64,000 nucleotides of DNA from Methanococcoides burtonii DSM 6242. Lineage in GTDB: Archaea; Halobacteriota; Methanosarcinia; Methanosarcinales; Methanosarcinaceae. The notes under the pieces were generated by a model that was given only the letters and a program-made list of their open reading frames with translations, did no database searches and had not been told where the DNA came from. Position numbers and translations under genes: made by a program. Of the stretch, positions 1 through 64,000 are shown piece after piece. The stretch covers positions 1,333,579 to 1,397,578 of the forward strand of contig NC_007955.1 of assembly GCF_000013725.1 (NCBI RefSeq), written 5' to 3'. Positions within the stretch are counted from its first letter, which is position 1, and the number at the start of each line of letters is the position of its first letter.

Positions 1-326
1 CCGGTATCGGAGAAGGGAAGACAAGGGACGATCACAAAGCAGTGTCTGACCAGATGTATGCAGCATACGCAGAAGGCCGTGACCTTCGTGGACTTGTTGC
101 TATCGTTGGTAAAGAAGCACTGTCCGAAAGAGACAGGAAGATGTTGGAATTTGCTGACTTGTTCGAAGACAGGTTTGTACGCCAGAGCAGAGACGAGGAC
201 CGTACCATCGACGATACACTAAGAATCGCATGGGAGATCCTTGCAGAGCTGCCTGAAGCACAGCTTACCAGGATCGATAACAAGTACCTTGACAAGTACC
301 ACCCTGCTCACCAGAAAAGCGAGTGA
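1..326 (+). CDS. atpB: A-type ATP synthase subunit B, C-terminal part
   Basis: This is the C-terminal 107 codons of the non-catalytic B subunit of the A1Ao ATP synthase; the gene begins before the window. The frame is open from base 3 and ends at TGA. It shows the B-subunit C-terminal helical region, with the run [18 protein letters not shown] and the ending KYLDKYHP that is typical of archaeal B subunits. B alternates with catalytic A in the hexameric head on the cytoplasmic side and binds nucleotide without hydrolysing it. The D subunit follows 20 bases later, in the order seen in archaeal atp operons. Identification is firm; only the upstream part is missing. Confidence 0.96.
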
Positions 327-346
327 ATCAGTATTGAGGGATCACA

Positions 347-967
347 ATGGGCGCAAAAGAAGTAAAACCGACTCGTTCAGAACTCATTGAGCTGAAGAAA
401 AAGATCAAACTTTCAGAAGGCGGCCACAAGCTGCTTAAAATGAAAAGGGACGGTCTTATCCTTGAGTTCTTTGACATTCTTAGCAAAGCAAAGGATGTTC
501 GCTCCGAGTTGGATGCTGCCTATGAAAAGGCCAATGTGAAGATCGGCATCGCAGAATCAGTGGAAGGCAGAATAACCATAAAATCCACTGCATTTGCAAT
601 GAAGGATGCACCACAGATCGTGCTCGAAAGCCACAACATCATGGGCGTAGTAGTGCCAAAGATCGAATCCTCAAGTGTGCGTAAACCCATAAACAAGCGT
701 GGATACGGACTTCTCGGAACAAGCTCTTACATTGATGAAGCAGTCGATTCATATGAAGAACTGGTTGAAAAGATAATTCTGGCAGCAGAGATCGAAACAA
801 CCATGAAGAAGCTTCTTGATGACATCGAAAAGACAAAGAGGCGTGTCAATGCTCTTGAGTTCAAGGTCATTCCTGAACTCACAGAAGCAATGGTATTCAT
901 TCGCCTGCGTCTTGAAGAAATGGAAAGAGAAAATACATTCCGCTTGAAGAGAATCAAAAAAGCATAA
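347..967 (+). CDS. atpD: A-type ATP synthase subunit D
   Basis: This 206-residue protein is the central-stalk D subunit that couples rotation of the membrane ring to catalysis in the A3B3 head. The N-terminal start MGAKEVKPTRSELIELKKKI and the long C-terminal helix (roughly residues 120-200, rich in charged heptads) are the family's two antiparallel stalk helices. Length is normal for archaeal D subunits. A GAGGGATCAC site precedes the ATG. It is the last canonical atp gene in the operon; a short membrane-protein gene follows within 10 bases. Confidence 0.96.
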   Translation: MGAKEVKPTRSELIELKKKIKLSEGGHKLLKMKRDGLILEFFDILSKAKDVRSELDAAYEKANVKIGIAESVEGRITIKSTAFAMKDAPQIVLESHNIMGVVVPKIESSSVRKPINKRGYGLLGTSSYIDEAVDSYEELVEKIILAAEIETTMKKLLDDIEKTKRRVNALEFKVIPELTEAMVFIRLRLEEMERENTFRLKRIKKA

Positions 968-976
968 GGCTTTCTC

Positions 977-1156
977 ATGCAACAAAACTCATCTGATCGG
1001 CCAAATCTGGCCGACAGAGCTTTTTCTTTATTAACTCGACCTGAAAATCTAGCACGCATATTAAGATGGGCGTGGTTAGTTTCACTTGGGATGTTGGTCT
1101 TAGGGTATCTTATTATTTACTTCAAAGTAAAATCGCACATCAACTTCTTACCATAA
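977..1156 (+). CDS. small single-pass membrane protein downstream of atpD
   Basis: This short ORF encodes 59 residues and begins 9 bases after the atpD stop. Residues 1-30 are polar and contain LTRPENLARILRWAW. Residues about 31-49 form one strongly hydrophobic helix, followed by a short basic tail (KVKSH). The tight spacing, absence of another start and good hydrophobic profile suggest a real gene co-transcribed with the ATP synthase. I do not recognise a named family. A role in assembly or membrane anchoring of the synthase is only an inference from position. The alternative, that it is chance coding, is less likely given the clean transmembrane segment. Confidence 0.7.
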   Translation: MQQNSSDRPNLADRAFSLLTRPENLARILRWAWLVSLGMLVLGYLIIYFKVKSHINFLP

Positions 1157-1366
1157 AAAGCTCTTTTCTAATTATTCAGCTTTTGCGTCAAGCAAATGTA
1201 TTTCTGATAAGAAACTGAAATATATTCAGTAATACTTAAATAAATATCAGACATATATAAGATGAAATATAGAAATACTTTCGATCTGTGGAGTGAATCC
1301 ATTTTCAATAATATATACTATTTACTCACATATCATGAATTCATCGAACTCAAAAGTTGATCCACA

Positions 1367-3487
1367 ATGAGTGAACTACCATGGGAAAATAAAAAAGGAA
1401 ATGCAAATACCTCTAATGAGCATTCGCCTGAACCCAACCTACCTTGGGAATCTGAAAAGAAGAACGACATATCTGTTGATGTGGACTCTGAAATCGCCCC
1501 GGATATTTTTGCAAATGCCATCAAACCCTCTGAAGCAAAAAATAGTCCAGATAACAAACCGGAAATAACCGTACATCCGGCATTTATTCCAAAGATAACA
1601 TCTGATCCTATCGATAAAGATGAAAATATAACCATGGTCAAGCCCTTTGAAAACGATAATGTCCACATAAATCAAGTAGAGCGGACTGTATCGAATATAG
1701 CAGTCATTGATAGAATTCAAAAAACTAGCCAAAAGGATGATAAAAAAGCATCTTTACCATTATTTGAACCAGACTTTCCTGACAACGATATACCCCCATT
1801 GGTTGAAAATAATAATGATGAAGCTATGTTCCCATCAATTAATGAAGATGAATTTACAGTAGCTGAAGAGCCTGTGTTCCCATCAATTAATGAAGATGAA
1901 TTTACAGCAACTGAGGAACCTGTGTTCCCATCAATTAATGAATTTGAATTTACAGCAACTGAAGAACCTGTGTTCCCATCAATTAATGAAGATGAATTTA
2001 CAGCAACTGAGGAACCTGTTTTCCCATCAATTAATGAAACTGAATTTACAGCAACTGAGAAACCTGTGTTCCCACCAATTAATGAAGCTGAATTTACAGC
2101 AACTCGCGAATCCACATTGCCACCGATCGCTAAAGCTGCTCAAGAAGCATCAAAATCAATACCAAATAAAAAAGGGAAAGGATTCCTGGCTTCAATAACA
2201 GATGCATTGAAAAGGATCGCTCAAAAGAAAAAATTAATCGACAGAATGGAAGAATTCCAACCAATTGCACCTGAATATACAGATCAGGATAAAGAATCCC
2301 CAGCAGTATCAGAACAAAATCATAAGGGCATAAGTTCTGAAAACAAAGCTATTCCCCCTATTGATATAAGTGAAAATGTTAATTTGGACGATATTCGAAC
2401 AGTAGTACCAATCGAGAATGCGATAATCATTGAGAAAGAAGAGATCATTGAAAAAGTGGAAAGCTCACCCCTAACTCTTTCTATAGAAGCAATGGATGAA
2501 ATAAAAAAAGAGCTTGCCGATTCAAAACGATCTCAAGAATCTCTTTATACGAACATTGGCACCCTTACCGGAAATATTGGAGAGCTGGAACAATCACTAA
2601 CCGTTATCAAAAATGATAGTGAAAACACCAATTCCAGCATCAATGCCAGAATCGAAGAATCTACGAATCATATTGCTAAAATCGAAAAAAGAATCAGTGA
2701 ATTAGAAGATACTCTGGAAAATATTCACTCCGATAATAGCGAACTTCAGACCGGACTTGCATCCATTGAAGAAAACATTGCTGAACTTACAAGCTCAAAT
2801 GCAATGATATTCTCCCATATACAGAAAATAACAGAATTCGGTAATTCAAGATCTGCAGAGATATTTGAAACGAACGATCGCATCGATAAAATTGATGAGT
2901 CACTGACACTACTTACCCAGATACAAGACGAATCGCAAAAGAACATACACGAATTAAGATCTGTAGCTTCCGACATAATCAGAAGCTTAGAAAAAGCACA
3001 CAATACGAACAAAGAGTTCAAAGCTGAGACCGACGAACGTGGTGAACTTTTTAAGAATGAACTGATATCCCTAACTGAATTTGTAGAGAAAGAATTTAAA
3101 GCCATTGGAGCCAGAAGCTACAAAAGTCACGGTGAGAATGTTCATTTGAATAATATAATTAAAAATTCCACAAATATGAAACTCTGTATGGAATGGTTAG
3201 AATTCCTTATGGAGCTTGTGGGATGTAATCATCTTTCAGATATCCTGTCCTTCTATGAAGAGCTGGGATGGATAAATGAAGACGTGCGTGTGGAACTTAT
3301 CAGGTATGCAGAAGGTATCGATTACTATATTGAAAAATCTGATTGGAAGCTTCCCCCTGATGACCATGTAAAATCCATCTGGTTCATTGAACAGCTTGCA
3401 GGCCTTAAAGTCGATAAGAACAGGCTTTCGATCATAGAGAAAGACATCAAGAAAGTAAAAATGGGTACAGAGATATATGGAATCTGA
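1367..3487 (+). CDS. orphan FlaD/E-domain coiled-coil protein
   Basis: This 706-residue protein has four visible parts. Residues 1-35 hold two copies of an LPWE motif (ELPWENKK and NLPWESEKK). Residues about 155-250 are six 16-residue acidic repeats of the form FPSINEDEFTATEEPV. Residues about 370-570 are a long heptad-rich coiled coil. The last about 110 residues contain WLEFLMELVG followed by EELGWINEDVRVELIRYAEG, the pattern of the archaellum FlaD/FlaE C-terminal domain. In archaella FlaD/E proteins link the motor and chemotaxis input at the cytoplasmic face. No other archaellum gene is present here, so this is an orphan relative and much larger than usual FlaD/E. A decayed pilin-like gene follows. 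Domain call is by eye; the function is open. Confidence 0.8.
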   Translation: MSELPWENKKGNANTSNEHSPEPNLPWESEKKNDISVDVDSEIAPDIFANAIKPSEAKNSPDNKPEITVHPAFIPKITSDPIDKDENITMVKPFENDNVHINQVERTVSNIAVIDRIQKTSQKDDKKASLPLFEPDFPDNDIPPLVENNNDEAMFPSINEDEFTVAEEPVFPSINEDEFTATEEPVFPSINEFEFTATEEPVFPSINEDEFTATEEPVFPSINETEFTATEKPVFPPINEAEFTATRESTLPPIAKAAQEASKSIPNKKGKGFLASITDALKRIAQKKKLIDRMEEFQPIAPEYTDQDKESPAVSEQNHKGISSENKAIPPIDISENVNLDDIRTVVPIENAIIIEKEEIIEKVESSPLTLSIEAMDEIKKELADSKRSQESLYTNIGTLTGNIGELEQSLTVIKNDSENTNSSINARIEESTNHIAKIEKRISELEDTLENIHSDNSELQTGLASIEENIAELTSSNAMIFSHIQKITEFGNSRSAEIFETNDRIDKIDESLTLLTQIQDESQKNIHELRSVASDIIRSLEKAHNTNKEFKAETDERGELFKNELISLTEFVEKEFKAIGARSYKSHGENVHLNNIIKNSTNMKLCMEWLEFLMELVGCNHLSDILSFYEELGWINEDVRVELIRYAEGIDYYIEKSDWKLPPDDHVKSIWFIEQLAGLKVDKNRLSIIEKDIKKVKMGTEIYGI
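1829..2116 (+). repeat. six in-frame 48 bp tandem repeats
   Basis: Exactly six 48-base units, all in frame, encode a 16-residue acidic repeat. Units 1-4 are nearly identical in DNA. Units 5 and 6 carry E-to-K or R changes and FPPINEA in place of FPSINED, so the array erodes toward its 3' end. A seventh partial echo (LPPIAKAA) follows. Such arrays expand and contract by slippage, so repeat number may vary between strains. Confidence 0.95.
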
Positions 3488-3562
3488 TCAACCGAGCACC
3501 AAAGATCATATTGGATAGATCCAGGTAAATAAAAACGTATCCAACATTCAAATCGTAAAAAT

Positions 3563-3862
3563 ATGAAAACGGACAATGACCAGATAACTATTGATTATCT
3601 GGTTGCAATTACAATATCTTGTTTGCTGCCTTTTTTGTTTTCCAATACACGTCTGCTCCTTTCACCCCATTCCAATCAATTCAGATGAAGTCACATTATA
3701 GCAGATCGCGTTGCAACCTCGGTTACAGAAATAGAATTGACTTCTGGAGATATCAATACTCCAAATCTTGTCGATCTGACACAACATTATCTGAAAATGA
3801 TCACAAAGGATAGAGTTATCCCTTATTTGCATGTACATGAAATGATCTGCATGTTACAATAA
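3563..3862 (+). pseudogene. type IV pilin-like gene with three -1 frameshifts
   Basis: Reading from ATG 3563 gives MKTDNDQITIDYLVAITIS, a short charged leader followed by a hydrophobic segment like archaeal pilin-like proteins. The sense then continues in the next frame from about 3619 (LFAAFFVFQYTSAPFTPFQS), then the third frame from about 3678 (NSDEVTL), and finally returns to the first frame at about 3698 (ADRVATSVTEIELTSGD) until TAA at 3860. Each change is the same single-base loss, so restoring three bases rebuilds one ORF of about 100 residues. The pattern fits gene decay. Similar proteins with QITIDYLVG-type signal segments occur in methanogens and haloarchaea, but I assign no exact family. 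Confidence 0.7.
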
Positions 3863-3879
3863 CAAATTAAATTAAGAGA

Positions 3880-5952
3880 TTATATTGGAAGAATTATGTG
3901 AATATCAGTTCCAGTGCCTTCCTCACTTTCCATCCATATCTTTCCTTTATGTGCATCAACAATATGTTTACAAATATAGAGACCAATACCAACTCCCCCA
4001 TATTTACGCGTAAGAGAACCATCTAGCTGCCGGAACTTATGGAACATATAAGGTATCTGATCAGACGCAACACCGACGCCCGTATCTTTTATTGCAATAT
4101 GTAAACTATCACGGGTCCGGTCCATGAAAACTGAGACAGTACCACTGGCAGGAGTGAACTTGATAGCATTGCCCAGAAGGTGAACAAACACTTTTTCAAG
4201 ATATACTTTATCACCTCTAATATAAGGAAGATCTTTCTTAACATCTATTTTCAACATTAATCTCTTCTTTTCAATATTTGAGGCCACCAATGAAATTGCT
4301 CTCTCAAGAGAAGATTCAACATTGATCTGAGCAAAACTATACTTGATCATGTCTGCCTGAACAGAAGTTATGTAAAGAAGTGATTCAACAAGTTCAATCA
4401 GAATAGTTGTATTACGCATAACAGCATCCATTGCTTTACGTTGTCTCTCATCAAGCTTACCAAACCTCTCTTCAGACATGAGACCCCCAAACCCTTTGAT
4501 AACATTCAAGGGTGTCCTAAGCTCATGGCTTAGATTTGCAAGGAACTCATCTTTCATCCTGTCAAGAGATTCTAACTGATAATTAGCTTCAGCTAACTGA
4601 TAAGCGTAGGTCTTAAGGGATTCTTCGTTCAGATTCCTTTCAATTGCCATGCCTATGATCCCCATGATCATCTGCATGGTGGTCAATTCATTTTCGTCCC
4701 ATTCCTCGCAATCTGAAACGTTATAAAGACAAATAAAACCTGCAAATTTACTATCTATATAAATAGGGAACGAAATGAATGATCTAATTCCTTTTTTCAT
4801 AAAAAGATCTTTTTCCTTAGAGGCCTGTGATGGTAATTTCCCTACATCTGTCACAAAAACCACTTGACCCTTGGAAAGTTGTTCCATTATCCAAGGAATA
4901 ATACTAACAGGAATTTTCTGTAGTTCTTCTTTATGGCACAGAACCCCTTTACCACACCATTCATTCGTGTTGTCAGCAACAAATCCATCCTGACATAGCA
5001 TGAACATACCTACCCTGTCACATTCACAAAGGAGACCAATTTTTTCAAGGGCTTTATTAATTGCTACGTCAATACCATCAGGAGCAATGAAAAGAGAAGT
5101 TATCGATGAGATCGTATGTTCCAGATTTAGCTTGCGACCAATAGCTTTTTTTGCTTTGAACTTATCAGAAATATCTCTGAATATTATCATCACGGCTGGT
5201 ACCATATTGAACTCTATGAAAGAAACTGTGATCTCAACAGGTATGTTCTTACCATATTTAGATATTAAAAAAGTATCATACCTATCTCGAACATTTTTGT
5301 CCTTATGAAGAATTTTTTGATATAACTTCATTAATGTACTCCGGTCCCCCGGAGATATTAATTTAAAAAAATCAGAACCCATAACTTCATCCCGATCATA
5401 ACCGGTAATATTGAGCACTTTGCTGTTAACGAACTTGACCTTGAGATCATAAATAAGCACGACCCCATCATTACTTTTCTCAACTATCGTGGAGTACTGA
5501 TCTCTTGACAACTTCCCGACCGGATCATTATCATTCATCGTGACATTCTGGCTAACATCTGAGAACATGAAATTAACTAGTTGATAGCTACGCCCTCCAA
5601 TCGATGCAGCCTTTGTGTTCATATGAATAGGAATAGTATTACCATTTACTTGAACAAGTTCAAGATCAAAAATAGTAGTATCGCTTCTAGTAACGGGGGA
5701 CACTTTTTGGTACTAATTATTAAAAAAAGTATGGCAGTCTTTTCCCAAGACATCATCCTTGGAGAGACCTATCATTTCAATTCCCTCCGGATTCATGTCC
5801 ACCACCTGACTGGTCTGCACATCAACAAGGACCAAGCCTCCCGGTAAAAGAGATAAAAATGATACAGAACGCTCAGCATCATCAAAAGGCGTTGAAGCTA
5901 TTCCAATCGGGATATGATCAATTCTTAATACATCACTATTTGTCTCCAACAA
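3880..5952 (-). CDS. PAS-PAS-GAF sensor histidine kinase with in-frame UAG
   Basis: One frame runs from TTG 5952 to TAA 3880 and is broken only by a TAG at codon 80. The first segment (to FFNN) holds the first half of a PAS domain; the part after TAG (YQKVSPVTRSD onward) is the second half. Then follow a second PAS (about residues 140-265), a GAF-like region (about 275-440), the HisKA box with DEFLANLSHELRTPLN (His near 476) and an HATPase with NAIKFT and GVGIGLYICKHI. No transmembrane segment is seen, so it is probably a cytoplasmic sensor. If UAG is read through, for example as pyrrolysine, a 690-residue protein results. Otherwise translation could restart at GTG 5703, losing half of the first PAS. 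No response regulator is adjacent. Confidence 0.85.
5713..5715 (-). other. in-frame amber codon inside PAS domain
   Basis: The plus strand reads CTA, hence TAG on the coding strand, in the context AAT AAT TAG TAC CAA. The codons on both sides are in the same frame and together make one PAS domain. None of the intact genes in this window stops with TAG. Methanosarcinaceae can translate UAG as pyrrolysine, so this may be a sense codon rather than a mutation. Confidence 0.9.
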
Positions 5953-6115
5953 AGCCAGTCCCCCGATTGCATAGAATACTATAAAGTGTACTTAATAGTA
6001 AACTGTAACAAAAATATATAATAAATATATTACTGAAATAGATATAAATGTTACCCATGGAAATAATTTAAAAAAATGAAAACTATGAAGACGTCGAGAT
6101 CCTCATAATTAAAGA

Positions 6116-6703
6116 TCACTCATTCCCATCATCTACATCTGATACATCAGTATATTCAGCAGTATAATTGTCCTCTGATCCAAGGTAGGACTCAGCAGCT
6201 GCAACCAATGCAAGTGTTATGATCGGAATGGTTACAAGGGATACGATGTAGGTAATTCCACCAATAGCACTGATGATAGCCACAATGATAAACAATACCA
6301 GACTATCCACAAAATTTGGCTTTGAAATATCTATACTTTCCTTTATTGCATCCATGGCACCATAGTCCTTTATGACAAGCAGAGGGAAGGAATAGATAAG
6401 AAGAATTGAAAGGATCAAACCTGGAAGTACCAGGAGCATGTAGCCTATACCAATAAGGATAACGGAGACAAGTAAAAGAACCCAGCTTTTCACAAAACGA
6501 TTGAAACCCTCGAACACATCATTGATCTCGACCTTTTCTCCCCTCAAACCTTTCACAGCCATATAAGTAAGACCATAGAACAGTGGAGCTATTGTCACAA
6601 TGAAGATGGAACCGAATACCACGATGATCGTAGCTACGATAAAGGCAGCAACGTTGTCCTTAAAAGCGTTCCAAGATCTGCTAAATATATCTTCATAATC
6701 CAA
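6116..6703 (-). CDS. multi-pass membrane protein, glycerophosphodiester-phosphodiesterase-membrane-domain-like
   Basis: This 195-residue protein starts at TTG 6703 behind a GAGGTGA site. It opens with YEDIFSRSWNAFKDN, a helix ahead of several hydrophobic segments, and ends in an acidic tail (DVSDVDDGNE). The pattern of an amphipathic first helix, paired hydrophobic helices and a PGL turn (LLVLPGLILSILL) resembles the DUF975/DUF4013-like group of integral membrane proteins of unknown function. It sits between a sensor kinase and an MscS channel on the same strand but with its own upstream gap. Function is not predictable beyond membrane location. Confidence 0.75.
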   Translation of the reverse strand: MDYEDIFSRSWNAFKDNVAAFIVATIIVVFGSIFIVTIAPLFYGLTYMAVKGLRGEKVEINDVFEGFNRFVKSWVLLLVSVILIGIGYMLLVLPGLILSILLIYSFPLLVIKDYGAMDAIKESIDISKPNFVDSLVLFIIVAIISAIGGITYIVSLVTIPIITLALVAAAESYLGSEDNYTAEYTDVSDVDDGNE

Positions 6704-6772
6704 AATGTCACCTCAAAAATAGATTGGTTACCACATATATATAATTTTGTTAATGATTAAACATATACAGGA

Positions 6773-7858
6773 TCATTCAGGCTTCAACAAGGTATATGTG
6801 GGAAATGGTATCCCGATACCTGCTTTTTTGAACTCGATATCTATCATAGTATTTACTTCGTTGATGACACTGAACTTCTCGGAAGGATATTTTACCCAGA
6901 GTATCAAAGCAAAATCAAGACTGAAATCCCCATGATTATCAAAACGAACAGAAGGTGACGGATCATCCAGAACGAGATCGATATCATTTCCGATCTTAAG
7001 CAGGACCTCCTTTACCTTTGAAACGTCAGAACCATATTCTACCCCGATAGTTATTTTTACCATCATCTGGGGTTGGGGAGAAGTGTAGTTGATGATCTTG
7101 TTGTTTGCAATGATACTATTTGGAATTATTATCATATTGTTGTAAAAATCAAGTATACGAGTACTTCTGATACCTACTTCCTGCACGAGCCCTATCTGAC
7201 CATCACCGATCTCTATACGATCACCATTCTTGAACGGCTTGTCATAATAGATGGAAAGGCCACCAAAGAATTGGGATATAGCATCCTTTGCAGCAAACGC
7301 AATAGCAATACCAACGATTCCGGCAGATGCGAAGAGAGGACCTACATTTATTCCCCATACACCTTCGATGATCATACCTAAACCGACAAGTACGATGATG
7401 ATATCGGACAAACCTTTTAGCAATGGCAGGAGCTCATCATCCATTTTGGTTTCCGTTTTCTGCACAAGTCCTGGGAAAACATTGTCAAACAATATCTTGT
7501 TTATGTTAACCAATGCAAATAGCCATACCAGAGCCAGAAGTGTCAGTAAGAGATTATTGGTGGCAATAAAGAAATACTCTCCAATACCGACTACTGAAAG
7601 GGCAAGAAATATCCCAAAGAATATCAACGTATAGTAGATCGGACGTTTTACAGCCTCGAGGACAAGATCATCGATCTTGATTCTGGTCTTTGCCGTGTAA
7701 TGCAAAAGCACTTTCTTAAAAACAAGATCCACACCAAACGCAAGGATTATTGAGGAGATAATGATCAGTGCAGCCACAGCCAGTTTGGATCCCGTTGATT
7801 CAAAAAGCGATCCTGCAAACTGCTGGACGTACAAAGATATGATATTATTGATTTGCAT
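6773..7858 (-). CDS. mscS: MscS-family mechanosensitive ion channel
   Basis: This 361-residue protein belongs to the small-conductance mechanosensitive channel family, which opens under membrane tension and releases solutes after hypo-osmotic shock. It has about five hydrophobic segments, with the pore-lining helix around GPLFASAGIVGIAIAFAA, the beta domain near IYYDKPFKNGDRIEIGDGQIG, and the IPNSIIANNKIINYT stretch that follows in MscS proteins. The C-terminal alpha/beta part ends in FPTYTLLKPE. Length and order are normal for archaeal MscS proteins. It is apparently monocistronic. Confidence 0.92.
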   Translation of the reverse strand: MQINNIISLYVQQFAGSLFESTGSKLAVAALIIISSIILAFGVDLVFKKVLLHYTAKTRIKIDDLVLEAVKRPIYYTLIFFGIFLALSVVGIGEYFFIATNNLLLTLLALVWLFALVNINKILFDNVFPGLVQKTETKMDDELLPLLKGLSDIIIVLVGLGMIIEGVWGINVGPLFASAGIVGIAIAFAAKDAISQFFGGLSIYYDKPFKNGDRIEIGDGQIGLVQEVGIRSTRILDFYNNMIIIPNSIIANNKIINYTSPQPQMMVKITIGVEYGSDVSKVKEVLLKIGNDIDLVLDDPSPSVRFDNHGDFSLDFALILWVKYPSEKFSVINEVNTMIDIEFKKAGIGIPFPTYTLLKPE

Positions 7859-8129
7859 AACAATGATACAATTGAAAAGAGAGTATATATTTATATGGAT
7901 ACACCCTCCGAAATAACATTCAGCATTGACTTAAGTATTTCTTTGCTTGTTACAGCAGCCTTCTTATTTTAAACCGAAAAGTCTGGAGGTGTTGTCCATG
8001 TACAACCGCATCCAAAGGGCACAGATAACATAGCTCCCAAAAAGCATCATTAAGGATACGGGCTTGTGAATTCTTGAAGTAGCTATATTATATAATGATA
8101 GAACTAATAACTTCACAGAGGATTGGAAA

Positions 8130-8453
8130 ATGTACACCGTATATATAAAAGCAGCTAAAGATGAAAATATCTTCACCCCTTGCAATGTCAATGTTGATGC
8201 CATCAAATACATCCATTGCATAGAGAACAAAGTATTCCTGGCTCTAAACCCCGAAGACGTAGGGTCCATGATCTGCATATATGCCGGAGAGCCCATCAAT
8301 GGAGAAGAACAGATCGATAACATCGTATCCCTCATTGCATCAGCAAAAGCAGAATCAGAAACATACGATATGCCAATAATACTTGACTTTTCAGAGCAGA
8401 TCGATCAACCAAAGGCCACCATGATGCGTGGTCCCCGTGTTTTTGCAAAGTGA
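8130..8453 (+). CDS. conserved small protein of unknown function
   Basis: This is a 107-residue soluble protein with mixed alpha/beta character and no transmembrane segment. It contains KYIHCIENKVFLALNPEDVGSM and ends in MMRGPRVFAK. Two cysteines (PCNV and HCIE) are present but no paired metal motif. A perfect hairpin follows the TGA by 12 bases, which supports it as an independent transcription unit. I do not recognise the family. The codon use and composition look native, in contrast to the AT-rich DNA that begins after the hairpin. Confidence 0.75.
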   Translation: MYTVYIKAAKDENIFTPCNVNVDAIKYIHCIENKVFLALNPEDVGSMICIYAGEPINGEEQIDNIVSLIASAKAESETYDMPIILDFSEQIDQPKATMMRGPRVFAK

Positions 8454-8465
8454 GATTCTGTTTTT

Positions 8466-8486
8466 AGTTGTGCCAATGGCACAACT
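8466..8486 (+). terminator. perfect 9 bp hairpin after the 107-residue gene
   Basis: AGTTGTGCC, a three-base loop AAT, and GGCACAACT form an exact hairpin just after the stop codon. A modest T-rich run follows (CTTTGTTGTTAATTTG). It marks the end of the upstream transcript and the edge of the accessory stretch. Confidence 0.7.
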
Positions 8487-9133
8487 CTTTGTTGTTAATT
8501 TGTTATTTTGGACTTGAATATAATTTAAAATTTTTAATAAATATATTATTTGAACTATTTTTAAGTATAATAACAAGGAGTTCAAGGAGATTGGTATTAA
8601 CAAGTGTGCTTCTGTTCTGTCTACTCATAAAATTATGAGATATAGCCGTGTAGTTGGTAGCTATTAGAAAAATAGAAATCATTTATTTTTTTGATTTTAA
8701 TAAAAACTTCAACTTATTCATCTGAAAAATCATGTATCTTTTGTATATTTCATTAACATTCTCGTTTTTTGATTTAGATTTAAAATTGTTTATTACTTTA
8801 CTTCTATTTGCAGTAATAATTTAAAAAAGTTAATTAGAGTAGTTATTTTCTAAGTAGATATGCGTCAATACTTGAATAAGAATTAAGTTTATCAAAGAGA
8901 CATCAATTTCAACAATGCTATATATGATTTCTAATTAGTTAGTAATATAATTTAATGTACAATATTAAATTATATTCAAATGAAGTAGACTTTGAAGCCA
9001 ATACTGGAATTGAAAACCATATAACATATATGTAATGATACTATTTTACTGTCATAAAGGTCCATCTTCTCAAAATAAGAGCACCGAAACGTAAAATAAT
9101 AAAACTGTCTTTTAGACTTAAGTTGAAAGTTAG
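8487..9133. other. AT-rich non-coding stretch
   Basis: About 650 bases with no convincing gene. Composition is clearly more AT-rich than the flanks, in keeping with acquired or decaying DNA. A short open frame near 8577-8667 (KEFKEIGINKCASVLSTHKI) has no start, site or family I know. A 13 bp AT palindrome lies at 8944-8976. The promoter of the downstream GNAT-like gene must lie in the last part. Confidence 0.6.
8944..8976. repeat. perfect 13 bp AT inverted repeat
   Basis: AATATAATTTAAT and its exact reverse complement ATTAAATTATATT are separated by the seven-base loop GTACAAT. It stands about 160 bases before the GNAT-like gene. It may be an operator, a hairpin end of a lost transcript, or part of an old mobile element; nothing here decides between these. 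Confidence 0.7.
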
Positions 9134-9703
9134 GTGATAAGCATCAATCCAATAACTATACCTTTAAAAGAATTGCTTGATCAACTTGAAGAAGATGAAG
9201 TATTGGGTATGCTAGAGAATTTTGACTGTCGTAGAGAAACTTTCATAGAGGATTTTGTAAAGAATAAATCAATTCATTCTGAAAAAATGGGAAATACCAA
9301 ATCTTATTTTATTTTAGATGGAAATCGTGATGAATTGTGTATTTTAGGGTATTATGCACTAACTTTGAAAGTAATATGCTTGCCAGAGCTAACTAAAAAA
9401 CAAGCTAAAAAATTGCATTTGAAAAATCCCGAGGATAAATATCTCCCTACTTATTATATTGCACTCCTAGCTAAAAATGATACATATAAAGATCAAATTA
9501 AAGGTAAAAATATACTAAATAGTGCACTTAATAAAATAGGAGAAGCTGTCAAATGTGTAGGGGGGAGAGCTGTGTGGGTGGAAGCTAAAAAGAAAAATGA
9601 TGGTGTATTTAACTTTTATACAAGCAATGGTTTTCAAGAGTTTCAAGTTGAAGAACAAGAAGATGGTCAATACTCACATTTACTTAGAGTAGTTAAATGT
9701 TAA
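9134..9703 (+). CDS. GNAT-like N-acetyltransferase in an AT-rich island
   Basis: This 189-residue protein starts at GTG 9134 with only a weak ribosome site. Its layout fits a GNAT acetyltransferase: a strand region with ILGYYALTLKV, the central YIALLAKND stretch, an acceptor helix (ILNSALNKIGEAVKCVG), then VWVEAKKKNDGVFNFYTSNGF, where the GNAT motif for a neighbouring aromatic residue and the NGF turn are typical. Proteins of this type include toxins that acetylate aminoacyl-tRNA, but no antitoxin gene is visible upstream. Lysine-rich codon use and AT composition suggest transfer. The acetyltransferase fold is likely; the substrate is unknown. Confidence 0.6.
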   Translation: MISINPITIPLKELLDQLEEDEVLGMLENFDCRRETFIEDFVKNKSIHSEKMGNTKSYFILDGNRDELCILGYYALTLKVICLPELTKKQAKKLHLKNPEDKYLPTYYIALLAKNDTYKDQIKGKNILNSALNKIGEAVKCVGGRAVWVEAKKKNDGVFNFYTSNGFQEFQVEEQEDGQYSHLLRVVKC

Positions 9704-9756
9704 TAGTGAAAAGTATTTATAGATTAATGTAATTACTACCTCGAAGAGTTGTAATC

Positions 9757-9788
9757 GTTAACATAAAAAAGATGGTTAACATAAAAAA
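9757..9788. repeat. two copies of a 14 bp direct repeat
   Basis: GTTAACATAAAAAA occurs at 9757-9770 and again at 9775-9788, an 18-base period, between the GNAT-like gene and the 58-residue ORF. It could be a paired regulator site for the small gene that starts about 100 bases later. Only the repetition itself is shown. Confidence 0.6.
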
Positions 9789-9890
9789 TCCATAATATTT
9801 CAGCGTGTAATATATGTATAAGTTATTACAAACTGTAGAATATAGAAATAATATAAATGGATTAACCAAAATTACAGTGGAGGAGTAATT

Positions 9891-10067
9891 ATGGCTGGCA
9901 AATATTTATCACAAAATTGTTTATGTGTTGAAGACAATTTGGCGGTGGAAAAAGTGTACACATTATTAAATCAGAATACATCACCAGATATGCCTAAATC
10001 TGATTTCAACAAGAATTCATATGAAAGAACATCATTTTTATCCCGGATAAAAAAGAATATCCGATAA
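9891..10067 (+). CDS. 58-residue hypothetical protein with strong ribosome site
   Basis: ATG 9891 is preceded by GTGGAGGAG at good spacing, the strongest ribosome site in this part of the window. The product is small and polar, starts MAGKYLSQNCLCVEDNLAVE, and ends with the basic RIKKNIR. There is no transmembrane helix and no known motif. The stop overlaps a hairpin whose T tract is the insertion site of the IS1-family element. The strong site makes translation credible even though the protein is unknown. It may be a stress or antitoxin-size protein, but that is not shown. Confidence 0.55.
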   Translation: MAGKYLSQNCLCVEDNLAVEKVYTLLNQNTSPDMPKSDFNKNSYERTSFLSRIKKNIR

Positions 10068-10078
10068 ATTCTTTTTTT
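10044..10078 (+). terminator. hairpin and T tract after the 58-residue ORF
   Basis: CGGATA and TATCCG pair around an eight-base A-rich loop, and a run of T follows (ATTCTTTTTTT). The final CTTTTTTT is the left copy of the IS1-family target duplication. So the element inserted in the T tract of a likely terminator. Confidence 0.55.
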
Positions 10079-10819
10079 GGCATTGTTAACTAAACATAGC
10101 TAGCTCTTTATTTCTGTACTTCATCAAAAGAAGAACAGAGTACTTCAGCATTTCAAGACTCTTAGTATAACACTTTGACTTTCTTCTCAATCTTGCCAGA
10201 AAGTGCCTGAATATGCTGTTATATCCTTCAACAGTATATGTTTCAGCTTTGGATTGAGTGTGAATTTTCTCTGGAACAAACTCTGCATATGCCCTCCAGT
10301 GATCAGTCATCACTTCTCCAATCTCCTTCCCCTTTAATTTTTTCCAGAGTTTTAGTCCTGTTTCCGTTCCCCTGCTACCAAAAGAGCAGTCTATGAACCT
10401 TTTTCCATCTCTATCAACAGCAATCCAGATCCAACAATATTTTTTTTGTTCCCGATATAAGTGTGCATTTCATCTAATTCAACAATCGATATTTCATTTT
10501 CGCTCTTTAGATCCTCTAATTCACGACCAAACTTCTTTATCCATTTTTGGACAGAAACGTGGCTAACTCCTAAAAAACGTCCAATTGAACGAAATCCTAA
10601 TCCTTCGAGATAGAGTTGTAAAGCCTGCCGTTTAACAGACATGGGGCTAGCAGTTGATTTTAGCTCCACTGAATAGTTATACTCACAATCATGGCATTTG
10701 TAGCGTTGACGTCCATCGATTTTACCGTTCTTTTTATGATTGAAGCTCTTGCACCTGGGACAGTTCATGCACAAATATAGGTCCTGATAACATATAAACT
10801 CTACTTAAATACCAATGCC
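10079..10819 (-). mobile_element. IS1-family insertion sequence, complete ends
   Basis: The element is 741 bases long. Its ends start GGCATTGTTAACTAA on the left and GGCATTGGTATTTAA on the right (reverse complement), which match as imperfect terminal inverted repeats. An exact 8-base target duplication, CTTTTTTT, lies at 10071-10078 and 10820-10827. IS1 elements make 8-9 base duplications, so this fits well. It encodes one transposase split over two frames on the minus strand. Intact ends and duplication point to a fairly recent insertion. Confidence 0.9.
10086..10774 (-). CDS. IS1-family transposase in two frames
   Basis: The first frame (ATG 10774) begins with a zinc finger of two CxxC pairs (CPRC and CHDC), then a helix-turn-helix (SIGRFLGVSHVSVQKWIKK) and the first catalytic Asp in IVELDEMHTYIG. 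At a run of eight A after GGGAAC near 10440 sense moves by -1 into KKYCWIWIAVDRDGKRF, and goes on to MTDHWRAYAEF and the IS1-type ending RHFLARLRRKSKCYTKS before TAA at 10086. IS1 itself makes its transposase by -1 slippage at an A-rich site, so this may be programmed. The alternative is a one-base loss that kills the element. Without the shift the first frame ends at 10391. Confidence 0.85.
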
Positions 10820-10905
10820 CTTTTTTTATTTTACTTTTGTTTCGTTCTTTATTCGCCGGTTATCGGTTTTTTAGAGTACACTTTTTTCACGTAATATTCC
10901 CCTCA

Positions 10906-11246
10906 CTAAATGAAGAGGTAATCATATATTTCAGCAACAGTGCAAATTGTAAAACGCGGATTCTTGCTGGCAGTCTTCTGTTCAATAGACATAAAAGGTG
11001 ATCTTTATTCAATATACCCAAATCCGGTTTTCTATAAGCCCTCTAAAATTGCTAGGCATACGCTGAGAGTGATTCCACGTATCCCCTCTGCACTTCAGCA
11101 TATATCATATCAAAAGGAAGGGATGATTTTCCTGAACCACTAAGTCCTGTGATGACTATGAGCTTATCACAGGAAAATTTCAGACCTATATTCTTAATAT
11201 TGCATTCCCTGGCACCTTTTCTCATCAAACCAATCAAAGACATCAC
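10906..11246 (-). pseudogene. uvrA: uvrA 5' remnant
   Basis: The reverse strand encodes the N-terminus of UvrA, the nucleotide-excision-repair ATPase: [14 protein letters not shown], then the Walker [10 protein letters not shown] and [13 protein letters not shown] replaces the next Arg codon and another TAG follows two codons later. After a frame change the UvrA pattern resumes ([14 protein letters not shown] and VAEIYDYL) until TAG at 10906. About 110 codons of a protein near 950 residues remain. It is a dead fragment, not a functional gene; an intact uvrA is expected elsewhere. Confidence 0.85.
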
Positions 11247-11344
11247 ATATATTCATAAAGTGTCAATTCCGTATAATCATACTATAAGATACATTTATGA
11301 ATACGATATCGACATAGTTGATGTGAATATAAGGAGTTATTAAT

Positions 11345-12229
11345 TTGAAATGGAAACATGACAGGGGACTTGAGGGCAGGATGTTGTTGACAATGTTCCT
11401 GCTGGCGGCAGTGTATCTAGCATTTCTGGCATTCCTGTTCTATGCGGGTGCGCCTCAGATGTTTATGGTGTTGTTCATAGGCGCATTCATGGGATTACAA
11501 TACTATTACTCGGACAGGCTGGTGCTCTGGACCATGCATGCCAAGGTCGTTACTGCGCAGGAGGCTCCTGACCTGCACCAGACCATCACCCGGCTATGTG
11601 CCATAGCGGACCTGCCAATGCCCAGGGTGGCAGTGGTGAACACCTCAATTCCAAATGCCTTTGCAACTGGAAGGGGTCCCAAAAATGCAGTGGTTGCCGT
11701 GACCACGGGTCTGATGGATCAGCTTAACCAGGGTGAACTTGAAGCTGTGCTTGCACATGAGCTGAGCCATGTCAAGAACAGGGATATGGCGATACTGACC
11801 ATAGCCAGTTTCATATCTACCATGGCATTCTACATAGTCAGGTACAGTTTTTACTTTGGGGGTATGGGAGGCATGGGCGGCAGGAGAAAAGAATCAGGCG
11901 GTATTGTTGCTATCTGGATCGTCTCATTGCTGGTATGGATCATAAGTTTCCTGCTGATACGTGCTCTTTCAAGGTACAGGGAATTTGCGGCAGACAAGGG
12001 TTCCGCTGTCATCACGGGTCAGCCCTCCAATCTGGCATCGGCACTGACCAAGATCAGCGGGATCATGCCTCGTATTCCCAAGGATGATCTGAGGGAAGTG
12101 GAGGGTATGAACGCCTTTTTCATATTCCCGGCAGTTTCAGGTTCTTTCATGAGCCTGTTATCGACCCATCCTACCATAGAAAAAAGGATCGCTGCACTCG
12201 AAAAGATACAAAGGGAGCTGGAACTATAA
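11345..12229 (+). CDS. htpX: HtpX-like membrane zinc metalloprotease
   Basis: This 294-residue M48-family protease cleaves misfolded membrane proteins. It starts at TTG 11345 with an AAGGAG site eight bases upstream; no ATG in frame fits better. It shows two hydrophobic segments near residues 13-55, the zinc site HELSH near residue 138, two more membrane segments around 155-210, and the third ligand region YREFAADKGSA. The 3' end overlaps the pspAB start by one base, so both are translated together. The PspAB/PspAA/PspA neighbours imply a role in envelope stress. Confidence 0.94.
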   Translation: MKWKHDRGLEGRMLLTMFLLAAVYLAFLAFLFYAGAPQMFMVLFIGAFMGLQYYYSDRLVLWTMHAKVVTAQEAPDLHQTITRLCAIADLPMPRVAVVNTSIPNAFATGRGPKNAVVAVTTGLMDQLNQGELEAVLAHELSHVKNRDMAILTIASFISTMAFYIVRYSFYFGGMGGMGGRRKESGGIVAIWIVSLLVWIISFLLIRALSRYREFAADKGSAVITGQPSNLASALTKISGIMPRIPKDDLREVEGMNAFFIFPAVSGSFMSLLSTHPTIEKRIAALEKIQRELEL

Positions 12230-12801
12230 TGGGATTTAAAAGCATGTTCGATTCCCTGCTTGGCAGGAGCAAGTTGCCGGAATCGAATACGGAACGTTTG
12301 TTCTCTATCTCGACAGCAGTCATTACAATGGAGGTGAACCTGAACCTCCAGCCATCCGGTCAGGCAGGCATCTGTTTTAAGTCCATGTCCCTTTCCCAGT
12401 ATGAGAACACAAGAAAGGAGATAGAAGGCCTGTTAAGTTACAGCACAAAGGAAACAGGGACAAAGTATCATATCGAGAAGGACAAGTACAACTTTCTCTG
12501 GGTGATACTGGACGATAAAGATTTCGAAGACCTTGTCACAAACATACACATGATCAGCCAGACCCTGATAGAGCAGGGATTCTCAGAACAGATATTGTGT
12601 GCTGTTTATCGATTTGAGAGCAAAGGACCGGTATACTGGATATATAGTTTCAAGCAGGGTAATTACTATCCTTTCGTACCACTAAAGAATCAGGAAAGGG
12701 ACAATTCCATGGAGTTGCGGCTCAAATCCCTCATGGATGACGAACTGCCGATCGAGAAAAATGTGGAGAAATGGTATCCCCTCTGGGGGATGCCATTCTG
12801 A
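12229..12801 (+). CDS. pspAB: PspA-associated protein PspAB
   Basis: This 190-residue soluble protein belongs to the HtpX-linked PspAB family. It opens with GFKSMFDSLLGRSKLP, has alternating strands and helices, and ends in the family's aromatic tail (KWYPLWGMPF). The start ATG overlaps the htpX stop in a TAATG junction. The family is known mainly by its link with HtpX and PspA; the molecular role is not established. Its stop is only seven bases from the convergent pspAA stop. Confidence 0.88.
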   Translation: MGFKSMFDSLLGRSKLPESNTERLFSISTAVITMEVNLNLQPSGQAGICFKSMSLSQYENTRKEIEGLLSYSTKETGTKYHIEKDKYNFLWVILDDKDFEDLVTNIHMISQTLIEQGFSEQILCAVYRFESKGPVYWIYSFKQGNYYPFVPLKNQERDNSMELRLKSLMDDELPIEKNVEKWYPLWGMPF

Positions 12802-12808
12802 ATCTTTT

Positions 12809-13087
12809 TTAATCTTCGAGTAGACCGCTTCCGGTAAAGATCTCCGTTGCTTCTTCCAGACTAAGATCTTCAGGCGGAACAATGATGTTGGACTCCACAA
12901 TACTTGTATCATCCAGTTGCTTTCCATTTGACTTGACCACATTGATGAGCTTTAAAAGTTCAGTTCTGTAATCAGCTTCATTTCCCTTGCCTACAAGCTC
13001 CACTATCCTGTTATCAATGCTGTTGAGCTCATCGAACAGACTTCCAGGGACCTCATACTGCCCTTCACCCATTATCCGGATAATCAT
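12809..13087 (-). CDS. pspAA: PspA-associated protein PspAA
   Basis: This 92-residue protein is a PspAA. It starts with MIIRIMGEGQYEVP, the family's strand-turn signature, followed by two helices and an acidic end (EATEIFTGSGLLED). It overlaps the pspA stop by four bases (ATGA), a sign of translational coupling. The family is a partner of PspA in archaea and many bacteria and probably controls or binds it; that part is family knowledge, not seen here. Confidence 0.88.
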   Translation of the reverse strand: MIIRIMGEGQYEVPGSLFDELNSIDNRIVELVGKGNEADYRTELLKLINVVKSNGKQLDDTSIVESNIIVPPEDLSLEEATEIFTGSGLLED

Positions 13088-13782
13088 TTGCCTTCCTCCT
13101 GCCTGAGTTTTGCCAGCTCCGTTTCGACATTCGATTCTGCACTTATCTTTGCAAGTTCCCTATCAATGTCATCCCCACTGCTTGTGAAGTCATCAAGGGT
13201 GCCTGCATCAATGAGCTCATCAAGGGCAGAGGCACGTGCCTTCATATCTTCTGTCTTGTTCTCTGCTCTCTCAACGGCAAGACCTACATCCGCCATCTCT
13301 TCACTGATACCTGATACTGATTCACTAATATTTACCTGGGCCTCAGCAGCTGTATATTGTGCCTTGATCGTCTCTTTCTTCGTCCTGAAAACCTCTACCT
13401 TGGTTGAAAGACGTTTCTCAGCAGCCACAAGCTTATCTTGCTCCTTTCCAAGTTCCGCTATCTGCTGGTCAAGTCCCTGGACCTGTATATCCAGTGCTCC
13501 CTTGCGCTCAAGAGCAAGTCTTGCAAGGTCTTCCCTGTCACTCTTGATGGCATCTCTTGCCTGCCCTGCCAGTTTATCAATGCTCTGCATCAGCTTTGAA
13601 CGCTGTAGCTGAAGTCTTTTCTTTGAGGTTGCGACATCAGCGACCCCTCTTTTTACACCCTGTAACATTTCCAGTTGTTTCTCATAGGAATAATCAAGTG
13701 TCTCTCTGGGATCCTCCATGCGATTGACGATCTTGTTCATCTTCGCTTTAAGGACGGTTTCCATTCTGTTAAATAAACTCAT
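13084..13782 (-). CDS. pspA: PspA/IM30 membrane-stress protein
   Basis: This 232-residue, nearly all-helical protein belongs to the PspA/IM30/Vipp1 family, relatives of ESCRT-III that coat and repair membranes. The N-terminus has RMETVLKAKMNKIVNRMEDP, where the RMEDPxxTL-type turn is characteristic, followed by long coiled coil with ESVSGISEEM near the middle. It begins transcription for pspA-pspAA, convergent with htpX-pspAB. No transcription-regulator gene of the bacterial PspF type is near. Confidence 0.92.
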   Translation of the reverse strand: MSLFNRMETVLKAKMNKIVNRMEDPRETLDYSYEKQLEMLQGVKRGVADVATSKKRLQLQRSKLMQSIDKLAGQARDAIKSDREDLARLALERKGALDIQVQGLDQQIAELGKEQDKLVAAEKRLSTKVEVFRTKKETIKAQYTAAEAQVNISESVSGISEEMADVGLAVERAENKTEDMKARASALDELIDAGTLDDFTSSGDDIDRELAKISAESNVETELAKLRQEEGK

Positions 13783-13908
13783 TTTATCCCTCCCGCTAAT
13801 ATGTGCATGTTAGTCATCAGAACTAACTATTATATGTTATTTGACACGTTTACTATTTCTAAGTTTAGTTCCAGTGGATTTTAAGGATGATTCAAAAAGA
13901 TGATTATA

Positions 13909-14156
13909 GAGAATTCCGACAAACCCCCCACACCAGAAATAAAAATAAACAAACAGTTGCAATCATTATATATAGCACCTATTGCCAACTTTGCAATTAA
14001 AAAAGAGTAAAACGTCTCGAAGATCTTGATGACAGACTCTCCGAAATCGAATGTCTCATAGATTGGAAACCATTTCGTCCAATCGTAGCAGAAACGTATG
14101 GCAACAAAACAAAGTTAGGTGGCAGACCAAATCTTGATGAAATAGTCATGCTCAAG
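13909..14156 (+). mobile_element. left-end remnant of IS5-like element
   Basis: The first 12 bases, GAGAATTCCGAC, match the left end of the complete element at 34686, and the coding part corresponds to the first about 50 codons of its transposase (LSEIECLIDWKPFRPIVAE). A base is lost near the start, giving a stop after IKKE, and the sequence ends abruptly at CTCAAG 14156. The rest is deleted. The copy has drifted from the complete one, so it is an old relic. Confidence 0.88.
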
Positions 14157-14315
14157 CGGATATATAAATGTGTTAAATTTCTTTTCAAGATCAGCTTGAA
14201 TGTTTTTTAAAGTATGGATAATTTGCTTATTATTGATCTTTTTATCATCTTCTATGTAATAAGAAACAATGATATGTTCAAATGTACTACCTCCACTAGA
14301 ACCAATATAAATCAC
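14157..14315 (-). pseudogene. unknown gene fragment truncated at IS relic
   Basis: From GTG 14315 the reverse strand encodes about 53 residues (YIGSSGGSTFEHIIVSYYIE then KNIQADLEKKFNTFIYP) before it runs into the IS relic. The composition is protein-like but I recognise no family. It lies downstream of the YhaN-like gene on the same strand, so it may be the residue of a third gene of that operon. The frame is also open upstream to about 14354, so the true start is uncertain. Confidence 0.4.
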
Positions 14316-14390
14316 ACTAACATAATTGTATAAATGTGATACTCGTTCATTTAATTAGCACAATCGCATCATTATTACACAATCTTGAAA

Positions 14391-17300
14391 TCAGTCTAAT
14401 TCATTTAACTCAATCACCTTTACTCCATGTACGACATCTCTAAACATTTCCACTGTTCTTGGGTGACAGGTAAAATAAAGCACCTGATTAGACGAACTGA
14501 GTTCACTAATAGAACTGATCGCATTTCTGCTTCTTACCGGATCGAAATTGACCAGAATATCATCAAACACTATTGGTAATGACTCTGAATGTTTCCCAAG
14601 CTCTTTAATGAACCCAAATCTCAACGCAAGATAAAGTTGTTCGGCTGTCCCTCGACTTAGTTCAACTATATTTTTATGGGTTCCACTCTTATCTTCAACA
14701 AAAATATCTGAAGAATCAAGAGGCGAATATATTCGTTCATATTTTCCGCCTGTTATATTGATAAAGAATGACTGTGCCTCAGTAATAACAGCTGGTTGCC
14801 TTTCTTTCTCATATCTTTCCATTGCTTTTGAAAGAATATGTTGTGCAATGGAATATGTTGCCCATTCTCTCGACTTCTCATTAAGCTCTTCTTTAAGCAT
14901 TCCAAGTTCCAGTCTTAACGTAGAGCCTTCGTTATAGCCCTCAAGCTGCGTTATTTGGTTCTTGATACTTCCTTTCTCATTGCTTAGAGATTCAAGTTCA
15001 TCATCGATCTCATTGATATTTTCAGCAATTTCAGATTCTTGCACTTTCAACAGATCATGCTTTGAATTCTTCAACTCGTCCATAATGATCAGATGTTCAT
15101 CATCATTTCCGGAAAGCTTCCTTAAATGCAACTCTGCGATATTGTAGCCATTCCTTGCTTGAGAAAGATCATCCCATATCTTTGCATTACTGACAAAATC
15201 ATCTTCTGAATCAGCAACCCCCTCTTTGAGAAGAGTGGACATATCATTTAAATGATCAAGATGTTTATTCTCAGCTTCCTTGAGACTGAATGAAAGTTTA
15301 TCCATCTCAGATATCAGGCTATCTAATTGGTTCTTTTCACTAACCGCTTTCTCAACATCATCACGAAGGGTCTCAAGCTCCGTATCAAAACCAAATCCAG
15401 AACCCTTTCTTCCACACACATCAAGAGTCCCTCTGATTTTATCCTCATAGACATCTATAGAGCTAGTATACGATTCGATATTTTCAGCAAGATTCTTGAT
15501 ATTGTCTTGAATTTCATAACAATTTCTAATAGCTGCAAAGATATCAAGGATGCTTTCAGTTGTCATATTTGAAGAAAGATCATACTTTGCCAGCCATTCC
15601 TTCCATTTATTCAAAACGACACTTCTTTCAGCTTCTTTTTCCTTAAGAGCAACATTCAGCATTTCAGACTGTTCAACAAGCTCTTCATGGTCCTGTTGCA
15701 ACTGTTCGACCTTCCCAGTATTTGCGTATTCAGCATTCACATCATCATGTAGCTTAATTATATCTAGATCAATGGGACGCCCAGTAATATCACATTTACA
15801 TAGGTCAAGCAGTTTCTTAGCATCCTCCTCGAAATCCTCTACGGACTTTTCACACATTAGTAGCTGAGAATGAAGATCATTGATTACCGCCTGCTTGTCT
15901 TTTCCTTCTCGAACAAGAGCAAACTTGTCGGAGATATTATCAGGTGCTAGCTCAACATCCAGATTGCAGGAAATAAGCCATTCATTCCATTCTATCTGAA
16001 TATTTTGGTAAGAATACCTCATATCATCAAGTTTTGCTTCTAAAAAAGCATATTGATCACTTGATGCTTTCTTATCTTTTTCAAGTTTATCTCTCTCCAA
16101 ATTGAGATATGAAATCGTCTTAAGACCAAGAGCATATTCCTTAAGATCATCATATCTCTCTTCAAGTACAGATATCTCAGGGATAGCTTTAAAGTTACAA
16201 AAGATAGCATCCGAAAGCATCTGTTCACGAATGGATTGGATTTCTCGTTTTGCCTGTTCTTTTACATTATCTTGTCGAGCAGTATCCACATTAATTGCAG
16301 GAACTTGTGCACTTATACCTGATTTTCTTAAAGATATAAAATATATGATTGCTACAATAAACAGAACAATACATACAATAATTCCACCATGCAAATTCTC
16401 ATAAACAAAACCCGCGGCAAGAACTGCAAAACCCAAAACTACAAAAGCACCTGCAGGCCACATAGGCATATGTTGGCTTACTGTAACAGGCACTTTTCCC
16501 ATTATGGAAGCAAAATTATCGTCCCTCTCCAAAGACTTAAGGTCCATCTCTTTTTCTTTAAGATAAGGATATTTTGCCCGCAGACCCTTCAAACAAGCAA
16601 GCATTTCACGAAGGTTATCTTCAGGGATCTTCATATTGATAGCATTGATCTTAGAATCGATTTTGAGAATATTATTATTAATCCTATTGATTTCAAGCAT
16701 TGCCCATTCAAGCTTTGCTTCAAGATCGTGAATATTCAATTCTGCATTCTTAAAATTAGATGCCATGGCATTGGAATATTCTTTTGCACTACTGGAAAGA
16801 TGGAAATCCCCTAATGAAGATTCATCCCAATTACTTCCAATATCCTGCAATATATCAGTAAGCTCTTTCTTTTTACTATCCAGTTTTGTCTCATTAGAGA
16901 TTATTTGTCCGACATTTGCTTGATATCCTACTACCCGATCGGCTATGTTCAAAATTGCAGACCGTTGCTTCAACAGTTTCCCAGAAACAACCTCATGTTT
17001 CTTATTTATTCTTGAGATCAAATCTTCGATCCTTTTGAGATTTTGGCGCGTATTCTTAATCTCATCATCGATTGCCTGTAGTTCACTATGCCGCTTGCGT
17101 ACAGTATCAATTGCAGGTATAGATCGGTCAAATCCATTCAACTTTCCCTCATCCCAATCCGGTCCAAGTTCCTGAAGCAGAGAGTCAAACCTTTTCTTTT
17201 CCGTTTGCAATGAAACTTTCACTTTTGGAAGTTCTTCTTTTTCTGCTCTGTATTTTTCAATTCCCTTACCTAACTCAAATATTATATCCTTTTGTAAGAG

Positions 17301-18233
17301 CAGAGATTCATCTACAGCAATATTGCTTTGCTCTTTTCTGTTTCTCTCAATAGAGCTATTCAAGCCTGCAATGTTCTCATAAAGTTCCTGGATCTTCCCT
17401 TTGATACCAGTATATCGATTAAGCCCATTATCGGGAAAAGATTCGAGTTTCGGAAGCTCTTCTATCTTGTTGCCATGAGTCTGAAGATCTACCCAGTCAT
17501 CCCACACGGACAAAAGAGATCTTACATGTTCCTGTTTTTCAAGGAGGGCTGATTTTTTATTCTTAAGATCACTTATCTCTTTTTCCTTATATCGGATATC
17601 ATTGTGCAACTGATCATATGCATACTGCCCGTCTTCAATATCGTTTATTTCCTGTTCGATTTTATTTAGTTCAGTGAAAAGAGTATTGATCTGTGGCTTC
17701 TTTCCTGTGGGTTTGAATATGGCTCCTTTTTTTTTCTCAAATAAATTTTGTATATATGGTATCGAAGCAGCTCCAATGCCGGTTCCTGCACTATATAATT
17801 TCCCATTTATCGAATCGCCATTTAGTTTATTAAAATCTTGGAGCTCATCTAGACCGAAAGCATAGACATTTTCAAAAACATCCTTGTCAGCATTTCCAAG
17901 TATCTTTCCAATTTCGTTTTCATCTTTAATGATACCATCGGGAAGATAAATATTCAAGCCATTTTGTGCATACCTTTCAATTGTATAACCAATCCCAGCA
18001 TCTACCTGAATTGAAAGTCTCCCACCATGCAGTCCTCCCTTAAAAGGTGGGTAATGGTTTATGTTACTTCTTTTATCAGGAAAACCAAAAAACATTCTTC
18101 TTATAAATGAGAGCAAAGTGGATTTTCCTGCTTCATTTTCACCATGCAGTACAGTTAATCCTTCTCCTAGGTCATTGATAGAAAAATCATTAAACTTACC
18201 AAAACCATCTATATTCAGATCAGTTATTCTCAT
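14391..18233 (-). CDS. YhaN-type SMC-like ATPase with central transmembrane helices
   Basis: This protein of about 1280 residues is a Rad50/SbcC relative. The start ATG 18233 is chosen for its GGAGG site six bases away; GTG 18239 is possible. Walker A is GENEAGKST at residues 31-39, the ABC signature is in ELSRGTAEQLYLALR near the C-terminus, Walker B is PIVFDDIL, and a CHPRT H-loop follows. Between are two very long coiled coils. In place of the Rad50 zinc hook (no CxxC) there are two hydrophobic helices near residues 596-640 (GAFVVLGFAVLAAGFVY and IVCIVLFIVAIIYFISL). This matches the bacterial YhaN layout. It overlaps the YhaO-like gene by 14 bases, so the two likely form one membrane-attached nuclease complex. 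Confidence 0.88.
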   Translation of the reverse strand: MRITDLNIDGFGKFNDFSINDLGEGLTVLHGENEAGKSTLLSFIRRMFFGFPDKRSNINHYPPFKGGLHGGRLSIQVDAGIGYTIERYAQNGLNIYLPDGIIKDENEIGKILGNADKDVFENVYAFGLDELQDFNKLNGDSINGKLYSAGTGIGAASIPYIQNLFEKKKGAIFKPTGKKPQINTLFTELNKIEQEINDIEDGQYAYDQLHNDIRYKEKEISDLKNKKSALLEKQEHVRSLLSVWDDWVDLQTHGNKIEELPKLESFPDNGLNRYTGIKGKIQELYENIAGLNSSIERNRKEQSNIAVDESLLLQKDIIFELGKGIEKYRAEKEELPKVKVSLQTEKKRFDSLLQELGPDWDEGKLNGFDRSIPAIDTVRKRHSELQAIDDEIKNTRQNLKRIEDLISRINKKHEVVSGKLLKQRSAILNIADRVVGYQANVGQIISNETKLDSKKKELTDILQDIGSNWDESSLGDFHLSSSAKEYSNAMASNFKNAELNIHDLEAKLEWAMLEINRINNNILKIDSKINAINMKIPEDNLREMLACLKGLRAKYPYLKEKEMDLKSLERDDNFASIMGKVPVTVSQHMPMWPAGAFVVLGFAVLAAGFVYENLHGGIIVCIVLFIVAIIYFISLRKSGISAQVPAINVDTARQDNVKEQAKREIQSIREQMLSDAIFCNFKAIPEISVLEERYDDLKEYALGLKTISYLNLERDKLEKDKKASSDQYAFLEAKLDDMRYSYQNIQIEWNEWLISCNLDVELAPDNISDKFALVREGKDKQAVINDLHSQLLMCEKSVEDFEEDAKKLLDLCKCDITGRPIDLDIIKLHDDVNAEYANTGKVEQLQQDHEELVEQSEMLNVALKEKEAERSVVLNKWKEWLAKYDLSSNMTTESILDIFAAIRNCYEIQDNIKNLAENIESYTSSIDVYEDKIRGTLDVCGRKGSGFGFDTELETLRDDVEKAVSEKNQLDSLISEMDKLSFSLKEAENKHLDHLNDMSTLLKEGVADSEDDFVSNAKIWDDLSQARNGYNIAELHLRKLSGNDDEHLIIMDELKNSKHDLLKVQESEIAENINEIDDELESLSNEKGSIKNQITQLEGYNEGSTLRLELGMLKEELNEKSREWATYSIAQHILSKAMERYEKERQPAVITEAQSFFINITGGKYERIYSPLDSSDIFVEDKSGTHKNIVELSRGTAEQLYLALRFGFIKELGKHSESLPIVFDDILVNFDPVRSRNAISSISELSSSNQVLYFTCHPRTVEMFRDVVHGVKVIELNELD

Positions 18234-19530
18234 ACTCACCCTCCGAGATCAGTTTTTCCAGAAGCAATTCTTCTGCATTTCTTGCGATCCTGATCCGCTC
18301 ATCTTCATCAAGTGGCATTAGAATATGTCTTATTTTTCCTTTCCCAAAAAGAGGATGTAATGAGTCATCAAGTTTCATCAGACCCTCGTTATCAGAGCAT
18401 ATCTCATCAGTTATGCTCAAAAGATCCGAAATAAAGTCTTGTCTGTTCAAAAGGCTTTCACGTTCGATAGGAAATGATGTTTTATCTTGCAGTCTTTCCA
18501 CCCAAACTGAGCCGGAACCAACGTCATAGTCATCCCTCAGATGTTGCACAAGATCATTCAATGAATCATCTTTCATCAGAAATCGCTTCAAAGGGCTTCT
18601 CCCGCGAAGTATGAATCTACTAATAATATACCTACCCTCTGCAATTTCAGATAGTTTATCCATTGTTTCTTCAAGCAATTCAATAAGTTCCGCTTCAGTC
18701 TCAAGTCCATCAACATACAATTCTTCAACATACCAACGAACAGAATCAACGGGAACAAAATCAAGTTTTATATTGCCTTTTTGATCCACTTCGACTAACG
18801 TACATCCCCTTTCTCCCAATTCTCCAGGATTTCTACCCTGTGGATTGCCGGAATAGACGATATAAGGGTCAGTTTCCAGGACCTGTGGATAATGTATGTG
18901 ACCAAGGGCCCAATAATCATAATTTGTTTCTTTAAGGTCCTGGATACTGCATGGTGCATAAGGATAATGCCCTCCTCCTGAATCAACTGTACAATGAAGC
19001 ATCCCAATGGTAAATGGAGATAAAGCATCCTTTTTCTGGAAACGTTTTGCCAGATTTTCTTGAATGTGTTTTGTCCGATAACTAATTCCATTGATGGAAG
19101 CTATCACATTGCCATCCTTTTCCACAAAAACAGTTTCTACATCATCACCACTGAAAATTTTCACATTAGCAGGCCATTCAAGACTTGCAGACCATCCATT
19201 TAGTGGATCATGATTCCCATGTGTTATGTATGCTGCAATACCTGCAGATGAAAGTCGCTTGAGACCTTCGAGGAACTTGAGTTGGGCATAAAGACTTTTA
19301 TCAGCACTATCATAGATATCACCTGAAATCAGAAGGAAGTCTGCATTTTTTTCAATGCAAAGATCAATGATATTGTTATAGGCATCAAATGTTGCCTTCG
19401 CCATCACCTGACTAAGTTTAGTATTGATTTCTGAAAGTCCAAGGAAAGGACTATCTAGATGAAGGTCAGCTGCATGTACAAAGATGAGATTACTACCATC
19501 TTTGATCTTTGATCTTTTTTTCGTGGTCAT
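18220..19530 (-). CDS. YhaO/Mre11-like DNA exonuclease
   Basis: This 436-residue calcineurin-fold nuclease carries all metal motifs: DLHLD near residue 22, GDIYD, GNHDP, a later HC in GMLHC, and GHIHYP. A C-terminal helical domain of about 130 residues binds the ATPase partner in family members. YhaO belongs to the SbcD/Mre11 group that processes DNA ends. The reverse order, nuclease first then ATPase with overlap, is the usual operon of the pair. The ribosome site is weak. The name YhaO rather than Mre11 is preferred because the partner is YhaN-like. Confidence 0.88.
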   Translation of the reverse strand: MTTKKRSKIKDGSNLIFVHAADLHLDSPFLGLSEINTKLSQVMAKATFDAYNNIIDLCIEKNADFLLISGDIYDSADKSLYAQLKFLEGLKRLSSAGIAAYITHGNHDPLNGWSASLEWPANVKIFSGDDVETVFVEKDGNVIASINGISYRTKHIQENLAKRFQKKDALSPFTIGMLHCTVDSGGGHYPYAPCSIQDLKETNYDYWALGHIHYPQVLETDPYIVYSGNPQGRNPGELGERGCTLVEVDQKGNIKLDFVPVDSVRWYVEELYVDGLETEAELIELLEETMDKLSEIAEGRYIISRFILRGRSPLKRFLMKDDSLNDLVQHLRDDYDVGSGSVWVERLQDKTSFPIERESLLNRQDFISDLLSITDEICSDNEGLMKLDDSLHPLFGKGKIRHILMPLDEDERIRIARNAEELLLEKLISEGEYENN

Positions 19531-19616
19531 ATGAAGAGAACCTTTTGAAATATTCCACTCTATCTATATAAAAATAATTATTTAAAACTTATGAAATCAT
19601 ATTGACAAACAATTGG

Positions 19617-20214
19617 TCACAATGCAGACTTGAAGTTGCCACACACCTCACTATGAAACGCAATAACCTCATCAGTCCCGATCTCTCCTGGCATCATAAT
19701 TGTATAATTTCTGGGATGGATATACTCTTCCTTTCTCCTATCGACCCTTAATAATTGATCATTTCGATTATAGAAAGTATAAGCTTCACAAGCATCGATA
19801 AAATCATTATCTCCCGTACCAAGATACAGCAAACACTGCAATATCGTCTTAGTACCTTTGGTGCAGTAGATCGGAATATCCGTTCTCAAAATATGAATAT
19901 ATTGTGCATGATCACCATGAGTATGCGAAATAAGTACTGCATCCACGACCCTATATTCCTTCTCTCTGTCCATGTGATGTCAATAATCCTCTCGATAGAT
20001 GCCTTCCATTTCAGGCAACAAACCTATCTCAAAATTAGTATCAAGCATTTTCCTAATGAGATGCAATTGATAAAGGTACTTGGATACACTTGCAGCACTT
20101 AGATCCTCTGCAAAAAGGTCATTTGCATAATTCAAAAGGTGGTCTTTATCAATTTCAGAATAAGATGCATTTGAGATGCGAGTTTCAATAGACTTTAGTC
20201 TCTATTGTGGTCAT
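19617..20214 (-). pseudogene. fused remnants of tyrosine recombinase and metallo-beta-lactamase genes
   Basis: From ATG 20214 a frame loss after MTTIE is followed by about 50 codons like the N-terminal SAM-like domain of archaeal tyrosine recombinases (YANDLFAEDLSAASVSKYLY). Sense then passes directly into a metallo-beta-lactamase fold: LLPEMEGIYREDY, TGA, HHMDREKEYRVVDAVLISHTHGDH and YIHILRTDIPIYCTKGTK, to the stop at 19617. The HTHGDH zinc motif survives, but the N- and C-terminal parts of the hydrolase are absent. The structure looks like a deletion that joined two genes, later damaged by a 2-base loss and a nonsense mutation. The remaining ORF from ATG 19973 (118 residues) is unlikely to be active. 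Confidence 0.75.
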
Positions 20215-20282
20215 ATAATACCAGGTTACCCACTTTTTTTGAACCTATCAAAGCAGGTGAGAGCCTTTAACTAGAAATAGAA

Positions 20283-20354
20283 AGCCTCGGGCGTGATTTG
20301 AACACGCGACCTCGTCCTTACCAAGGACGCGCTATACCCCTAAGCCACCGAGGC
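20283..20354 (-). tRNA. tRNA-Thr (GGT anticodon)
   Basis: On the minus strand a 7-bp acceptor stem GCCTCGG/CCGAGGC encloses a D arm with TAGGGG, an anticodon stem GTCC/GGAC around the loop TTGGTAA (anticodon GGT) and a T arm with GTTCAAATC. The discriminator base is T, as in archaeal threonine tRNAs. No intron is present and CCA is not encoded. A recombinase remnant ends near its 3' side, which hints at past integration near this tRNA. Confidence 0.95.
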
Positions 20355-20416
20355 ATCATTATCAATGGGTACAACTCCTTGATACACAAAATCAAATATG
20401 AAGCTTTCGGTTGGGT

Positions 20417-20938
20417 TTATAAATTCCAGCGTTCATCCACTGGGAACCTCTCATTTATCCACATCATTGTATTGTTATCATGGACTATGTGGTAGGAGCG
20501 TGAAAGTACTCTACTGATATCGAAAATTGGGTCATCATCAGTAATATTAATGTTATCGAAGTCCCTGCGGGTCTCAATGCCGCTGTTCCTCAATATCTTG
20601 CCAATAGGGATATCTGCGCGCATCATATCCTGACGAATATTACCAGGCATTCTCTCAATAGGAGACAATGACAAAGCCCTCACAAAAGGAATATCACCTG
20701 CAAAAAGGGTGACCAAACGATAGTTCACGTCTGATCCCTCCGGGACCTTCAACAGAGAAGACATCTCAGTATCTGCTTTAACGATGTGCTGTGCTTCAGT
20801 GACCACTGAAACATCCTTGCGGGTCATTATCTCCAAAAGGAAGGTCACAGAACCATCAGTGCCAGCACACACCCTCAGGCAGGTAGGGATATCAAATACC
20901 TTGAGATCCCTTAGGAATTCCGAATTAACGAATGTCAC
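20417..20938 (-). CDS. chorismate lyase-like protein (DUF98)
   Basis: This 173-residue protein resembles the archaeal DUF98/UbiC-like group. It shows a beta-rich N-terminal half with LRVCAGTDGSVTFLLE, then MRADIPIGKILRNSGIETRRDF, which is the most conserved element of the group, and a terminal region with SRSYHIVHDN. In methanogens such proteins are proposed to release 4-hydroxybenzoate from chorismate for methanopterin synthesis. The gene is alone between a tRNA and a DUF5611 gene. The family call is good; the reaction is inferred. Confidence 0.7.
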   Translation of the reverse strand: MTFVNSEFLRDLKVFDIPTCLRVCAGTDGSVTFLLEIMTRKDVSVVTEAQHIVKADTEMSSLLKVPEGSDVNYRLVTLFAGDIPFVRALSLSPIERMPGNIRQDMMRADIPIGKILRNSGIETRRDFDNINITDDDPIFDISRVLSRSYHIVHDNNTMMWINERFPVDERWNL

Positions 20939-20971
20939 TACTGATCAATATCCGAACTTTTTTTAATATCA

Positions 20972-21283
20972 TTACTTTGAAACTGCTTTCTTTGCCTGGT
21001 TTCGGCGTTCCTTAGCAGTATATCCGGTCGCGAGCAAAAGGAAGTCCCGGAAACGCTTGTTCGTATCAAGGATCAGGTCATCGTCATCAGAAGAAACATC
21101 CATGACAGTATCCACTACAAGCATCTTGCCATTCATAGAAACAGACAACTCCTTAATAACACCATACGAAATAGAGAGCTTATCTCCATCTCGATCGATG
21201 TCAACTGGGAAACATTTGCCTACCTCTTCATAGATCCGTTCGATATCCGGAGAAAAACCACGTTTTAACTTGTATTCCTGCAT
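20972..21283 (-). CDS. DUF5611-like small protein
   Basis: I start this gene at ATG 21283, giving 103 residues that begin MQEYKLKRGFSPDIERIYEE; the longer frame to 21370 would overlap the stretch after the kinase gene and lacks a ribosome site. The protein is acidic in the middle (DVSSDDDDLI) and ends in a basic helix (AKERRNQAKKAVSK). This architecture fits a small conserved archaeal family annotated DUF5611. It has no catalytic motif I can identify. Confidence 0.72.
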   Translation of the reverse strand: MQEYKLKRGFSPDIERIYEEVGKCFPVDIDRDGDKLSISYGVIKELSVSMNGKMLVVDTVMDVSSDDDDLILDTNKRFRDFLLLATGYTAKERRNQAKKAVSK

Positions 21284-21333
21284 TGCAATCTCTTTTGTAA
21301 ATACATTGAACACGAATAAGTATTCCGGTGAGA

Positions 21334-23034
21334 TTACCTGGATTTCTTCAAAATAACCCAAAAGGCACAACCTTTTCCATCAGGATTGTCATCTACACCC
21401 ACCTGACCGTTATGAAGTTCAGCTATCCTCTTAACAATTGCAAGCCCCAGTCCCGCACCTTTGATATGAACGGAATTAAGTCTGGTGAACCTTTCAAAAA
21501 CAAACGGTTTGTCCTCATCAAGAACCCCAATTCCATTGTCCTTGACGAGCACTTTACACATATCACCGAGATCATCGACATCGAACTCTACTTTAGACCC
21601 TTCAGGACTATACTTTATCGCATTCGAAAGATAGTTGGCGAACACCGTGTCAACCATTGGATTCGCATAAACATGCCATTCCCCACTAACAGCTATCGAG
21701 ACGTCTATCGACTTCTTGCTGGAATGGGGCTCAAAATCCTCAATTACATTCTTCAGAATGGGAATAAGATCGAGCCTCTCAAAAACAATATCTTCGATCG
21801 ACTCCAGCTTTGCATATTTAGATGCCGATTCAATGAGATCGATTATCTTATTGTTGTTCTTGCGGATCATTCGCACATATTTTTCCATCATCGAACCCTC
21901 CACCTGTTTGGACAAGAGCTCAGAATAACCTTTGACAACTCCAGCAGGATTCATCAGATCATGGCGTAAAATATCAACGAACACATCCTTAGTATCATGG
22001 AGGCATTTCAGCTCTTTATTCGTACGTGAGAGATGTTCAATGTGCTTTCTTTCAGACATATCCCTGGAAGTAATAAGGACAACGGGCTTTTCTTCATAAT
22101 CAATAAGCCTGCAATTAAGCTCAACTGGAATGCACACCCCATCCCTTGTATTGCAGAAAGATTCTAAAAGAATAGAAGGTTTCTTCTCGGAATCTTTCAG
22201 AATATTGATCGTTTCTGTAAGGGAACCACCATCATAGATCATAGAGTGGTCCATACCAAGCAACTCAAAGTACGAATAACCTAGCACATCACATGCAACC
22301 TGGTTTATCTCCCATATCTTCCCATCGAGATCAAAGATGACCATTGGATCACTTGTATTCTCGAAAAGGGTCTTGAATTTGAATTCGGTCTTGCCCATAT
22401 ACATGGTGGCTGACCGAACAAGACCATTCAGTTTTTCAGCATTTGCTTGTATCTCTTCGATCGCATGTATTCGTTCCTCATTTACCTCACCATCAAGGAG
22501 AAGATCCGTATATTTTTTAATCGATTCTGAAGGACTTAGAAGATAACGCTCAGAACGCTCACAAAGGGCATTATCAAAAGAAATATAGCCGTGGTCCCCA
22601 AACAAAGATAGAGAGTCTTTGGACTTCATCTGGTCAGTGATATCATAAAAGTAGCCTATCCAGCCTTCATTATAAATATCAGAACTAATAGGAGACAATC
22701 GGTGTTCCAGCCACCTATGGCCAACACCGTTTTTGAGAGGAGTATGTAGAACGACCCTTTCGCCATTGCAAAGTTGGTCAGTCACATCGAAATGACGAAA
22801 ACATTCAGAGGAATTAGAGATAGAAGAAAGTATCTGAGATATTTCTACCCCCACAACATGGTTTATCTGTCCACATAGCTCATGCATCAAGAAGTGATTT
22901 GCCCATTTCACCTTCAAATCACTATCTAATACAGCCACACCGACCTTTAAGTGATCTAAAATATCACTGGTCAATACGTTGTAGATGCATTCGATGTGCT
23001 TTACCGCATCATATTCCACCGTTTGGCTCCACAT
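21334..23034 (-). CDS. PAS-PAS sensor histidine kinase
   Basis: This 566-residue kinase has an N-terminal PAS (about residues 20-130), a linker helix region, a second PAS (about 210-320, with ILGYSYFELLGMD-like turn), the phospho-acceptor box LRHDLMNPAGVV with His near 357, and an HATPase with NYLSNAIKYSPEG and GAGLGLAIVKRI. It lacks transmembrane segments, so it senses a cytoplasmic signal. No response regulator lies beside it. The second kinase of this window, unlike the first, has an unbroken frame. Confidence 0.92.
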   Translation of the reverse strand: MWSQTVEYDAVKHIECIYNVLTSDILDHLKVGVAVLDSDLKVKWANHFLMHELCGQINHVVGVEISQILSSISNSSECFRHFDVTDQLCNGERVVLHTPLKNGVGHRWLEHRLSPISSDIYNEGWIGYFYDITDQMKSKDSLSLFGDHGYISFDNALCERSERYLLSPSESIKKYTDLLLDGEVNEERIHAIEEIQANAEKLNGLVRSATMYMGKTEFKFKTLFENTSDPMVIFDLDGKIWEINQVACDVLGYSYFELLGMDHSMIYDGGSLTETINILKDSEKKPSILLESFCNTRDGVCIPVELNCRLIDYEEKPVVLITSRDMSERKHIEHLSRTNKELKCLHDTKDVFVDILRHDLMNPAGVVKGYSELLSKQVEGSMMEKYVRMIRKNNNKIIDLIESASKYAKLESIEDIVFERLDLIPILKNVIEDFEPHSSKKSIDVSIAVSGEWHVYANPMVDTVFANYLSNAIKYSPEGSKVEFDVDDLGDMCKVLVKDNGIGVLDEDKPFVFERFTRLNSVHIKGAGLGLAIVKRIAELHNGQVGVDDNPDGKGCAFWVILKKSR

Positions 23035-23515
23035 AATAGTTAAAGTATATTAACAAACTGTTTACCTGCCATAAATAGGTCCATTGTATTATTAAAACAT
23101 ATCCATTAAATTAGATGTGTAGTTAATTCGTACAAATTTGAACATATTGTAGCCATATACATATAACCCCCTTATTTCCAGTGGACATATTCAAAACAAA
23201 TGAGGACATTTTACACGAATTAACATAATCGAAAAATGTAATATATTTAATAATATATATTAAAGCAAGGTAATATGATCGTTTCATATAATACCACCAC
23301 CAACACACCCAAAATAATTATCAGCCGTTCAAAATTAGACTTATTTTTACTTGATATTTTTAATTTCAAAGGATTTTATTACCTATATGAGTATAATTCC
23401 ACATATATTTTGTAGAGAAATGAGAACATACAAGTGGACATAAAAATATAATAATAATTGATGAATAAAAATTAGAGAGGAAGTTTATGGACATGACTTG
23501 TGTCCAGAATTAGAT
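23035..23515. other. non-coding stretch
   Basis: About 480 AT-rich bases between the start of the kinase gene and the end of the radical SAM gene. I see no gene, RNA or clear repeat. The kinase promoter must lie near 23060-23110. The two phrases CAGTGGACAT (23179) and AAGTGGACAT (23431) are alike but too short to interpret. Confidence 0.6.
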
Positions 23516-24211
23516 TTATTTTTCAAGAACCAATTTTCCATTAACACCCATCAGAATAACACGAGGTACGACCAAAAGAGTCTTCTTTCCAATATTTTCC
23601 AGATCATCCCAGGAAGGAACAGCACTTTCAAACTCCCGGAATGGAAGATCGAAATCAGGGTTGCTCAGGAACTGATAGAACAGAACTTCAGAAGCACCCT
23701 CCATATATGGGAACAAAGAAGATAAAGTCCCAGGATCCACATAACCAGGAATTACACGTACCCATATACGCAGCCACTTTTTGTGAGCAATCTCAAGAGA
23801 CTCACTTAAAAGACCCACATATTTCTTAGTCTTCTCTTCAGACATACACGTCAGCTCCATAATAGCCTTCAAGTTATCAAGAGGTGCTTTCAATTCCAGG
23901 ACAAAACCATGTACATAAGGCAATGCATCTTCCAGCACTCCCGGTTTCATCCCATTGGATTTTAACAGAACCTCTTTTCCAACTTCATTAAGTGCTTTTA
24001 TGAGAGGAATAAGCTCTTTTTGTAATGTCGGCTCAGCCCCACCAAGGTGAACTGCCTTAGAAAGGGAATTTTTGGCAAGATCGACCACTTCTTCCACAGA
24101 CACTTCTTTGAAAGGCTGATGAATATGAACACAATAAGGACATTTCATATTGCATCCAAAAAACTCTATACGAATCATTCCATTAGAATCAGATATATCT
24201 ATCAATCGCAT
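23516..24211 (-). CDS. radical SAM protein, activase-like
   Basis: This 231-residue protein holds the radical SAM cluster motif CNMKCPYC near residue 20 and the glycine-rich HLGGAEPTL that follows in this family. The short length and lack of extra cysteine clusters resemble glycyl-radical-enzyme activases or NrdG-like proteins. It starts at ATG 24211 behind GGAGG. There is no glycyl-radical enzyme next to it, so the partner is unknown. The same organism also carries NifB, QueE, CofG and two CofH radical SAM enzymes in this window. Confidence 0.85.
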   Translation of the reverse strand: MRLIDISDSNGMIRIEFFGCNMKCPYCVHIHQPFKEVSVEEVVDLAKNSLSKAVHLGGAEPTLQKELIPLIKALNEVGKEVLLKSNGMKPGVLEDALPYVHGFVLELKAPLDNLKAIMELTCMSEEKTKKYVGLLSESLEIAHKKWLRIWVRVIPGYVDPGTLSSLFPYMEGASEVLFYQFLSNPDFDLPFREFESAVPSWDDLENIGKKTLLVVPRVILMGVNGKLVLEK

Positions 24212-24370
24212 CTATATCCTCCATTTACAACATTATTACATTGAATAGTAAGATTTTCAGCAAAGAATATTAACCTATGTAAATACCACTCCAGCCTTTC
24301 AGCCCGACATCGCAGCGATTACTATTTATGCAGAACATGCCATCAATTCATTAAACCCAAGGTGATTATA

Positions 24371-24667
24371 ATGCCAAAAAAACTAACAATTGGAGATCTC
24401 GAAAGAAGGAAAGAGAAGATAGAGATAGAAGAAGAACTTGGCGAAAAGCTCGAAGAACTTTATGACATAATAATGCCACCGGGAACTCCATCTTATATAA
24501 TGTATGACATGATCGAAGAGTTCGAACTGGAACCTGTCGAAAGGAAACTTACTGTCAACATCGTGGAATGTGACGAAAGGAACGTTATAGTCCTTAGAGG
24601 AAAACTCGAGGTCGTAAAAGAAGCAGAACAGTATTATTTCAAAGAGATGAAAGAATATATCAACTAA
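24371..24667 (+). CDS. small acidic conserved protein
   Basis: I start at ATG 24371, with AAGGTGAT five to ten bases upstream; GTG 24362 overlaps that site. The 98-residue product is rich in Glu and Lys, opens MPKKLTIGDLERRKEK, and has a central FELEPVERKLTVNIVE and a hydrophobic strand NVIVLRGKL. No metal or nucleotide motif is visible. It faces the Mmp2 gene convergently. I do not recognise the family. Confidence 0.7.
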   Translation: MPKKLTIGDLERRKEKIEIEEELGEKLEELYDIIMPPGTPSYIMYDMIEEFELEPVERKLTVNIVECDERNVIVLRGKLEVVKEAEQYYFKEMKEYIN

Positions 24668-24711
24668 AACTTATCTGATAAAAGGAATGGCCTGATGGCA
24701 GTGCCACAGAG

Positions 24712-25707
24712 TCATTCACCATCTTCTACACTCAATCCAATTCCAGTTATAGTATCAGAGTTCAGGTCAAAGACAACTGCTTTTTGTTCCCCCGAGTATA
24801 TATCCACGAGACCTGAGTCATTGATGTTTCCAACTACCGCTGCAGTTATGCCGACATCTTCAAAGATACGGATACATTCATCGCAGTTCTCCGGTTTTGT
24901 GGTAATGACATAACCAGTAGCAGGGTATATCTTAAGCCATTGTTCAAGCTCAAGATATTCTGGGATCGGGATCTTATCGACATCCACGGATGCACCGACC
25001 TTGCTGGTCTCACATAACATACCCAGAGTTCCGATGGTACCGGGATTACTGATATCCTTTCCTGCGATCGCCAATTTCTTTTCAGCAATGGTCTGCATTA
25101 CAAGGAAGCGGTCACGAACTGTCTGAGCATCCTTGAAAGATGTGGTATCCCAGCTGTAAGGGGAATTTTTCCCGACCCGACCATCCATATCATAGGCAAC
25201 AATTATCGAATCTCCGGGTTTTGCCATATCACTTCTGATAAGACAGTCCTTTTTGGCGACTCCGATTATAGCGACCCCAAGAGAATTGTAAGGGGTGTCG
25301 GGGTGAATATGACCACCCACCATGGGAACACCGAACTTCTTCACGCCGTCCTTTATGCCCCGCATCATCTCTTTGCAGGCATCCGTGTCACAAGAGGACA
25401 TGACATTGACCATTGCAACTGGCCTTCCACCCATTGCAGAGATATCATTTACATTGACAACTACGGAAGTGTACCCTGTCCACCATTGGCTTTCCATTGC
25501 GATCTTACCCCAGATAGCATCAGCAGCGAACAGGATCACCTCATCACCACCAGTATCCAGGACCGCAGCATCATCGCCAAAGTCAACGATCGTCTCGCTG
25601 TATTCACTACGGACATCCTCGAAAATGTTCACAATATCAGCAATGGGCTTTTTACGGGTCACACCTTCAAAATTTCGAAGATTCGAAGCTAATTGTTCAA
25701 TATCCAA
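24712..25707 (-). CDS. methanogenesis marker protein 2, AIR synthase-related
   Basis: This is an AIR-synthase/PurM-fold protein of the methanogen-only marker 2 family. I place the start at TTG 25707 (MDIEQLASNLRNFEG) because GGGTGGATCC lies just upstream; the longer frame to 25755 would overlap nifB. It has the ATP-loop features DFGDDAAVL, VNVNDISAMGGRP and MVGGHIHPD typical of PurM/SelD/HypE relatives. These enzymes activate substrates with ATP. The exact role of Mmp2 is unknown. It follows nifB by 40 bases on the same strand. Confidence 0.88.
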   Translation of the reverse strand: MDIEQLASNLRNFEGVTRKKPIADIVNIFEDVRSEYSETIVDFGDDAAVLDTGGDEVILFAADAIWGKIAMESQWWTGYTSVVVNVNDISAMGGRPVAMVNVMSSCDTDACKEMMRGIKDGVKKFGVPMVGGHIHPDTPYNSLGVAIIGVAKKDCLIRSDMAKPGDSIIVAYDMDGRVGKNSPYSWDTTSFKDAQTVRDRFLVMQTIAEKKLAIAGKDISNPGTIGTLGMLCETSKVGASVDVDKIPIPEYLELEQWLKIYPATGYVITTKPENCDECIRIFEDVGITAAVVGNINDSGLVDIYSGEQKAVVFDLNSDTITGIGLSVEDGE

Positions 25708-25747
25708 TAGGATCCACCCTTTAATGTCCATAAAAAAGAATGAAAGA

Positions 25748-26686
25748 TCATTCACTGTGATCTTTCTTTTCGATCGACTCCATCTTTATGACGTTCCTGC
25801 GCTCTTCACTCATCTGTGAAAGGTCCTTACCGATAAGACCGTAAGCATCAGACCTGCATTGGCGACAGTGCCTCATCTGCTGTACATAAGGTTCACAGGA
25901 GTCCTGCATCTCTTTACGTACTTCATTGGATGGAGGTTCCATGTCCGCGAACTTTGCCTGACATATGAGAGGCATGATGTTCATGATGAAAACACCCATT
26001 TCGCGTATTTTCTTTGCAACCTCTACAATATGATCTTTATTGATCTCAGGGATCAGGACGGTGTTCACTTTTATGACCATCCCTGCCTCAACAGCTTTTT
26101 TGATTCCTTCAAGCTGGTTGGCAATGAGGATCTCTGCAGCTTCAACGCCTGTATAGGATTTGCCTTTGTAAGAGATATGGTCAACTATCTGTGCCTGGAT
26201 CTTAGGATCGATGGCATTAAGGGTCACAGTAAGTGTGCTGACCCCTACCCTAAGAAGCTCATCCATTTTATCCGGCAGAGCAAGACCATTGGTACTAAGA
26301 CAAAGAGTTACATCAGGGAACTCGTTCTTGATCAGCTCCAGAGTCTCAAAGGTCTCATCGTTAGCCAGCGGGTCACCAGGACCCGCCACAGCTACCACCT
26401 TAATGAAAGGATGGTCTTTGAGAACCTGCCGAGTCTTTTCAAGGGCTTCCTGTGGAGTTAATATTTCACTTGTCACACCAGGGCGGCTTTCGTTCACACA
26501 ATCAAACTTACGGTCACAATAGTTGCACTGGATATTGCATTTTGGAGCAACAGCCAAATGTATTCGACCAAATTTATGCTGCGCGTTCTTATCATAACAT
26601 GGATGTTCTGAGATCTTACGCAGAATTTCACGATCCACATCATTTACATCATGACATTCTTCATTGATTTTATCAGTATCAGGCAA
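25748..26686 (-). CDS. nifB: NifB-like radical SAM protein
   Basis: This 312-residue protein starts at TTG 26686 behind CCGGAGG. The HPCYDKNAQHKFGRIHLAVA lead and the cluster motif CNIQCNYCDRKFDC are those of NifB, which makes the carbide-containing NifB cofactor of nitrogenase. Further cysteines in CRQCRSDAYG near the end fit the additional cluster ligands. It has no NafY/NifX domain, as is usual for methanogen NifB. No nif structural genes are in the window. NifB occurs even in methanogens that do not fix nitrogen, so its presence is not proof of diazotrophy. Confidence 0.93.
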   Translation of the reverse strand: MPDTDKINEECHDVNDVDREILRKISEHPCYDKNAQHKFGRIHLAVAPKCNIQCNYCDRKFDCVNESRPGVTSEILTPQEALEKTRQVLKDHPFIKVVAVAGPGDPLANDETFETLELIKNEFPDVTLCLSTNGLALPDKMDELLRVGVSTLTVTLNAIDPKIQAQIVDHISYKGKSYTGVEAAEILIANQLEGIKKAVEAGMVIKVNTVLIPEINKDHIVEVAKKIREMGVFIMNIMPLICQAKFADMEPPSNEVRKEMQDSCEPYVQQMRHCRQCRSDAYGLIGKDLSQMSEERRNVIKMESIEKKDHSE

Positions 26687-26765
26687 AATATGTCCTCCGG
26701 CATTAATAAAAAATCTGAACTTAAATTAAGACCCTTAAAGATATAGATATAGGTTTTGGAATATC

Positions 26766-27116
26766 TCACTCAAAACCGTTCAATTCACACCATTTCCCAT
26801 GACCTTCCCATACCTTCACAGATACTGGAAGCCCAAGCTGCTCAAAAAGCTGACCATGCATGTGTTCACAGATATTTTCAGCACTTGGGAAAGGAAGAAC
26901 GTCATTCAAAAGCTTATGGTCGTATGTTTTGAGGATCTCCTTTACGATCTTCTTGATAATGTAAAAATCCATGACCATTCCATTCTCTTGTTTCTCGCCT
27001 TCTAGAACTACCTCTATTTTATAAGTGTGGCCGTGAACTATACCACAGGTCTCGTGTTCCGGCAAATAGTGTGCACTGTCAATATATTCTATTATTCCAA
27101 GTCTCATTTTTGTCAT
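26766..27116 (-). CDS. queD: QueD, 6-carboxytetrahydropterin synthase
   Basis: This 116-residue protein belongs to the 6-pyruvoyl-tetrahydropterin synthase family. The start ATG 27116 overlaps the queE stop in TAATG. It carries zinc-binding histidines in SAHYL and VHGHTYK, the catalytic Cys in ETCGIVHGH, and the ending WEGHGKWCELNG. QueD converts dihydroneopterin triphosphate to carboxytetrahydropterin on the way to preQ0, the base from which archaeosine is formed in tRNA. Adjacent queE and queC confirm the pathway. Confidence 0.93.
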   Translation of the reverse strand: MTKMRLGIIEYIDSAHYLPEHETCGIVHGHTYKIEVVLEGEKQENGMVMDFYIIKKIVKEILKTYDHKLLNDVLPFPSAENICEHMHGQLFEQLGLPVSVKVWEGHGKWCELNGFE

Positions 27117-27832
27117 TATAAGCAACCCCACATTTTGTGTGTCTGAGGAATTATTAATGTATCCACTGAATCAAGCAGATTTTTTTGCAATTGAAGCAAA
27201 AATTCAATGCCTGATGAAAAATTATTTTGTGTAACCGGTTGAAGCACAACACAGGAAACATAGTCTGATATAGCATCCACCATCCTGTATACATCATCCG
27301 GAACGGTATCCTTTGTGACCACCAGTTTACAGAAACATTCCCTGTCCTTTGTCTGTCTGAGTGTTCTAAAGCATTCGATGGTCTGTTCAAGATGTGTCAC
27401 AAGGTCCTCACCTTCGAACTCATCTATGAGCTTAATGTCCCCTGAAACGTAAGAGACCTTATCTTTGATCTTTTCCGCCATATGAGGCAATGTCATGTTC
27501 GATTCCAGATACAATAGATGAGGGATATCCATCTTGGAAATGAAATCCGCATGAAGAAGAGGTTCGCCACCGGTCAGGGAAACTGAATGGATATTGCCAT
27601 AATTACCAAGGAGCTCACTTACCTGAGAGGTCACCAGAGGATTCGGGATGTTCTCAAAGCTGTTCGAACCCGGTGTTCTTTCAAACATGCAGACACTGGG
27701 GTCTGCCGGTTCGGTATCACAATAGGAACAATTCAGATTGCATCCAATGAAACGCACGAATGCCTGCCTCACACCAACATGAGGACCTTCACCCTGAACA
27801 GAACAGAAGATCTCACTGATAGGAGCTTCCAT
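27116..27832 (-). CDS. queE: QueE, 7-carboxy-7-deazaguanine synthase
   Basis: This 238-residue radical SAM enzyme contracts the carboxytetrahydropterin ring to CDG. It shows the lead ISEIFCSVQGEGPHVGVRQAF, the cluster motif CNLNCSYCD, and SLTGGEPLL. Start ATG 27832 overlaps the stop of the DUF366 gene in TAATG, so queE is translated together with it. Length is normal. It acts between QueD and QueC in preQ0 synthesis. Confidence 0.95.
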   Translation of the reverse strand: MEAPISEIFCSVQGEGPHVGVRQAFVRFIGCNLNCSYCDTEPADPSVCMFERTPGSNSFENIPNPLVTSQVSELLGNYGNIHSVSLTGGEPLLHADFISKMDIPHLLYLESNMTLPHMAEKIKDKVSYVSGDIKLIDEFEGEDLVTHLEQTIECFRTLRQTKDRECFCKLVVTKDTVPDDVYRMVDAISDYVSCVVLQPVTQNNFSSGIEFLLQLQKNLLDSVDTLIIPQTHKMWGCL

Positions 27833-28389
27833 TAGATCACATCCAGAGGACGTGATTTTCGCAGGTCCTTTTCAATGTCATGGATCTCAGCAACATATCG
27901 TTTGCCAATATCAGCAAGTAAGCTTACTGCCTTGTTCTCATCGATCCCAATATCATTGAGGTTACCATAGAAGTCGTGGTAGACATTGATTCCAAAATGG
28001 ATCTTCTGGGATACTGACGAAGTACTTGCAATTGAAATTGTCAACTTTTTGCCATTTACAAAAAGATCATCCCCCTGCCGAGTGGTAACTATACCAGTAT
28101 CAGAGAGAGATTCTGCAACAATTGAAGTAAAGAGCCGCTGTCTTGCATAGACCAATTTAAGGTCTGTGGAATCGAAGTGCTCTATCAAGAAATGTAGCAT
28201 ATCCGTAGAATAGATAGAATCGCCCATCCTTTTGTCTTCGAGGTCTATCATATGTTCTATCTTGACATCGCATCCGCCTCGGAAGGCAACGATGGAATCA
28301 TACTGAACGCCTTTCAGGTTATAAGCCCAGAGAGAAGATATCTGGCTGCCATCATAATGTACTTTTTCATCTAGAACGATACATTCCAT
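27832..28389 (-). CDS. DUF366 family protein inside preQ0 operon
   Basis: The start ATG 28389 is chosen for an AAGGTG site seven bases upstream; the longer frame to 28464 overlaps queC. The 185-residue protein begins MECIVLDEKVHYDGSQISS, has the RGGCDVKIEHMIDLEDK stretch, ARQRLFTSIVAES and ends basic. It fits the archaeal DUF366 family. Its place between queC and queE with TAATG coupling suggests a role in 7-deazaguanine or archaeosine metabolism; that is inference only. The family's reaction is unknown to me. Confidence 0.8.
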   Translation of the reverse strand: MECIVLDEKVHYDGSQISSLWAYNLKGVQYDSIVAFRGGCDVKIEHMIDLEDKRMGDSIYSTDMLHFLIEHFDSTDLKLVYARQRLFTSIVAESLSDTGIVTTRQGDDLFVNGKKLTISIASTSSVSQKIHFGINVYHDFYGNLNDIGIDENKAVSLLADIGKRYVAEIHDIEKDLRKSRPLDVI

Positions 28390-28399
28390 TACAAACACC

Positions 28400-29101
28400 T
28401 TATCTTTTAAAATCAGCTCGTTTTTTAATATGAGGGTCTTCAAACCCGGACGCGAGGAAAGCACGCTTTCTCCTCATGCAACTTTCACACACCCCACAAG
28501 GCTCTTCAGCCCCATGATAGCAACTCCAGCTATATTCAAGTGGTGCACCCAATTCCATTGCTTTGCGCACTATTGACACCTTATCCATATCGATTAGTGG
28601 TGCTAGTACTTTTACGCCGTTTGCAGTTGAATAGGAAAAACATTCATCAACTGCGTTCACGAACTCTTTGGAATTATCAGGAAATGTTTTTGCCTCTTCA
28701 CCATTGAAGCCTGCGATGACATATTCACATCCATGGCTTTCAGCAAAGCTTGCTGCAATATTGATGAAAACCCCATTCCGATTAGGCACCCACACACTCT
28801 TTGCAGAATCTTCAGTAATATTATCAGGACCATCTATAAGGTCATTAATTGATAGCTCCGGAACATCGAGGTCTTTGTTCACAAGAGAAGTATTGGTTAT
28901 AGAACTAAGCCAGCTCAACGTAATTATCCTGTGCTCAATCCCATAGTGTTCACAAACCATACGGGAATATTCGATCTCTTTTTTTACAGACCGTTGTCCA
29001 TAATCAAATGTCAACGCCATGAAGACATCACTATTATCTAATGCAATTGCAAGGGCAGCAACAGAATCAAGGCCACTGCTTAATAATAATATGGATCTCA
29101 T
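28400..29101 (-). CDS. queC: QueC, 7-cyano-7-deazaguanine synthase
   Basis: This 233-residue PP-loop ATPase turns CDG into preQ0 with ammonia and ATP. It opens with [16 protein letters not shown], the PP-loop in its SSGLDS form, and near the end has the zinc site [24 protein letters not shown] motif in the middle fits the family. It is the first gene of the queC-DUF366-queE-queD run. Confidence 0.95.
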
Positions 29102-29279
29102 AGCAAAACTCCATCAGGATAAATAGCATATTGGTATTCTTCCAATAATACCCCAGTATTATTTAAAACTGCCGAGAAAAACGTTAGTAAGTGAATTTTG
29201 AGCAAAAATATAGACCGGTATCAATGAAGAAACTAAATAAAAATAAAATAAAGAGTACTAAATAAAAATAGAACAATGA

Positions 29280-29432
29280 TCAACATACCAGTATAACTGG
29301 CTTGCTGACCCTAGAATGATCTACCATCGCAGATTCAAGGCAATGGATAGTACAATATTGCTCTTTCATGCGAGTATCATAAACGAGCATTTCGCGTCCA
29401 CAATTTTTACATTTTACTTTTATAAGTTCCAT
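29280..29432 (-). CDS. 50-residue zinc-binding peptide
   Basis: This short ORF runs from ATG 29432 to TGA 29280. It has two cysteine pairs, CKNC (residues 8 and 11) and CTIHC (27 and 31), which fit a small zinc ribbon or treble clef. It starts 12 bases after the stop of the PKD protein on the same strand, so it may be co-transcribed with it. Charged first residues (MELIKVKCKNCGREML) and two metal-like pairs favour a real gene over chance. No family is assigned. Confidence 0.65.
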   Translation of the reverse strand: MELIKVKCKNCGREMLVYDTRMKEQYCTIHCLESAMVDHSRVSKPVILVC

Positions 29433-29444
29433 ATATTACCACCA

Positions 29445-30272
29445 TCATTTCCTTCTTTGTAAAAAGAACATCAGTCCCAAGACACTTAGTATAGGAAGTG
29501 CAATTGTCGGGAATTCCGGGATCTCTTCCGGAAGATATGCATTCAACATATCGAATTTAATATCAGTTCCGTTAGAATTAGTTGCGGCCAAGGACACATT
29601 GTAAGTGCCCGGGACACCATAAACATAAACGAACTCCGATGCATTGGAATCCTCAATACCATCCTCGTTAACATCCCACGAAACATTGGCTGCATCAAGT
29701 GAAAGGTCAGTAAACTTAACGCTAAGAGGGGTCAGACCAACAGTAACATTGGAAGTAAAGTTTGCAACCGGCATGACAGGTTCGGTTTCAGGCAAATGCG
29801 CTGTAATGTAGCCAGTGATGGTCTTTGTATCGCTACCATTTGGATTTGTAGCTGTCAGAGATACATTGTAAGTTCCAGGTGTTGTGTAGATGTGGACGAA
29901 CATAGCATCAGTAGAATCTATAAGGCTATCACCATCAAAGTCCCATGCCCATGAAGTAGCACCACTTGACATATCAATGAATTTAACACTAAGAGGAACA
30001 TCCCCCGATGTAATATTAGAAGTGAAATCAGAAACCGGTTCCATTGAAATGACCAGAGCATCTGGAGTATAACTACCACTAGTCACCCTAAGTTGAGGAC
30101 TACCATCGCCCTTGGAAGGAGAGTGATCAGACCATTCATTCAAATTGGTTTCATGATTATCATTCACCGGATTATGAGGGAGTAGGGAAGGACCATTCGT
30201 AATCGTAGTAAGACCACTCAAAAGGATAGTGATCAATAACAAGAAACCTAAAGGTTTAATAAGTGAGTTCAT
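29445..30272 (-). CDS. surface protein with two PKD domains and PEF-CTERM tail
   Basis: I start at ATG 30272 (MNSLIKPLGFLLLITILLSG), a signal peptide with a GGTGGT site upstream. The mature 250 residues hold two PKD domains with SWAWDFDGDSLIDSTDA and GTYNVSLTATNPNG, and GTYNVSLAATNSNG. The end, IPEFPTIALPILSVLGLMFF then QRRK, is a PEF-CTERM sorting signal: PEF motif, hydrophobic helix and basic tail. Such proteins are processed by an archaeosortase and attached to the cell surface in Methanosarcinales. Asn-rich sequons suggest glycosylation. Function may be adhesion. Confidence 0.9.
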   Translation of the reverse strand: MNSLIKPLGFLLLITILLSGLTTITNGPSLLPHNPVNDNHETNLNEWSDHSPSKGDGSPQLRVTSGSYTPDALVISMEPVSDFTSNITSGDVPLSVKFIDMSSGATSWAWDFDGDSLIDSTDAMFVHIYTTPGTYNVSLTATNPNGSDTKTITGYITAHLPETEPVMPVANFTSNVTVGLTPLSVKFTDLSLDAANVSWDVNEDGIEDSNASEFVYVYGVPGTYNVSLAATNSNGTDIKFDMLNAYLPEEIPEFPTIALPILSVLGLMFFLQRRK

Positions 30273-30293
30273 ATGTACCACCAGCACAAGATA

Positions 30294-30367
30294 GAGCATT
30301 ATTACTTAATATAGAGTATAAAAGTGAGTAATATATAAATATATCCATACAAGAGTATATAATGCTC
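30294..30367 (-). promoter_or_regulatory. inverted repeat flanking the PKD-gene promoter
   Basis: GAGCATTAT at 30294-30302 and its exact reverse complement ATAATGCTC at 30359-30367 enclose a segment with a TATA-like ATTTATATAT on the minus strand (around 30331-30345). The gene starts at 30272. The arrangement suits a dimeric regulator that bridges the promoter, but it could be chance in AT-rich DNA. Confidence 0.4.
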
Positions 30368-30526
30368 ATTATTATTATACTTCCTGAGTAAATGCTTCGC
30401 CAAAAAAGAGATGGGTACAACCCTTTTAATAAAAATATTAATTCAGTATATGGAAATGAGCACGCTGGGCAAAAAATATAATTTCTAAATTAGAATAACT
30501 TTTTTGTTTACATTCGCAAGATTTTG

Positions 30527-31507
30527 TTAAAACATTGAGAGAGAACGCCCAATTCCCTTCGATTTTGCGGCATCATAAACAAGTGTTGCTGCGGCAATAT
30601 CCTGAATTGCAAGTCCGGTCGAATCAAAAACAGTAATTTCCGATTCGTTTTCCCTACCGATCTTAATCCCTGCAATGACCTCACCGATCTCAGCCCAAAT
30701 ATCATCAACCGTGATAATACCATTTGACAAAGGAACATTCACTTCCCCCGAATGTGATGCCTGAACAATATCATCCACAAACACTTTTGCAGAAGTAATA
30801 AGTGTTGGATCAAGCTCCTCTTTGCCCACAGCATCCGCACCAATTGCATTAATATGAGTACCCTGTTTTATCCACTCTGCTTTTACTAGCGGCTCCCTTA
30901 CAGGTGTAACCGTAACAAGAATATCACAGTCACACGCATCCTTCACAGTAGAGGTCACGATTATTGTAGCATCCATTTTCTGCATCATCTCTTCCCTAAA
31001 ATCATCACATCGATCTTTACTTACGTCATAGACGTTCACACGATGAAGATCAAAAATCAAAGACAATGCCAGCAACTGCGTTTTCGCCTGATTCCCCGCA
31101 CCGATAATGCCTACTATATGAGAATCCTTACGTGCAAGATATTTCGCAGCAACCCCCCCGGCAGCACCAGTACGCAGATCGGTAAGATAGGTCCCATCCA
31201 TCACAGCAAGAGGTTGACCGGTCTCTGTAGAGTTCAAAATGACCAGAGCCATTACCGAAGGTAACCCCTTGTCACGATTATCAGGATGAACATTGACTAT
31301 TTTCACACCTGAAATATCCTGTTCTTCAAGGTATGCAGGCATTGTCCGAAGATCGCCATTGTGTTTATCAAAATACAGATAAGATTTAGGAGGCATTTGA
31401 ACTTTCTTATTTCCATGTTGTTCAAATGCCTTTTCAACAGCTTCCATTGCCGAAGAAAGTCCAATAAGAGATCTTACATCATTCTGGTCTAACCATAAAA
31501 TATCCAT
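30527..31507 (-). CDS. archaeal alanine dehydrogenase / ornithine cyclodeaminase family
   Basis: This 326-residue protein has the family's PPKSYLYF substrate lysine region, the PAYL and GVKIVNVHPDN stretch, DGTYLTDLRTGAAGGVAAKYLA, and the NAD-binding GIIGAGNQAKTQLLAL. These are shared by ornithine cyclodeaminase and the archaeal alanine dehydrogenase, which catalyses pyruvate plus ammonia to alanine with NADH. Sequence reading cannot decide the substrate. It is a single gene with its own upstream AT-rich promoter region. Confidence 0.85.
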   Translation of the reverse strand: MDILWLDQNDVRSLIGLSSAMEAVEKAFEQHGNKKVQMPPKSYLYFDKHNGDLRTMPAYLEEQDISGVKIVNVHPDNRDKGLPSVMALVILNSTETGQPLAVMDGTYLTDLRTGAAGGVAAKYLARKDSHIVGIIGAGNQAKTQLLALSLIFDLHRVNVYDVSKDRCDDFREEMMQKMDATIIVTSTVKDACDCDILVTVTPVREPLVKAEWIKQGTHINAIGADAVGKEELDPTLITSAKVFVDDIVQASHSGEVNVPLSNGIITVDDIWAEIGEVIAGIKIGRENESEITVFDSTGLAIQDIAAATLVYDAAKSKGIGRSLSMF

Positions 31508-32022
31508 ATTATATATCCCCAGTAATTAAACGTTGGTAAAAGGTATAAACTTACTGGAACTTACTTTTATTACTCAGTTTTAATCAATGAAGTTTCCTTT
31601 CACCATGCGCCCCAGGTTGGCACATACCATTTGCTTTGTGAGCTATTGCGGATACTTGATACATGAAGACTCATTCAAGATTACCAGTCTTGGAACCACA
31701 TCCCGCGTACTCATTGATACTTTAAAAAGCAAATATATTAAAAAGATGTATTTTATTACTATCTTCATACGGTTTTAACCATAATATGCACAATTTGCGT
31801 ATTTATATGAGTATATGTATATTTTTAGTTTTTTTGAATGTAATAAGACATAAATAGAATTTGTAACATCGTTAATTTATCCGACTAACTATTGGAGAGT
31901 GGTGTGGTTGATTACGGAATTAAAGAATTTAGAGACGAATTGAAACACTTTTGGTAGAGATTCTACTCTCGAGAATGGCAATACTATCCGTAGCCAACTG
32001 GTTCTTTCCAGGAGGCAATGCT
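31508..32022. other. intergenic stretch with possible leader ORF
   Basis: About 515 bases without a firm gene. The left part is the promoter side of the alanine dehydrogenase gene. A 64-codon frame at 31587 lacks a ribosome site and is not convincing. At about 31903 a GTG behind GGAG opens the frame VDYGIKEFRDELKHFW, TAG, RFYSREWQYYP, TAG, ahead of the DUF5658-like gene. The sequence is protein-like, with two amber codons. It may be a short upstream peptide or a gene relic. Confidence 0.45.
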
Positions 32023-32343
32023 ATGAGTAAGTTATTATCTTTCTTACATGACATCAGATACGTTCTTTTGTTCTACATAGTCGGGGATATCCTGACCACA
32101 TACATAGGAATAAACGGAGGACATGGGTTCGAATCGAATCCATTCCTTACATCCCTTGGCCTGACCTATCTATTGAAGCTCTTATTCCTATTCCTGTTAG
32201 GCATCCTCTACATCAGAACGGTTGAAAGACCAATCTTATGGGATTTCACAAGACACGCAGTAGTATTGATCGGAATATTTGCTACAGTGAACAATCTGAT
32301 AGTAATTTATTATGGGTATTCACCCATTCAGCTGGTTATCTAA
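32023..32343 (+). CDS. DUF5658-like membrane protein
   Basis: The start ATG 32023 has an AGGAGG site upstream; the longer frame to 31951 does not. The 106-residue protein has three or four hydrophobic helices, with FYIVGDILTTYIGINGGHG followed by ESNPFL, the signature of the small DUF5658 membrane family: a helix with GDxxTT and a polar loop with EANPF-like sequence. Function is unknown. It precedes mptN by about 180 bases. Confidence 0.72.
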   Translation: MSKLLSFLHDIRYVLLFYIVGDILTTYIGINGGHGFESNPFLTSLGLTYLLKLLFLFLLGILYIRTVERPILWDFTRHAVVLIGIFATVNNLIVIYYGYSPIQLVI

Positions 32344-32519
32344 TGGCAAAGGTCAAGTCTCGAATTCACCAGAATGGGAAGCTAGATTTGTAGCACTTGC
32401 TCAAAAGCTCACATTTACATTAGAGATTTGAACTTTTCGGGAATGGGTACTGAAGAACTTTGCATAAAGATCGATCACTTTGCGATATATTGATGTACTT
32501 ATAAAAGAGATTAATTTTA

Positions 32520-33452
32520 ATGAAGCATATTGGAATCATCATCACGGACCGGAACGACCCCACTGCCCAGGCATTCCAAAATGCTTGCGTATCTAACAAT
32601 ATAAAGCCCCACATGATTGACCTGCGGGAAAAGAAAGTCATCATTGGAGAAAGCCTGAGCTTACAGATCGCAGACAGGGACCTTCAACAATTGGATGTGA
32701 TAATAGTAAGGGATGTTGGAGCAGGAGGATTTGATGGAGTTTCATTCCGCTTCGATGTACTAAGGCAATTGGAACAGGAAGGTGTGCCGATAATAAATTC
32801 ACCGGTATCGATACAGAATGCTGCCAATAAATATTATGCATCCAGCCTTATGGCAAAAGCAGGACTGCCCATACCAAAAACAATGGTAGTTCAGGATACA
32901 GGAAATGCATTGAATATCCTTGACAGGATGGAAGATGCTGTAATTAAGCCTATTTTTGGATATAAGGGGAAAGATATTGTTCGAATAAAGGACGGCACGA
33001 TAATCAACAATGATGGAACAACAAATGACTCCGAACTGGAAGGGACGATAGATGCGATCCTTGAGCAAAGGGGAATGCTCTACATACAGGAATATATTGC
33101 CAATCCGGGAAGGGACATACGTGCATTCGTAGTCAATGGAAAAGTAATAGCAGCAATATACAGGACTGCACCAGAAGGTGCATGGATCAATAATCTGAGC
33201 CAGGGTGGCAATGAATCACGTTGCGAGCTGTCCTCGTATCAGATAGAACTTTGCATAAAGGCTTCAAGGTCAGTAGGTACATACTTTGCAGGGGTCGATC
33301 TGATAGAGGAACTGAATGGAAGCAATAATGGTAACGGTGACAAAAGCTTGATACTGGAGATAAATGCTACACCTTCTGTGGCAGGTATTTATAAAGCATG
33401 GGGAATTAATGCTGCAAAATATATAATCAAGAATATTAGCAGCGACTTATAA
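32520..33452 (+). CDS. mptN: RimK-family ATP-grasp ligase, probable MptN
   Basis: This 310-residue ATP-grasp enzyme belongs to the alpha-L-glutamate ligase group. It has an N-terminal Rossmann-like part, then the ATP-binding VIKPIFGYKGKDIVRI, YIQEYIANPGRDIRAFV, and the metal-binding LILEINATPSVAG. In methanogens two such enzymes add glutamate to cofactors: MptN to tetrahydromethanopterin (giving sarcinapterin) and CofF to F420. I favour MptN, with CofF as the alternative. No ribosome site is clear, suggesting a leaderless transcript. Confidence 0.8.
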   Translation: MKHIGIIITDRNDPTAQAFQNACVSNNIKPHMIDLREKKVIIGESLSLQIADRDLQQLDVIIVRDVGAGGFDGVSFRFDVLRQLEQEGVPIINSPVSIQNAANKYYASSLMAKAGLPIPKTMVVQDTGNALNILDRMEDAVIKPIFGYKGKDIVRIKDGTIINNDGTTNDSELEGTIDAILEQRGMLYIQEYIANPGRDIRAFVVNGKVIAAIYRTAPEGAWINNLSQGGNESRCELSSYQIELCIKASRSVGTYFAGVDLIEELNGSNNGNGDKSLILEINATPSVAGIYKAWGINAAKYIIKNISSDL

Positions 33453-33494
33453 TAATGGAAATAACATATTCATTATTGACTGGAGAACTTTTTG

Positions 33495-33842
33495 ATGGTA
33501 GAATATAAACAGTGTATCATTATCAGGGATGACCTGAAACTTTCGAAGGGAAAGCTTGCAGTGCAAGTAGCTCATGCTGCTGTATCTGCTGCAGAGTGGG
33601 CAAGCCGATCAGACCTTGAGAACTGGAAAGAAGGTGGACAAAAGAAAGTGGTCTTGCGTGTCGAGAAACTTCAGGACCTTTTTGAACTTAAAGAAAAAGC
33701 AAGACGCGAAGGACTATCTACCGCACTGATAACGGATGCCGGACTTACTGAGATAGCTCCTGGAACAGTTACCGTTTTGGGTATTGGTCCTGCAAGAGCA
33801 GACTACATCGACAAGGTCACAGGTAACCTTAAACTTGTATAA
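33495..33842 (+). CDS. pth2: peptidyl-tRNA hydrolase, Pth2 type
   Basis: This 115-residue enzyme frees tRNA from stalled peptides. The start ATG 33495 follows GGAG by nine bases; TTG 33492 is possible. It carries the Pth2 pattern [51 protein letters not shown] and [15 protein letters not shown]. Length is normal. It stands between mptN and the interrupted transglutaminase-like gene. Confidence 0.95.
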
Positions 33843-34685
33843 GATAGGGGCTATATAATGGGATATGACAGGTCATTTATGACGTCATTGGCTACTATAA
33901 TAGTAGTTATAATTGTTGTATTGCTCCTGACATCCACTTCGGACATCGGTATTGCAGGTGTAAAGGATTTGTCTATCAACAATTATTTTTCAGGCAATAG
34001 CAAAGATATTCTGAAAAATGGTGAACTGACAATCCCAAATGTTTTAGAGGAACACAAGCCACCAATCGAGACCAAACCGCATACCAGTTCAACATTTTCA
34101 CCGGGTTACGCAATCTCTACTTCTTACCAGCATGCCGGACTTTACAAAGGAACTGGCGGAGTAGTGGACATCGCAATCAAGAATGTTGGAGATACTACTC
34201 TTTTCATATACAGATACGGTATAGAAACCTATGGCGGAAGTTTCAGAAATTATGATACCGGATACACCATTTATCCGGGAGAAGAAAAACATATAGGGTT
34301 CGTTTGTATAGATGTCCCATCAAATACGGATATCGTTGAAGTGAAGATCGGGCTGGGAATTCTCGCCAAAGGAAGCTCCGGTAACTGGTACGATTACGGA
34401 ACGGAATTCTTCGAAGAGATAGAAATAGATACCGACCCCATACCAACAGGTAATGAGATAGAATACTTTTACAATACAGAACCATTCTTTACAGCTACCA
34501 ATGACAAGATCGACCCACGCAACGAAGACGTTCGGGCAGTTGCTGCATCCGCGATTGCCATGTATCCGGGAGAATATAATATTTACCAGCTCTATACTTT
34601 GTTCGATCATGTAAAGAACGATATAAAATACATGAGCGATCCAAGGGGAACTGATTACTGGGCAACTCCAAATGAAACTCTTAAA

Positions 34686-35826
34686 GAGAATTCCGATAAA
34701 CCCCTCAAACAGAAGCAATATTTATAACCTATTACAATAATTTTGTATTATGTCCTTAACAAACTTTGCTTTTAAAGAAGAGTACAAACGTCTTGAAAAT
34801 CTCGGTGACAAGCTCTCTGAAATTGAATCTCTCATCGATTGGAAACCATTTCGTCCAATTATAGCAGAGATGTATATCAATAAAACAGAGTTCGGTGGCA
34901 GACCAAACGTTGATGAAATCGTCATGCTCAAAATGTTAGTATTGCAACAATGGCATGGCCTATCTGACCCTGAACTTGAAAGACAAGCTACTGATAGAAT
35001 TTCCTTTAGGAAATTCTTGGGCTTTCCTGCAAAAATTCCAGATCATACTACTGTTTGGGCATTTAGAGAACGAATTTCCCAGGCAGGAAAAGAAGATGAA
35101 ATCTGGAATGAAATGCAAAGACAACTTAATAAGAAAGGTCTGAAGATCAAGCAAGGTATGATTCAGGATGCAACATTTATACATGCTGATCCAGGACATG
35201 CAAATCTTGATACTCCTCGTGGAAATGAAGCAAAGACCAGAAGATGTAAGGACGGTACATGGACAAAAAAGGCATCTAAGTCACATTTTGGATATAAACT
35301 ACATACCATTGAAGATACCGAATATGATCTGATAAGGAGATATAGGACAACTACTGCCTCAGTTCATGATAGTCAGGTGGATCTTTCTGAAGAAGGCGAA
35401 GTTGTTTACAGAGATAGAGGTTACTTTGGTGCAATTTCAAAAGGATATGATGCAACTATGCAAAGGGGAGTACGAGGGCACCCTATTGGTATTAGGGATA
35501 AGATGAGAAACAAAAGAATAAGCAGGAAAAGAGCAAAGGGAGAAAGACCTTATGCTGTTATCAAAAATGTGTTTACGTCAGGATTTGTAAGAGTAACAAC
35601 GTTGGCAAGAGTAAATGTCAAAATGGCGATTACAGCATTCAGCTATAATCTCTATCAATTGAGGACAATAAGAAGAAAATCATTAGGATGAATAGCGGTA
35701 GCTATTCAAAAAAGTTGGAAAGTATATAAATAGATACTAGCAAACTGCTGGAAATAGAGAGAAAAGCTCAAAATTTTAGCTGGAAATATTTGCTTTGAAA
35801 AAAATCAGCAGTTAATCGCAATTCTC
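34686..35826 (+). mobile_element. IS5-family insertion sequence, complete
   Basis: The element is 1141 bases. The left end is GAGAATTCCGAT and the right end is ATCGCAATTCTC, inverted repeats with one mismatch. TAAA is present on both sides (34682-34685 and 35827-35830) and only once in the rebuilt host gene, so it is the 4-base target duplication. It carries one intact transposase. A decayed left-end copy lies at 13909-14156. This copy interrupts a transglutaminase-like gene. Confidence 0.93.
34750..35691 (+). CDS. IS5-family transposase
   Basis: This 313-residue transposase has the N-terminal DUF772-type region (SEIESLIDWKPFRPIIAEMY, then GGRPNVDEIVMLKMLVLQQW and GLSDPELE) and a DDE catalytic domain: Asp in IQDATFIHAD, Asp in VVYRDRGYFG and Glu in KRAKGERPYAVIKN. 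The sequence ends in the usual FSYNLYQLRTI helix. The frame is unbroken, so the element could be active. Confidence 0.94.
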   Translation: MSLTNFAFKEEYKRLENLGDKLSEIESLIDWKPFRPIIAEMYINKTEFGGRPNVDEIVMLKMLVLQQWHGLSDPELERQATDRISFRKFLGFPAKIPDHTTVWAFRERISQAGKEDEIWNEMQRQLNKKGLKIKQGMIQDATFIHADPGHANLDTPRGNEAKTRRCKDGTWTKKASKSHFGYKLHTIEDTEYDLIRRYRTTTASVHDSQVDLSEEGEVVYRDRGYFGAISKGYDATMQRGVRGHPIGIRDKMRNKRISRKRAKGERPYAVIKNVFTSGFVRVTTLARVNVKMAITAFSYNLYQLRTIRRKSLG

Positions 35827-36180
35827 TAAAGTAAAAGCTGGTGATTGTGATGATTCAGCGATCCTGCTTTCATCCCTTATCGAGGCCATTGGAGGTACAA
35901 GCCGGTTATATATCACCGACACCCATGTCTTTGCTACTGCATACATAGGAAAAGGTGAAGAAACCTCAAAGATAATCAGTGCTCTGAAAGACCATTATGG
36001 TTGCGTACCTGTATATTATACGACCGATGAATATGGCTCATGGCTCATAATGGATACTACATCAGGCCTTTATGCAGGTGGTCTTTCTGCGGACGCTGCA
36101 CCTTCCGCAAATGGTTGGAAGTTCACTGATACTGAAGAAGTAATTGTCATCGACATAGTCCCCAAATGAAGGAGAGACAT

Positions 36181-37500
36181 ATGAATAACGTTCCAAATGT
36201 AGAAAAACAGATAGGAATTGACCTATACACAACTAAAACTCCAGGCATTGGAGGCAAACTGCGCCAACAGACCGAGGACTTCGGAGTAATAGAGATTACG
36301 AACAGGGAAGAAGGTACCGAAGGTAAATATCTGATATTAGAACTTACAAAGCGTAACTGGGAAACCCACCACCTCATCAGGGACCTGACACGAATATTAA
36401 GGATAAGCCAGAAACGTGTTGGGTTTGCAGGTACCAAAGATAAGAGAGCTGTGACCACACAGAAGATCAGTATATATGACATGGAAGAGGAAGCTCTGCA
36501 AAATGTCCATCTTAAAGATACCGAGTTAAAGATACTTGGCCGATCAAATAAAAGTTTGGAACTTGGAGATCTCACCGGAAATGAGTTCATCATCACGGTA
36601 AGAGATATTGACCTTGATGAAAAGGAGCTTGAGAGCAGACTTTCCCAGACCACTGCGTCCATTAAAGAACAAGGTGGCGTACCTAACTTTTTCGGAATAC
36701 AGCGATTCGGAGCATTAAGGCCCATTACCCATGTGGTCGGAGAATCAATTGTAAGAAATGATATTGAAAAAGCAGCAATGGCATATATTGCAGCTTCATA
36801 CCCCGATGAACCCGAAGATACGCAGGAAGTACGCAACCGCGTGTTCGAAACAAAGGACTATATCGAAGGACTGAAGGGATATCCCCTGCAATTAAGGTAT
36901 GAACGTGCCATGATGCACCACCTTGTATCCAAGCCTGAAGACTATGCAGGTTCTTTTGAGACACTTCCAGCAAACATCAGGAAGATGTTTGTCCATGCTT
37001 ACCAGTCGTACATATATAACACAATAATATGTAGCAGGATAAAGAAAGGATTACCTTTGAACCGTGCTGTCGTGGGAGATATCGTCTGTTTTAAGAACAA
37101 GGCGGGATTGCCGGACAAATCTCGAAATGAAAGGGTCACTGAAGACAATATCGATGGCATGAACAATCTTGTCAAAAGGAACAGGGCCTTTGTTACAGCA
37201 CCTCTTGTCGGATATAGCTCAGAACTTGCATCTGGAGTTCCGGGAGAGATAGAGAGAGAGGTCATCGAGGAATTGAACGTACCTATCGAAGGCTTTAAGG
37301 TACCTTCTATGGAAGAGCTGAGTTCAAAGGGATTAAGGAGAGAAATATTGCTATCAACTGATCCGAAATACTTCATCGAAGAAGATGAGCTCAACGAAGG
37401 TAAGTACAGAGTGACACTTGATTTCAGCTTGCCAAAGGGCAGTTATGCTACAACGATACTGAGAGAATATATGAAGGTCGAACCTTTAAAGATGAGCTGA
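36181..37500 (+). CDS. truD: TruD, tRNA pseudouridine synthase D
   Basis: This 439-residue enzyme makes pseudouridine at tRNA position 13. I choose ATG 36181, with AAGGAG at proper distance; ATG 36166 overlaps the upstream stop. It holds the TruD catalytic motif GFAGTKDKRAVT with the nucleophilic Asp, VPNFFGIQRFGALRPITH, and the inserted TRUD domain. The stop is TGA 37500. It shares its ribosome site region with the end of the broken transglutaminase gene. Confidence 0.94.
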   Translation: MNNVPNVEKQIGIDLYTTKTPGIGGKLRQQTEDFGVIEITNREEGTEGKYLILELTKRNWETHHLIRDLTRILRISQKRVGFAGTKDKRAVTTQKISIYDMEEEALQNVHLKDTELKILGRSNKSLELGDLTGNEFIITVRDIDLDEKELESRLSQTTASIKEQGGVPNFFGIQRFGALRPITHVVGESIVRNDIEKAAMAYIAASYPDEPEDTQEVRNRVFETKDYIEGLKGYPLQLRYERAMMHHLVSKPEDYAGSFETLPANIRKMFVHAYQSYIYNTIICSRIKKGLPLNRAVVGDIVCFKNKAGLPDKSRNERVTEDNIDGMNNLVKRNRAFVTAPLVGYSSELASGVPGEIEREVIEELNVPIEGFKVPSMEELSSKGLRREILLSTDPKYFIEEDELNEGKYRVTLDFSLPKGSYATTILREYMKVEPLKMS

Positions 37501-37573
37501 TCAGACTGAAATAAAATTGCAGCACATACCAAAATGCGCCATAAATAAAGAAAAATGAAAGGAAGAAAGGCCG

Positions 37574-39178
37574 TTATTGATCTTTCTTTTCTTTGCTCTT
37601 TTTAAGCATTGCACCCATAAATGCTTTGAATGGTGGGGAAGGCCTACCAGGCCGGGATTTGAACTCCGGGTGGAATTGGGATGCGAAGTAGAAGTCTTTT
37701 GAAGGAACTTCTGCAATTTCCATCCTGTTCTTGTTCTTTCCAGAAAAGATCATCCCATGTTCTTCTATACGGTCCACATAATTGGGATTTACTTCATACC
37801 TATGCCTGTGACGCTCAGTAATGAGAGAAGCACCATATATGGATTCAGCAAGAGAACCTGCCTTAAGAGTGGCTTCATAATCACCAAGACGCATTGTGGC
37901 TCCCATATCCACTACATCCTCCTGTTCAGGCAACAGATCGATTACCGGATATGGAGTATTCTCATCGAACTCGCTGCTGTTTGCGCCATCCAGTCCAACG
38001 ACATTCCTTGCAAACTCTATGACAGCAAGCTGCATACCAAGGCAAAGTCCAAGATATGGGATATTGTTCTCACGGGCATATTTGATTGCGAGCATCTTTC
38101 CCTCGGTCCCACGCTCACCAAATCCTCCAGGAACAAGAATTCCATCAAAACCATTCAATTTTTCGACCTCACTTGGATCGTCATCGAATGATTCAGCATC
38201 GAACCAGGTTATTTCGAACTTACAACCAATTTCGATAGCACCATGTTTGAGTGATTCCACGATACTGATGTACGAATCTTCAAGGTGTGTATATTTACCT
38301 ACAATTGCCACATTCACATTACCTGTGCAATTGTTCATCCTTATGACCATTTCTTCCCAGTTGGTATCCTCAAGCGTGGATTTGAGAATGAGCTTCTTTA
38401 ACAGATAATTGCTCAGACCCTCATTTTCAAGCTGGAGTGGCACTTCATAAATGTCTGCGGAGTCATGCGCACTAATGACCGCCTCGACAGGTACGTCACA
38501 GAAAAGAGCGATCTTGGAACGGGTACTTTCCATAAGTGCTTTCTTGCATCTTGAGACAATTACATGCGGTGTCAGGCCCAATTCCCTTAATTCTTTGACA
38601 GAATGTTGCGTTGGCTTTGTTTTTTGATCGCCCTGAGAGTCAATAGGGACCAATGTCACGTGGAGCAATGCGATGTTCTCAGGAGATTCCTCCCTGTACA
38701 TTTGCCTTACTGCCTCAAGGAAAGGCATGCTTTCGATATCACCAACAGTTCCACCAACTTCAATAAGACAGACATCAGCACCACTTTTTGCCGCGATCCT
38801 GCGAATGCGATCTTTGATCTCGTTGGTTATATGAGGGATGATCTGTACGGTCTTACCCAGATATTCACCTTTACGTTCCTTGTCAATGACCGTCTGATAG
38901 ATCTTGCCGGTAGTTAGGTTGTGATCCCTTGTGAGTTCAGTATCAAGGAACCTTTCATAATTACCAAGATCAAGATCTACCTCGCCCCCATCTTTAAGGA
39001 CATAGACCTCACCATGCTGGTAAGGACTCATGGTGCCTGCATCAATATTGATGTAAGGATCAATCTTTATCGCTGTTACCTTATAACCTTTGTTTTTCAG
39101 ATTCCTGCCGACTGAAGCCGTTGTGATCCCTTTTCCAAGACCACTCATGACACCGCCGGTAACTATGATATATTTCAT
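37574..39178 (-). CDS. pyrG: CTP synthase
   Basis: This 534-residue enzyme converts UTP, ATP and glutamine to CTP. The N-terminal synthase begins [20 protein letters not shown], with [19 protein letters not shown] and [12 protein letters not shown]. The C-terminal glutaminase has the catalytic Cys in [11 protein letters not shown] and the His/Glu in [12 protein letters not shown]. Both domains are complete. A T-rich run follows the stop on its own strand, which can serve as terminator. Confidence 0.97.
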
Positions 39179-39197
39179 ATGGACTCAACTACCTCAA

Positions 39198-39872
39198 TTA
39201 ATTTTTCAACTTTGAAAGTTTGGTGAACATATAGGCCACCAGTGAAGTGAACAATATAGATATTACTATAGCAGTGTAAAAACTGAGATTGATACTGTAA
39301 TTCATATCAACTGAAGATAATGAACGTATCACCATATAGATAAGAGCTACGATGGCAACGAAAGACAATAAAATTATGAGATGTTTTGTACCGATCGTCT
39401 GGCCAATGGATGAATACATTGCAGAGAGACCATCTGAGAACTGCCTCCCGAACCCATTTATATTTTGCATGGGGTTTACCGGAGATGGTGATGAGAGACT
39501 TTCATCGATATCAATCGCTACAGGACCAGTATCGGATTCGGAATTACCGATCCTCACGGAAAAGCTTTCAGTCTTTGAACCATAACCAACCGTAATAGAT
39601 ACTGTACCTTTGTTCACCAAGCGACCATCAAAAGGGATCCTTGCGATGACCGGAATATATTCTTCGTGTGAAACATAAGGATTGTCTTCGAGAAATGTCA
39701 GGTTACCATAGATATCATCACTGGCAGATAAATGAACATGCGTTGGAGACCCATAATTTATTAATACGATCTCAAAACTCTGTTCCCCACCGGGAGACAA
39801 GGGTATATCCAATACCTCTGTTTCAAATTCAATGGAATTAACACCAAGACGGTTTATGTGTACCTGTTGCAA
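39198..39872 (-). CDS. membrane protein with C-terminal helices, DUF7524-like
   Basis: This 224-residue protein starts at TTG 39872, seven bases from TGAGGT. Residues 1-110 form a beta-rich domain (QSFEIVLINYGSPTHVHLSA, then GTVSITVGYG) like an NEW3/CARDB fold; the C-terminal part has two hydrophobic helices (HLIILLSFVAIVALIYMVI and FYTAIVISILFTSLVAYMF). It lies between pyrG and the Trm112-like gene on the same strand. No signal peptide is present, which is odd for a beta domain of this sort. The family is tentative. Confidence 0.6.
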   Translation of the reverse strand: MQQVHINRLGVNSIEFETEVLDIPLSPGGEQSFEIVLINYGSPTHVHLSASDDIYGNLTFLEDNPYVSHEEYIPVIARIPFDGRLVNKGTVSITVGYGSKTESFSVRIGNSESDTGPVAIDIDESLSSPSPVNPMQNINGFGRQFSDGLSAMYSSIGQTIGTKHLIILLSFVAIVALIYMVIRSLSSVDMNYSINLSFYTAIVISILFTSLVAYMFTKLSKLKN

Positions 39873-39892
39873 GAATTCAACCTCAGTTTATG

Positions 39893-40075
39893 TTATTCCC
39901 GCAATTCCGGAGGAAGCATATTAGGAATGCCATCCGTGATCGGGAAATATTCATTACATTTTGAACAATAAAGAGTTCCTGAAATAATCTCTTTTTCATC
40001 CTCTTTGGTAATATTCAGAACAAGGTCACCTTTGCATATCGGGCATGCCAGAATATCCATGAGATCTTTCTTCAT
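39893..40075 (-). CDS. Trm112-like zinc protein
   Basis: This 60-residue protein has MDILACPICKGDLVL and TLYCSKCNEYFPITDGIPNML, the two CxxC pairs and the PITDGIP end of the Trm112/UPF0434 family. In archaea Trm112 is a small activating subunit of several methyltransferases that act on tRNA, rRNA or release factor. It starts at ATG 40075 and is followed by the DUF7524-like gene. Confidence 0.9.
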   Translation of the reverse strand: MKKDLMDILACPICKGDLVLNITKEDEKEIISGTLYCSKCNEYFPITDGIPNMLPPELRE

Positions 40076-40217
40076 TTAATTTCACCAGACAAAAAAGCAT
40101 TACAATTCATATCAAGGTTTTGGTTTTAACTTGTCCTTTATGGAAATAACTGATACATCTGCTTAGAAGAAAAAATTGTAGATAAACTTAATTTACATCT
40201 TCTATAATCATACATAC

Positions 40218-41162
40218 ATGTTCGATCTGTTCACAAGGGTTTTCGATTTTGCACTCCCCGTCATCATTACAATTTTTATTGGCCTTTTCGGCACAGGAAT
40301 TCTAATTGAAATGGGGATCATGCAAAAGCTTTCCCGGTTCACAGAACCCATTTTTAAGCATACCCATCTCCCACAGTCATGTGCATCCGCATTCATGGTA
40401 TCCCTGGGATCAACTGTCGCTGCAAATAGTATGGTAGTGAAAGTAAAGGACGAGGGGTTTATTGATGATCGTGAAATGATGTTATGTGCTATTTTGAACA
40501 GTACACCAGCTTATATAAGAGAGATATTGACCTACCAGATCCCGATAGTCCTTCCTGCACTTGGGCCCATTGTGGGTGGATTCTATGTGATGGTATTCAT
40601 TATCAGTGCGTTGGTGAAAGTTAGTGTGGTCATAATCCTGAGCAGGATCTGGTTCAAAGAACATAACGGTGCATTACCAGAACCCGAAAAGATAGAGAGA
40701 CCAAAATTAAGAGAGGCTATTCGAAAAGCATTCAATAGACAAAAGAGGCTTTTCACTAAAATAGCCATTATTTACATTACGATGACCACGCTTGTCTTCG
40801 CTTTGAGGGAAAGAGGTGCTTTCGAGACATTCAACGTACTGCCACTGGCAGATATATTTGGAATCCCGGCAGAGAGCATAATTCCCCTTACGACCTATGT
40901 GGCAAGCCCGATCATTGGAATATCGTTACTGGGACCATTAATAAGTGACGGAGGGATAACATATCTTCAGGCAATGATAGTGCTCATGCTTGGAAGTATG
41001 TTCATGCTACCCATACTAAGCATCAGGTCGATCCTCCCACGTTATGTATCCATATTCGGACCTAAGGTCGGTTTTAGGATCGTGGCGTTCTCCACAGGAA
41101 TGAGCATGACGATAAGGTTCGTTATATTGATAATACTATTATCGATAGCGAAAATGCAATGA
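40218..41162 (+). CDS. nucleoside-recognition (Gate) domain membrane protein
   Basis: This 314-residue protein has about eight hydrophobic helices and the Gate-domain sequence near GSTVAANSMVVKVKDEG and CAILNSTPAYIREILTYQIP. Such proteins are related to spore-maturation and nucleoside-transport proteins, but the cargo is unknown. No ribosome site is seen before ATG 40218, in line with leaderless translation. It ends beside a hairpin that it shares with the convergent fpo operon. Confidence 0.85.
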   Translation: MFDLFTRVFDFALPVIITIFIGLFGTGILIEMGIMQKLSRFTEPIFKHTHLPQSCASAFMVSLGSTVAANSMVVKVKDEGFIDDREMMLCAILNSTPAYIREILTYQIPIVLPALGPIVGGFYVMVFIISALVKVSVVIILSRIWFKEHNGALPEPEKIERPKLREAIRKAFNRQKRLFTKIAIIYITMTTLVFALRERGAFETFNVLPLADIFGIPAESIIPLTTYVASPIIGISLLGPLISDGGITYLQAMIVLMLGSMFMLPILSIRSILPRYVSIFGPKVGFRIVAFSTGMSMTIRFVILIILLSIAKMQ

Positions 41163-41184
41163 GGTTAAAAAAAGAAATAAAAGA

Positions 41185-41207
41185 AAGGTCAGTATAGTAC
41201 TGACCTT
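41185..41207 (-). terminator. 10 bp hairpin at the end of the fpo operon
   Basis: AAGGTCAGTA and TACTGACCTT form a perfect stem with a three-base loop TAG. On the minus strand a T-rich run follows (CTTTCTTTTATTTC), so it ends fpo transcription. It also lies 22 bases after the convergent Gate-domain gene. The first base of its arm is part of the fpoO stop codon. Confidence 0.8.
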
Positions 41208-41557
41208 CAGTGATGTTCACCACACAGTTCATCCTTTTTCTCAAAGGACTCACTGGTTTCTTCAAGGCATTTCAGGCATATCTTTCTTGTTTTGACAATA
41301 GACCTTTTTGAAAATGAGGGGACGTTTACCCCTACATCTTGCAACTGGGTCTTTGTGCCACAAAGATCACATTTACCAAATGTGCCTGCAGCCACTTTTT
41401 CACTAGATTCGTCATAGGCCTTTTTAGCAGCAGCCAGACAGCCGCCACAAAGACCTTTCCATACACCTTCGGGGTAGGATAGCTCAAACCTTGGTGAGAA
41501 TACCCTTACAGGACATACGGTTGGAATCGATACTCCGCAAAGATCACAATCTGCCAT
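41207..41557 (-). CDS. fpoO: F420H2 dehydrogenase subunit FpoO
   Basis: This 116-residue protein is FpoO, found only in Methanosarcina-type Fpo operons. It has eight or more cysteines in pairs (CDLCGV, CGGCLAA, CDLCGT, CLKCLEE) that suit iron-sulfur or zinc binding. It has no counterpart in complex I of bacteria. It is the last gene of the operon, and may help in electron entry; that role is not proven. The sequence is typical in length. Confidence 0.93.
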   Translation of the reverse strand: MADCDLCGVSIPTVCPVRVFSPRFELSYPEGVWKGLCGGCLAAAKKAYDESSEKVAAGTFGKCDLCGTKTQLQDVGVNVPSFSKRSIVKTRKICLKCLEETSESFEKKDELCGEHH

Positions 41558-41571
41558 ATCTTATTCCTCCA

Positions 41572-43014
41572 TTAGATCAATACACTTGCGGCTTCCATTG
41601 CCATGTTTACGAAAGGTTCCGGCCAGATACCTATTACCAATACACCTGCAACTGCAAGAAGCAGTGCAATGACGTATGGAAGTGGTTCTGAGACCCGATC
41701 TCCATCAGTTGGTTTTGCATACATGTACCTGACAACCCTTGCATAGTAGTACAGTGAAAGTGCGCTGTTAAGAATAGCGATCACTGCAAGCCATACAAGA
41801 CCTGATTGGATAGTTGATGAGAACAAGATGAACTTGCTCATGTAACCTGCTGTTGGCGGGATACCGGACAGTGCGAATACGAACACGGTCATACTGAGAG
41901 CAGTTATTGGCATTCTTCTGCCAAGACCCTTGAAGTTGTCAAGATGGTCAGCATTTAGAATGTCCTTGTTCTCTGATGTTACCATGTAAACCACAGCTGC
42001 TGTTGCAATGAAAGCTCCTGCTTTCATGAAACCGTGTGACAATGCATAGAGGATACCACCAGTTAATGCCATAGGGGTCATGACCACAAATGCCATTGTG
42101 ATGTATCCTGCCTGTGCAAGAGACGAGTAAGCAAGCATGCGTTTTACACTTGTCTGGGACAGAGCAACGATGTTACCATAGGTCATTGTCAGAACTGCGA
42201 GTATCGCAAAAGCGATCTGCCAGTCTGCCTGAAGTGCAATGAGAGCTCCTATGAACACTTTGAATGCTGCGATGATACCCATCTTCTTGGAACCTGCGGC
42301 CAGAAGTGCAGACACAAGGGAAGGTGCTCCCTGATAGGTATCAGGTGCCCACATGTGGAATGGAACAAGAGCAATCTTGAAACCGAATCCTGCGATCAGG
42401 AGTACAAGGGAAAGAATACCCATTGGACTGTTGAGCAGAAGATCGATGTTCTGAGCAATTCCTTCAATGTTTGTAGTGCCTGTTGCACCATAGACATATC
42501 CGATACCAAGCAACAACAGAGCAGCTGAAAGGGAACCGATGATGAAGTACTTCATTGAAGCTTCAATGGAAGCAGGGTTCTTTTTCTCGAAACCTGCAAG
42601 AGCATAGGTTGCAAGACTTGCTAGTTCGAATGCAACGAACAGGACCATGAGGTCATTCGCAGATGCTACCATCATCATACCGATGGTCGCGAAGAGCACC
42701 AGTACATAGTATTCATCTGCATGGTCGTTGCCATCAGTGTATTTTACGGATGCAATACACACAAGGGTCGTAACTGTAAGGAACACTATCTTAAAGAACT
42801 GCGATAGTGCATCAATGCTCAGTGAATTAGAGAACATCACTGCAGTAGTACCAAAGCTGCTGATGGTCAGCAGCATGGCAACGAGACAACCAAGTGTTGC
42901 TATGTATCCGACTATTTTCTTAGACTGGGCTGACAGGAAAAGACCTGCCAAAAGCACGATCAAACCTGTTACCAGGATTGTGATCTCAGGTGCAAGTAAC
43001 ATTAGATCCACCAT
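41572..43014 (-). CDS. fpoN: F420H2 dehydrogenase subunit FpoN
   Basis: This 480-residue subunit is a NuoN-like antiporter-type ion-pumping module with about 14 helices. The central stretch FKIALVPFHMWAPDTYQGAPSL followed by SKKMGIIAA carries the key lysines and the discontinuous helix. It has AYSSLAQAGYITMAF and FALSGIPPTAGYMSKF typical of NuoN. It belongs to the membrane arm of the complex that oxidises F420H2 with methanophenazine. Confidence 0.97.
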   Translation of the reverse strand: MVDLMLLAPEITILVTGLIVLLAGLFLSAQSKKIVGYIATLGCLVAMLLTISSFGTTAVMFSNSLSIDALSQFFKIVFLTVTTLVCIASVKYTDGNDHADEYYVLVLFATIGMMMVASANDLMVLFVAFELASLATYALAGFEKKNPASIEASMKYFIIGSLSAALLLLGIGYVYGATGTTNIEGIAQNIDLLLNSPMGILSLVLLIAGFGFKIALVPFHMWAPDTYQGAPSLVSALLAAGSKKMGIIAAFKVFIGALIALQADWQIAFAILAVLTMTYGNIVALSQTSVKRMLAYSSLAQAGYITMAFVVMTPMALTGGILYALSHGFMKAGAFIATAAVVYMVTSENKDILNADHLDNFKGLGRRMPITALSMTVFVFALSGIPPTAGYMSKFILFSSTIQSGLVWLAVIAILNSALSLYYYARVVRYMYAKPTDGDRVSEPLPYVIALLLAVAGVLVIGIWPEPFVNMAMEAASVLI

Positions 43015-43017
43015 TGC

Positions 43018-44505
43018 TTAGACCCCCATTACAGCCATCAGGCTGACAATATGTTCTGAATTTGTTATCATCATATCCAGCACCGGACTTGGGTTCAATC
43101 CAAAGTACAGTACGAGAAGGGCAATGATCCCCATGGAGAACGTCTGGAAGGACGAAATATCCACGATGTCACCAAGCTTTTCATTGAAAGGACCAAACAT
43201 TGCCCTTTGCAATGCCCACAGGTGATATGCTGCTGTAATTACAATAGCCAGCAGAGCGATTATCACGTAAATAGGCACGTTAATGAAACTGAATGTCAAC
43301 ACGAGGAACTCTGCGATGAAACCGGTCAATCCCGGCAATCCAAGTGAAGCCATGAAACCAAGTACCATGATCACTGTGAGCTTAGGCATCCTCTGTGCAA
43401 GACCACCGAGATTATTGATGATACTTGTACCAGTTTTGGTCTGTATCACACCACATGACATGAACATAATGCTCATGATCAAACCGTGTGAGAACTGCTG
43501 GAACATTGCACCGGATATTGAAAGGCTCACAAGACCTGCACAACCAAGGGTTACGTATCCCATATGGCTGATACTGGAATATGCGATCATTCTCTTAAGG
43601 TCCTTCTGCGCAAGTGCAAGGAATGCACCGTAAATAATACTTATTGCACCAAGGGCTCCCATGATAGTTATCATCAGGCTTGGTGTTGCTGTGAATGGCA
43701 ACATTGGAAGCATTACTCTGAACAGACCATATCCACCGATCTTGAGCAATATAAAGAGCACACTGCCTGCGGTAGGTGCTTCAGAATATGCATCCGGTAA
43801 CCAGGAATGGAATGGTACTACAGGTGTCTTCACAATGAAACCGAACAATAGTGCAAGGAATATTAAATCCCTAGCGATCTCGGATTCCAGGAACTGGAAC
43901 TGGCTTATCAGATAAGTCATGTCCATGTTTGGAACTCCGCTAAGAGACCATGCGTTAAAGTAGAGTCCAAATATACCCAAAAGCATCACGAGAGATGCTA
44001 CGTGAGTGTAGATGAAGAACTTGATCGCTGCATGTTTCTTGTTAGCTCCTCCCCATATATTGACCATGAAGAACAATGGTACGAGGGTAAGCTCCCAGAA
44101 TACGTAGAACAGGAAGAAGTCCAGTGATATGAAAACACCGATGACTGCGCCCTGCATTGCAAGTATCAGAGCATAGAACCTGTTAGGTGCTGCTCTGACA
44201 TCATTCCAAGTGTAGATGATCAACAGTGGAATGACTATTGCATTGAGCAATATAAGTGGCATGGATACACCGTCAACACCAAGATGGTATGTGATACCAA
44301 GTGAAGGGATCCAGTTAGCCGCTTCTTCGAACTGCATTGCTGCAGATGTACTATCAAAAGAGAAGTACATGTACATTGTCAGGACCAGGGTAAGAAGAGT
44401 ACCCACTAATGCGGATAACCTTGCCTGCTCCTTTGTTTTTGTAAAGAATGTTACGGCTGAGAACAAAATCGGGATCAGCACGATCAAAGATAATATTGGT
44501 AACAT
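43018..44505 (-). CDS. fpoM: F420H2 dehydrogenase subunit FpoM
   Basis: This 495-residue subunit is NuoM-like. The signature YHLGVDGVSMPLILLNA comes early, WELTLVPLFFMVNIWGG with the essential Glu follows, and FIVKTPVVPFHSWLPDAYSE and MIAYSSISHMGYVTLG are typical. It has about 14 helices. The start overlaps the fpoL stop by one base after a GGAGG site, so translation is coupled. It pumps ions in the membrane arm. Confidence 0.97.
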   Translation of the reverse strand: MLPILSLIVLIPILFSAVTFFTKTKEQARLSALVGTLLTLVLTMYMYFSFDSTSAAMQFEEAANWIPSLGITYHLGVDGVSMPLILLNAIVIPLLIIYTWNDVRAAPNRFYALILAMQGAVIGVFISLDFFLFYVFWELTLVPLFFMVNIWGGANKKHAAIKFFIYTHVASLVMLLGIFGLYFNAWSLSGVPNMDMTYLISQFQFLESEIARDLIFLALLFGFIVKTPVVPFHSWLPDAYSEAPTAGSVLFILLKIGGYGLFRVMLPMLPFTATPSLMITIMGALGAISIIYGAFLALAQKDLKRMIAYSSISHMGYVTLGCAGLVSLSISGAMFQQFSHGLIMSIMFMSCGVIQTKTGTSIINNLGGLAQRMPKLTVIMVLGFMASLGLPGLTGFIAEFLVLTFSFINVPIYVIIALLAIVITAAYHLWALQRAMFGPFNEKLGDIVDISSFQTFSMGIIALLVLYFGLNPSPVLDMMITNSEHIVSLMAVMGV

Positions 44506-46502
44506 TAGAAGACCTCCGTGATAAGCTTGACCAATATTACCAGTAGTCCGACTCCTGCAACAACGGCTGCTGCATAATCCTGTATAACTCCGGTTTGGAA
44601 TTTCTTGAGGGAGTCTCCTGCCTCAATAAGGAAGGTACTGGTTCCGTTGACAAGCCAATCCAGCATCTTGTCTGAATAGAAGCTTGCAAGTGCAAGACCT
44701 TCATAAATGATCTTTACGGAAAAGATCTCAACAAATATCTGATGCTGATAATATCTGTTATAGAGCAACTTGTAAACAGGATTTTCACTTGATACGATCC
44801 TGCTCATGTCAATGACCCTCTTGTTGTAGATCAGATAAGCGATCACAAGACCTGCAACTGCCACAATCAGAGGCATCCAGAGGATAAGAAGTGGTTCGTG
44901 CCCATGAGCTCCAAGATGATAGCCACCGAGTTGTGCAAGTGCATTCATATCAAGATGTTCAAAGTTCGATTCAATGAACGTCATGAACTTACCTCTGGAA
45001 AGTGCACCGAAGATCACTGCAAATACTGCAAGGATCGCCAGTGGGATCGTCATGGATGATGGAGACTCGTGTCCACCATAGTCACTCCTTGGTTTTCCTG
45101 TAAAGGTCATGAAGATCAACCTGAAGATATACAGGGATGTGAGGAATGCTGCGGTTATAGCGAATAGGTATGGCATCCAATTGCCGGTCTCTGTTGCGAA
45201 CACGTATGCATATTCGATTATCGGGTCTTTACTGAGGAAACCACTGAAACCAATGCTGGTGCCAGGAATACCAAACCCTGCTAATGCAAGTGCTGCTGCG
45301 GTCATTGTAGCGAATGTAATTGGCATGACCTTACGGACACCACCAAGCTGTCTCATGTCGTGCGTACCTACAGCGTGAATAACACTTCCTGCACAGAGGA
45401 AGAGCAATGCCTTGAAGAATGCATGGTTGATGAGGTGGAACATTGAAACTCCAACAGCCTCTGCACCAATAACTGCACCAAGACCAAGACCAAGCACCAT
45501 GTAACCAAGCTGGCTGATAGTCGAGTAAGCAAGCACTCTTTTAAGATCGTTCATCACAATTCCCATTGTAGCTGCGAACAAAGCAGTGAACGCTCCAAGT
45601 ATTGCAACGACAATCAAGGTACTAGGTGCTGCAAGGAACATTGGGAATGTACGTGCTACAAGGTAAACACCTGCTGTAACCATTGTTGCTGCGTGGATAA
45701 GTGCTGAAACGGTCGTTGGACCTTCCATTGCATCAGGAAGCCACACATGTAGTGGGAACTGACCTGATTTACCAACTGCACCACCGAAGAACAACAGTGT
45801 TACAATTGTCAAATGGCTTACTTCCATACCAAGGACCGTTGAGTTGATCGCAACGAGGTCAGGTATGAATTTGAATATCTCTTCGAACTGCAGGAGATAG
45901 ACACCTTCTGGAAGCTTGCCTTCGAGTATTGCGAATATGTCTGCGAAAAGCAGAACAATACCTGCAAGGAACATGACATCTCCGATCCTGGTGGTCAAAA
46001 ACGCCTTCTTTGCTGCTGAAGCAGCTCCAGGCTTGTGGAACCAGAATCCGATAAGCAGGTATGAGCTAAGACCAACAAGTTCCCAGCAAACGAACAGCTG
46101 AAGAATGTTGTCTGAAAGGACCAGACCAAGCATAGCTGCTGTGAAGAGTGCGGTCTCTGCAAAGTAACGTGGCTTTGCAGGGTCATGTGACATGTAACCC
46201 ACGGCATAGATGTGGATGAGCAAGCTCACAAAAGTGACCATTAAAAGCATTACTGCTGCAAGCGGATCGATCAATATTCCGAGATTGAGTATTGCAAACC
46301 AGTGAACAGATTGTGTTACAACATGTTCGGGGTTAGCCAACAGCCCTGCTGTGATAGCAAGAGAGATCACACAGGATATCGCTATTGCAATGATCGGAAT
46401 AATTGCACCACCGGATGGTAACTTCTTTCCAAGGAAGAAAGTCAGCACAAAGGCGAGTGCAGGGAGTAGTGGTATTAAAAATGCAAGATTTTCCATTGCC
46501 AT
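44505..46502 (-). CDS. fpoL: F420H2 dehydrogenase subunit FpoL
   Basis: I use ATG 46502, six bases from GAGGTGG; the frame extends to 46511. The product of about 665 residues is NuoL-like, with CWELVGLSSYLLIGFWF, GKSGQFPLHVWLPDAMEGPT and STISQLGYMVLGLGLG. About 16 helices are expected, plus the long lateral helix near the C-terminus (about residues 540-640). It is the distal ion-pumping module of the membrane arm. Confidence 0.97.
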   Translation of the reverse strand: MAMENLAFLIPLLPALAFVLTFFLGKKLPSGGAIIPIIAIAISCVISLAITAGLLANPEHVVTQSVHWFAILNLGILIDPLAAVMLLMVTFVSLLIHIYAVGYMSHDPAKPRYFAETALFTAAMLGLVLSDNILQLFVCWELVGLSSYLLIGFWFHKPGAASAAKKAFLTTRIGDVMFLAGIVLLFADIFAILEGKLPEGVYLLQFEEIFKFIPDLVAINSTVLGMEVSHLTIVTLLFFGGAVGKSGQFPLHVWLPDAMEGPTTVSALIHAATMVTAGVYLVARTFPMFLAAPSTLIVVAILGAFTALFAATMGIVMNDLKRVLAYSTISQLGYMVLGLGLGAVIGAEAVGVSMFHLINHAFFKALLFLCAGSVIHAVGTHDMRQLGGVRKVMPITFATMTAAALALAGFGIPGTSIGFSGFLSKDPIIEYAYVFATETGNWMPYLFAITAAFLTSLYIFRLIFMTFTGKPRSDYGGHESPSSMTIPLAILAVFAVIFGALSRGKFMTFIESNFEHLDMNALAQLGGYHLGAHGHEPLLILWMPLIVAVAGLVIAYLIYNKRVIDMSRIVSSENPVYKLLYNRYYQHQIFVEIFSVKIIYEGLALASFYSDKMLDWLVNGTSTFLIEAGDSLKKFQTGVIQDYAAAVVAGVGLLVILVKLITEVF

Positions 46503-46504
46503 TT

Positions 46505-46807
46505 TTACCACCTCAATATGTTAAGTTTATCAACATCTATCATATCTCGCATCCTGTAAATTGACATGAGTATTGCAAATCCAATAGCTGCTTCTGCTGC
46601 TGCGAGTGCAATGGAGAACAGAGCAAATACCTGTCCTGTCATATCATTATTATAACTTGAGAAGGCAACAAGATTAATGTTTGCGGAGTTTAACATAAGT
46701 TCCACGCACATCAGCATCCTGATACCGTTCTTATGGGTCATCAAGCCATAGAGTCCTATGGAGAACACGATAGCTGAAAGAGCCAGATACCAATTCAATG
46801 GGATCAT
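46505..46807 (-). CDS. fpoK: F420H2 dehydrogenase subunit FpoK
   Basis: This 100-residue protein with three helices is NuoK-like. It has [20 protein letters not shown] with the conserved Glu, the [14 protein letters not shown] stretch and [17 protein letters not shown] with the second Glu. The ATG overlaps the fpoJ C-terminal-half stop in TGATG. It lies next to the proximal part of the ion path. Confidence 0.96.
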
Positions 46808-47166
46808 CAGTTATCATCTCCTTTTGCCATGTAGATCGCACCGATCAATGAAGAGAGCAATACTATGGAAAGTATCTCAAATGGAACTACAAAGTCTGTA
46901 AATATCAATACACCCAGAGCTTTGATGTTACTTTGATCAGCAATATTCTGTGGAAGCTGGTCCACTGTTGTCCATCCGGTACCATATAGTGATACAAAGA
47001 TCACCGCAAGGAACAGAGCCGCGATAGTTAACCTGAACATCGTATCAAGGACACCTCTCAAAGAAGGTGCCTCTATGTTCAGCAACTTTATTATCTGTTT
47101 CTTAGGATGGAACTGGTGAATGAATGAATCCAGAATTGTTGGACGATCATTGGTCATTGTTCTCAC
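46807..47166 (-). CDS. fpoJ2: F420H2 dehydrogenase subunit FpoJ, C-terminal half
   Basis: This 119-residue protein corresponds to the second half of NuoJ. It has two or three hydrophobic helices, [17 protein letters not shown] and [19 protein letters not shown], the latter with the AAFELLSI-like loop. Start is GTG 47166 or ATG 47157; either overlaps the first half. In Methanosarcina the fpoJ gene is also split in two, so this is native and not a frameshift. Confidence 0.9.
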
Positions 47167-47431
47167 GCCCCATTGTTTTCTTAGTCAGCATCACTGCGAA
47201 CAGTATCAGAACTCCAATTGCTCCTACATACACAAGGATCTGGACAATACCCAAAAACTGTGCATTCAGCATTATGTAAACAGCGGCAACTGTAAACATA
47301 GAGATGATCAGTGCAAGTGCTGCACGGACTATATCCTTTGTTACTACTGAAAGGATAGCAAATGAGATCAGTACAAGAGCAACGATAAAGAAGATGATAC
47401 CTTCGATTATACCTATCATTTCACTCACCAT
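47147..47431 (-). CDS. fpoJ1: F420H2 dehydrogenase subunit FpoJ, N-terminal half
   Basis: This 94-residue protein has three helices and the NuoJ core VQILVYVGAIGVLILFAVML, which includes the pi-bulge VYVGAIGVL thought to move during coupling. The start ATG 47429-47431 overlaps the fpoI stop by 11 bases. Its stop overlaps the start of the second half. The pair together equals one NuoJ. Confidence 0.92.
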   Translation of the reverse strand: MVSEMIGIIEGIIFFIVALVLISFAILSVVTKDIVRAALALIISMFTVAAVYIMLNAQFLGIVQILVYVGAIGVLILFAVMLTKKTMGRENNDQ

Positions 47432-47828
47432 TCTCCCCTACCGGAATTTCACGTGCTAACATGTCCGGAGTGTACAATAATTCTTCATGGGTCAATCTTA
47501 TCACACCGGTTGTGTAGACTTTTGTGCTTGAAAGCGCATCCTGTGGACATTGATCGATACAAAGACCACAGAACATACAGTGGCTAATATCGATAGCAGG
47601 GAACCATCTTGTTTTGTCACTGTCTTTGTTTACCCTTGCCCTTACGATCTTGATCGCACTGTTGGGGCAGGTGTTTGCGCAAATACCACAGCCTATACAT
47701 TTACTTTTATCAAGTTTTTGAAGCCCCCTGAACCTGTCAGATAATTCGGTGGGCACCTCAGGATACCTTCTGGTAATAGGGGGCTTGTAGATATTCTTAA
47801 CAGCTCGAACAATATTTTTCAATACCAT
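47421..47828 (-). CDS. fpoI: F420H2 dehydrogenase subunit FpoI
   Basis: This 135-residue iron-sulfur protein is NuoI-like. Two 4Fe-4S motifs are visible: CIGCGICANTCP and CMFCGLCIDQCP. They carry electrons toward the FpoB cluster. A basic N-terminal part (NIYKPPITRRYPE) is usual for the family. It lies in the peripheral arm of the complex. Confidence 0.96.
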   Translation of the reverse strand: MVLKNIVRAVKNIYKPPITRRYPEVPTELSDRFRGLQKLDKSKCIGCGICANTCPNSAIKIVRARVNKDSDKTRWFPAIDISHCMFCGLCIDQCPQDALSSTKVYTTGVIRLTHEELLYTPDMLAREIPVGENGE

Positions 47829-47832
47829 GGTA

Positions 47833-48867
47833 TCACATTCCCAGATAAATACCCAGCATTATTGCCCATCCAAGGTTCAATAATGAAAGTGGGAGAAGTC
47901 TTTTCCAGCTCAGGTCAACAACCTGATCGATCCTGAACCTTGGAACAGCCCATCTAAGCATGATGATGGTCAGTATAACAAGAGCGACCTTCAACAGATA
48001 GAATAATGTTGGAAGGAAAACTCCAAGTATCGTGACATTTGTCAGGAATGAAGGTAGATTCCAGCCACCAAGGAACAAGAGTACAACAAGCATTGAACCA
48101 AGGATCAGGTGGATATATTCAGCAAAGAAACCAAGACCAAATCTCATACCTGTGTATTCTGTGATCCATCCTGCGACCAGTTCTTCTTCAGATTCGTTCT
48201 GATCGAACGGAAGACGACCCATATCGGCCATCAATGCAATAAAGAACACGATGAATCCGAGAGGCTGAAGGAATATGAACCAGATCGGGCTCTGTGCCTG
48301 TGCTATCTCAACAATATTCAATGAACCTACCATTACAGCTACACTTACTATAGTGATACCGAGTGGAACTTCATATCCGATCATTCTTGCAAAGTTCCTG
48401 AAAGCACCAAGAAGTGAATACTTGTTGTTGGAACTGTATGCATACATGAAAGCACCGATAATAGAGATCGAAGACACTGCTTCAATATAAAGAATACTTA
48501 TGTCCATTTCTGTACCCACGATAGGATACTCGACACCATTGACAAAGACTGCACCGAATGGAATTGCCACAAGCATCAGGAACACTGAACCCATAAGCAC
48601 GATAGGTGCTGATACGAACAGTAAACGGTCTGCTTTTGATGGAATAAGATCTTCTTTGGTCATCAACTTGATAGCATCGGCCACAAGCTGGAACAGACCG
48701 AAAGGACCTACATATTTAGGACCAAGCCTGAACTGAATATCGCCTGATAGTTTACGTTCAAACCAGACAACTATCATAGCACCGCCGAAAACTACACCGA
48801 TCAGACAAAGACCGATCAGAGTGCGAACCCAGGGATTGAAAAGAATATCTATAACTTCTGAAGACAT
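47833..48867 (-). CDS. fpoH: F420H2 dehydrogenase subunit FpoH
   Basis: I use ATG 48867, about six bases after AGGTGA; the frame extends to GTG 48876 within the fpoD stop. The protein of 344 residues is NuoH-like, with about eight helices. It shows ERKLSGDIQFRLGPKYVGPFG and the acidic loop LPFDQNESEEELVAGW with its conserved glutamates, part of the quinone or methanophenazine chamber. It joins the peripheral arm to the membrane arm. Confidence 0.96.
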   Translation of the reverse strand: MSSEVIDILFNPWVRTLIGLCLIGVVFGGAMIVVWFERKLSGDIQFRLGPKYVGPFGLFQLVADAIKLMTKEDLIPSKADRLLFVSAPIVLMGSVFLMLVAIPFGAVFVNGVEYPIVGTEMDISILYIEAVSSISIIGAFMYAYSSNNKYSLLGAFRNFARMIGYEVPLGITIVSVAVMVGSLNIVEIAQAQSPIWFIFLQPLGFIVFFIALMADMGRLPFDQNESEEELVAGWITEYTGMRFGLGFFAEYIHLILGSMLVVLLFLGGWNLPSFLTNVTILGVFLPTLFYLLKVALVILTIIMLRWAVPRFRIDQVVDLSWKRLLPLSLLNLGWAIMLGIYLGM

Positions 48868-48872
48868 CATAA

Positions 48873-49997
48873 TCACCTGTCCGCCTCACTCGTACATCCG
48901 TCCATACTGCCTGCAATTGCAGCCACATCGGCAATAGTAGTGCCTTTTATCAGTGGAGGTAATGCCTGCATTGTCGGATATACCGGTCCCCTTATCTTTA
49001 CACGGTGAGGTTTGTCAGAACCATCTGATACCACATAGAATCCCATTTCTCCACGTGGATCCTCTACCCTGTGGAAAATATCTCCCTCAGGAACCCTCAT
49101 CACAGGTGTCCTTACACCGTATAATGAATCCTCGAAGAAGATAGGGCCGCTTGGCATCTGGTCAAGACATTGTTCTATTATGTACATTGCTTCCAGCATT
49201 TCTTCGAGCCTCACATTGATACGGGCTGCGATGTCGCCGTCAGTAGCTGTACATACTTTGAAATCAAGGTCCTTGTAAACAAGATAAGGTTCATCTTTCC
49301 TTATATCGAAAGGAACGCCTGTTGCACGAAGTGCCGGTCCTGATACCCCAAGATCTCTTGCAGTCTTTGAATCAAGAACACCAACACCGAAACAACGTAA
49401 CTTGTAGATCTCATCATGGTTGAACAGCTTATCATAATCTGCTATCTGTTCCCTGAGACTTGCAAATACGGCTACAGATTTTTCCTTGAATCCTTCAGGA
49501 AGATCATCACGTACACCGCCAAACCTGAGGAATGTGTGTGTGATACGTGCTCCTGTCACCATGTCCATCAAAGAGAGAATATCTTCCCTTTCCTTGATCG
49601 TATACATGAACATTGATACGAAACCAATGAACTCACCGAACTCACCCATTCCAAGAAGGTGGCTCTGTAATCTTGACAGTTCTTCAACAATAACCCTGAT
49701 ATACTGGGATTTTTCAGGAACTTCAATGTCTGCAAGTTTTTCAACAGCACCGACATAAGCTTCTTCGTTTGTCATTGCTGTAAGATAACAGATCCTGTCA
49801 ACGATAGGTATGCCTTGAAGGTACGTTTTGTTTTCTAAGATTTTTTCAATACCCTTGTGAATAAATCCCAACTCGATATCACCATCGACCACGGTTTCAC
49901 CTTTCAGTTTCAGGTTTAACCTAAATGGTCCTGGTTGCATCGGATGTTGAGGTCCAAGGTGAACGATCATTTCTGATGGGCCAACTGTTTCATCCAT
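48873..49997 (-). CDS. fpoD: F420H2 dehydrogenase subunit FpoD
   Basis: This 374-residue subunit is NuoD-like, the hydrogenase-derived large subunit. The lead LGPQHPMQPGPFRLNLKL is characteristic, with RICYLTAMTNEEAYVGAVE and the GSMDGCTSEADR end. As in complex I it has lost the Ni-binding cysteine pairs. It contributes to the electron acceptor site near FpoH and FpoB. Confidence 0.97.
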   Translation of the reverse strand: MDETVGPSEMIVHLGPQHPMQPGPFRLNLKLKGETVVDGDIELGFIHKGIEKILENKTYLQGIPIVDRICYLTAMTNEEAYVGAVEKLADIEVPEKSQYIRVIVEELSRLQSHLLGMGEFGEFIGFVSMFMYTIKEREDILSLMDMVTGARITHTFLRFGGVRDDLPEGFKEKSVAVFASLREQIADYDKLFNHDEIYKLRCFGVGVLDSKTARDLGVSGPALRATGVPFDIRKDEPYLVYKDLDFKVCTATDGDIAARINVRLEEMLEAMYIIEQCLDQMPSGPIFFEDSLYGVRTPVMRVPEGDIFHRVEDPRGEMGFYVVSDGSDKPHRVKIRGPVYPTMQALPPLIKGTTIADVAAIAGSMDGCTSEADR

Positions 49998-50007
49998 ATT
50001 TATACCC

Positions 50008-50484
50008 TCACACCAAATTTCTGGCAGTTCTGTTCGGGAAGCCTTCGTAATCCTTTCTCAAAGGCCAATCTCCCATCAATTCATCTGGGAGGACCAGAGG
50101 TTTGAGGTTGGGGTGATTGTTAAATTTAACACCGAACAGTTCGTATGTTTCTCTTTCATACCAATTTGCATTCCAATAAACAGGAACAATAGACTCGATC
50201 TCCGGAGCATCACGGGGAAGTTTAATTTTGATGGTCATTAGAACAGAATGGTCATATGAACCAATGTGATAAACAACCACGATCTCGTTCCTTTTAGGAT
50301 AATCTACAGCAGTCTCGCTTGAGAGATGATCAAATAAAAGTTCATCTTTCATGTACTGGCAGACTTCTACGATCTTTTCCGGTTCCAGATAAGCAGATAC
50401 CCTGATATCAGAATCTGCTTTTGCATCCACGAGGGAGTCCTGGAACTTATTAACCAATGAATCAATAATGGTTTTTGCATCCAT
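50008..50484 (-). CDS. fpoC: F420H2 dehydrogenase subunit FpoC
   Basis: This 158-residue subunit is NuoC-like. It ends in the ERETYELFGVKFNNHPNLKP and GDWPLRKDYEGFP region, the family's most conserved part. It has no cofactors and stabilises the peripheral arm. It follows fpoB by nine bases and precedes fpoD. Confidence 0.96.
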   Translation of the reverse strand: MDAKTIIDSLVNKFQDSLVDAKADSDIRVSAYLEPEKIVEVCQYMKDELLFDHLSSETAVDYPKRNEIVVVYHIGSYDHSVLMTIKIKLPRDAPEIESIVPVYWNANWYERETYELFGVKFNNHPNLKPLVLPDELMGDWPLRKDYEGFPNRTARNLV

Positions 50485-50493
50485 GTAATCACC

Positions 50494-51048
50494 TCAATAA
50501 TCCGTCCCATGGTCCTTTTTAGCCATGATCTTCTTCTGAAGCTCAATGAATCCCTGAAGCAGGGCTTCCGGCCTTGGTGGACATCCTGGAATAAAAACAT
50601 CTATAGGGAACATTTTATCGATGTTCTGCACTGTGCTGTAAGATTCATAGAAAGGACCACCACTAATAGAGCAGTCACCCATGCAAATTACCCACTTTGG
50701 TGCAGCCATCTGTTCCCAGAGCGTATTAAGAGCAGGAAGGTATTTCTTTGTCACATATCCACTAATGATCATGACATCTGCAGCCCTTGGGGAATTACGT
50801 GGGATGATACCGAACCTGTCAGTATCATAGTGTGCACAACCGGTAGCGATCATTTCCACACCACAGCAACCCATTGGCTGAGTCAGGAACCACAGAGAGT
50901 TCTTCCTACCCCAGTTAATTAAATCCTGGGCCTTTGTCTTTTTCAAGAATTCAGTGATAGCCATGGAAGTGGTGGTGATTACACCGGGGATCTCTTCCAC
51001 GTACCCCTCCTGATTCTCGACTGTTTCGTTATCGTTTAATTCATCCAT
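50494..51048 (-). CDS. fpoB: F420H2 dehydrogenase subunit FpoB
   Basis: This 184-residue protein is NuoB-like and carries the terminal 4Fe-4S cluster (N2). The four cysteine ligands appear in QPMGCCGVEMIATGC, MGDCSISGG and PGCPPRPEALLQG. An acidic N-terminal extension (DELNDNETVENQEGY) of about 20 residues is present. The start overlaps the fpoA stop by 13 bases. Confidence 0.97.
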   Translation of the reverse strand: MDELNDNETVENQEGYVEEIPGVITTTSMAITEFLKKTKAQDLINWGRKNSLWFLTQPMGCCGVEMIATGCAHYDTDRFGIIPRNSPRAADVMIISGYVTKKYLPALNTLWEQMAAPKWVICMGDCSISGGPFYESYSTVQNIDKMFPIDVFIPGCPPRPEALLQGFIELQKKIMAKKDHGTDY

Positions 51049-51431
51049 TTAAGAGCACCCTTCTTCCATAAGTATGCATATCCGAACAACAGAACAAAAA
51101 TGAAGATAAGCATCTCAACGATCGCTGTTACCATATCGACAGAGGTACCCTGATAGATCATTGCCCATGGGTACAGGAAAAGAACTTCGATATCGAACAG
51201 AACAAATGCTATCGCATAAAGATAATACTCAACATTGAACTGTATCCGCGCATCTCCTAACGGATCTGAACCACATTCATAGGTCGTGTATTTGTTAGGT
51301 GATTTGCTTCTGGGGCTTACCAACTTAACCATAGCCATCGTTGCCGGAGGCATCAGAAGCGAAACAACAAGAAACACAGCAACCGGAATGTAACTATTGA
51401 TAATACTGCTACTATCGATTATTACTGACAT
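51036..51431 (-). CDS. fpoA: F420H2 dehydrogenase subunit FpoA
   Basis: This 131-residue NuoA-like protein has three helices and the conserved loop KYTTYECGSDPLGDARIQFN followed by VEYYLYAIAFVLFDIEVLFL. It is the first gene of the fpo operon. The F420H2-oxidising FpoF subunit is not in the window and is expected elsewhere. A ribosome site GGTGATTCATC lies upstream. Confidence 0.97.
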   Translation of the reverse strand: MSVIIDSSSIINSYIPVAVFLVVSLLMPPATMAMVKLVSPRSKSPNKYTTYECGSDPLGDARIQFNVEYYLYAIAFVLFDIEVLFLYPWAMIYQGTSVDMVTAIVEMLIFIFVLLFGYAYLWKKGALKWMN

Positions 51432-51470
51432 GATGAATCACCTGAAGATTAATAATCGTAGATATAGTAG

Positions 51471-51483
51471 TCTCTATATAACT
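51471..51483 (-). promoter_or_regulatory. fpoA: TATA box of the fpo operon
   Basis: On the minus strand GGAAATAGTTATATAGAGA contains a TATA-like TTATATAG with an upstream purine-rich BRE-like part. It is about 45 bases before the fpoA ATG, the right distance for a start site near 51450 and a short leader. It is the best single candidate in this intergenic region. Confidence 0.6.
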
Positions 51484-51676
51484 ATTTCCAAAAAACACAC
51501 ATTCATAACAAAAGATGACTAAATATCAACAGGAGAAGAATAGAAGGACTGTGCAGATTTTGAATAGAAATTTAGTAAAAAAACGCATATTTGAAATTTC
51601 TTTGAGTGGGAAAAGTGAGTATTCTGCAAAATTTAAAAAAAGTCAAAGAAAGCAGGACATATCTGCTTTACAGATA

Positions 51677-52183
51677 TCAGACTATCTTTGGAGAGAAATA
51701 CTTCTTGACCATTGCCCCACAATTCGAACAAGATATCACAAGCCACTCTCCAACTTCTTCAGATTCATATTTATCAAAGATGGAAGTGTCACAGCTCGGA
51801 CATTTGTAATATTCCTTGAAATAATAATGATAGAACTGTGGTGTTCCCTCAAGCCAATCAAGCACCTCATGCATTCGTTCAAAATAGCGCTGCTTTGAAG
51901 GTATCTTACTTTCATGGAGAGCATTATCTGCGCGCTCAGAAATATCGACAGTATATTTGTGTGATTTAGAGAGGATCTTCTTGTAATCACTCACATATCG
52001 ACTAGTATTATCAAGATAGTGCAGATAGCCTTCATGCGCCTTCGGTTTAGTAGCATCGCTCACCGTTTTCATGAAATACTCGCTCATCACGTCTTCCATG
52101 ATATCAGCACAGGAGGTACAGATATTGTAGCTCTCATATTGCTTGAAATCCTGATCATCCCCACATATCACGCATTTTTCCAT
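51677..52183 (-). CDS. zinc-ribbon protein of unknown function
   Basis: This 168-residue protein has CVICGDDQD at the start, CTSCADIME nearby, and a second pair CPSCDTS and CSNCGAMV at the end. The middle is a charged helical stretch. The metal pairs suggest two zinc ribbons; DNA or RNA binding is possible but unproven. It stands between fpo and DUF22 on the minus strand and does not belong to fpo by spacing (245 bases). Confidence 0.72.
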   Translation of the reverse strand: MEKCVICGDDQDFKQYESYNICTSCADIMEDVMSEYFMKTVSDATKPKAHEGYLHYLDNTSRYVSDYKKILSKSHKYTVDISERADNALHESKIPSKQRYFERMHEVLDWLEGTPQFYHYYFKEYYKCPSCDTSIFDKYESEEVGEWLVISCSNCGAMVKKYFSPKIV

Positions 52184-52203
52184 TTAAATCCCCCTGGAGC
52201 TGT

Positions 52204-52623
52204 TCATTTAACAAGAACAGGTTTCATAGCTTCCCTTGTGAACATGATCGGGAAGACATTCAATACACCAAGCAGGTCCCCTGCCCTAACCTTTCCAGTC
52301 TCCTGTCCGAATACATAAGCATGACTGATAGTACGCGGACTTTCAACAAGGCAATTTCCTTCCTTTGAAGATACCTTCAGAACGGAAGCAACTGCATGAT
52401 AAGTAAACGCACATGGAATTGCAAGTGTGTCAGCGTCCAATGTGACCTCTTTAATAGCGATCTTCTTATATTCTCCAGCACGAAGTTCCAGATCCTCATT
52501 AGATATCACCATCTCCCACTTTGCGCGGGTGGCAATAGTAAATTCATAAGGCGCAGCCTTGACCTTCTTTGAAACCATTTCACCTTCTTTACGAGCTACT
52601 ACTTGTATAGTTTCCGTGGACAT
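52204..52623 (-). CDS. DUF22 family protein
   Basis: I start at ATG 52623 after GGTGAT; the frame to 52635 has no better site. The 139-residue protein is mostly beta and opens MSTETIQVVARKEGEMV, with KKIAIKEVTLDADTLAIP and GDLLGVLNVFPIMF at the end. It fits the archaeal DUF22 family, whose role is unknown. It is 20 bases ahead of the zinc-ribbon gene on the same strand, so the two are probably one operon. Confidence 0.75.
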   Translation of the reverse strand: MSTETIQVVARKEGEMVSKKVKAAPYEFTIATRAKWEMVISNEDLELRAGEYKKIAIKEVTLDADTLAIPCAFTYHAVASVLKVSSKEGNCLVESPRTISHAYVFGQETGKVRAGDLLGVLNVFPIMFTREAMKPVLVK

Positions 52624-52904
52624 GTATATCACCACATTACAATCAGATATATTACTATAAAAGGATTGTCATTATTGATAATGATAATTAGAATACATTG
52701 CTAAATACAAAACAGAACAGCAAAAAAAACTATGCGCCCACAAATAATAGTACAATACAAATAGAACGCATCAGTATTAATACATTGCTTAGTTACCAGG
52801 CCTACATAAGACAACATCGAAATATATGAAACACATTTCCGCAAATTCGAACAAAATACTTTTAATATTAAGGAACTAAAAGAACTCCAACTCGAGGAAG
52901 ATTC

Positions 52905-53066
52905 ATGAAGATCAACGACAACTGTGTTGGATGCGGCCAATGTACAGCATTTTGCAAAATCGATGCGATCATCGTAAAAAGTAAGGCACACATCACCGAT
53001 GCATGTGTAAATTGTGGAATATGTGCAACATATTGCCCCATGAAAGCGATTGAGGCAGATGAATGA
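52905..53066 (+). CDS. 2[4Fe-4S] ferredoxin paired with a flavoprotein
   Basis: This 53-residue protein has CVGCGQCTAFCK and CVNCGICATYCP, two 4Fe-4S motifs; the final residue of the first motif is CK rather than CP. The ATG follows CGAGGAAG. The stop overlaps the start of the flavoprotein gene by four bases (ATGA), so the two are made together. It is probably the electron donor for that enzyme. Confidence 0.93.
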   Translation: MKINDNCVGCGQCTAFCKIDAIIVKSKAHITDACVNCGICATYCPMKAIEADE

Positions 53067-54340
53067 AAGCGATCGTAATAGGAGCAGGGCTGGGAGGGTT
53101 GCTCAGCGCAGCCAAACTATCCGGAAAAGGATATGAAGTCGAAGTGTTCGAACGCCTCGCAATGATAGGAGGAAGGTTCACCAACTTCGACATCAAAGGG
53201 TATCAATTGACCACCGGCGCACTTCACATGCTACCCCATGGACCAACCGGGCCACTTGCTCAACTTATCAGAGAAGTGGGTGCAGATGTCACCATTGAAA
53301 GACAGGACGATACCGCATTCATGAGAATACATGAAGACCTTGAGAATGGAATATACAAAGATGTTTCATTTGGAGAGTTTGGTTCAACATTTTCAGTATG
53401 GAACCGCATAAAACTTGCATTATTATTAATCTCGACCAGAAAATGGCCTCCTAAAAACTGCTCTTTTGGAGAATGGATAACAAAGAACCTCAACATGCCA
53501 ATTGCTCACCAGATGGCAGACTCATTCTGTGGTTGGGCACTGAGCCTGAAAGCAGCAGATACTCCCGTAGAGGAGGCATTTGAGATATTCGAGAATCTCT
53601 ATCGACACGGAGGACCAGGAGTCCCAATAGGTGGCTGTAAAGCAGTTACCGATGCCCTTGCAGACGTTGTAAGGAAAAACGGTGGAAGCATCGAGACAAA
53701 AACAGAAGTTACAGAGATATTGGTGGAGAACGGAAAAGCCGTTGGCGTCCTAATTGATGGACAAAAGCATATGTCAGACATCGTCATCAGCAATATCGGA
53801 CACCCATTCACAAGTGACCTTTACAAGGATGCACCCACCACACCCCAATACAAGCAATACATTGACAAGATAAGAACGATAAAGCCCTCCGCCGGAGTGA
53901 AGATCTGTCTTGCTGCCAATGAACCGCTCATAGGCCATGGGGGGGTGTTGTTCACACCATCGGCAAAAAGGGTCAATGGTATCAATGAGGTCACTAACAT
54001 CGATCCAAAACTCGCACCCCGGGGAAAACATCTGGTCATGGCACACCAGACGGTGCAATGGGACAAAATACCTTACCTTGAAGAAGAGATCGATATGGGC
54101 ATAGCGGACCTAAAACAAATATTCCCGAACAAGGATTACGAGATCATTCTTACACAATCATATTACGGTGGCTGGCCTGTCAACAGGTCTTCATCCGGGA
54201 CCGATATTGGCAATACAACCCCTATAAAAGGGCTATACGTGGTCGGAGATGGCGCAAAAGGCAAGGGTGGGATCGAAGTGGAAGGGGTCGCCCTTGGTGT
54301 TAAAAACACCATGAACCTCATTTTAGGCGAAGTAAATTGA
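53063..54340 (+). CDS. CrtI/phytoene desaturase-like flavoprotein
   Basis: This 425-residue protein opens with the FAD-binding MKAIVIGAGLGGLLSAAKL then ERLAMIGGRFTNF, and ends with the motif LYVVGDGAKGKGGIEVEGVALG. The fold is that of amine oxidases and phytoene desaturase/saturase relatives. The paired ferredoxin suggests a reductive role on an isoprenoid, such as a membrane lipid or methanophenazine side chain; this is inferred. It is a parallel to the ferredoxin-GGR pair at 58.9 kb. Confidence 0.85.
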   Translation: MKAIVIGAGLGGLLSAAKLSGKGYEVEVFERLAMIGGRFTNFDIKGYQLTTGALHMLPHGPTGPLAQLIREVGADVTIERQDDTAFMRIHEDLENGIYKDVSFGEFGSTFSVWNRIKLALLLISTRKWPPKNCSFGEWITKNLNMPIAHQMADSFCGWALSLKAADTPVEEAFEIFENLYRHGGPGVPIGGCKAVTDALADVVRKNGGSIETKTEVTEILVENGKAVGVLIDGQKHMSDIVISNIGHPFTSDLYKDAPTTPQYKQYIDKIRTIKPSAGVKICLAANEPLIGHGGVLFTPSAKRVNGINEVTNIDPKLAPRGKHLVMAHQTVQWDKIPYLEEEIDMGIADLKQIFPNKDYEIILTQSYYGGWPVNRSSSGTDIGNTTPIKGLYVVGDGAKGKGGIEVEGVALGVKNTMNLILGEVN

Positions 54341-54466
54341 TCATTTCACCGATTTCTTTTTTTTCTTATAAGGGGTTCAAGAATATTATTTAGTTCCCAG
54401 CAAAAATATATTAGTTGGAACCTTCAATTAAGCTTATGTACTAAATCCTTCATTCATTGACCAATT

Positions 54467-55459
54467 ATGCCCGAATTTGTGACATTCTCGCGCAATGTTT
54501 TCATTCCTGTTACCAATATTTGCAGGAACCTTTGCGGCTATTGCACCTTTAGGCGCGATGCCGGACATCCTGAAGCCCACCTAATGAGCATGTCGGAGAT
54601 CAGGCCAATCCTTGAAAGGGGAGAAAAGGCAGGATGTACTGAAGCCCTTTTTGTTTTTGGAGAATATGCTGAAGAAGTACCGGAATATCTACTGGAACTT
54701 GAAAAACTTGGATATTCCACTACTGTCGAGTATGTCGCAGACCTTTGTAAACTTGCTATCGAAATAGGACTTCTGCCGCATACCAATGCCGGTATTCTGA
54801 ACCGGAAAGAACTCGAGATATTGAAGCCTTTGAACATAAGCATGGGTCTTATGCTGGAAACTACTGCGGAACTGAAAGCACATTCAGAATCTCCGGGAAA
54901 AAAACCATCCACCCGCATAGAAATGATAAGGACTGCCGGCAAGTTAAAGATACCATTTACCACAGGCATACTGGTGGGTATCGGAGAAACAAAGGATGAC
55001 CGCAAACGTTCACTCAATACCATTGCAGATATTCACAAGGAATTTGGACACATACAAGAGGTCATCATCCAGAACTTCATGCCAAAACCTGACACCCCTA
55101 TGGCAGACCATGCCCCCCCATCAAAAGAAGAAATGATAGATACAGTTGCGATTGCAAGAGAAATACTGCCTTCAGATGTTGCAGTTCAGGTCGCACCAAA
55201 CCTTATCGACCCATATTCATTGATAAAAGCAGGTGCATCAGACCTTGGAGGGATATCACCCACAACCATTGACTGGATAAATCCGGAAGCTGAGTGGCCG
55301 GATGTCATCGAACTTCAAAAGATGATAAAAGAAATAGAACTTCGGGAAAGATTGCCCATATACCCACAGCACATAAAGAAAGGATGGTACAGCAACAACC
55401 TTTCCTACCTGATAGAAACACTTACTGATAAAAACGGATTTAAGAGGAAGCAGCGATGA
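54467..55459 (+). CDS. cofG: CofG, FO synthase subunit 1
   Basis: This 330-residue radical SAM enzyme makes 7,8-didemethyl-8-hydroxy-5-deazariboflavin (FO) together with CofH. The cluster motif CRNLCGYC comes near residue 25, after NVFIPVTNI. The segment VEYVADLCKLAIEIG and IQNFMPKPDTPMADHAPP is typical. Its stop overlaps the first cofH start by four bases. No ribosome site is clear. Confidence 0.95.
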   Translation: MPEFVTFSRNVFIPVTNICRNLCGYCTFRRDAGHPEAHLMSMSEIRPILERGEKAGCTEALFVFGEYAEEVPEYLLELEKLGYSTTVEYVADLCKLAIEIGLLPHTNAGILNRKELEILKPLNISMGLMLETTAELKAHSESPGKKPSTRIEMIRTAGKLKIPFTTGILVGIGETKDDRKRSLNTIADIHKEFGHIQEVIIQNFMPKPDTPMADHAPPSKEEMIDTVAIAREILPSDVAVQVAPNLIDPYSLIKAGASDLGGISPTTIDWINPEAEWPDVIELQKMIKEIELRERLPIYPQHIKKGWYSNNLSYLIETLTDKNGFKRKQR

Positions 55460-56526
55460 TCCCCGACGAAATTAAAGAGAGAGCATATCAGGGTACTACT
55501 ACCAAAGAAGATGCTCTTACCCTACTGGAAATAGAACCCTTTGAACTGTTTGAACTTGCAGACCAGATCAGAGCTAAAGCCGTTGGTGATAACGTTACCT
55601 ATATCGTCAACCGCAACATCAATTTCACAGATATATGTATCGGAACATGCGGATTCTGTGCATTCAAGGATAAAAAAGGGTACCTACTTTCCATTGATCA
55701 GATTAAGGATAAAATAAAGGAAGCCCATGTTTCCGGTGCGACCGAAGTATGCATCCAGGGCGGATTGCTACCTAATGTGAAAATTGACCTATATATTGAT
55801 ATTCTCAAAGCTGTCAAGTCCGATTACCCACACATTCACACCCACTGCTTCTCTCCGATGGAAGTAAATCATGCTGCAAAGGCCAGTGGTCTTTCAGTCG
55901 AAGAAACACTGAAAACACTCAAGGCCAACGGATTGAACACGATGCCTGGAACAGCAGCCGAAATTCTTGTAGACAAAGTAAGAAATATCATCTGCCCGGA
56001 CAAGTTAACAAGACAGGAATGGATAGACACTGTAACCCTTGCACACAAACTGGGAATTCAGACCACTGCAACAATGATGTACGGCCACGTGGATACGTGG
56101 GAGGACAGGATCGAGCACATCCTTACCATAAGAAGAATACAAAAAGATACAGGTGGATTCTCTGAATTCGTACCTCTTTCGTTCATGCCTTACAATAACC
56201 CCATAGGCGAGAAAATGATGGAAGAAGGCCGATTCATGAACACAGGCATAGACGACCTTAAGATCTATGCCATTGCACGCATATTGCTCAATACACACAT
56301 CAACAACATCCAGACAAGCTGGGTAAAACTTGGAAAGAAGCTTGCACAAATGGCTCTATACTGTGGTGCGAACGACATGGGTGGCACGCTCATGGAAGAA
56401 AGTATTTCAAGTTCAGCAGGAGCATCCAGTGGCGAGGCCATCTCTGCAGAAGAACTGGAATGGATCATAAGGGCCACAGATAGGAAACCAGTTCAGAGAG
56501 ATACACTTTACAGGAGCATAAGATAA
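55456..56526 (+). CDS. cofH: CofH, FO synthase subunit 2, copy 1
   Basis: This 356-residue radical SAM enzyme transfers the hydroxybenzyl unit of tyrosine to the FO precursor. Its cluster motif is CIGTCGFCAFKD; EVCIQGGLLP and HCFSPMEVNHAA follow. The start overlaps cofG (ATGA) and the stop overlaps cofH copy 2 by one base. It has all cluster cysteines, so both copies appear functional. Confidence 0.94.
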   Translation: MIPDEIKERAYQGTTTKEDALTLLEIEPFELFELADQIRAKAVGDNVTYIVNRNINFTDICIGTCGFCAFKDKKGYLLSIDQIKDKIKEAHVSGATEVCIQGGLLPNVKIDLYIDILKAVKSDYPHIHTHCFSPMEVNHAAKASGLSVEETLKTLKANGLNTMPGTAAEILVDKVRNIICPDKLTRQEWIDTVTLAHKLGIQTTATMMYGHVDTWEDRIEHILTIRRIQKDTGGFSEFVPLSFMPYNNPIGEKMMEEGRFMNTGIDDLKIYAIARILLNTHINNIQTSWVKLGKKLAQMALYCGANDMGGTLMEESISSSAGASSGEAISAEELEWIIRATDRKPVQRDTLYRSIR

Positions 56527-57596
56527 TGACCATTCCCGAAGATATCATAGACCGGGCCTACATGGGAAAAGCAACAAAGGAAGATGCATTTGAACTTCTT
56601 GATGTAAATCCCTTTGAGCTTTTCACACTCGCAAACAACCTGCGTAAAGAAGCCGTTGGAGATACAGTGACCTATGTCAATAACAAGAACATCTACATCA
56701 CCAACATGTGCAAAGGAAACTGTGGTTTCTGCGGTTTCAGGGAAGAGAAAGGATACATACTGACAATTGAAGAGATACTTGAACAGGTCGGACAGGCAGA
56801 AAAGGCCGGTGCCGTGGAGATTTGCATCCAGGGCGGTTATCTTCCACAACTGGACCTTGAATTCTATAATGATATCGTAAAAAGCATACACACAAAATAT
56901 CCTAATATGACCATACATGGATTCTCACCCATGGAGATCTACTATGCCTCATCCCTTTCAAAAACACCTATCGAAGATGCCTTTAGCGAACTGAAAAAAA
57001 GCGGATTGGGCACACTTACCGGGACATCCGCAGAGATACTTGTGGACCGTGTACGAAAGATCATTTGCGAAGATAAGATCACAACGGACCAGTGGATAGA
57101 AACCATCAAGGCATCCCACAGGGTCGGCCTGCGCACCAATGCCACCATAATGTACGGTCATGTGGAGACCTGGGAAGAACGCTTCGACCACATACTGACA
57201 ATACGTAGTATACAGGAAGAGACCGGTGCGTTCACCGAACTGATAACCATGCCTTTCATGCCCTACAACAACCGTGTTGGAGAGAAGATGTTGCGTAGTG
57301 GAAAGTTCATGACTACCGGAATGGAAGACCTCAAACTGATAGCTATTGCAAGAGTACTGCTCAACACCCACGTGGATAACCTTCAGGCTTGCTGGGTCAA
57401 GCTTGGCAAAAAGCTTGCACAGGTAGCCTTGTCCTGTGGAGCAAATGATCTTGGAGGCACTCTTATGGAAGACCAGATCACCCTGGCTTCCGGAGGAGCC
57501 AATGGGGAATACCTATCCCCAAAAGAACTTGAATGGATAATCACGAACGCAGACCGTAAACCAATGCGAAGGAACGCATTATATGAGGAAATATAA
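56526..57596 (+). CDS. cofH: CofH, FO synthase subunit 2, copy 2
   Basis: This 356-residue paralog of the preceding gene has the same length and layout: CKGNCGFCGFREEKGYILT, EICIQGGYLPQ, HGFSPMEIYYAS. The cluster and the GTLMEDQI end are intact. Tandem cofH genes occur in Methanosarcinales. One copy may have taken a new substrate, or they may form different CofG pairs. The last bases overlap the start region of cofC. Confidence 0.93.
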   Translation: MTIPEDIIDRAYMGKATKEDAFELLDVNPFELFTLANNLRKEAVGDTVTYVNNKNIYITNMCKGNCGFCGFREEKGYILTIEEILEQVGQAEKAGAVEICIQGGYLPQLDLEFYNDIVKSIHTKYPNMTIHGFSPMEIYYASSLSKTPIEDAFSELKKSGLGTLTGTSAEILVDRVRKIICEDKITTDQWIETIKASHRVGLRTNATIMYGHVETWEERFDHILTIRSIQEETGAFTELITMPFMPYNNRVGEKMLRSGKFMTTGMEDLKLIAIARVLLNTHVDNLQACWVKLGKKLAQVALSCGANDLGGTLMEDQITLASGGANGEYLSPKELEWIITNADRKPMRRNALYEEI

Positions 57597-57597
57597 T

Positions 57598-58245
57598 ATG
57601 AGAGCAGTCATTCCTTATAAGAACGAAAATGCAAAATCAAGGTTATCCCCTATCCTCTCAAAGAAAGATAGAGAAGAGTTCGTAGAGCTCATGCTAAAAG
57701 ATGTCATTAAAGCACTTGACGATGCAGAAGTAGTGAACATAGACATCCTAACGACCTCTGCAGAGGGCATACCAAACGATTTTAATGGAAATGTCACCAT
57801 CACAGAGCCCGGACTGAACGATTCCATTAATGAATACTTGCAAAATGCAAACGAACCCATATTGATAATCATGGCAGACCTGCCTCTTGTGACCGGTGAC
57901 CATATCAGAAAAATAATATCTTTTTCAGAAGATGTGGTGATAGTCCCAGGAAAGGGCGGTGGCACTAATATACTTTTCATACGACATCCTAACGAGTTCA
58001 CCGTTAAATATCACGATTGCAGTTTTATAAGTCATTGTGAGATAACAGACGAACTTGATAAAAGCATGCATATATTTGATTCATTCCTTGCAAGTACCGA
58101 TATCGATGAGCCTCATGACATAGTCGAGCTCATGCTTCACGGAAAAGGCCAGGCAAAAGAATATGCAGAGAAGAGATTCGGTTCAGAGACGGGAAAAGGA
58201 AGAGTGAAGATCTCACATTTATCAAAGCTTTCTGGTTTCGTCTGA
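57598..58245 (+). CDS. cofC: CofC, 2-phospho-L-lactate guanylyltransferase
   Basis: I start at ATG 57598, behind GAGGAAA; ATG 57583 overlaps the cofH end and gives a nonconserved lead. The 215-residue protein opens MRAVIPYKNENAKSRLSPIL, the nucleotide-binding lead of CofC, and has ILIIMADLPLVTGDHIRKI and PGKGGGTNILFIRHP. It makes the activated lactyl-phosphate for F420 side-chain assembly. The 3' end overlaps cutA by 24 bases. Confidence 0.94.
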   Translation: MRAVIPYKNENAKSRLSPILSKKDREEFVELMLKDVIKALDDAEVVNIDILTTSAEGIPNDFNGNVTITEPGLNDSINEYLQNANEPILIIMADLPLVTGDHIRKIISFSEDVVIVPGKGGGTNILFIRHPNEFTVKYHDCSFISHCEITDELDKSMHIFDSFLASTDIDEPHDIVELMLHGKGQAKEYAEKRFGSETGKGRVKISHLSKLSGFV

Positions 58246-58533
58246 GACCCACTGTAGATAATCCTCATCCCCTGAAATGTTCCAACAAATACATGGAAGA
58301 TCGTAGCTATGAAGCGACCTTACTGTTTCTTTTAATTCATCAAACATTTCCGAGATTGTCTTTAAGATAAGTACTACTTCCTTATCTTCAACGATCTTGC
58401 AACCCCACCTGTAAACAGAGTCAATGCGATGGATATTAGCACATGCTGCAAGGTTACTTGATACCAGCTCTTTTCCCAACATTTGCGCTTCATCCATATT
58501 TTCCACAGTGATGTAGACCATGATATGTTGCAT
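58222..58533 (-). CDS. cutA: CutA1-like divalent-cation tolerance protein
   Basis: This 103-residue protein is a CutA relative, with MVYITVENMDEAQMLGKELV, AACANIHRIDSVYRWGCKI, KEVVLILKTI and HSYDLPCICW. The family forms trimers like PII proteins. Its tie with metal tolerance is historical and unsure. Start could also be ATG 58521. It overlaps the end of cofC on the other strand. Confidence 0.88.
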   Translation of the reverse strand: MQHIMVYITVENMDEAQMLGKELVSSNLAACANIHRIDSVYRWGCKIVEDKEVVLILKTISEMFDELKETVRSLHSYDLPCICWNISGDEDYLQWVSDETRKL

Positions 58534-58850
58534 AAGAAGAACTGTTGTCAGAACATATCAAAATGTTGTTTAGTTCGACGTAAGAAAATAGTATTGATTT
58601 TTTTGTACGGCACCACTAGCAATATCCCCTGCAATATTGCCAAAAGCTGCATAAAATTTGAACAAAAAATAGATTATGAAATAACTAATATTAGCATTAT
58701 TGTCCAAAAAGAGAAAAAAATCCATTATTTTCAGCTTCTTATAAGTACTAACATATAATACAATCATTCCGACAAATGGATACCACGAAACATATATTAT
58801 AATGGAAGTAATAATGCTAGCAACACATCTGAACTATTCGGTGATAATCA
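58534..58850. other. intergenic stretch with ferredoxin promoter
   Basis: About 317 bases without a gene. The left part is T- and A-rich with no repeat that I can see. Near 58790 ACATATATTATAATGG is a likely TATA region for the ferredoxin-GGR transcript that starts about 60 bases later. GTGATAATCA before ATG 58851 may be its ribosome site. Confidence 0.5.
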
Positions 58851-59024
58851 ATGAGCATCAGTGTAAATAAATATATATGTGGATACTGCGGTGCATGTGT
58901 AGGGGTTTGTCCAACGGGAGCTCTGGAACTTGTCGAAACATGGATTGAAGTAGACAATAAATGTACTGGATGTGGCATTTGTCAGAAGATATGCCCGCTC
59001 GGAGCCATTGAGGTAAACAGATGA
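58851..59024 (+). CDS. 2[4Fe-4S] ferredoxin for geranylgeranyl reductase
   Basis: This 57-residue protein has two complete 4Fe-4S motifs, [12 protein letters not shown] and [12 protein letters not shown]. The last bases overlap the GGR gene (ATGA). In Methanosarcina the reductase is known to take electrons from a ferredoxin made by a neighbouring gene, which fits this pair. Confidence 0.94.
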
Positions 59025-60241
59025 AAGACCACTACGATGTCATTGTTGTTGGTGCAGGCCCAGGAGGATCAATTGCTGCAAAAACAGCGGCAAAGGAAGG
59101 ACTGGACGTATTGATGATAGAAAAGAGACAGGAGATTGGCGACCCTATCAGATGCGCTGAAGGCGTAGGTAAATTTCATTTAAAACAACATATTGAACCA
59201 GATCCACGATGGATATGTGCAGATGTAAAAGGGTCATACATCATTTCACCGGACGGAACAAGGATCGAAATGGCAGAGGAGATGTCCGGCGGGGAAGTTG
59301 GTTATGTACTCGAGCGGAAGATATTTGACAGGGCACTTGCTAACGAAAGCGCATTGGCCGGTGCTGAAGTACGGGTCAAGACAAGAGCAACTGACCTGAT
59401 AATTGAAAATGATACTGTCTGCGGAATCAAGCTCATGCATTTAGGAAAAGAGTATGAGGTGCGCTCAAAGATAGTTATTGGTGCAGATGGGGTAGAATCA
59501 AAGGTAGGACGTTGGGCAGGTATTGAAACATCAGTGAAACCTTCTGACATAGAAACCTGTGCACAGTACCTCGTAAGTAATGCTAATATTGACCAGGAAT
59601 TCTGCTATTTCTACCTAGGGAATGAAATAGCACCTGCTGGTTATGTATGGATGTTCCCAAAAGGTGGGAACAAGGCAAATGTAGGAATAGGGATACTGGG
59701 TAGCAGAGCTGGTAAAGATAAGCCCATAGAACTCCTTAATGACTTTATAGAAAAGAACATGCCTGATGCCAAGATCATCGAAATGGTGATAGGCGGTGTG
59801 CCGGTTTGTGGAACTATTGAAAGAACGATAGCTAATGGACTTATGCTTGTAGGAGATGCTGCACGCCAGTCAGACCCAATAACAGGCGGCGGAATTATCA
59901 ATGCCATGGACGCAGGAAAGATAGCAGGAGAAATTGCTGCCAAAGCTATCCGAAAAGGCGATTGTTCCATAGATACGCTTCAGGAATATGAAGACCTCTG
60001 GAGAGCAACAATTGGAAAAGAGATCAACAATAGCCTTATTGTCAAAGATACGTTCATTAATTTTACTGACGAAGACCTCAATTCCCTTGCATATTCCCTC
60101 AGAGATATAAACTTTACAAGCATGAGCCTTATTAATCTGTTAAAAGCATTATTCAAAGCAAACAAAAAGCTTCTCTGGGACCTCAGAGGAATATTTAAAG
60201 ATGTCATCAAGGGTGAGATCGATTTTAAGTACAAAGCATAA
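59021..60241 (+). CDS. digeranylgeranylglycerophospholipid reductase (GGR)
   Basis: This 406-residue flavoenzyme saturates the isoprenoid chains of archaeal membrane lipids. It has the FAD motif [25 protein letters not shown], the substrate-site YVWMFPKGG, and [19 protein letters not shown]. Length is normal for archaeal GGR. It is coupled to the ferredoxin gene by a four-base overlap. Confidence 0.94.
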
Positions 60242-60290
60242 TAAATCACTTTTTCGCTTCATCCAGAAAGGCTGAAGCAATAACTCATTT

Positions 60291-61730
60291 TTACCGTTTC
60301 CAGAACTCCGGTGTCAACATAACTATAACAGTGAATACTTCTAACCTTCCAATCCACATATTAGCAATTAGTATAAGTTTGCCTAACACCGGAACCGTAC
60401 TAAAGTTTGCCATTGGGCCCACCACATTGAAACCGGGACCAATATTACCTAATGTTGCAATCGATGCAGTTATAGAGCTTGTAAGGTCCATACCAAGAAT
60501 TGCAAGAATTGAAGAACTGAATAAAAAGATCAGGAAATATATAACAACAAAGGATATAATTGCATGCATAACATCCCCGGGTACACTTTTTCCATTGAAC
60601 TTCACTGGCCTTATAGCCTTAGGATGAATTGCCTTGAAAAGTTCACGGCGGGCATATTTCAGTAATATCAGAACTCTGACGACCTTAATTCCCCCCGCAG
60701 TTGAACCGGCACATCCCCCAATGAACATTATGGCCAGCAGTATGACCTTTCCTGAGTCAGACCATAAATTGAAATCAGCAGTTGCATACCCGGTCGTAGT
60801 CAGAATGGAAAGAACCTGAAATACCGCATATCTGAATGCTGTAGGTATTGTATCATAAGAATCCCTCAGAAGTATTCCTGTCAGCAGAATGGTTGAGATG
60901 GCCACTATAGCAAAATAGAACTTGAATTCATTGTCTTTTAGAAGGCTCTTCTTGTCAGAATATAGGGTCTTGTAATGTAAAGCAAAGTTTGCACCTGCTA
61001 TGAACATGAACAATGTGATTATACCTTCTATCAAAGGACTGTTAAAGGCAGCAACACTATCAGCATATGTAGAAAAACCACCACACGCCATTGTGGTAAA
61101 AGTATGTGTAGAAGCATCGTAGAATGACATCCCTGCTGCAAGCAACAGTATAAGTTCAAGTACGGATATCGAGACATAGACCGCCCACAGGATCTTTGCG
61201 GTTTCCCTTATTCTCGGCTTGAGCTGATCTTCTTGTGGACCAGGAGCTTCTGCGCGAAACATCTGTCTGCCAGCAACACCCAATTTCGGAAGAATGGCAA
61301 TGAACAACATGATGATACCCATCCCACCTATCCACTGCGTCATACTTCTCCAGAACAACAGGCTTCGAGAATGACTTTCGATATCCACGAAGATCGTTGC
61401 CCCAGTGGTTGTAAAGCCGGACATAGATTCGAACAGGGCATTAAGAGGGGTCACGCCATCGAACATGTAAGGTATGGAACCAAATAAAGCAGCTGCAAAC
61501 CATCCAAATGCAACTATGGCAAAACCTTCTCTTTTTTCCCATTCGTCCTCACTGGATATGAACTTAAAGGAAAGCAGAGAACCAATAACAGTCGTCACTG
61601 CAAATGATACTGCAAAAGGATAAGGCGATTCACCGTAATAGAGTGCGACTACCAGAGGTATGAGCATCAGGGGGCCAAGAAAACAAAGAAGTGAGCCTAA
61701 TACACTAAATACTACCCTATAGTTTATCAA
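60291..61730 (-). CDS. trkH: TrkH/KtrB potassium uptake channel subunit
   Basis: This 479-residue membrane protein begins at TTG 61730. It has the four pore-loop copies of the family: SGFTTTGATIF, ACGGFSTYAD, TTGYATADFN and LGNIGPGFNVVG. It lets K+ enter in response to TrkA. It follows the trkA gene by 18 bases, so the two are one operon. Confidence 0.95.
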   Translation of the reverse strand: MINYRVVFSVLGSLLCFLGPLMLIPLVVALYYGESPYPFAVSFAVTTVIGSLLSFKFISSEDEWEKREGFAIVAFGWFAAALFGSIPYMFDGVTPLNALFESMSGFTTTGATIFVDIESHSRSLLFWRSMTQWIGGMGIIMLFIAILPKLGVAGRQMFRAEAPGPQEDQLKPRIRETAKILWAVYVSISVLELILLLAAGMSFYDASTHTFTTMACGGFSTYADSVAAFNSPLIEGIITLFMFIAGANFALHYKTLYSDKKSLLKDNEFKFYFAIVAISTILLTGILLRDSYDTIPTAFRYAVFQVLSILTTTGYATADFNLWSDSGKVILLAIMFIGGCAGSTAGGIKVVRVLILLKYARRELFKAIHPKAIRPVKFNGKSVPGDVMHAIISFVVIYFLIFLFSSSILAILGMDLTSSITASIATLGNIGPGFNVVGPMANFSTVPVLGKLILIANMWIGRLEVFTVIVMLTPEFWKR

Positions 61731-61748
61731 AATAGATACCTTCCAATT

Positions 61749-63083
61749 TCACTTGAACAAGCGTTCAACTTTTTGATGTGCAGAAGGTAATAAGAACACA
61801 AGAACACGATCCCCTTCTTTTATGATATAATTACCACGGGGAACGAATGTATCGCCTTTATGTACTACCATACATACCAGAGCACCTTCAGGGAACCGTA
61901 CATTCTTCAAAGGTTTACCAGTCACTTTAGAAGTACTGGATGCATTATATTCTATGATCTCGGCCTTTTCGCCTTCGATCATTGTCAATGCTTCAATACC
62001 AGTCCCCATTGTCAACTTCAGAACTTCATTGATCGTAGCTTCCCTTGGACTTACCGCGCGATCTACGCCCACCAATTCGAACAATGGCACATAATCAAGA
62101 TGGTCAGCCCTTACAATAACCTTCTTTGCACCAAGTTGCTTGGACAGAAGAGCGCATAACAGATTTTTCTCATCACTATCAGTGACGGAGATCACGACAT
62201 CCATGTTCTGAACACCCTCTTCTTTTAGAAGATGTATATCGGTACCATTTCCTTTCAGGACAAGAACTTTTGGAAGGAGATCTGCAATCGATTCACATCG
62301 ATCCAGATTCTTTTCAATTATCTTAATGCTCGTGTTGCTTTTCTCCAGAAGCTTTGCAAGATAGAAACCAACTGTCCCACCGCCAATGATGAGAACTCGC
62401 TTCACATTGTCCGTATGTCCGGCAAAGAGATTACCAATGTCCATCATGGCATCGGATTTACCGATGACCACAACATGGTCACCTTTGTGGATGACATCGT
62501 CACCATGTGGAATGATAATATTCGAATCTCTATAAAGCGCACTCACTATACAACATTCAGAAATATCAAGGTCTTTCATTTTTTTGTCAACAAGATCGCT
62601 TTCATCCGAGACAACGAATTCCATCATCTTTACCTTTCCATCTGCAAACACCTCAGCATCTATTGCAGAAGGCATAGAAAGGATCTCAGCAACCTCAGAA
62701 GCCAAAGCAAGCTCAGGGCAGATCATGACATCGATACCCACCTGAGTGCGCGTTGCAACAGGCCTGTCGATATAATCAGGGTTCGTTACCCTCGCCATTG
62801 TCTTGAGCTGTTTGTGTAAAGGAGATATCAGCTTGGCAGTCGTACAGGTAACAATGTTCAATTCATCTGAACCCGTTACGGCAACAAGGAGATCAGCATC
62901 GTTTATCAGACGCTCAAGAATAGAAACATTTGCACCATTACCCTGAATAACCTGTACATCCAGTTCATCAGCTCTCGCACATGCATCCTCATCGATATCA
63001 ATGACAACAACATCATTGTTGAGATAGAGAGAACTTGCAATATGAAATCCTACTTCTCCGGCACCTACGATAATGATCTTCAT
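61749..63083 (-). CDS. trkA: TrkA potassium uptake regulatory subunit
   Basis: This 444-residue cytoplasmic protein has two RCK units. Each starts with an NAD-binding motif, IIVGAGEVGFHIA and IIGGGTVGFYLAKL, and has a TrkA_C part (HGDDVIHKGDHVVVIG and GNYIIKEGDRVLVF). It gates TrkH by nucleotide binding. The full double-unit length is that of a native TrkA. Confidence 0.96.
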   Translation of the reverse strand: MKIIIVGAGEVGFHIASSLYLNNDVVVIDIDEDACARADELDVQVIQGNGANVSILERLINDADLLVAVTGSDELNIVTCTTAKLISPLHKQLKTMARVTNPDYIDRPVATRTQVGIDVMICPELALASEVAEILSMPSAIDAEVFADGKVKMMEFVVSDESDLVDKKMKDLDISECCIVSALYRDSNIIIPHGDDVIHKGDHVVVIGKSDAMMDIGNLFAGHTDNVKRVLIIGGGTVGFYLAKLLEKSNTSIKIIEKNLDRCESIADLLPKVLVLKGNGTDIHLLKEEGVQNMDVVISVTDSDEKNLLCALLSKQLGAKKVIVRADHLDYVPLFELVGVDRAVSPREATINEVLKLTMGTGIEALTMIEGEKAEIIEYNASSTSKVTGKPLKNVRFPEGALVCMVVHKGDTFVPRGNYIIKEGDRVLVFLLPSAHQKVERLFK

Positions 63084-63202
63084 GAAATCACACAGACCTG
63101 TTAAAATAATAGAATTATAAAGATGGATAATGAAACATATCTATGTTAAAGCTTACTGCAAATATAAAAGTGGAAAAAAGAAAAAGATCCCGGCACATGC
63201 CA

Positions 63203-64000
63203 TTATTCAACAGTACCAGGAGATATGGTAGAGATAGCACTTTCAAATGTGTCCTTTACCTTATCGAAGAAACCCTTGCCCTTAGAACCTTTAGAATTAC
63301 CAGTGCTGAGCCTATCGAATTCATCAAGTAGTTCTTTCTGTTTACCAGTAAGGTCCGTAGGCGTTTCAACGATCACTTTCACAAGTTGGTCGCCTTGACC
63401 ATGTCCGTGAAGGCGAGGCATACCCTTACCCTTTAAGCGTAATATGGAATGGGTCTGAGTGCCTGGCTTGATCTTCATCTTCACTTTCCCATGAAGGGTC
63501 GGTACTTTTATCTCAGCGCCCAACGCTGCCTGTGAGAATGATATTGGTATCCCATAAACAATATCATCGCCAATACGCTCGAATTCATCGTGTTGTTTGA
63601 CATGGATGACAATATAGAGATCACCGGATGGTGCACCAGGGCTACCAGCTTCGCCTTCTCCAGACATCTTCAGTCGAAGACCTGTATCAGCGCCCTTTGG
63701 AATCGAGACACCCATTTTGCGCACTTTCTTTTGCTTGCCTGAACCTCTACAGACAGGACAGGGAGATTCAATTACCTGACCCTTTCCATGACAAGCATCA
63801 CAAGTGGTTGTGGTCATGAAGTTGCCAAGCGGTGTTCTTCTTGCATGGGTTACCTGGCCACTGCCACGACATGTAGCACATGTTTTAGGACTTGTGCCTT
63901 CTTTTGCACCGGTTCCCCCACAGGTTTCACAATTCTCTGCACGTGGGACATTTATATGCACTTTTTCTCCGAAAGCAGCCTGTTCCAGCGTTACGCCAAG
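63203..64000 (-). CDS. dnaJ: chaperone DnaJ, C-terminal part
   Basis: The 3' part of dnaJ, which continues past the window end. It holds the four zinc repeats (CETCGGTGAK, CATCRGSGQV, CDACHGKGQV, CPVCRGSGKQ) and the substrate-binding beta domain (GVSIPKGADTGLRLKMSGEG, then QAALGAEIKVPTLHGKVKM). The C-terminus is basic and ends in STISPGTVE. The J domain and Gly/Phe part are outside. dnaK and grpE are expected upstream on this strand. Confidence 0.96.
   Translation of the reverse strand, partial: LGVTLEQAAFGEKVHINVPRAENCETCGGTGAKEGTSPKTCATCRGSGQVTHARRTPLGNFMTTTTCDACHGKGQVIESPCPVCRGSGKQKKVRKMGVSIPKGADTGLRLKMSGEGEAGSPGAPSGDLYIVIHVKQHDEFERIGDDIVYGIPISFSQAALGAEIKVPTLHGKVKMKIKPGTQTHSILRLKGKGMPRLHGHGQGDQLVKVIVETPTDLTGKQKELLDEFDRLSTGNSKGSKGKGFFDKVKDTFESAISTISPGTVE

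Follow-up and report, generated by a model that had tools for sequence, protein, structure and literature searches.

The ArlC, ArlD and ArlE proteins form a cytosolic ring in other archaea, in which contact between ArlCE and ArlD, ArlH and CheF binding, and a polar cap have also been described (PMC8978795, PMC9126983). The polar cap has been proposed as the anchor of the archaellum and, as far as the account in PMC8978795 goes, its connection to the motor is not resolved. FlaC/D/E genes are given as numbering one to three per genome (PMC4858521), and FlaD is reported to be required for archaellation in Haloferax (PMC6509185). In ArlCE (FlaCE), a FlaC_arch domain (PF05377) is combined with an Arch_fla_DE domain (PF04659).

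A long protein of this family is encoded in the window, a 64,000-nucleotide stretch of the Methanococcoides burtonii DSM 6242 genome (2,575,032 bases in all). The original prediction, made from the sequence of the window, described an orphan FlaD/E protein with a short linear motif at one end and the FlaD/E domain at the other. The observation is confirmed, and its interpretation finds partial support. The ring family is already known, but the protein's standing as a family-wide second paralogue with a conserved tip is the new frame.

Domain layout and the second D/E paralogue

The open reading frame at 1367-3487 (forward strand, as are all features below unless stated) lies 3' of the gene for A-type ATP synthase subunit D (347-967) and was confirmed as real. 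It encodes a long FlaD/E (ArlC/D/E-family) protein of 706 residues, an identification that rests on the reading frame, a profile match and a D/E-domain tree. Arch_fla_DE matches residues 590-679 (3134-3403) with an E value of 5.2e-26 and 90.9 bits, compared with a curated Pfam cut-off of 21, as is expected of archaellum C/D/E ring proteins. When the D/E part was modelled alone, the best of five models was of fair quality, with a mean pLDDT of 78; neither the domain by sequence nor the model by fold found a match in the PDB. The FlaC_arch profile reaches 17.9 bits in the window's protein, under its cut-off of 27.8, and matches 12 of 14 long orthologues (best E value 1.6e-9). Alignment puts the diverged FlaC-like stretch (residues 436-474; 2672-2788) at the same place as the profile match, and the matches in the orthologues are in line with an ancestor that carried both C and D/E domains.

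An AlphaFold prediction of the full protein, built on a 14-sequence alignment, has residues 1 to about 270 disordered, followed by an isolated helix at 272-296, further disorder, a continuous coiled-coil helix at 374-580 (2486-3106) and five short helices. The coil, predicted with high confidence over most of its length, has about 207 residues, or about 31 nm at 0.15 nm per residue. The isolated helix (2180-2254) is conserved and basic, and was amphipathic by hydrophobic moment in most of the sequences in which it was located. Matches to SMC and other coiled-coil profiles were ascribed to coil composition. A promoter scan with a bacterial model returned sites no more numerous than in shuffles. 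The 706 residues, the long coiled coil and the C-terminal FlaD/E domain were all as originally predicted, as was the lack of an adjoining archaellum operon.

The genome has one further D/E match, at 1647942, 311 kb from the window's gene. The protein encoded there, 435 residues long, includes a clear FlaC domain (E value 7.7e-21), and its gene heads arlF-G-H-I-J. The long gene thus lies outside the arl operon; a place within that operon is usual for the ring proteins and does not define them. One long and one short D/E form recur as a pair across the Methanosarcinaceae. In the D/E-domain tree the long forms make a clade (support 98/99), as do the short forms (97/84), and the two are joined at 87/73; haloarchaeal ArlD and ArlCE fall outside this group. 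Although it is built on few columns and many of its forks are weak, the tree shows the long form to be a second paralogue within the Methanosarcinaceae, with modest support for a sister relation to the ArlCE of the operon. The term orphan calls for qualification: the gene is a family-wide second paralogue kept with the archaellum, and two genomes have a copy among archaellin genes.

ArlCE, a protein of the archaellum cytosolic ring, is the nearest relative of the long form in the tree. The two have in common a C-terminal D/E domain, a long coil and an N-proximal basic amphipathic stretch. Unlike ArlCE, the long form begins with a disordered extension that ranges from tens to hundreds of residues and bears a PW[ED] tip; its FlaC stretch is diverged, and its gene is not part of the arl operon. 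Haloarchaeal ArlD (FlaD) is likewise a second D/E protein per genome, and the long form could be this lineage's ArlD, moved elsewhere and working as the haloarchaeal protein does, with the long arm as a passive spacer. The tendency of haloarchaeal genomes to have two D/E genes fits such a relocation, but the long form stands apart from ArlD in the D/E tree, rather than grouping with it as an orthologue would. Additionally, the haloarchaeal proteins are mostly short (about 160-210 residues) and have a different start (NPRxYD), and in the long form conservation is seen in the tip but not in the arm. Relocation of ArlD is regarded as improbable, although the long form may stand in for ArlD functionally.

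Three further observations concern D/E loci elsewhere. Haloarchaeal ArlD-type proteins (L175, L176, L182, L184, L189) often have a conserved NPRxYDxxELR-like start, possibly a docking tip of their own. One long D/E gene (L060) lies between two copies of the same 438-residue open reading frame on the other strand, as though placed between a pair of insertion sequences. At a further locus (L198; G000:C1:326000-345900), another archaellum operon, which includes two archaellin genes, precedes a chemotaxis locus containing CheW, CheF and CheA-type genes; the operon's C/D/E-like protein of 254 residues matches no Pfam family.

The N-terminal tip and the arm

The two predicted LPWE motifs lie at residues 4-7 (1376-1387), within the conserved start MSELPWENKK, and at residues 25-28 (1439-1450), 21 residues after the first. 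Apart from the two tryptophans of these motifs, every tryptophan of the protein lies within its last 116 residues. The suggestion that LPWE be sought in other methanogens proved fruitful: [LFIV]PW[ED] occurs within the first 45 residues of 32 of 39 complete long orthologues, a set from which four proteins cut off by the end of a contig, one split gene and three repeats were left out. When each protein was shuffled at constant composition, the motif fell there in at most 0.1% of cases, and it is thus above chance. Residues E3, P5, W6, K9 and K10 are near-invariant across 14 long sequences, and in 28 of the 39 proteins no tryptophan other than those of the motif precedes the last 116 residues. 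A second motif follows exactly 21 residues after the first in seven of the 39 (four from Methanococcoides, two from genus g6 and one from g12), in three genera and with differing linkers. The design of a short motif at one end and FlaD/E at the other is supported, and the N-terminal motif is conserved across genera.

A stricter DNA pattern for the gene start matched 12 times in 60 genomes, each time at the start of a long D/E gene, compared with no matches for its reversed control. The looser [LF]PW[ED] occurs at 32 places in the M. burtonii genome, as against 43 for the reversed pattern; among the 30 of these 32 that were inspected, only this gene's two lie near the N-terminus of a plausible long open reading frame. 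One protein from another locus (L139), which ends in DLPWE near a pilus ATPase, was considered as another bearer of the tip; it appears nuclease-like by eye, and the match was taken as chance. The motif is missing or altered in seven of the 39 proteins (L035, L049, L051, L052, L055, L063 and L070), where the variants are LPWG, LAWG, SPWG, LPLK, LPLE and LSWE, with one motif out of frame. At L055, near 11140, the start MSELPWEKKK lies in a different frame from the remainder of the gene, beside a run of A, presumably through sequencing error or slippage. Downstream of the tip, a short conserved block, PDIFAN (residues 45-50; 1499-1516), reads PDILAN in most orthologues, and its P45 is invariant in 14 sequences. 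No report of the LPWE motif or of the long D/E paralogue of the Methanosarcinaceae was found in a literature search of open-licence papers.

The arm between the tip and the helix shows low conservation among the orthologues. In the window's gene it contains six 48-bp repeats (1816-2104; 6.0 copies, 91% matches), the sole array found by TRF, which encode the predicted acidic unit of 16 residues. TRF found no such repeat in the other Methanococcoides orthologues examined, and the repeats that other lineages carry at a comparable position are unrelated to it; the long proteins of Methanolobus, for example, carry NPF-type 22- and 25-mer repeats in the arm. The acidic repeat is therefore a peculiarity of this one strain. 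The free arm sequence and the differing repeats, together with a conserved tip, fit a spacer that may vary in sequence and a tip that may not.

Retention with the archaellum and the neighboring pilin operon

In 44 genomes of the family with a completeness of 90% or more, the long form occurs in 28 of 29 with full-length ArlJ compared with one of 15 without; the genomes are related, so these fractions overstate the number of independent events, and one (G044) was classed by length alone. Presence of the gene follows that of the archaellum with two exceptions. G013 has ArlJ and the short D/E form alone, while G040 has an intact long gene beside pilin genes, a remnant of ArlJ and no archaellins. 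The converse of G040 is seen in G008, a Methanohalophilus-type genome that keeps the pilin operon, has lost the D/E gene, lacks archaellins and has a remnant of ArlJ. In G006 and G020, the copy among archaellin genes is an extra long one beside a second short D/E gene. Decay of the archaellum within genus g8, with ArlJ fragments and no archaellins, is seen in G008 (L167), G040 (L165) and G055, and in this genus the D/E and pilin genes met differing fates. Among Methanohalophilus-type genomes, compared to judge whether the gene decays in G040, its dN/dS is 0.45 for the pair G022-G040 compared with 0.26 for two other pairs; the AtpD control for G022-G040 is also raised (0.36).

The long gene can be a neighbor of a pilin operon. 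A DUF7287 gene is next on the same strand at 15 of 47 loci (14 of 44 without three repeats), in six genera, and G040 has the same order in addition to the loci counted. DUF7287 is followed by DUF7288, 7261, 7266 and 7289; the families were assigned from one locus (L055), where the DUF7261 match is under the cut-off. The operon encodes pilin-like proteins, which share the locus with the long D/E gene and have no homology to it. In two Methanolobus-type genomes the six-gene operon is tandemly doubled (L168, L169).

In the window, the operon is reduced to a deletion scar (3536-3820). A broken DUF7287 pilin gene (3536-3775; tblastn E value about 1e-20) continues into the end of the last DUF7289 pilin gene (3716-3820), and the scar ends 60 bases before a histidine-kinase gene on the opposite strand. 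The first and last genes of a six-gene operon are thus fused at a site where the operon is intact in other Methanococcoides. The genome's sole DUF7288 match belongs to a diverged, second-type pilin set at 1560085. The D/E gene beside the scar is intact, with a dN/dS of 0.07-0.09 in its D/E part against two relatives, which indicates that the protein does more than serve those pilins.

The long D/E protein might nevertheless form the cytoplasmic base of a type IV pilus encoded by this operon, and not belong to the archaellum. Its position before DUF7287 in six genera, the scar directly downstream in the window, and the gene and pilins of G040 in the absence of an archaellum all speak for such a role. 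However, the gene has outlasted the adjoining pilin set here and was lost in G008 where the pilins persist, so that it is not kept and lost together with them. Moreover, the pilin genes sit away from the long gene in two Methanolobus-type genomes inspected, and retention of the gene tracks ArlJ. A pilus base is therefore considered unlikely, although a historical or partial link to the pilin operon is likely. The pilus base of the original prediction thus finds an echo in the adjoining operons and the scar, but is countered by a gene that is kept after the pilin deletion and usually missing where the archaellum has been lost.

An archaellum-type domain encoded beside pilin genes in six genera could also point to a shared link, with the D/E end on the archaellum motor and the PW[ED] end on a pilus assembly site, such that swimming and attachment would be placed together. 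This is the least probable of the alternatives, as the motif has outlasted the adjoining pilin operon here, no other gene start in the 60 genomes carries it, and no pilus partner was identified.

A proposed docking tip on the archaellum motor

The long form is most readily explained, at a probability of about 0.6, as a protein of the archaellum cytosolic ring, a second ArlC/D/E-type protein specific to the Methanosarcinaceae that carries a flexible tether and a conserved docking tip. The D/E homology, the diverged FlaC-like coil, the paralogy with ArlCE, the retention with ArlJ, the conserved tip and the helix are observed. Ring membership, the docking partner and the membrane contact are inferred. 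An operon-encoded ArlCE was probably duplicated, and the copy then acquired a long disordered stretch at its N-terminus. The D/E domain and coil would join the cytosolic ring around ArlH and ArlI, the basic helix would contact the membrane or another part of the motor, and the disordered arm would extend outward, where one or two PW[ED] motifs could dock on a partner. This partner is perhaps a polar organizer or cap, and docking would anchor or position the motor. The motif-and-domain design behind the original idea of a tether is upheld, and the tether itself is conjecture, as no partner for the motif was identified.

The chemosensory array is probably not the partner. Seven of 24 genomes lack CheW genes. 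The long form is present in five of the seven, and PW[ED] is kept in four of these (FPWD or IPWD in G003, G022 and G033; also G040), whereas G051 has SPWG. Retention of the tip in genomes that lack CheW suggests a partner other than the array. CheF was also considered as a general docking partner and set aside; the Pfam CheF profile matched in one of 14 genomes, a count that could miss a diverged CheF. It is conceivable, as a tentative extension of the ring-protein reading, that the motor is held on a long flexible leash whose PW[ED] tip docks on a chemotaxis-independent scaffold of the cell pole or of a pilus that places the archaellum. If so, the PW[ED] motif would give direct access to the partner responsible for placing the archaellum. 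For the question of how the archaellum motor is held and placed, the ten-residue tip of this ring paralogue may offer a concrete bait for that partner.

What the first reader, a model, noticed from the sequence alone, without database searches (positions are those of the whole stretch)
5713..5715. In-frame UAG inside a sensor kinase, possible pyrrolysine readthrough
A single TAG splits an otherwise intact histidine kinase in the middle of a PAS domain; both sides are in the same frame and make one PAS fold. No intact gene in this window ends with TAG. Methanosarcinaceae read UAG as pyrrolysine in methylamine methyltransferases. A regulator whose length depends on UAG decoding would couple signalling to pyrrolysine supply, and thus to methylamine use.
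Basis: partly seen in the sequence, partly recalled or inferred. Interest (0 to 1): 0.8.

Follow-up and report, generated by a model that had tools for sequence, protein, structure and literature searches.

The report
Sensor kinase with probable pyrrolysine codon
A microbial signalling gene that looks broken by a stop signal is probably intact, because this methane-producing archaeon seems to read that signal (UAG) as the rare amino acid pyrrolysine; the site itself looks incidental, but related kinases in the same genus keep such a codon at fixed positions.

Summary
On the minus strand, TAG at 5713-5715 is codon 80 of an otherwise open 690-codon frame (TTG 5952 to TAA 3880-3882) encoding PAS-PAS-GAF-HisKA-HATPase_c, and one PAS match spans it. 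The genome (2,575,032 bp, probably Methanococcoides burtonii) has pylTSBCD and almost never ends genes with TAG (3 of 370 sampled; 0 of 54 in the window), although TAG is 19% of stop-like triplets.

The window kinase has no ortholog in 111 relatives, so its own TAG cannot be tested for conservation; it lies in a variable PAS loop. Other sensor genes show that TAG is sense here. A receiver-PAS protein of the same genome has a TAG with purifying selection downstream. A multi-PAS kinase keeps TAG at one codon in three species. A histidine-kinase clade carries TAG in the ATPase domain in 20 of 20 sequences from 11 of 11 Methanococcoides species.

Best explanation: UAG is translated as pyrrolysine and the full kinase is made (about 78%), probably a tolerated drift substitution. 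The proposed methylamine switch is not supported for this site but stays open for the conserved clade. A recent nonsense mutation is the main rival. Peptide data are needed.

The parts
3880..5952 (-). whole kinase reading frame if UAG is sense: TTG start 5952, 690 codons, TAA 3880-3882
5713..5715 (-). in-frame TAG, codon 80
   Evidence: only stop in the frame
5960..5964 (-). GGGGG Shine-Dalgarno-like element 7 nt before TTG 5952
   Evidence: duplex energy -8.6 kcal/mol, matched by 2.3% of random internal codons
5548..5832 (-). first PAS domain (residues 41-135), interrupted by the TAG
   Evidence: PAS_9 35.8 bits across the TAG
5164..5469 (-). second PAS domain (residues 162-263)
   Evidence: PF13426
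4642..5064 (-). GAF domain (residues 297-437)
   Evidence: PF01590
4357..4557 (-). HisKA dimerisation/phosphoacceptor domain (residues 466-532)
   Evidence: PF00512
3886..4215 (-). HATPase_c domain (residues 580-689)
   Evidence: PF02518
3880..5703 (-). frame downstream of the TAG under the standard code (GTG 5703, 607 aa); its start has no Shine-Dalgarno

Best explanation
The gene is an intact cytoplasmic PAS-PAS-GAF sensor histidine kinase. Its codon 80, UAG, is decoded by tRNA-Pyl as pyrrolysine because this archaeon uses UAG as a (nearly) ordinary sense codon, not because of a local signal. Translation starts at TTG 5952 behind a GGGGG element and ends at TAA 3880. The residue sits in a variable, probably surface loop of the first PAS domain and most likely arose by drift, tolerated because the cell reads UAG. 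Shown: the frame, domains, pyl genes, scarcity of TAG terminators, and selected in-frame TAGs in other sensor genes of the genome and genus. Inferred: that this mRNA is translated through, that the residue is pyrrolysine, and that it has no special role.
For: One frame and one PAS match across the TAG, no other lesion in 690 codons. Complete pylT, S, B, C, D in a cluster and a single full-length aRF1. TAG ends 3 of 370 sampled genes (5 of 383 with a looser cut) though TAG is 19% of stop-like triplets. Shine-Dalgarno at the upstream start, none at the first start after the TAG. Same genome: a REC-PAS-PAS protein with TAG at a variable PAS position (orthologs V, L, S, E) has dN/dS 0.11-0.12 after the TAG; an HNH-like frame has a TAG inside its Cys/His motif; 2 of 49 PAS_9 matches have an internal TAG, none an internal TAA or TGA. 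Same genus: a multi-PAS kinase with TAG at one PAS codon in three species, dN/dS 0.14-0.23 on both sides; a kinase clade with TAG in HATPase_c in 20 of 20 sequences from 11 of 11 species, monophyletic 100/99, dN/dS 0.19 before and 0.12 after the TAG.
Against: No ortholog of this kinase in 111 other Methanosarcinaceae genomes (best 35%), so neither the TAG nor selection on this gene can be tested directly. TTG is a weak start. Two cysteines of the loop present in relatives are gone next to the TAG, which could be early decay. Real pseudogenes of kinases exist in this genome. A few genes, such as pylB, do end at TAG. No peptide data.
Confidence: 0.78

Rival explanations
1. A recent nonsense mutation in a lineage-specific kinase paralog: UAG mostly terminates, giving a 79-residue fragment, and the gene is an early pseudogene.
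For: No ortholog, so no demonstrable selection; Cys loop next to the TAG is diverged; the genome holds decayed kinase fragments with TGA/TAA/TAG stops.
Against: Only lesion in 690 codons, and it is the one stop triplet that this genome avoids as a terminator. Comparable in-frame TAGs in kinases under purifying selection show that UAG is read in this genus. Kinase and PAS motifs are intact on both sides.
Confidence: 0.13
2. UAG ends a short upstream peptide and a functional, shorter kinase (607 aa or less) is translated from an internal start.
For: The downstream frame holds PAS2, GAF, HisKA and HATPase_c intact; GTG 5703 lies just after the TAG.
Against: GTG 5703 and the next three starts have no Shine-Dalgarno (+0.6, +2.6, +0.8, -0.1 kcal/mol); the PAS half after the TAG would be useless, yet it keeps the PAS pattern.
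Confidence: 0.06
3. A regulatory UAG: kinase length depends on pyrrolysine charging, so signalling is tuned by methylamine growth, at this site.
For: Termination here would remove all kinase domains, so output would depend on UAG decoding.
Against: Site not conserved and in a variable loop; no downstream structure (z -0.48); UAG appears to be a general sense codon, so nothing singles this gene out.
Confidence: 0.03

Closest known systems
Pyrrolysine by neutral evolution in tRNA-His guanylyltransferase of Methanosarcina (Heinemann et al. 2009, reference B21 of PMC3639795)
   Same: A single UAG in a non-methyltransferase gene of a Pyl-using archaeon, otherwise intact, at a site without evident need for Pyl
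   Different: Known here only through its citation in PMC3639795 and from memory; in the window translation is inferred and the protein is a sensor kinase
Cluster 16 of predicted Pyl genes: sensory transduction histidine kinase with in-frame UAG in M. acetivorans, M. mahii and M. barkeri (PMC3639795)
   Same: A histidine kinase with in-frame UAG in Methanosarcinaceae, predicted computationally
   Different: M. burtonii is not named among that cluster's members; whether it equals the HATPase_c clade found here was not tested
Methylamine methyltransferases MtmB, MtbB, MttB
   Same: Single in-frame UAG read as Pyl with the pylTSBCD machinery
   Different: There Pyl is catalytic and conserved; here it is in a variable loop with no known role
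Archaeal 'Pyl code' in which all TAG codons are Pyl (a 2025 report, recalled from memory; not in the held library, not verified)
   Same: Rare TAG terminators and many in-frame TAGs in ordinary genes, as seen in this genome sample
   Different: Not checked whether this gene or the conserved kinase clade is listed there

Membership tests
Pyrrolysine-containing protein | Organism has tRNA-Pyl, PylS and PylBCD | tested here: met
Pyrrolysine-containing protein | In-frame UAG inside one continuous coding frame and domain | tested here: met
Pyrrolysine-containing protein | UAG conserved in orthologs, or gene under purifying selection on both sides | tested here: inconclusive
   no ortholog in 111 relatives; met only for other sensor genes
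Pyrrolysine-containing protein | Peptide with Pyl at the UAG position | not testable with these tools
   no proteomic data available
Genome with UAG as sense codon (Pyl code) | UAG nearly absent as terminator | tested here: met
   3 of 370 and 5 of 383 sampled genes
Genome with UAG as sense codon (Pyl code) | No gene needs UAG as a stop | tested here: inconclusive
   pylB and four other sampled frames end at TAG, each with a short extension (about 19-43 codons) to the next stop
Sensor histidine kinase | HisKA with phosphoacceptor His and HATPase_c, with sensory PAS/GAF | tested here: met
Kinase clade with conserved UAG in HATPase_c | TAG between N box and G1 box | tested here: not met
   window kinase has its TAG in PAS1 and an open HATPase_c

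The most novel reading that the evidence does not exclude
Methanococcoides has made pyrrolysine part of its signalling machinery: a clade of sensor kinases keeps a selected Pyl in the ATP-binding domain (20 of 20 sequences, 11 of 11 species), other sensors including the window kinase acquire Pyl freely, and kinase output therefore depends on pyrrolysine supply.
Probability: 0.3. Interest if true: 0.8.

Novelty: new member of a known kind. Interest (0 to 1): 0.52.

Why it matters
Standard annotation would call this gene broken. If UAG is sense here, many 'pseudogenes' of Methanococcoides are intact, and pyrrolysine reaches well beyond methylamine methyltransferases into signalling. The conserved ATPase-domain UAG in a related kinase clade is a concrete case where a role for pyrrolysine outside methyl transfer can be tested.

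Tried and rejected
Orthologs of the window kinase: none above 35% over most of its length in the family. PYLIS-like structure after the TAG: none. AlphaFold of the PAS region from a single sequence: pLDDT 36, unusable. Coding-score comparison of TAG, TGA and TAA with open frame on both sides: TGA and TAA hits include neighbouring genes in one frame, so counts are not comparable. The 2025 Pyl-code report was sought and is not in the library. Strict selection on the conserved ATPase-domain UAG: suggestive only, since 3 of 30 equally variable columns are also invariant in that clade.

Full report
Observation. On the minus strand, TAG at 5713-5715 is codon 80 of a frame from TTG 5952 to TAA 3880-3882, 690 codons without another stop. 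The protein reads PAS-PAS-GAF-HisKA-HATPase_c. One PAS_9 match spans the TAG (residues 41-135, 35.8 bits); the part before it scores 26.2 bits alone and the part after it nothing alone.

Organism. The genome is one contig of 2,575,032 bases. From memory this is the size of Methanococcoides burtonii DSM 6242; the identification is inference. A tRNA-Pyl gene (CTA anticodon) lies beside pylS, followed by pylB, pylC and pylD, all over their curated cut-offs. One full-length aRF1 is present.

Is TAG a stop here? In a 464-kb sample (window plus twenty 20-kb stretches) TAG ended 3 of 370 called genes, or 5 of 383 with a looser cut, while TAG made up 19% of stop-like triplets. In the window it was 0 of 54. 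The TAG-ended frames include pylB, whose TAG end in M. burtonii is known (PMC2933860), and all have short extensions to the next stop. The reviews read here state that Pyl insertion is not known to need a cis element (PMC9499178, PMC8211752), and none is seen after this TAG.

Start site. TTG 5952 has GGGGG 7 nt upstream (-8.6 kcal/mol with the anti-Shine-Dalgarno; 2.3% of random internal codons do as well). GTG 5703, just after the TAG, has none (+0.6). This favours one long protein over a restart.

Relatives of the window kinase. No ortholog exists in 10 other Methanococcoides or 101 further family genomes: best full-length matches are 32-35% identical. In an alignment with eleven relatives, the TAG column holds Ala in eight, Thr in one and Asp in two. 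It lies in a variable loop: most relatives have a Cys-rich CPAE...CPV stretch that the window protein has lost. Thus neither conservation of this TAG nor selection on this gene can be tested. This is the main gap.

Other sensor genes, same genome. A REC-PAS-PAS protein (871886-873598) has TAG at a PAS position where orthologs have V, L, S or E; against the two closest orthologs dN/dS is 0.33 before and 0.11-0.12 after the TAG. The codons after the TAG are under purifying selection, so they are translated. Its situation mirrors the window kinase: one TAG, private to the species, in a variable PAS loop. A histidine kinase (2425275-2426924) has TAG in HATPase_c. An HNH-like frame has TAG inside its Cys/His motif (L130:19728). 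Among 49 PAS_9 matches, internal stops are two TAG and no TAA or TGA. Kinase pseudogenes with mixed stops also exist, so the rival of decay is real.

Other sensor genes, same genus. A multi-PAS kinase of about 1,250-1,460 codons carries TAG at the same PAS codon in three species and TCA in a fourth; dN/dS among the TAG carriers is 0.16-0.23 before and 0.14-0.19 after it; one species has a second TAG. A kinase clade related to the 2425275 gene carries TAG in HATPase_c (NG-C/S-I-O-I-N) in 20 of 20 sequences from 11 of 11 species. It is monophyletic (100/99), with median dN/dS 0.19 before and 0.12 after the TAG, while sense relatives have eight different residues there. Invariance at so variable a column is suggestive of selection but not decisive: 3 of 30 such columns are invariant in the clade at the amino-acid level and none at the codon level. 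I excluded two unrelated kinases with TAGs elsewhere from this clade.

Conclusion. UAG is evidently translated inside sensor proteins of this genus and very likely in this kinase. Pyrrolysine is the expected residue given pylTSBCD; lysine or another residue by near-cognate reading is not excluded without peptides. The window site looks like neutral acquisition, as proposed for other genes (Heinemann et al. 2009, cited in PMC3639795). That paper also lists a histidine kinase cluster with in-frame UAG in M. acetivorans, M. mahii and M. barkeri. From memory, a 2025 report describes an archaeal code with all TAG as Pyl; it was not in the library and I could not check it, so I rate novelty conservatively. 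The methylamine-switch idea has no support at this site.

Noticed in passing
L167:1775-3424 (genome 2425275-2426924, +); also L176 and L199-L216: Histidine-kinase clade with an invariant in-frame TAG in the ATPase domain, 20 of 20 sequences in all 11 Methanococcoides species examined; a better candidate for functional pyrrolysine than the window site.
   Followed up: yes
L146:11470, L147:10564, L148:10647: Multi-PAS sensor kinase with TAG at the same codon in three species and TCA in a fourth; one species has a second TAG at L148:12462.
   Followed up: yes
L166 (genome 871886-873598, -): REC-PAS-PAS protein with a species-specific TAG and purifying selection on the codons after it.
   Followed up: yes
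L130:19728 (-): HNH-like frame with a TAG inside its Cys/His motif.
   Followed up: no
L142:8250-8252 (-): pylB itself ends at TAG; reading through would add about 42 residues overlapping pylC, a possible feedback on pyrrolysine synthesis.
   Followed up: no
L088 and L152:8548-9588 (-): Kinase with two in-frame TAGs, both at positions where close relatives have glutamine (WQD, EMQD), consistent with CAG to TAG transitions.
   Followed up: partly
L150:7185, L150 and L151 frames: A kinase of about 1,300 codons with one internal TAG in one species and none in its relative; both also have two TAGs near the 5' end of the open frame, probably upstream of the start.
   Followed up: no
window 1717-2200: The 706-aa protein at 1367-3487 (+) contains tandem copies of a PVFPSINEDEFTATEE-like repeat.
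   Followed up: no
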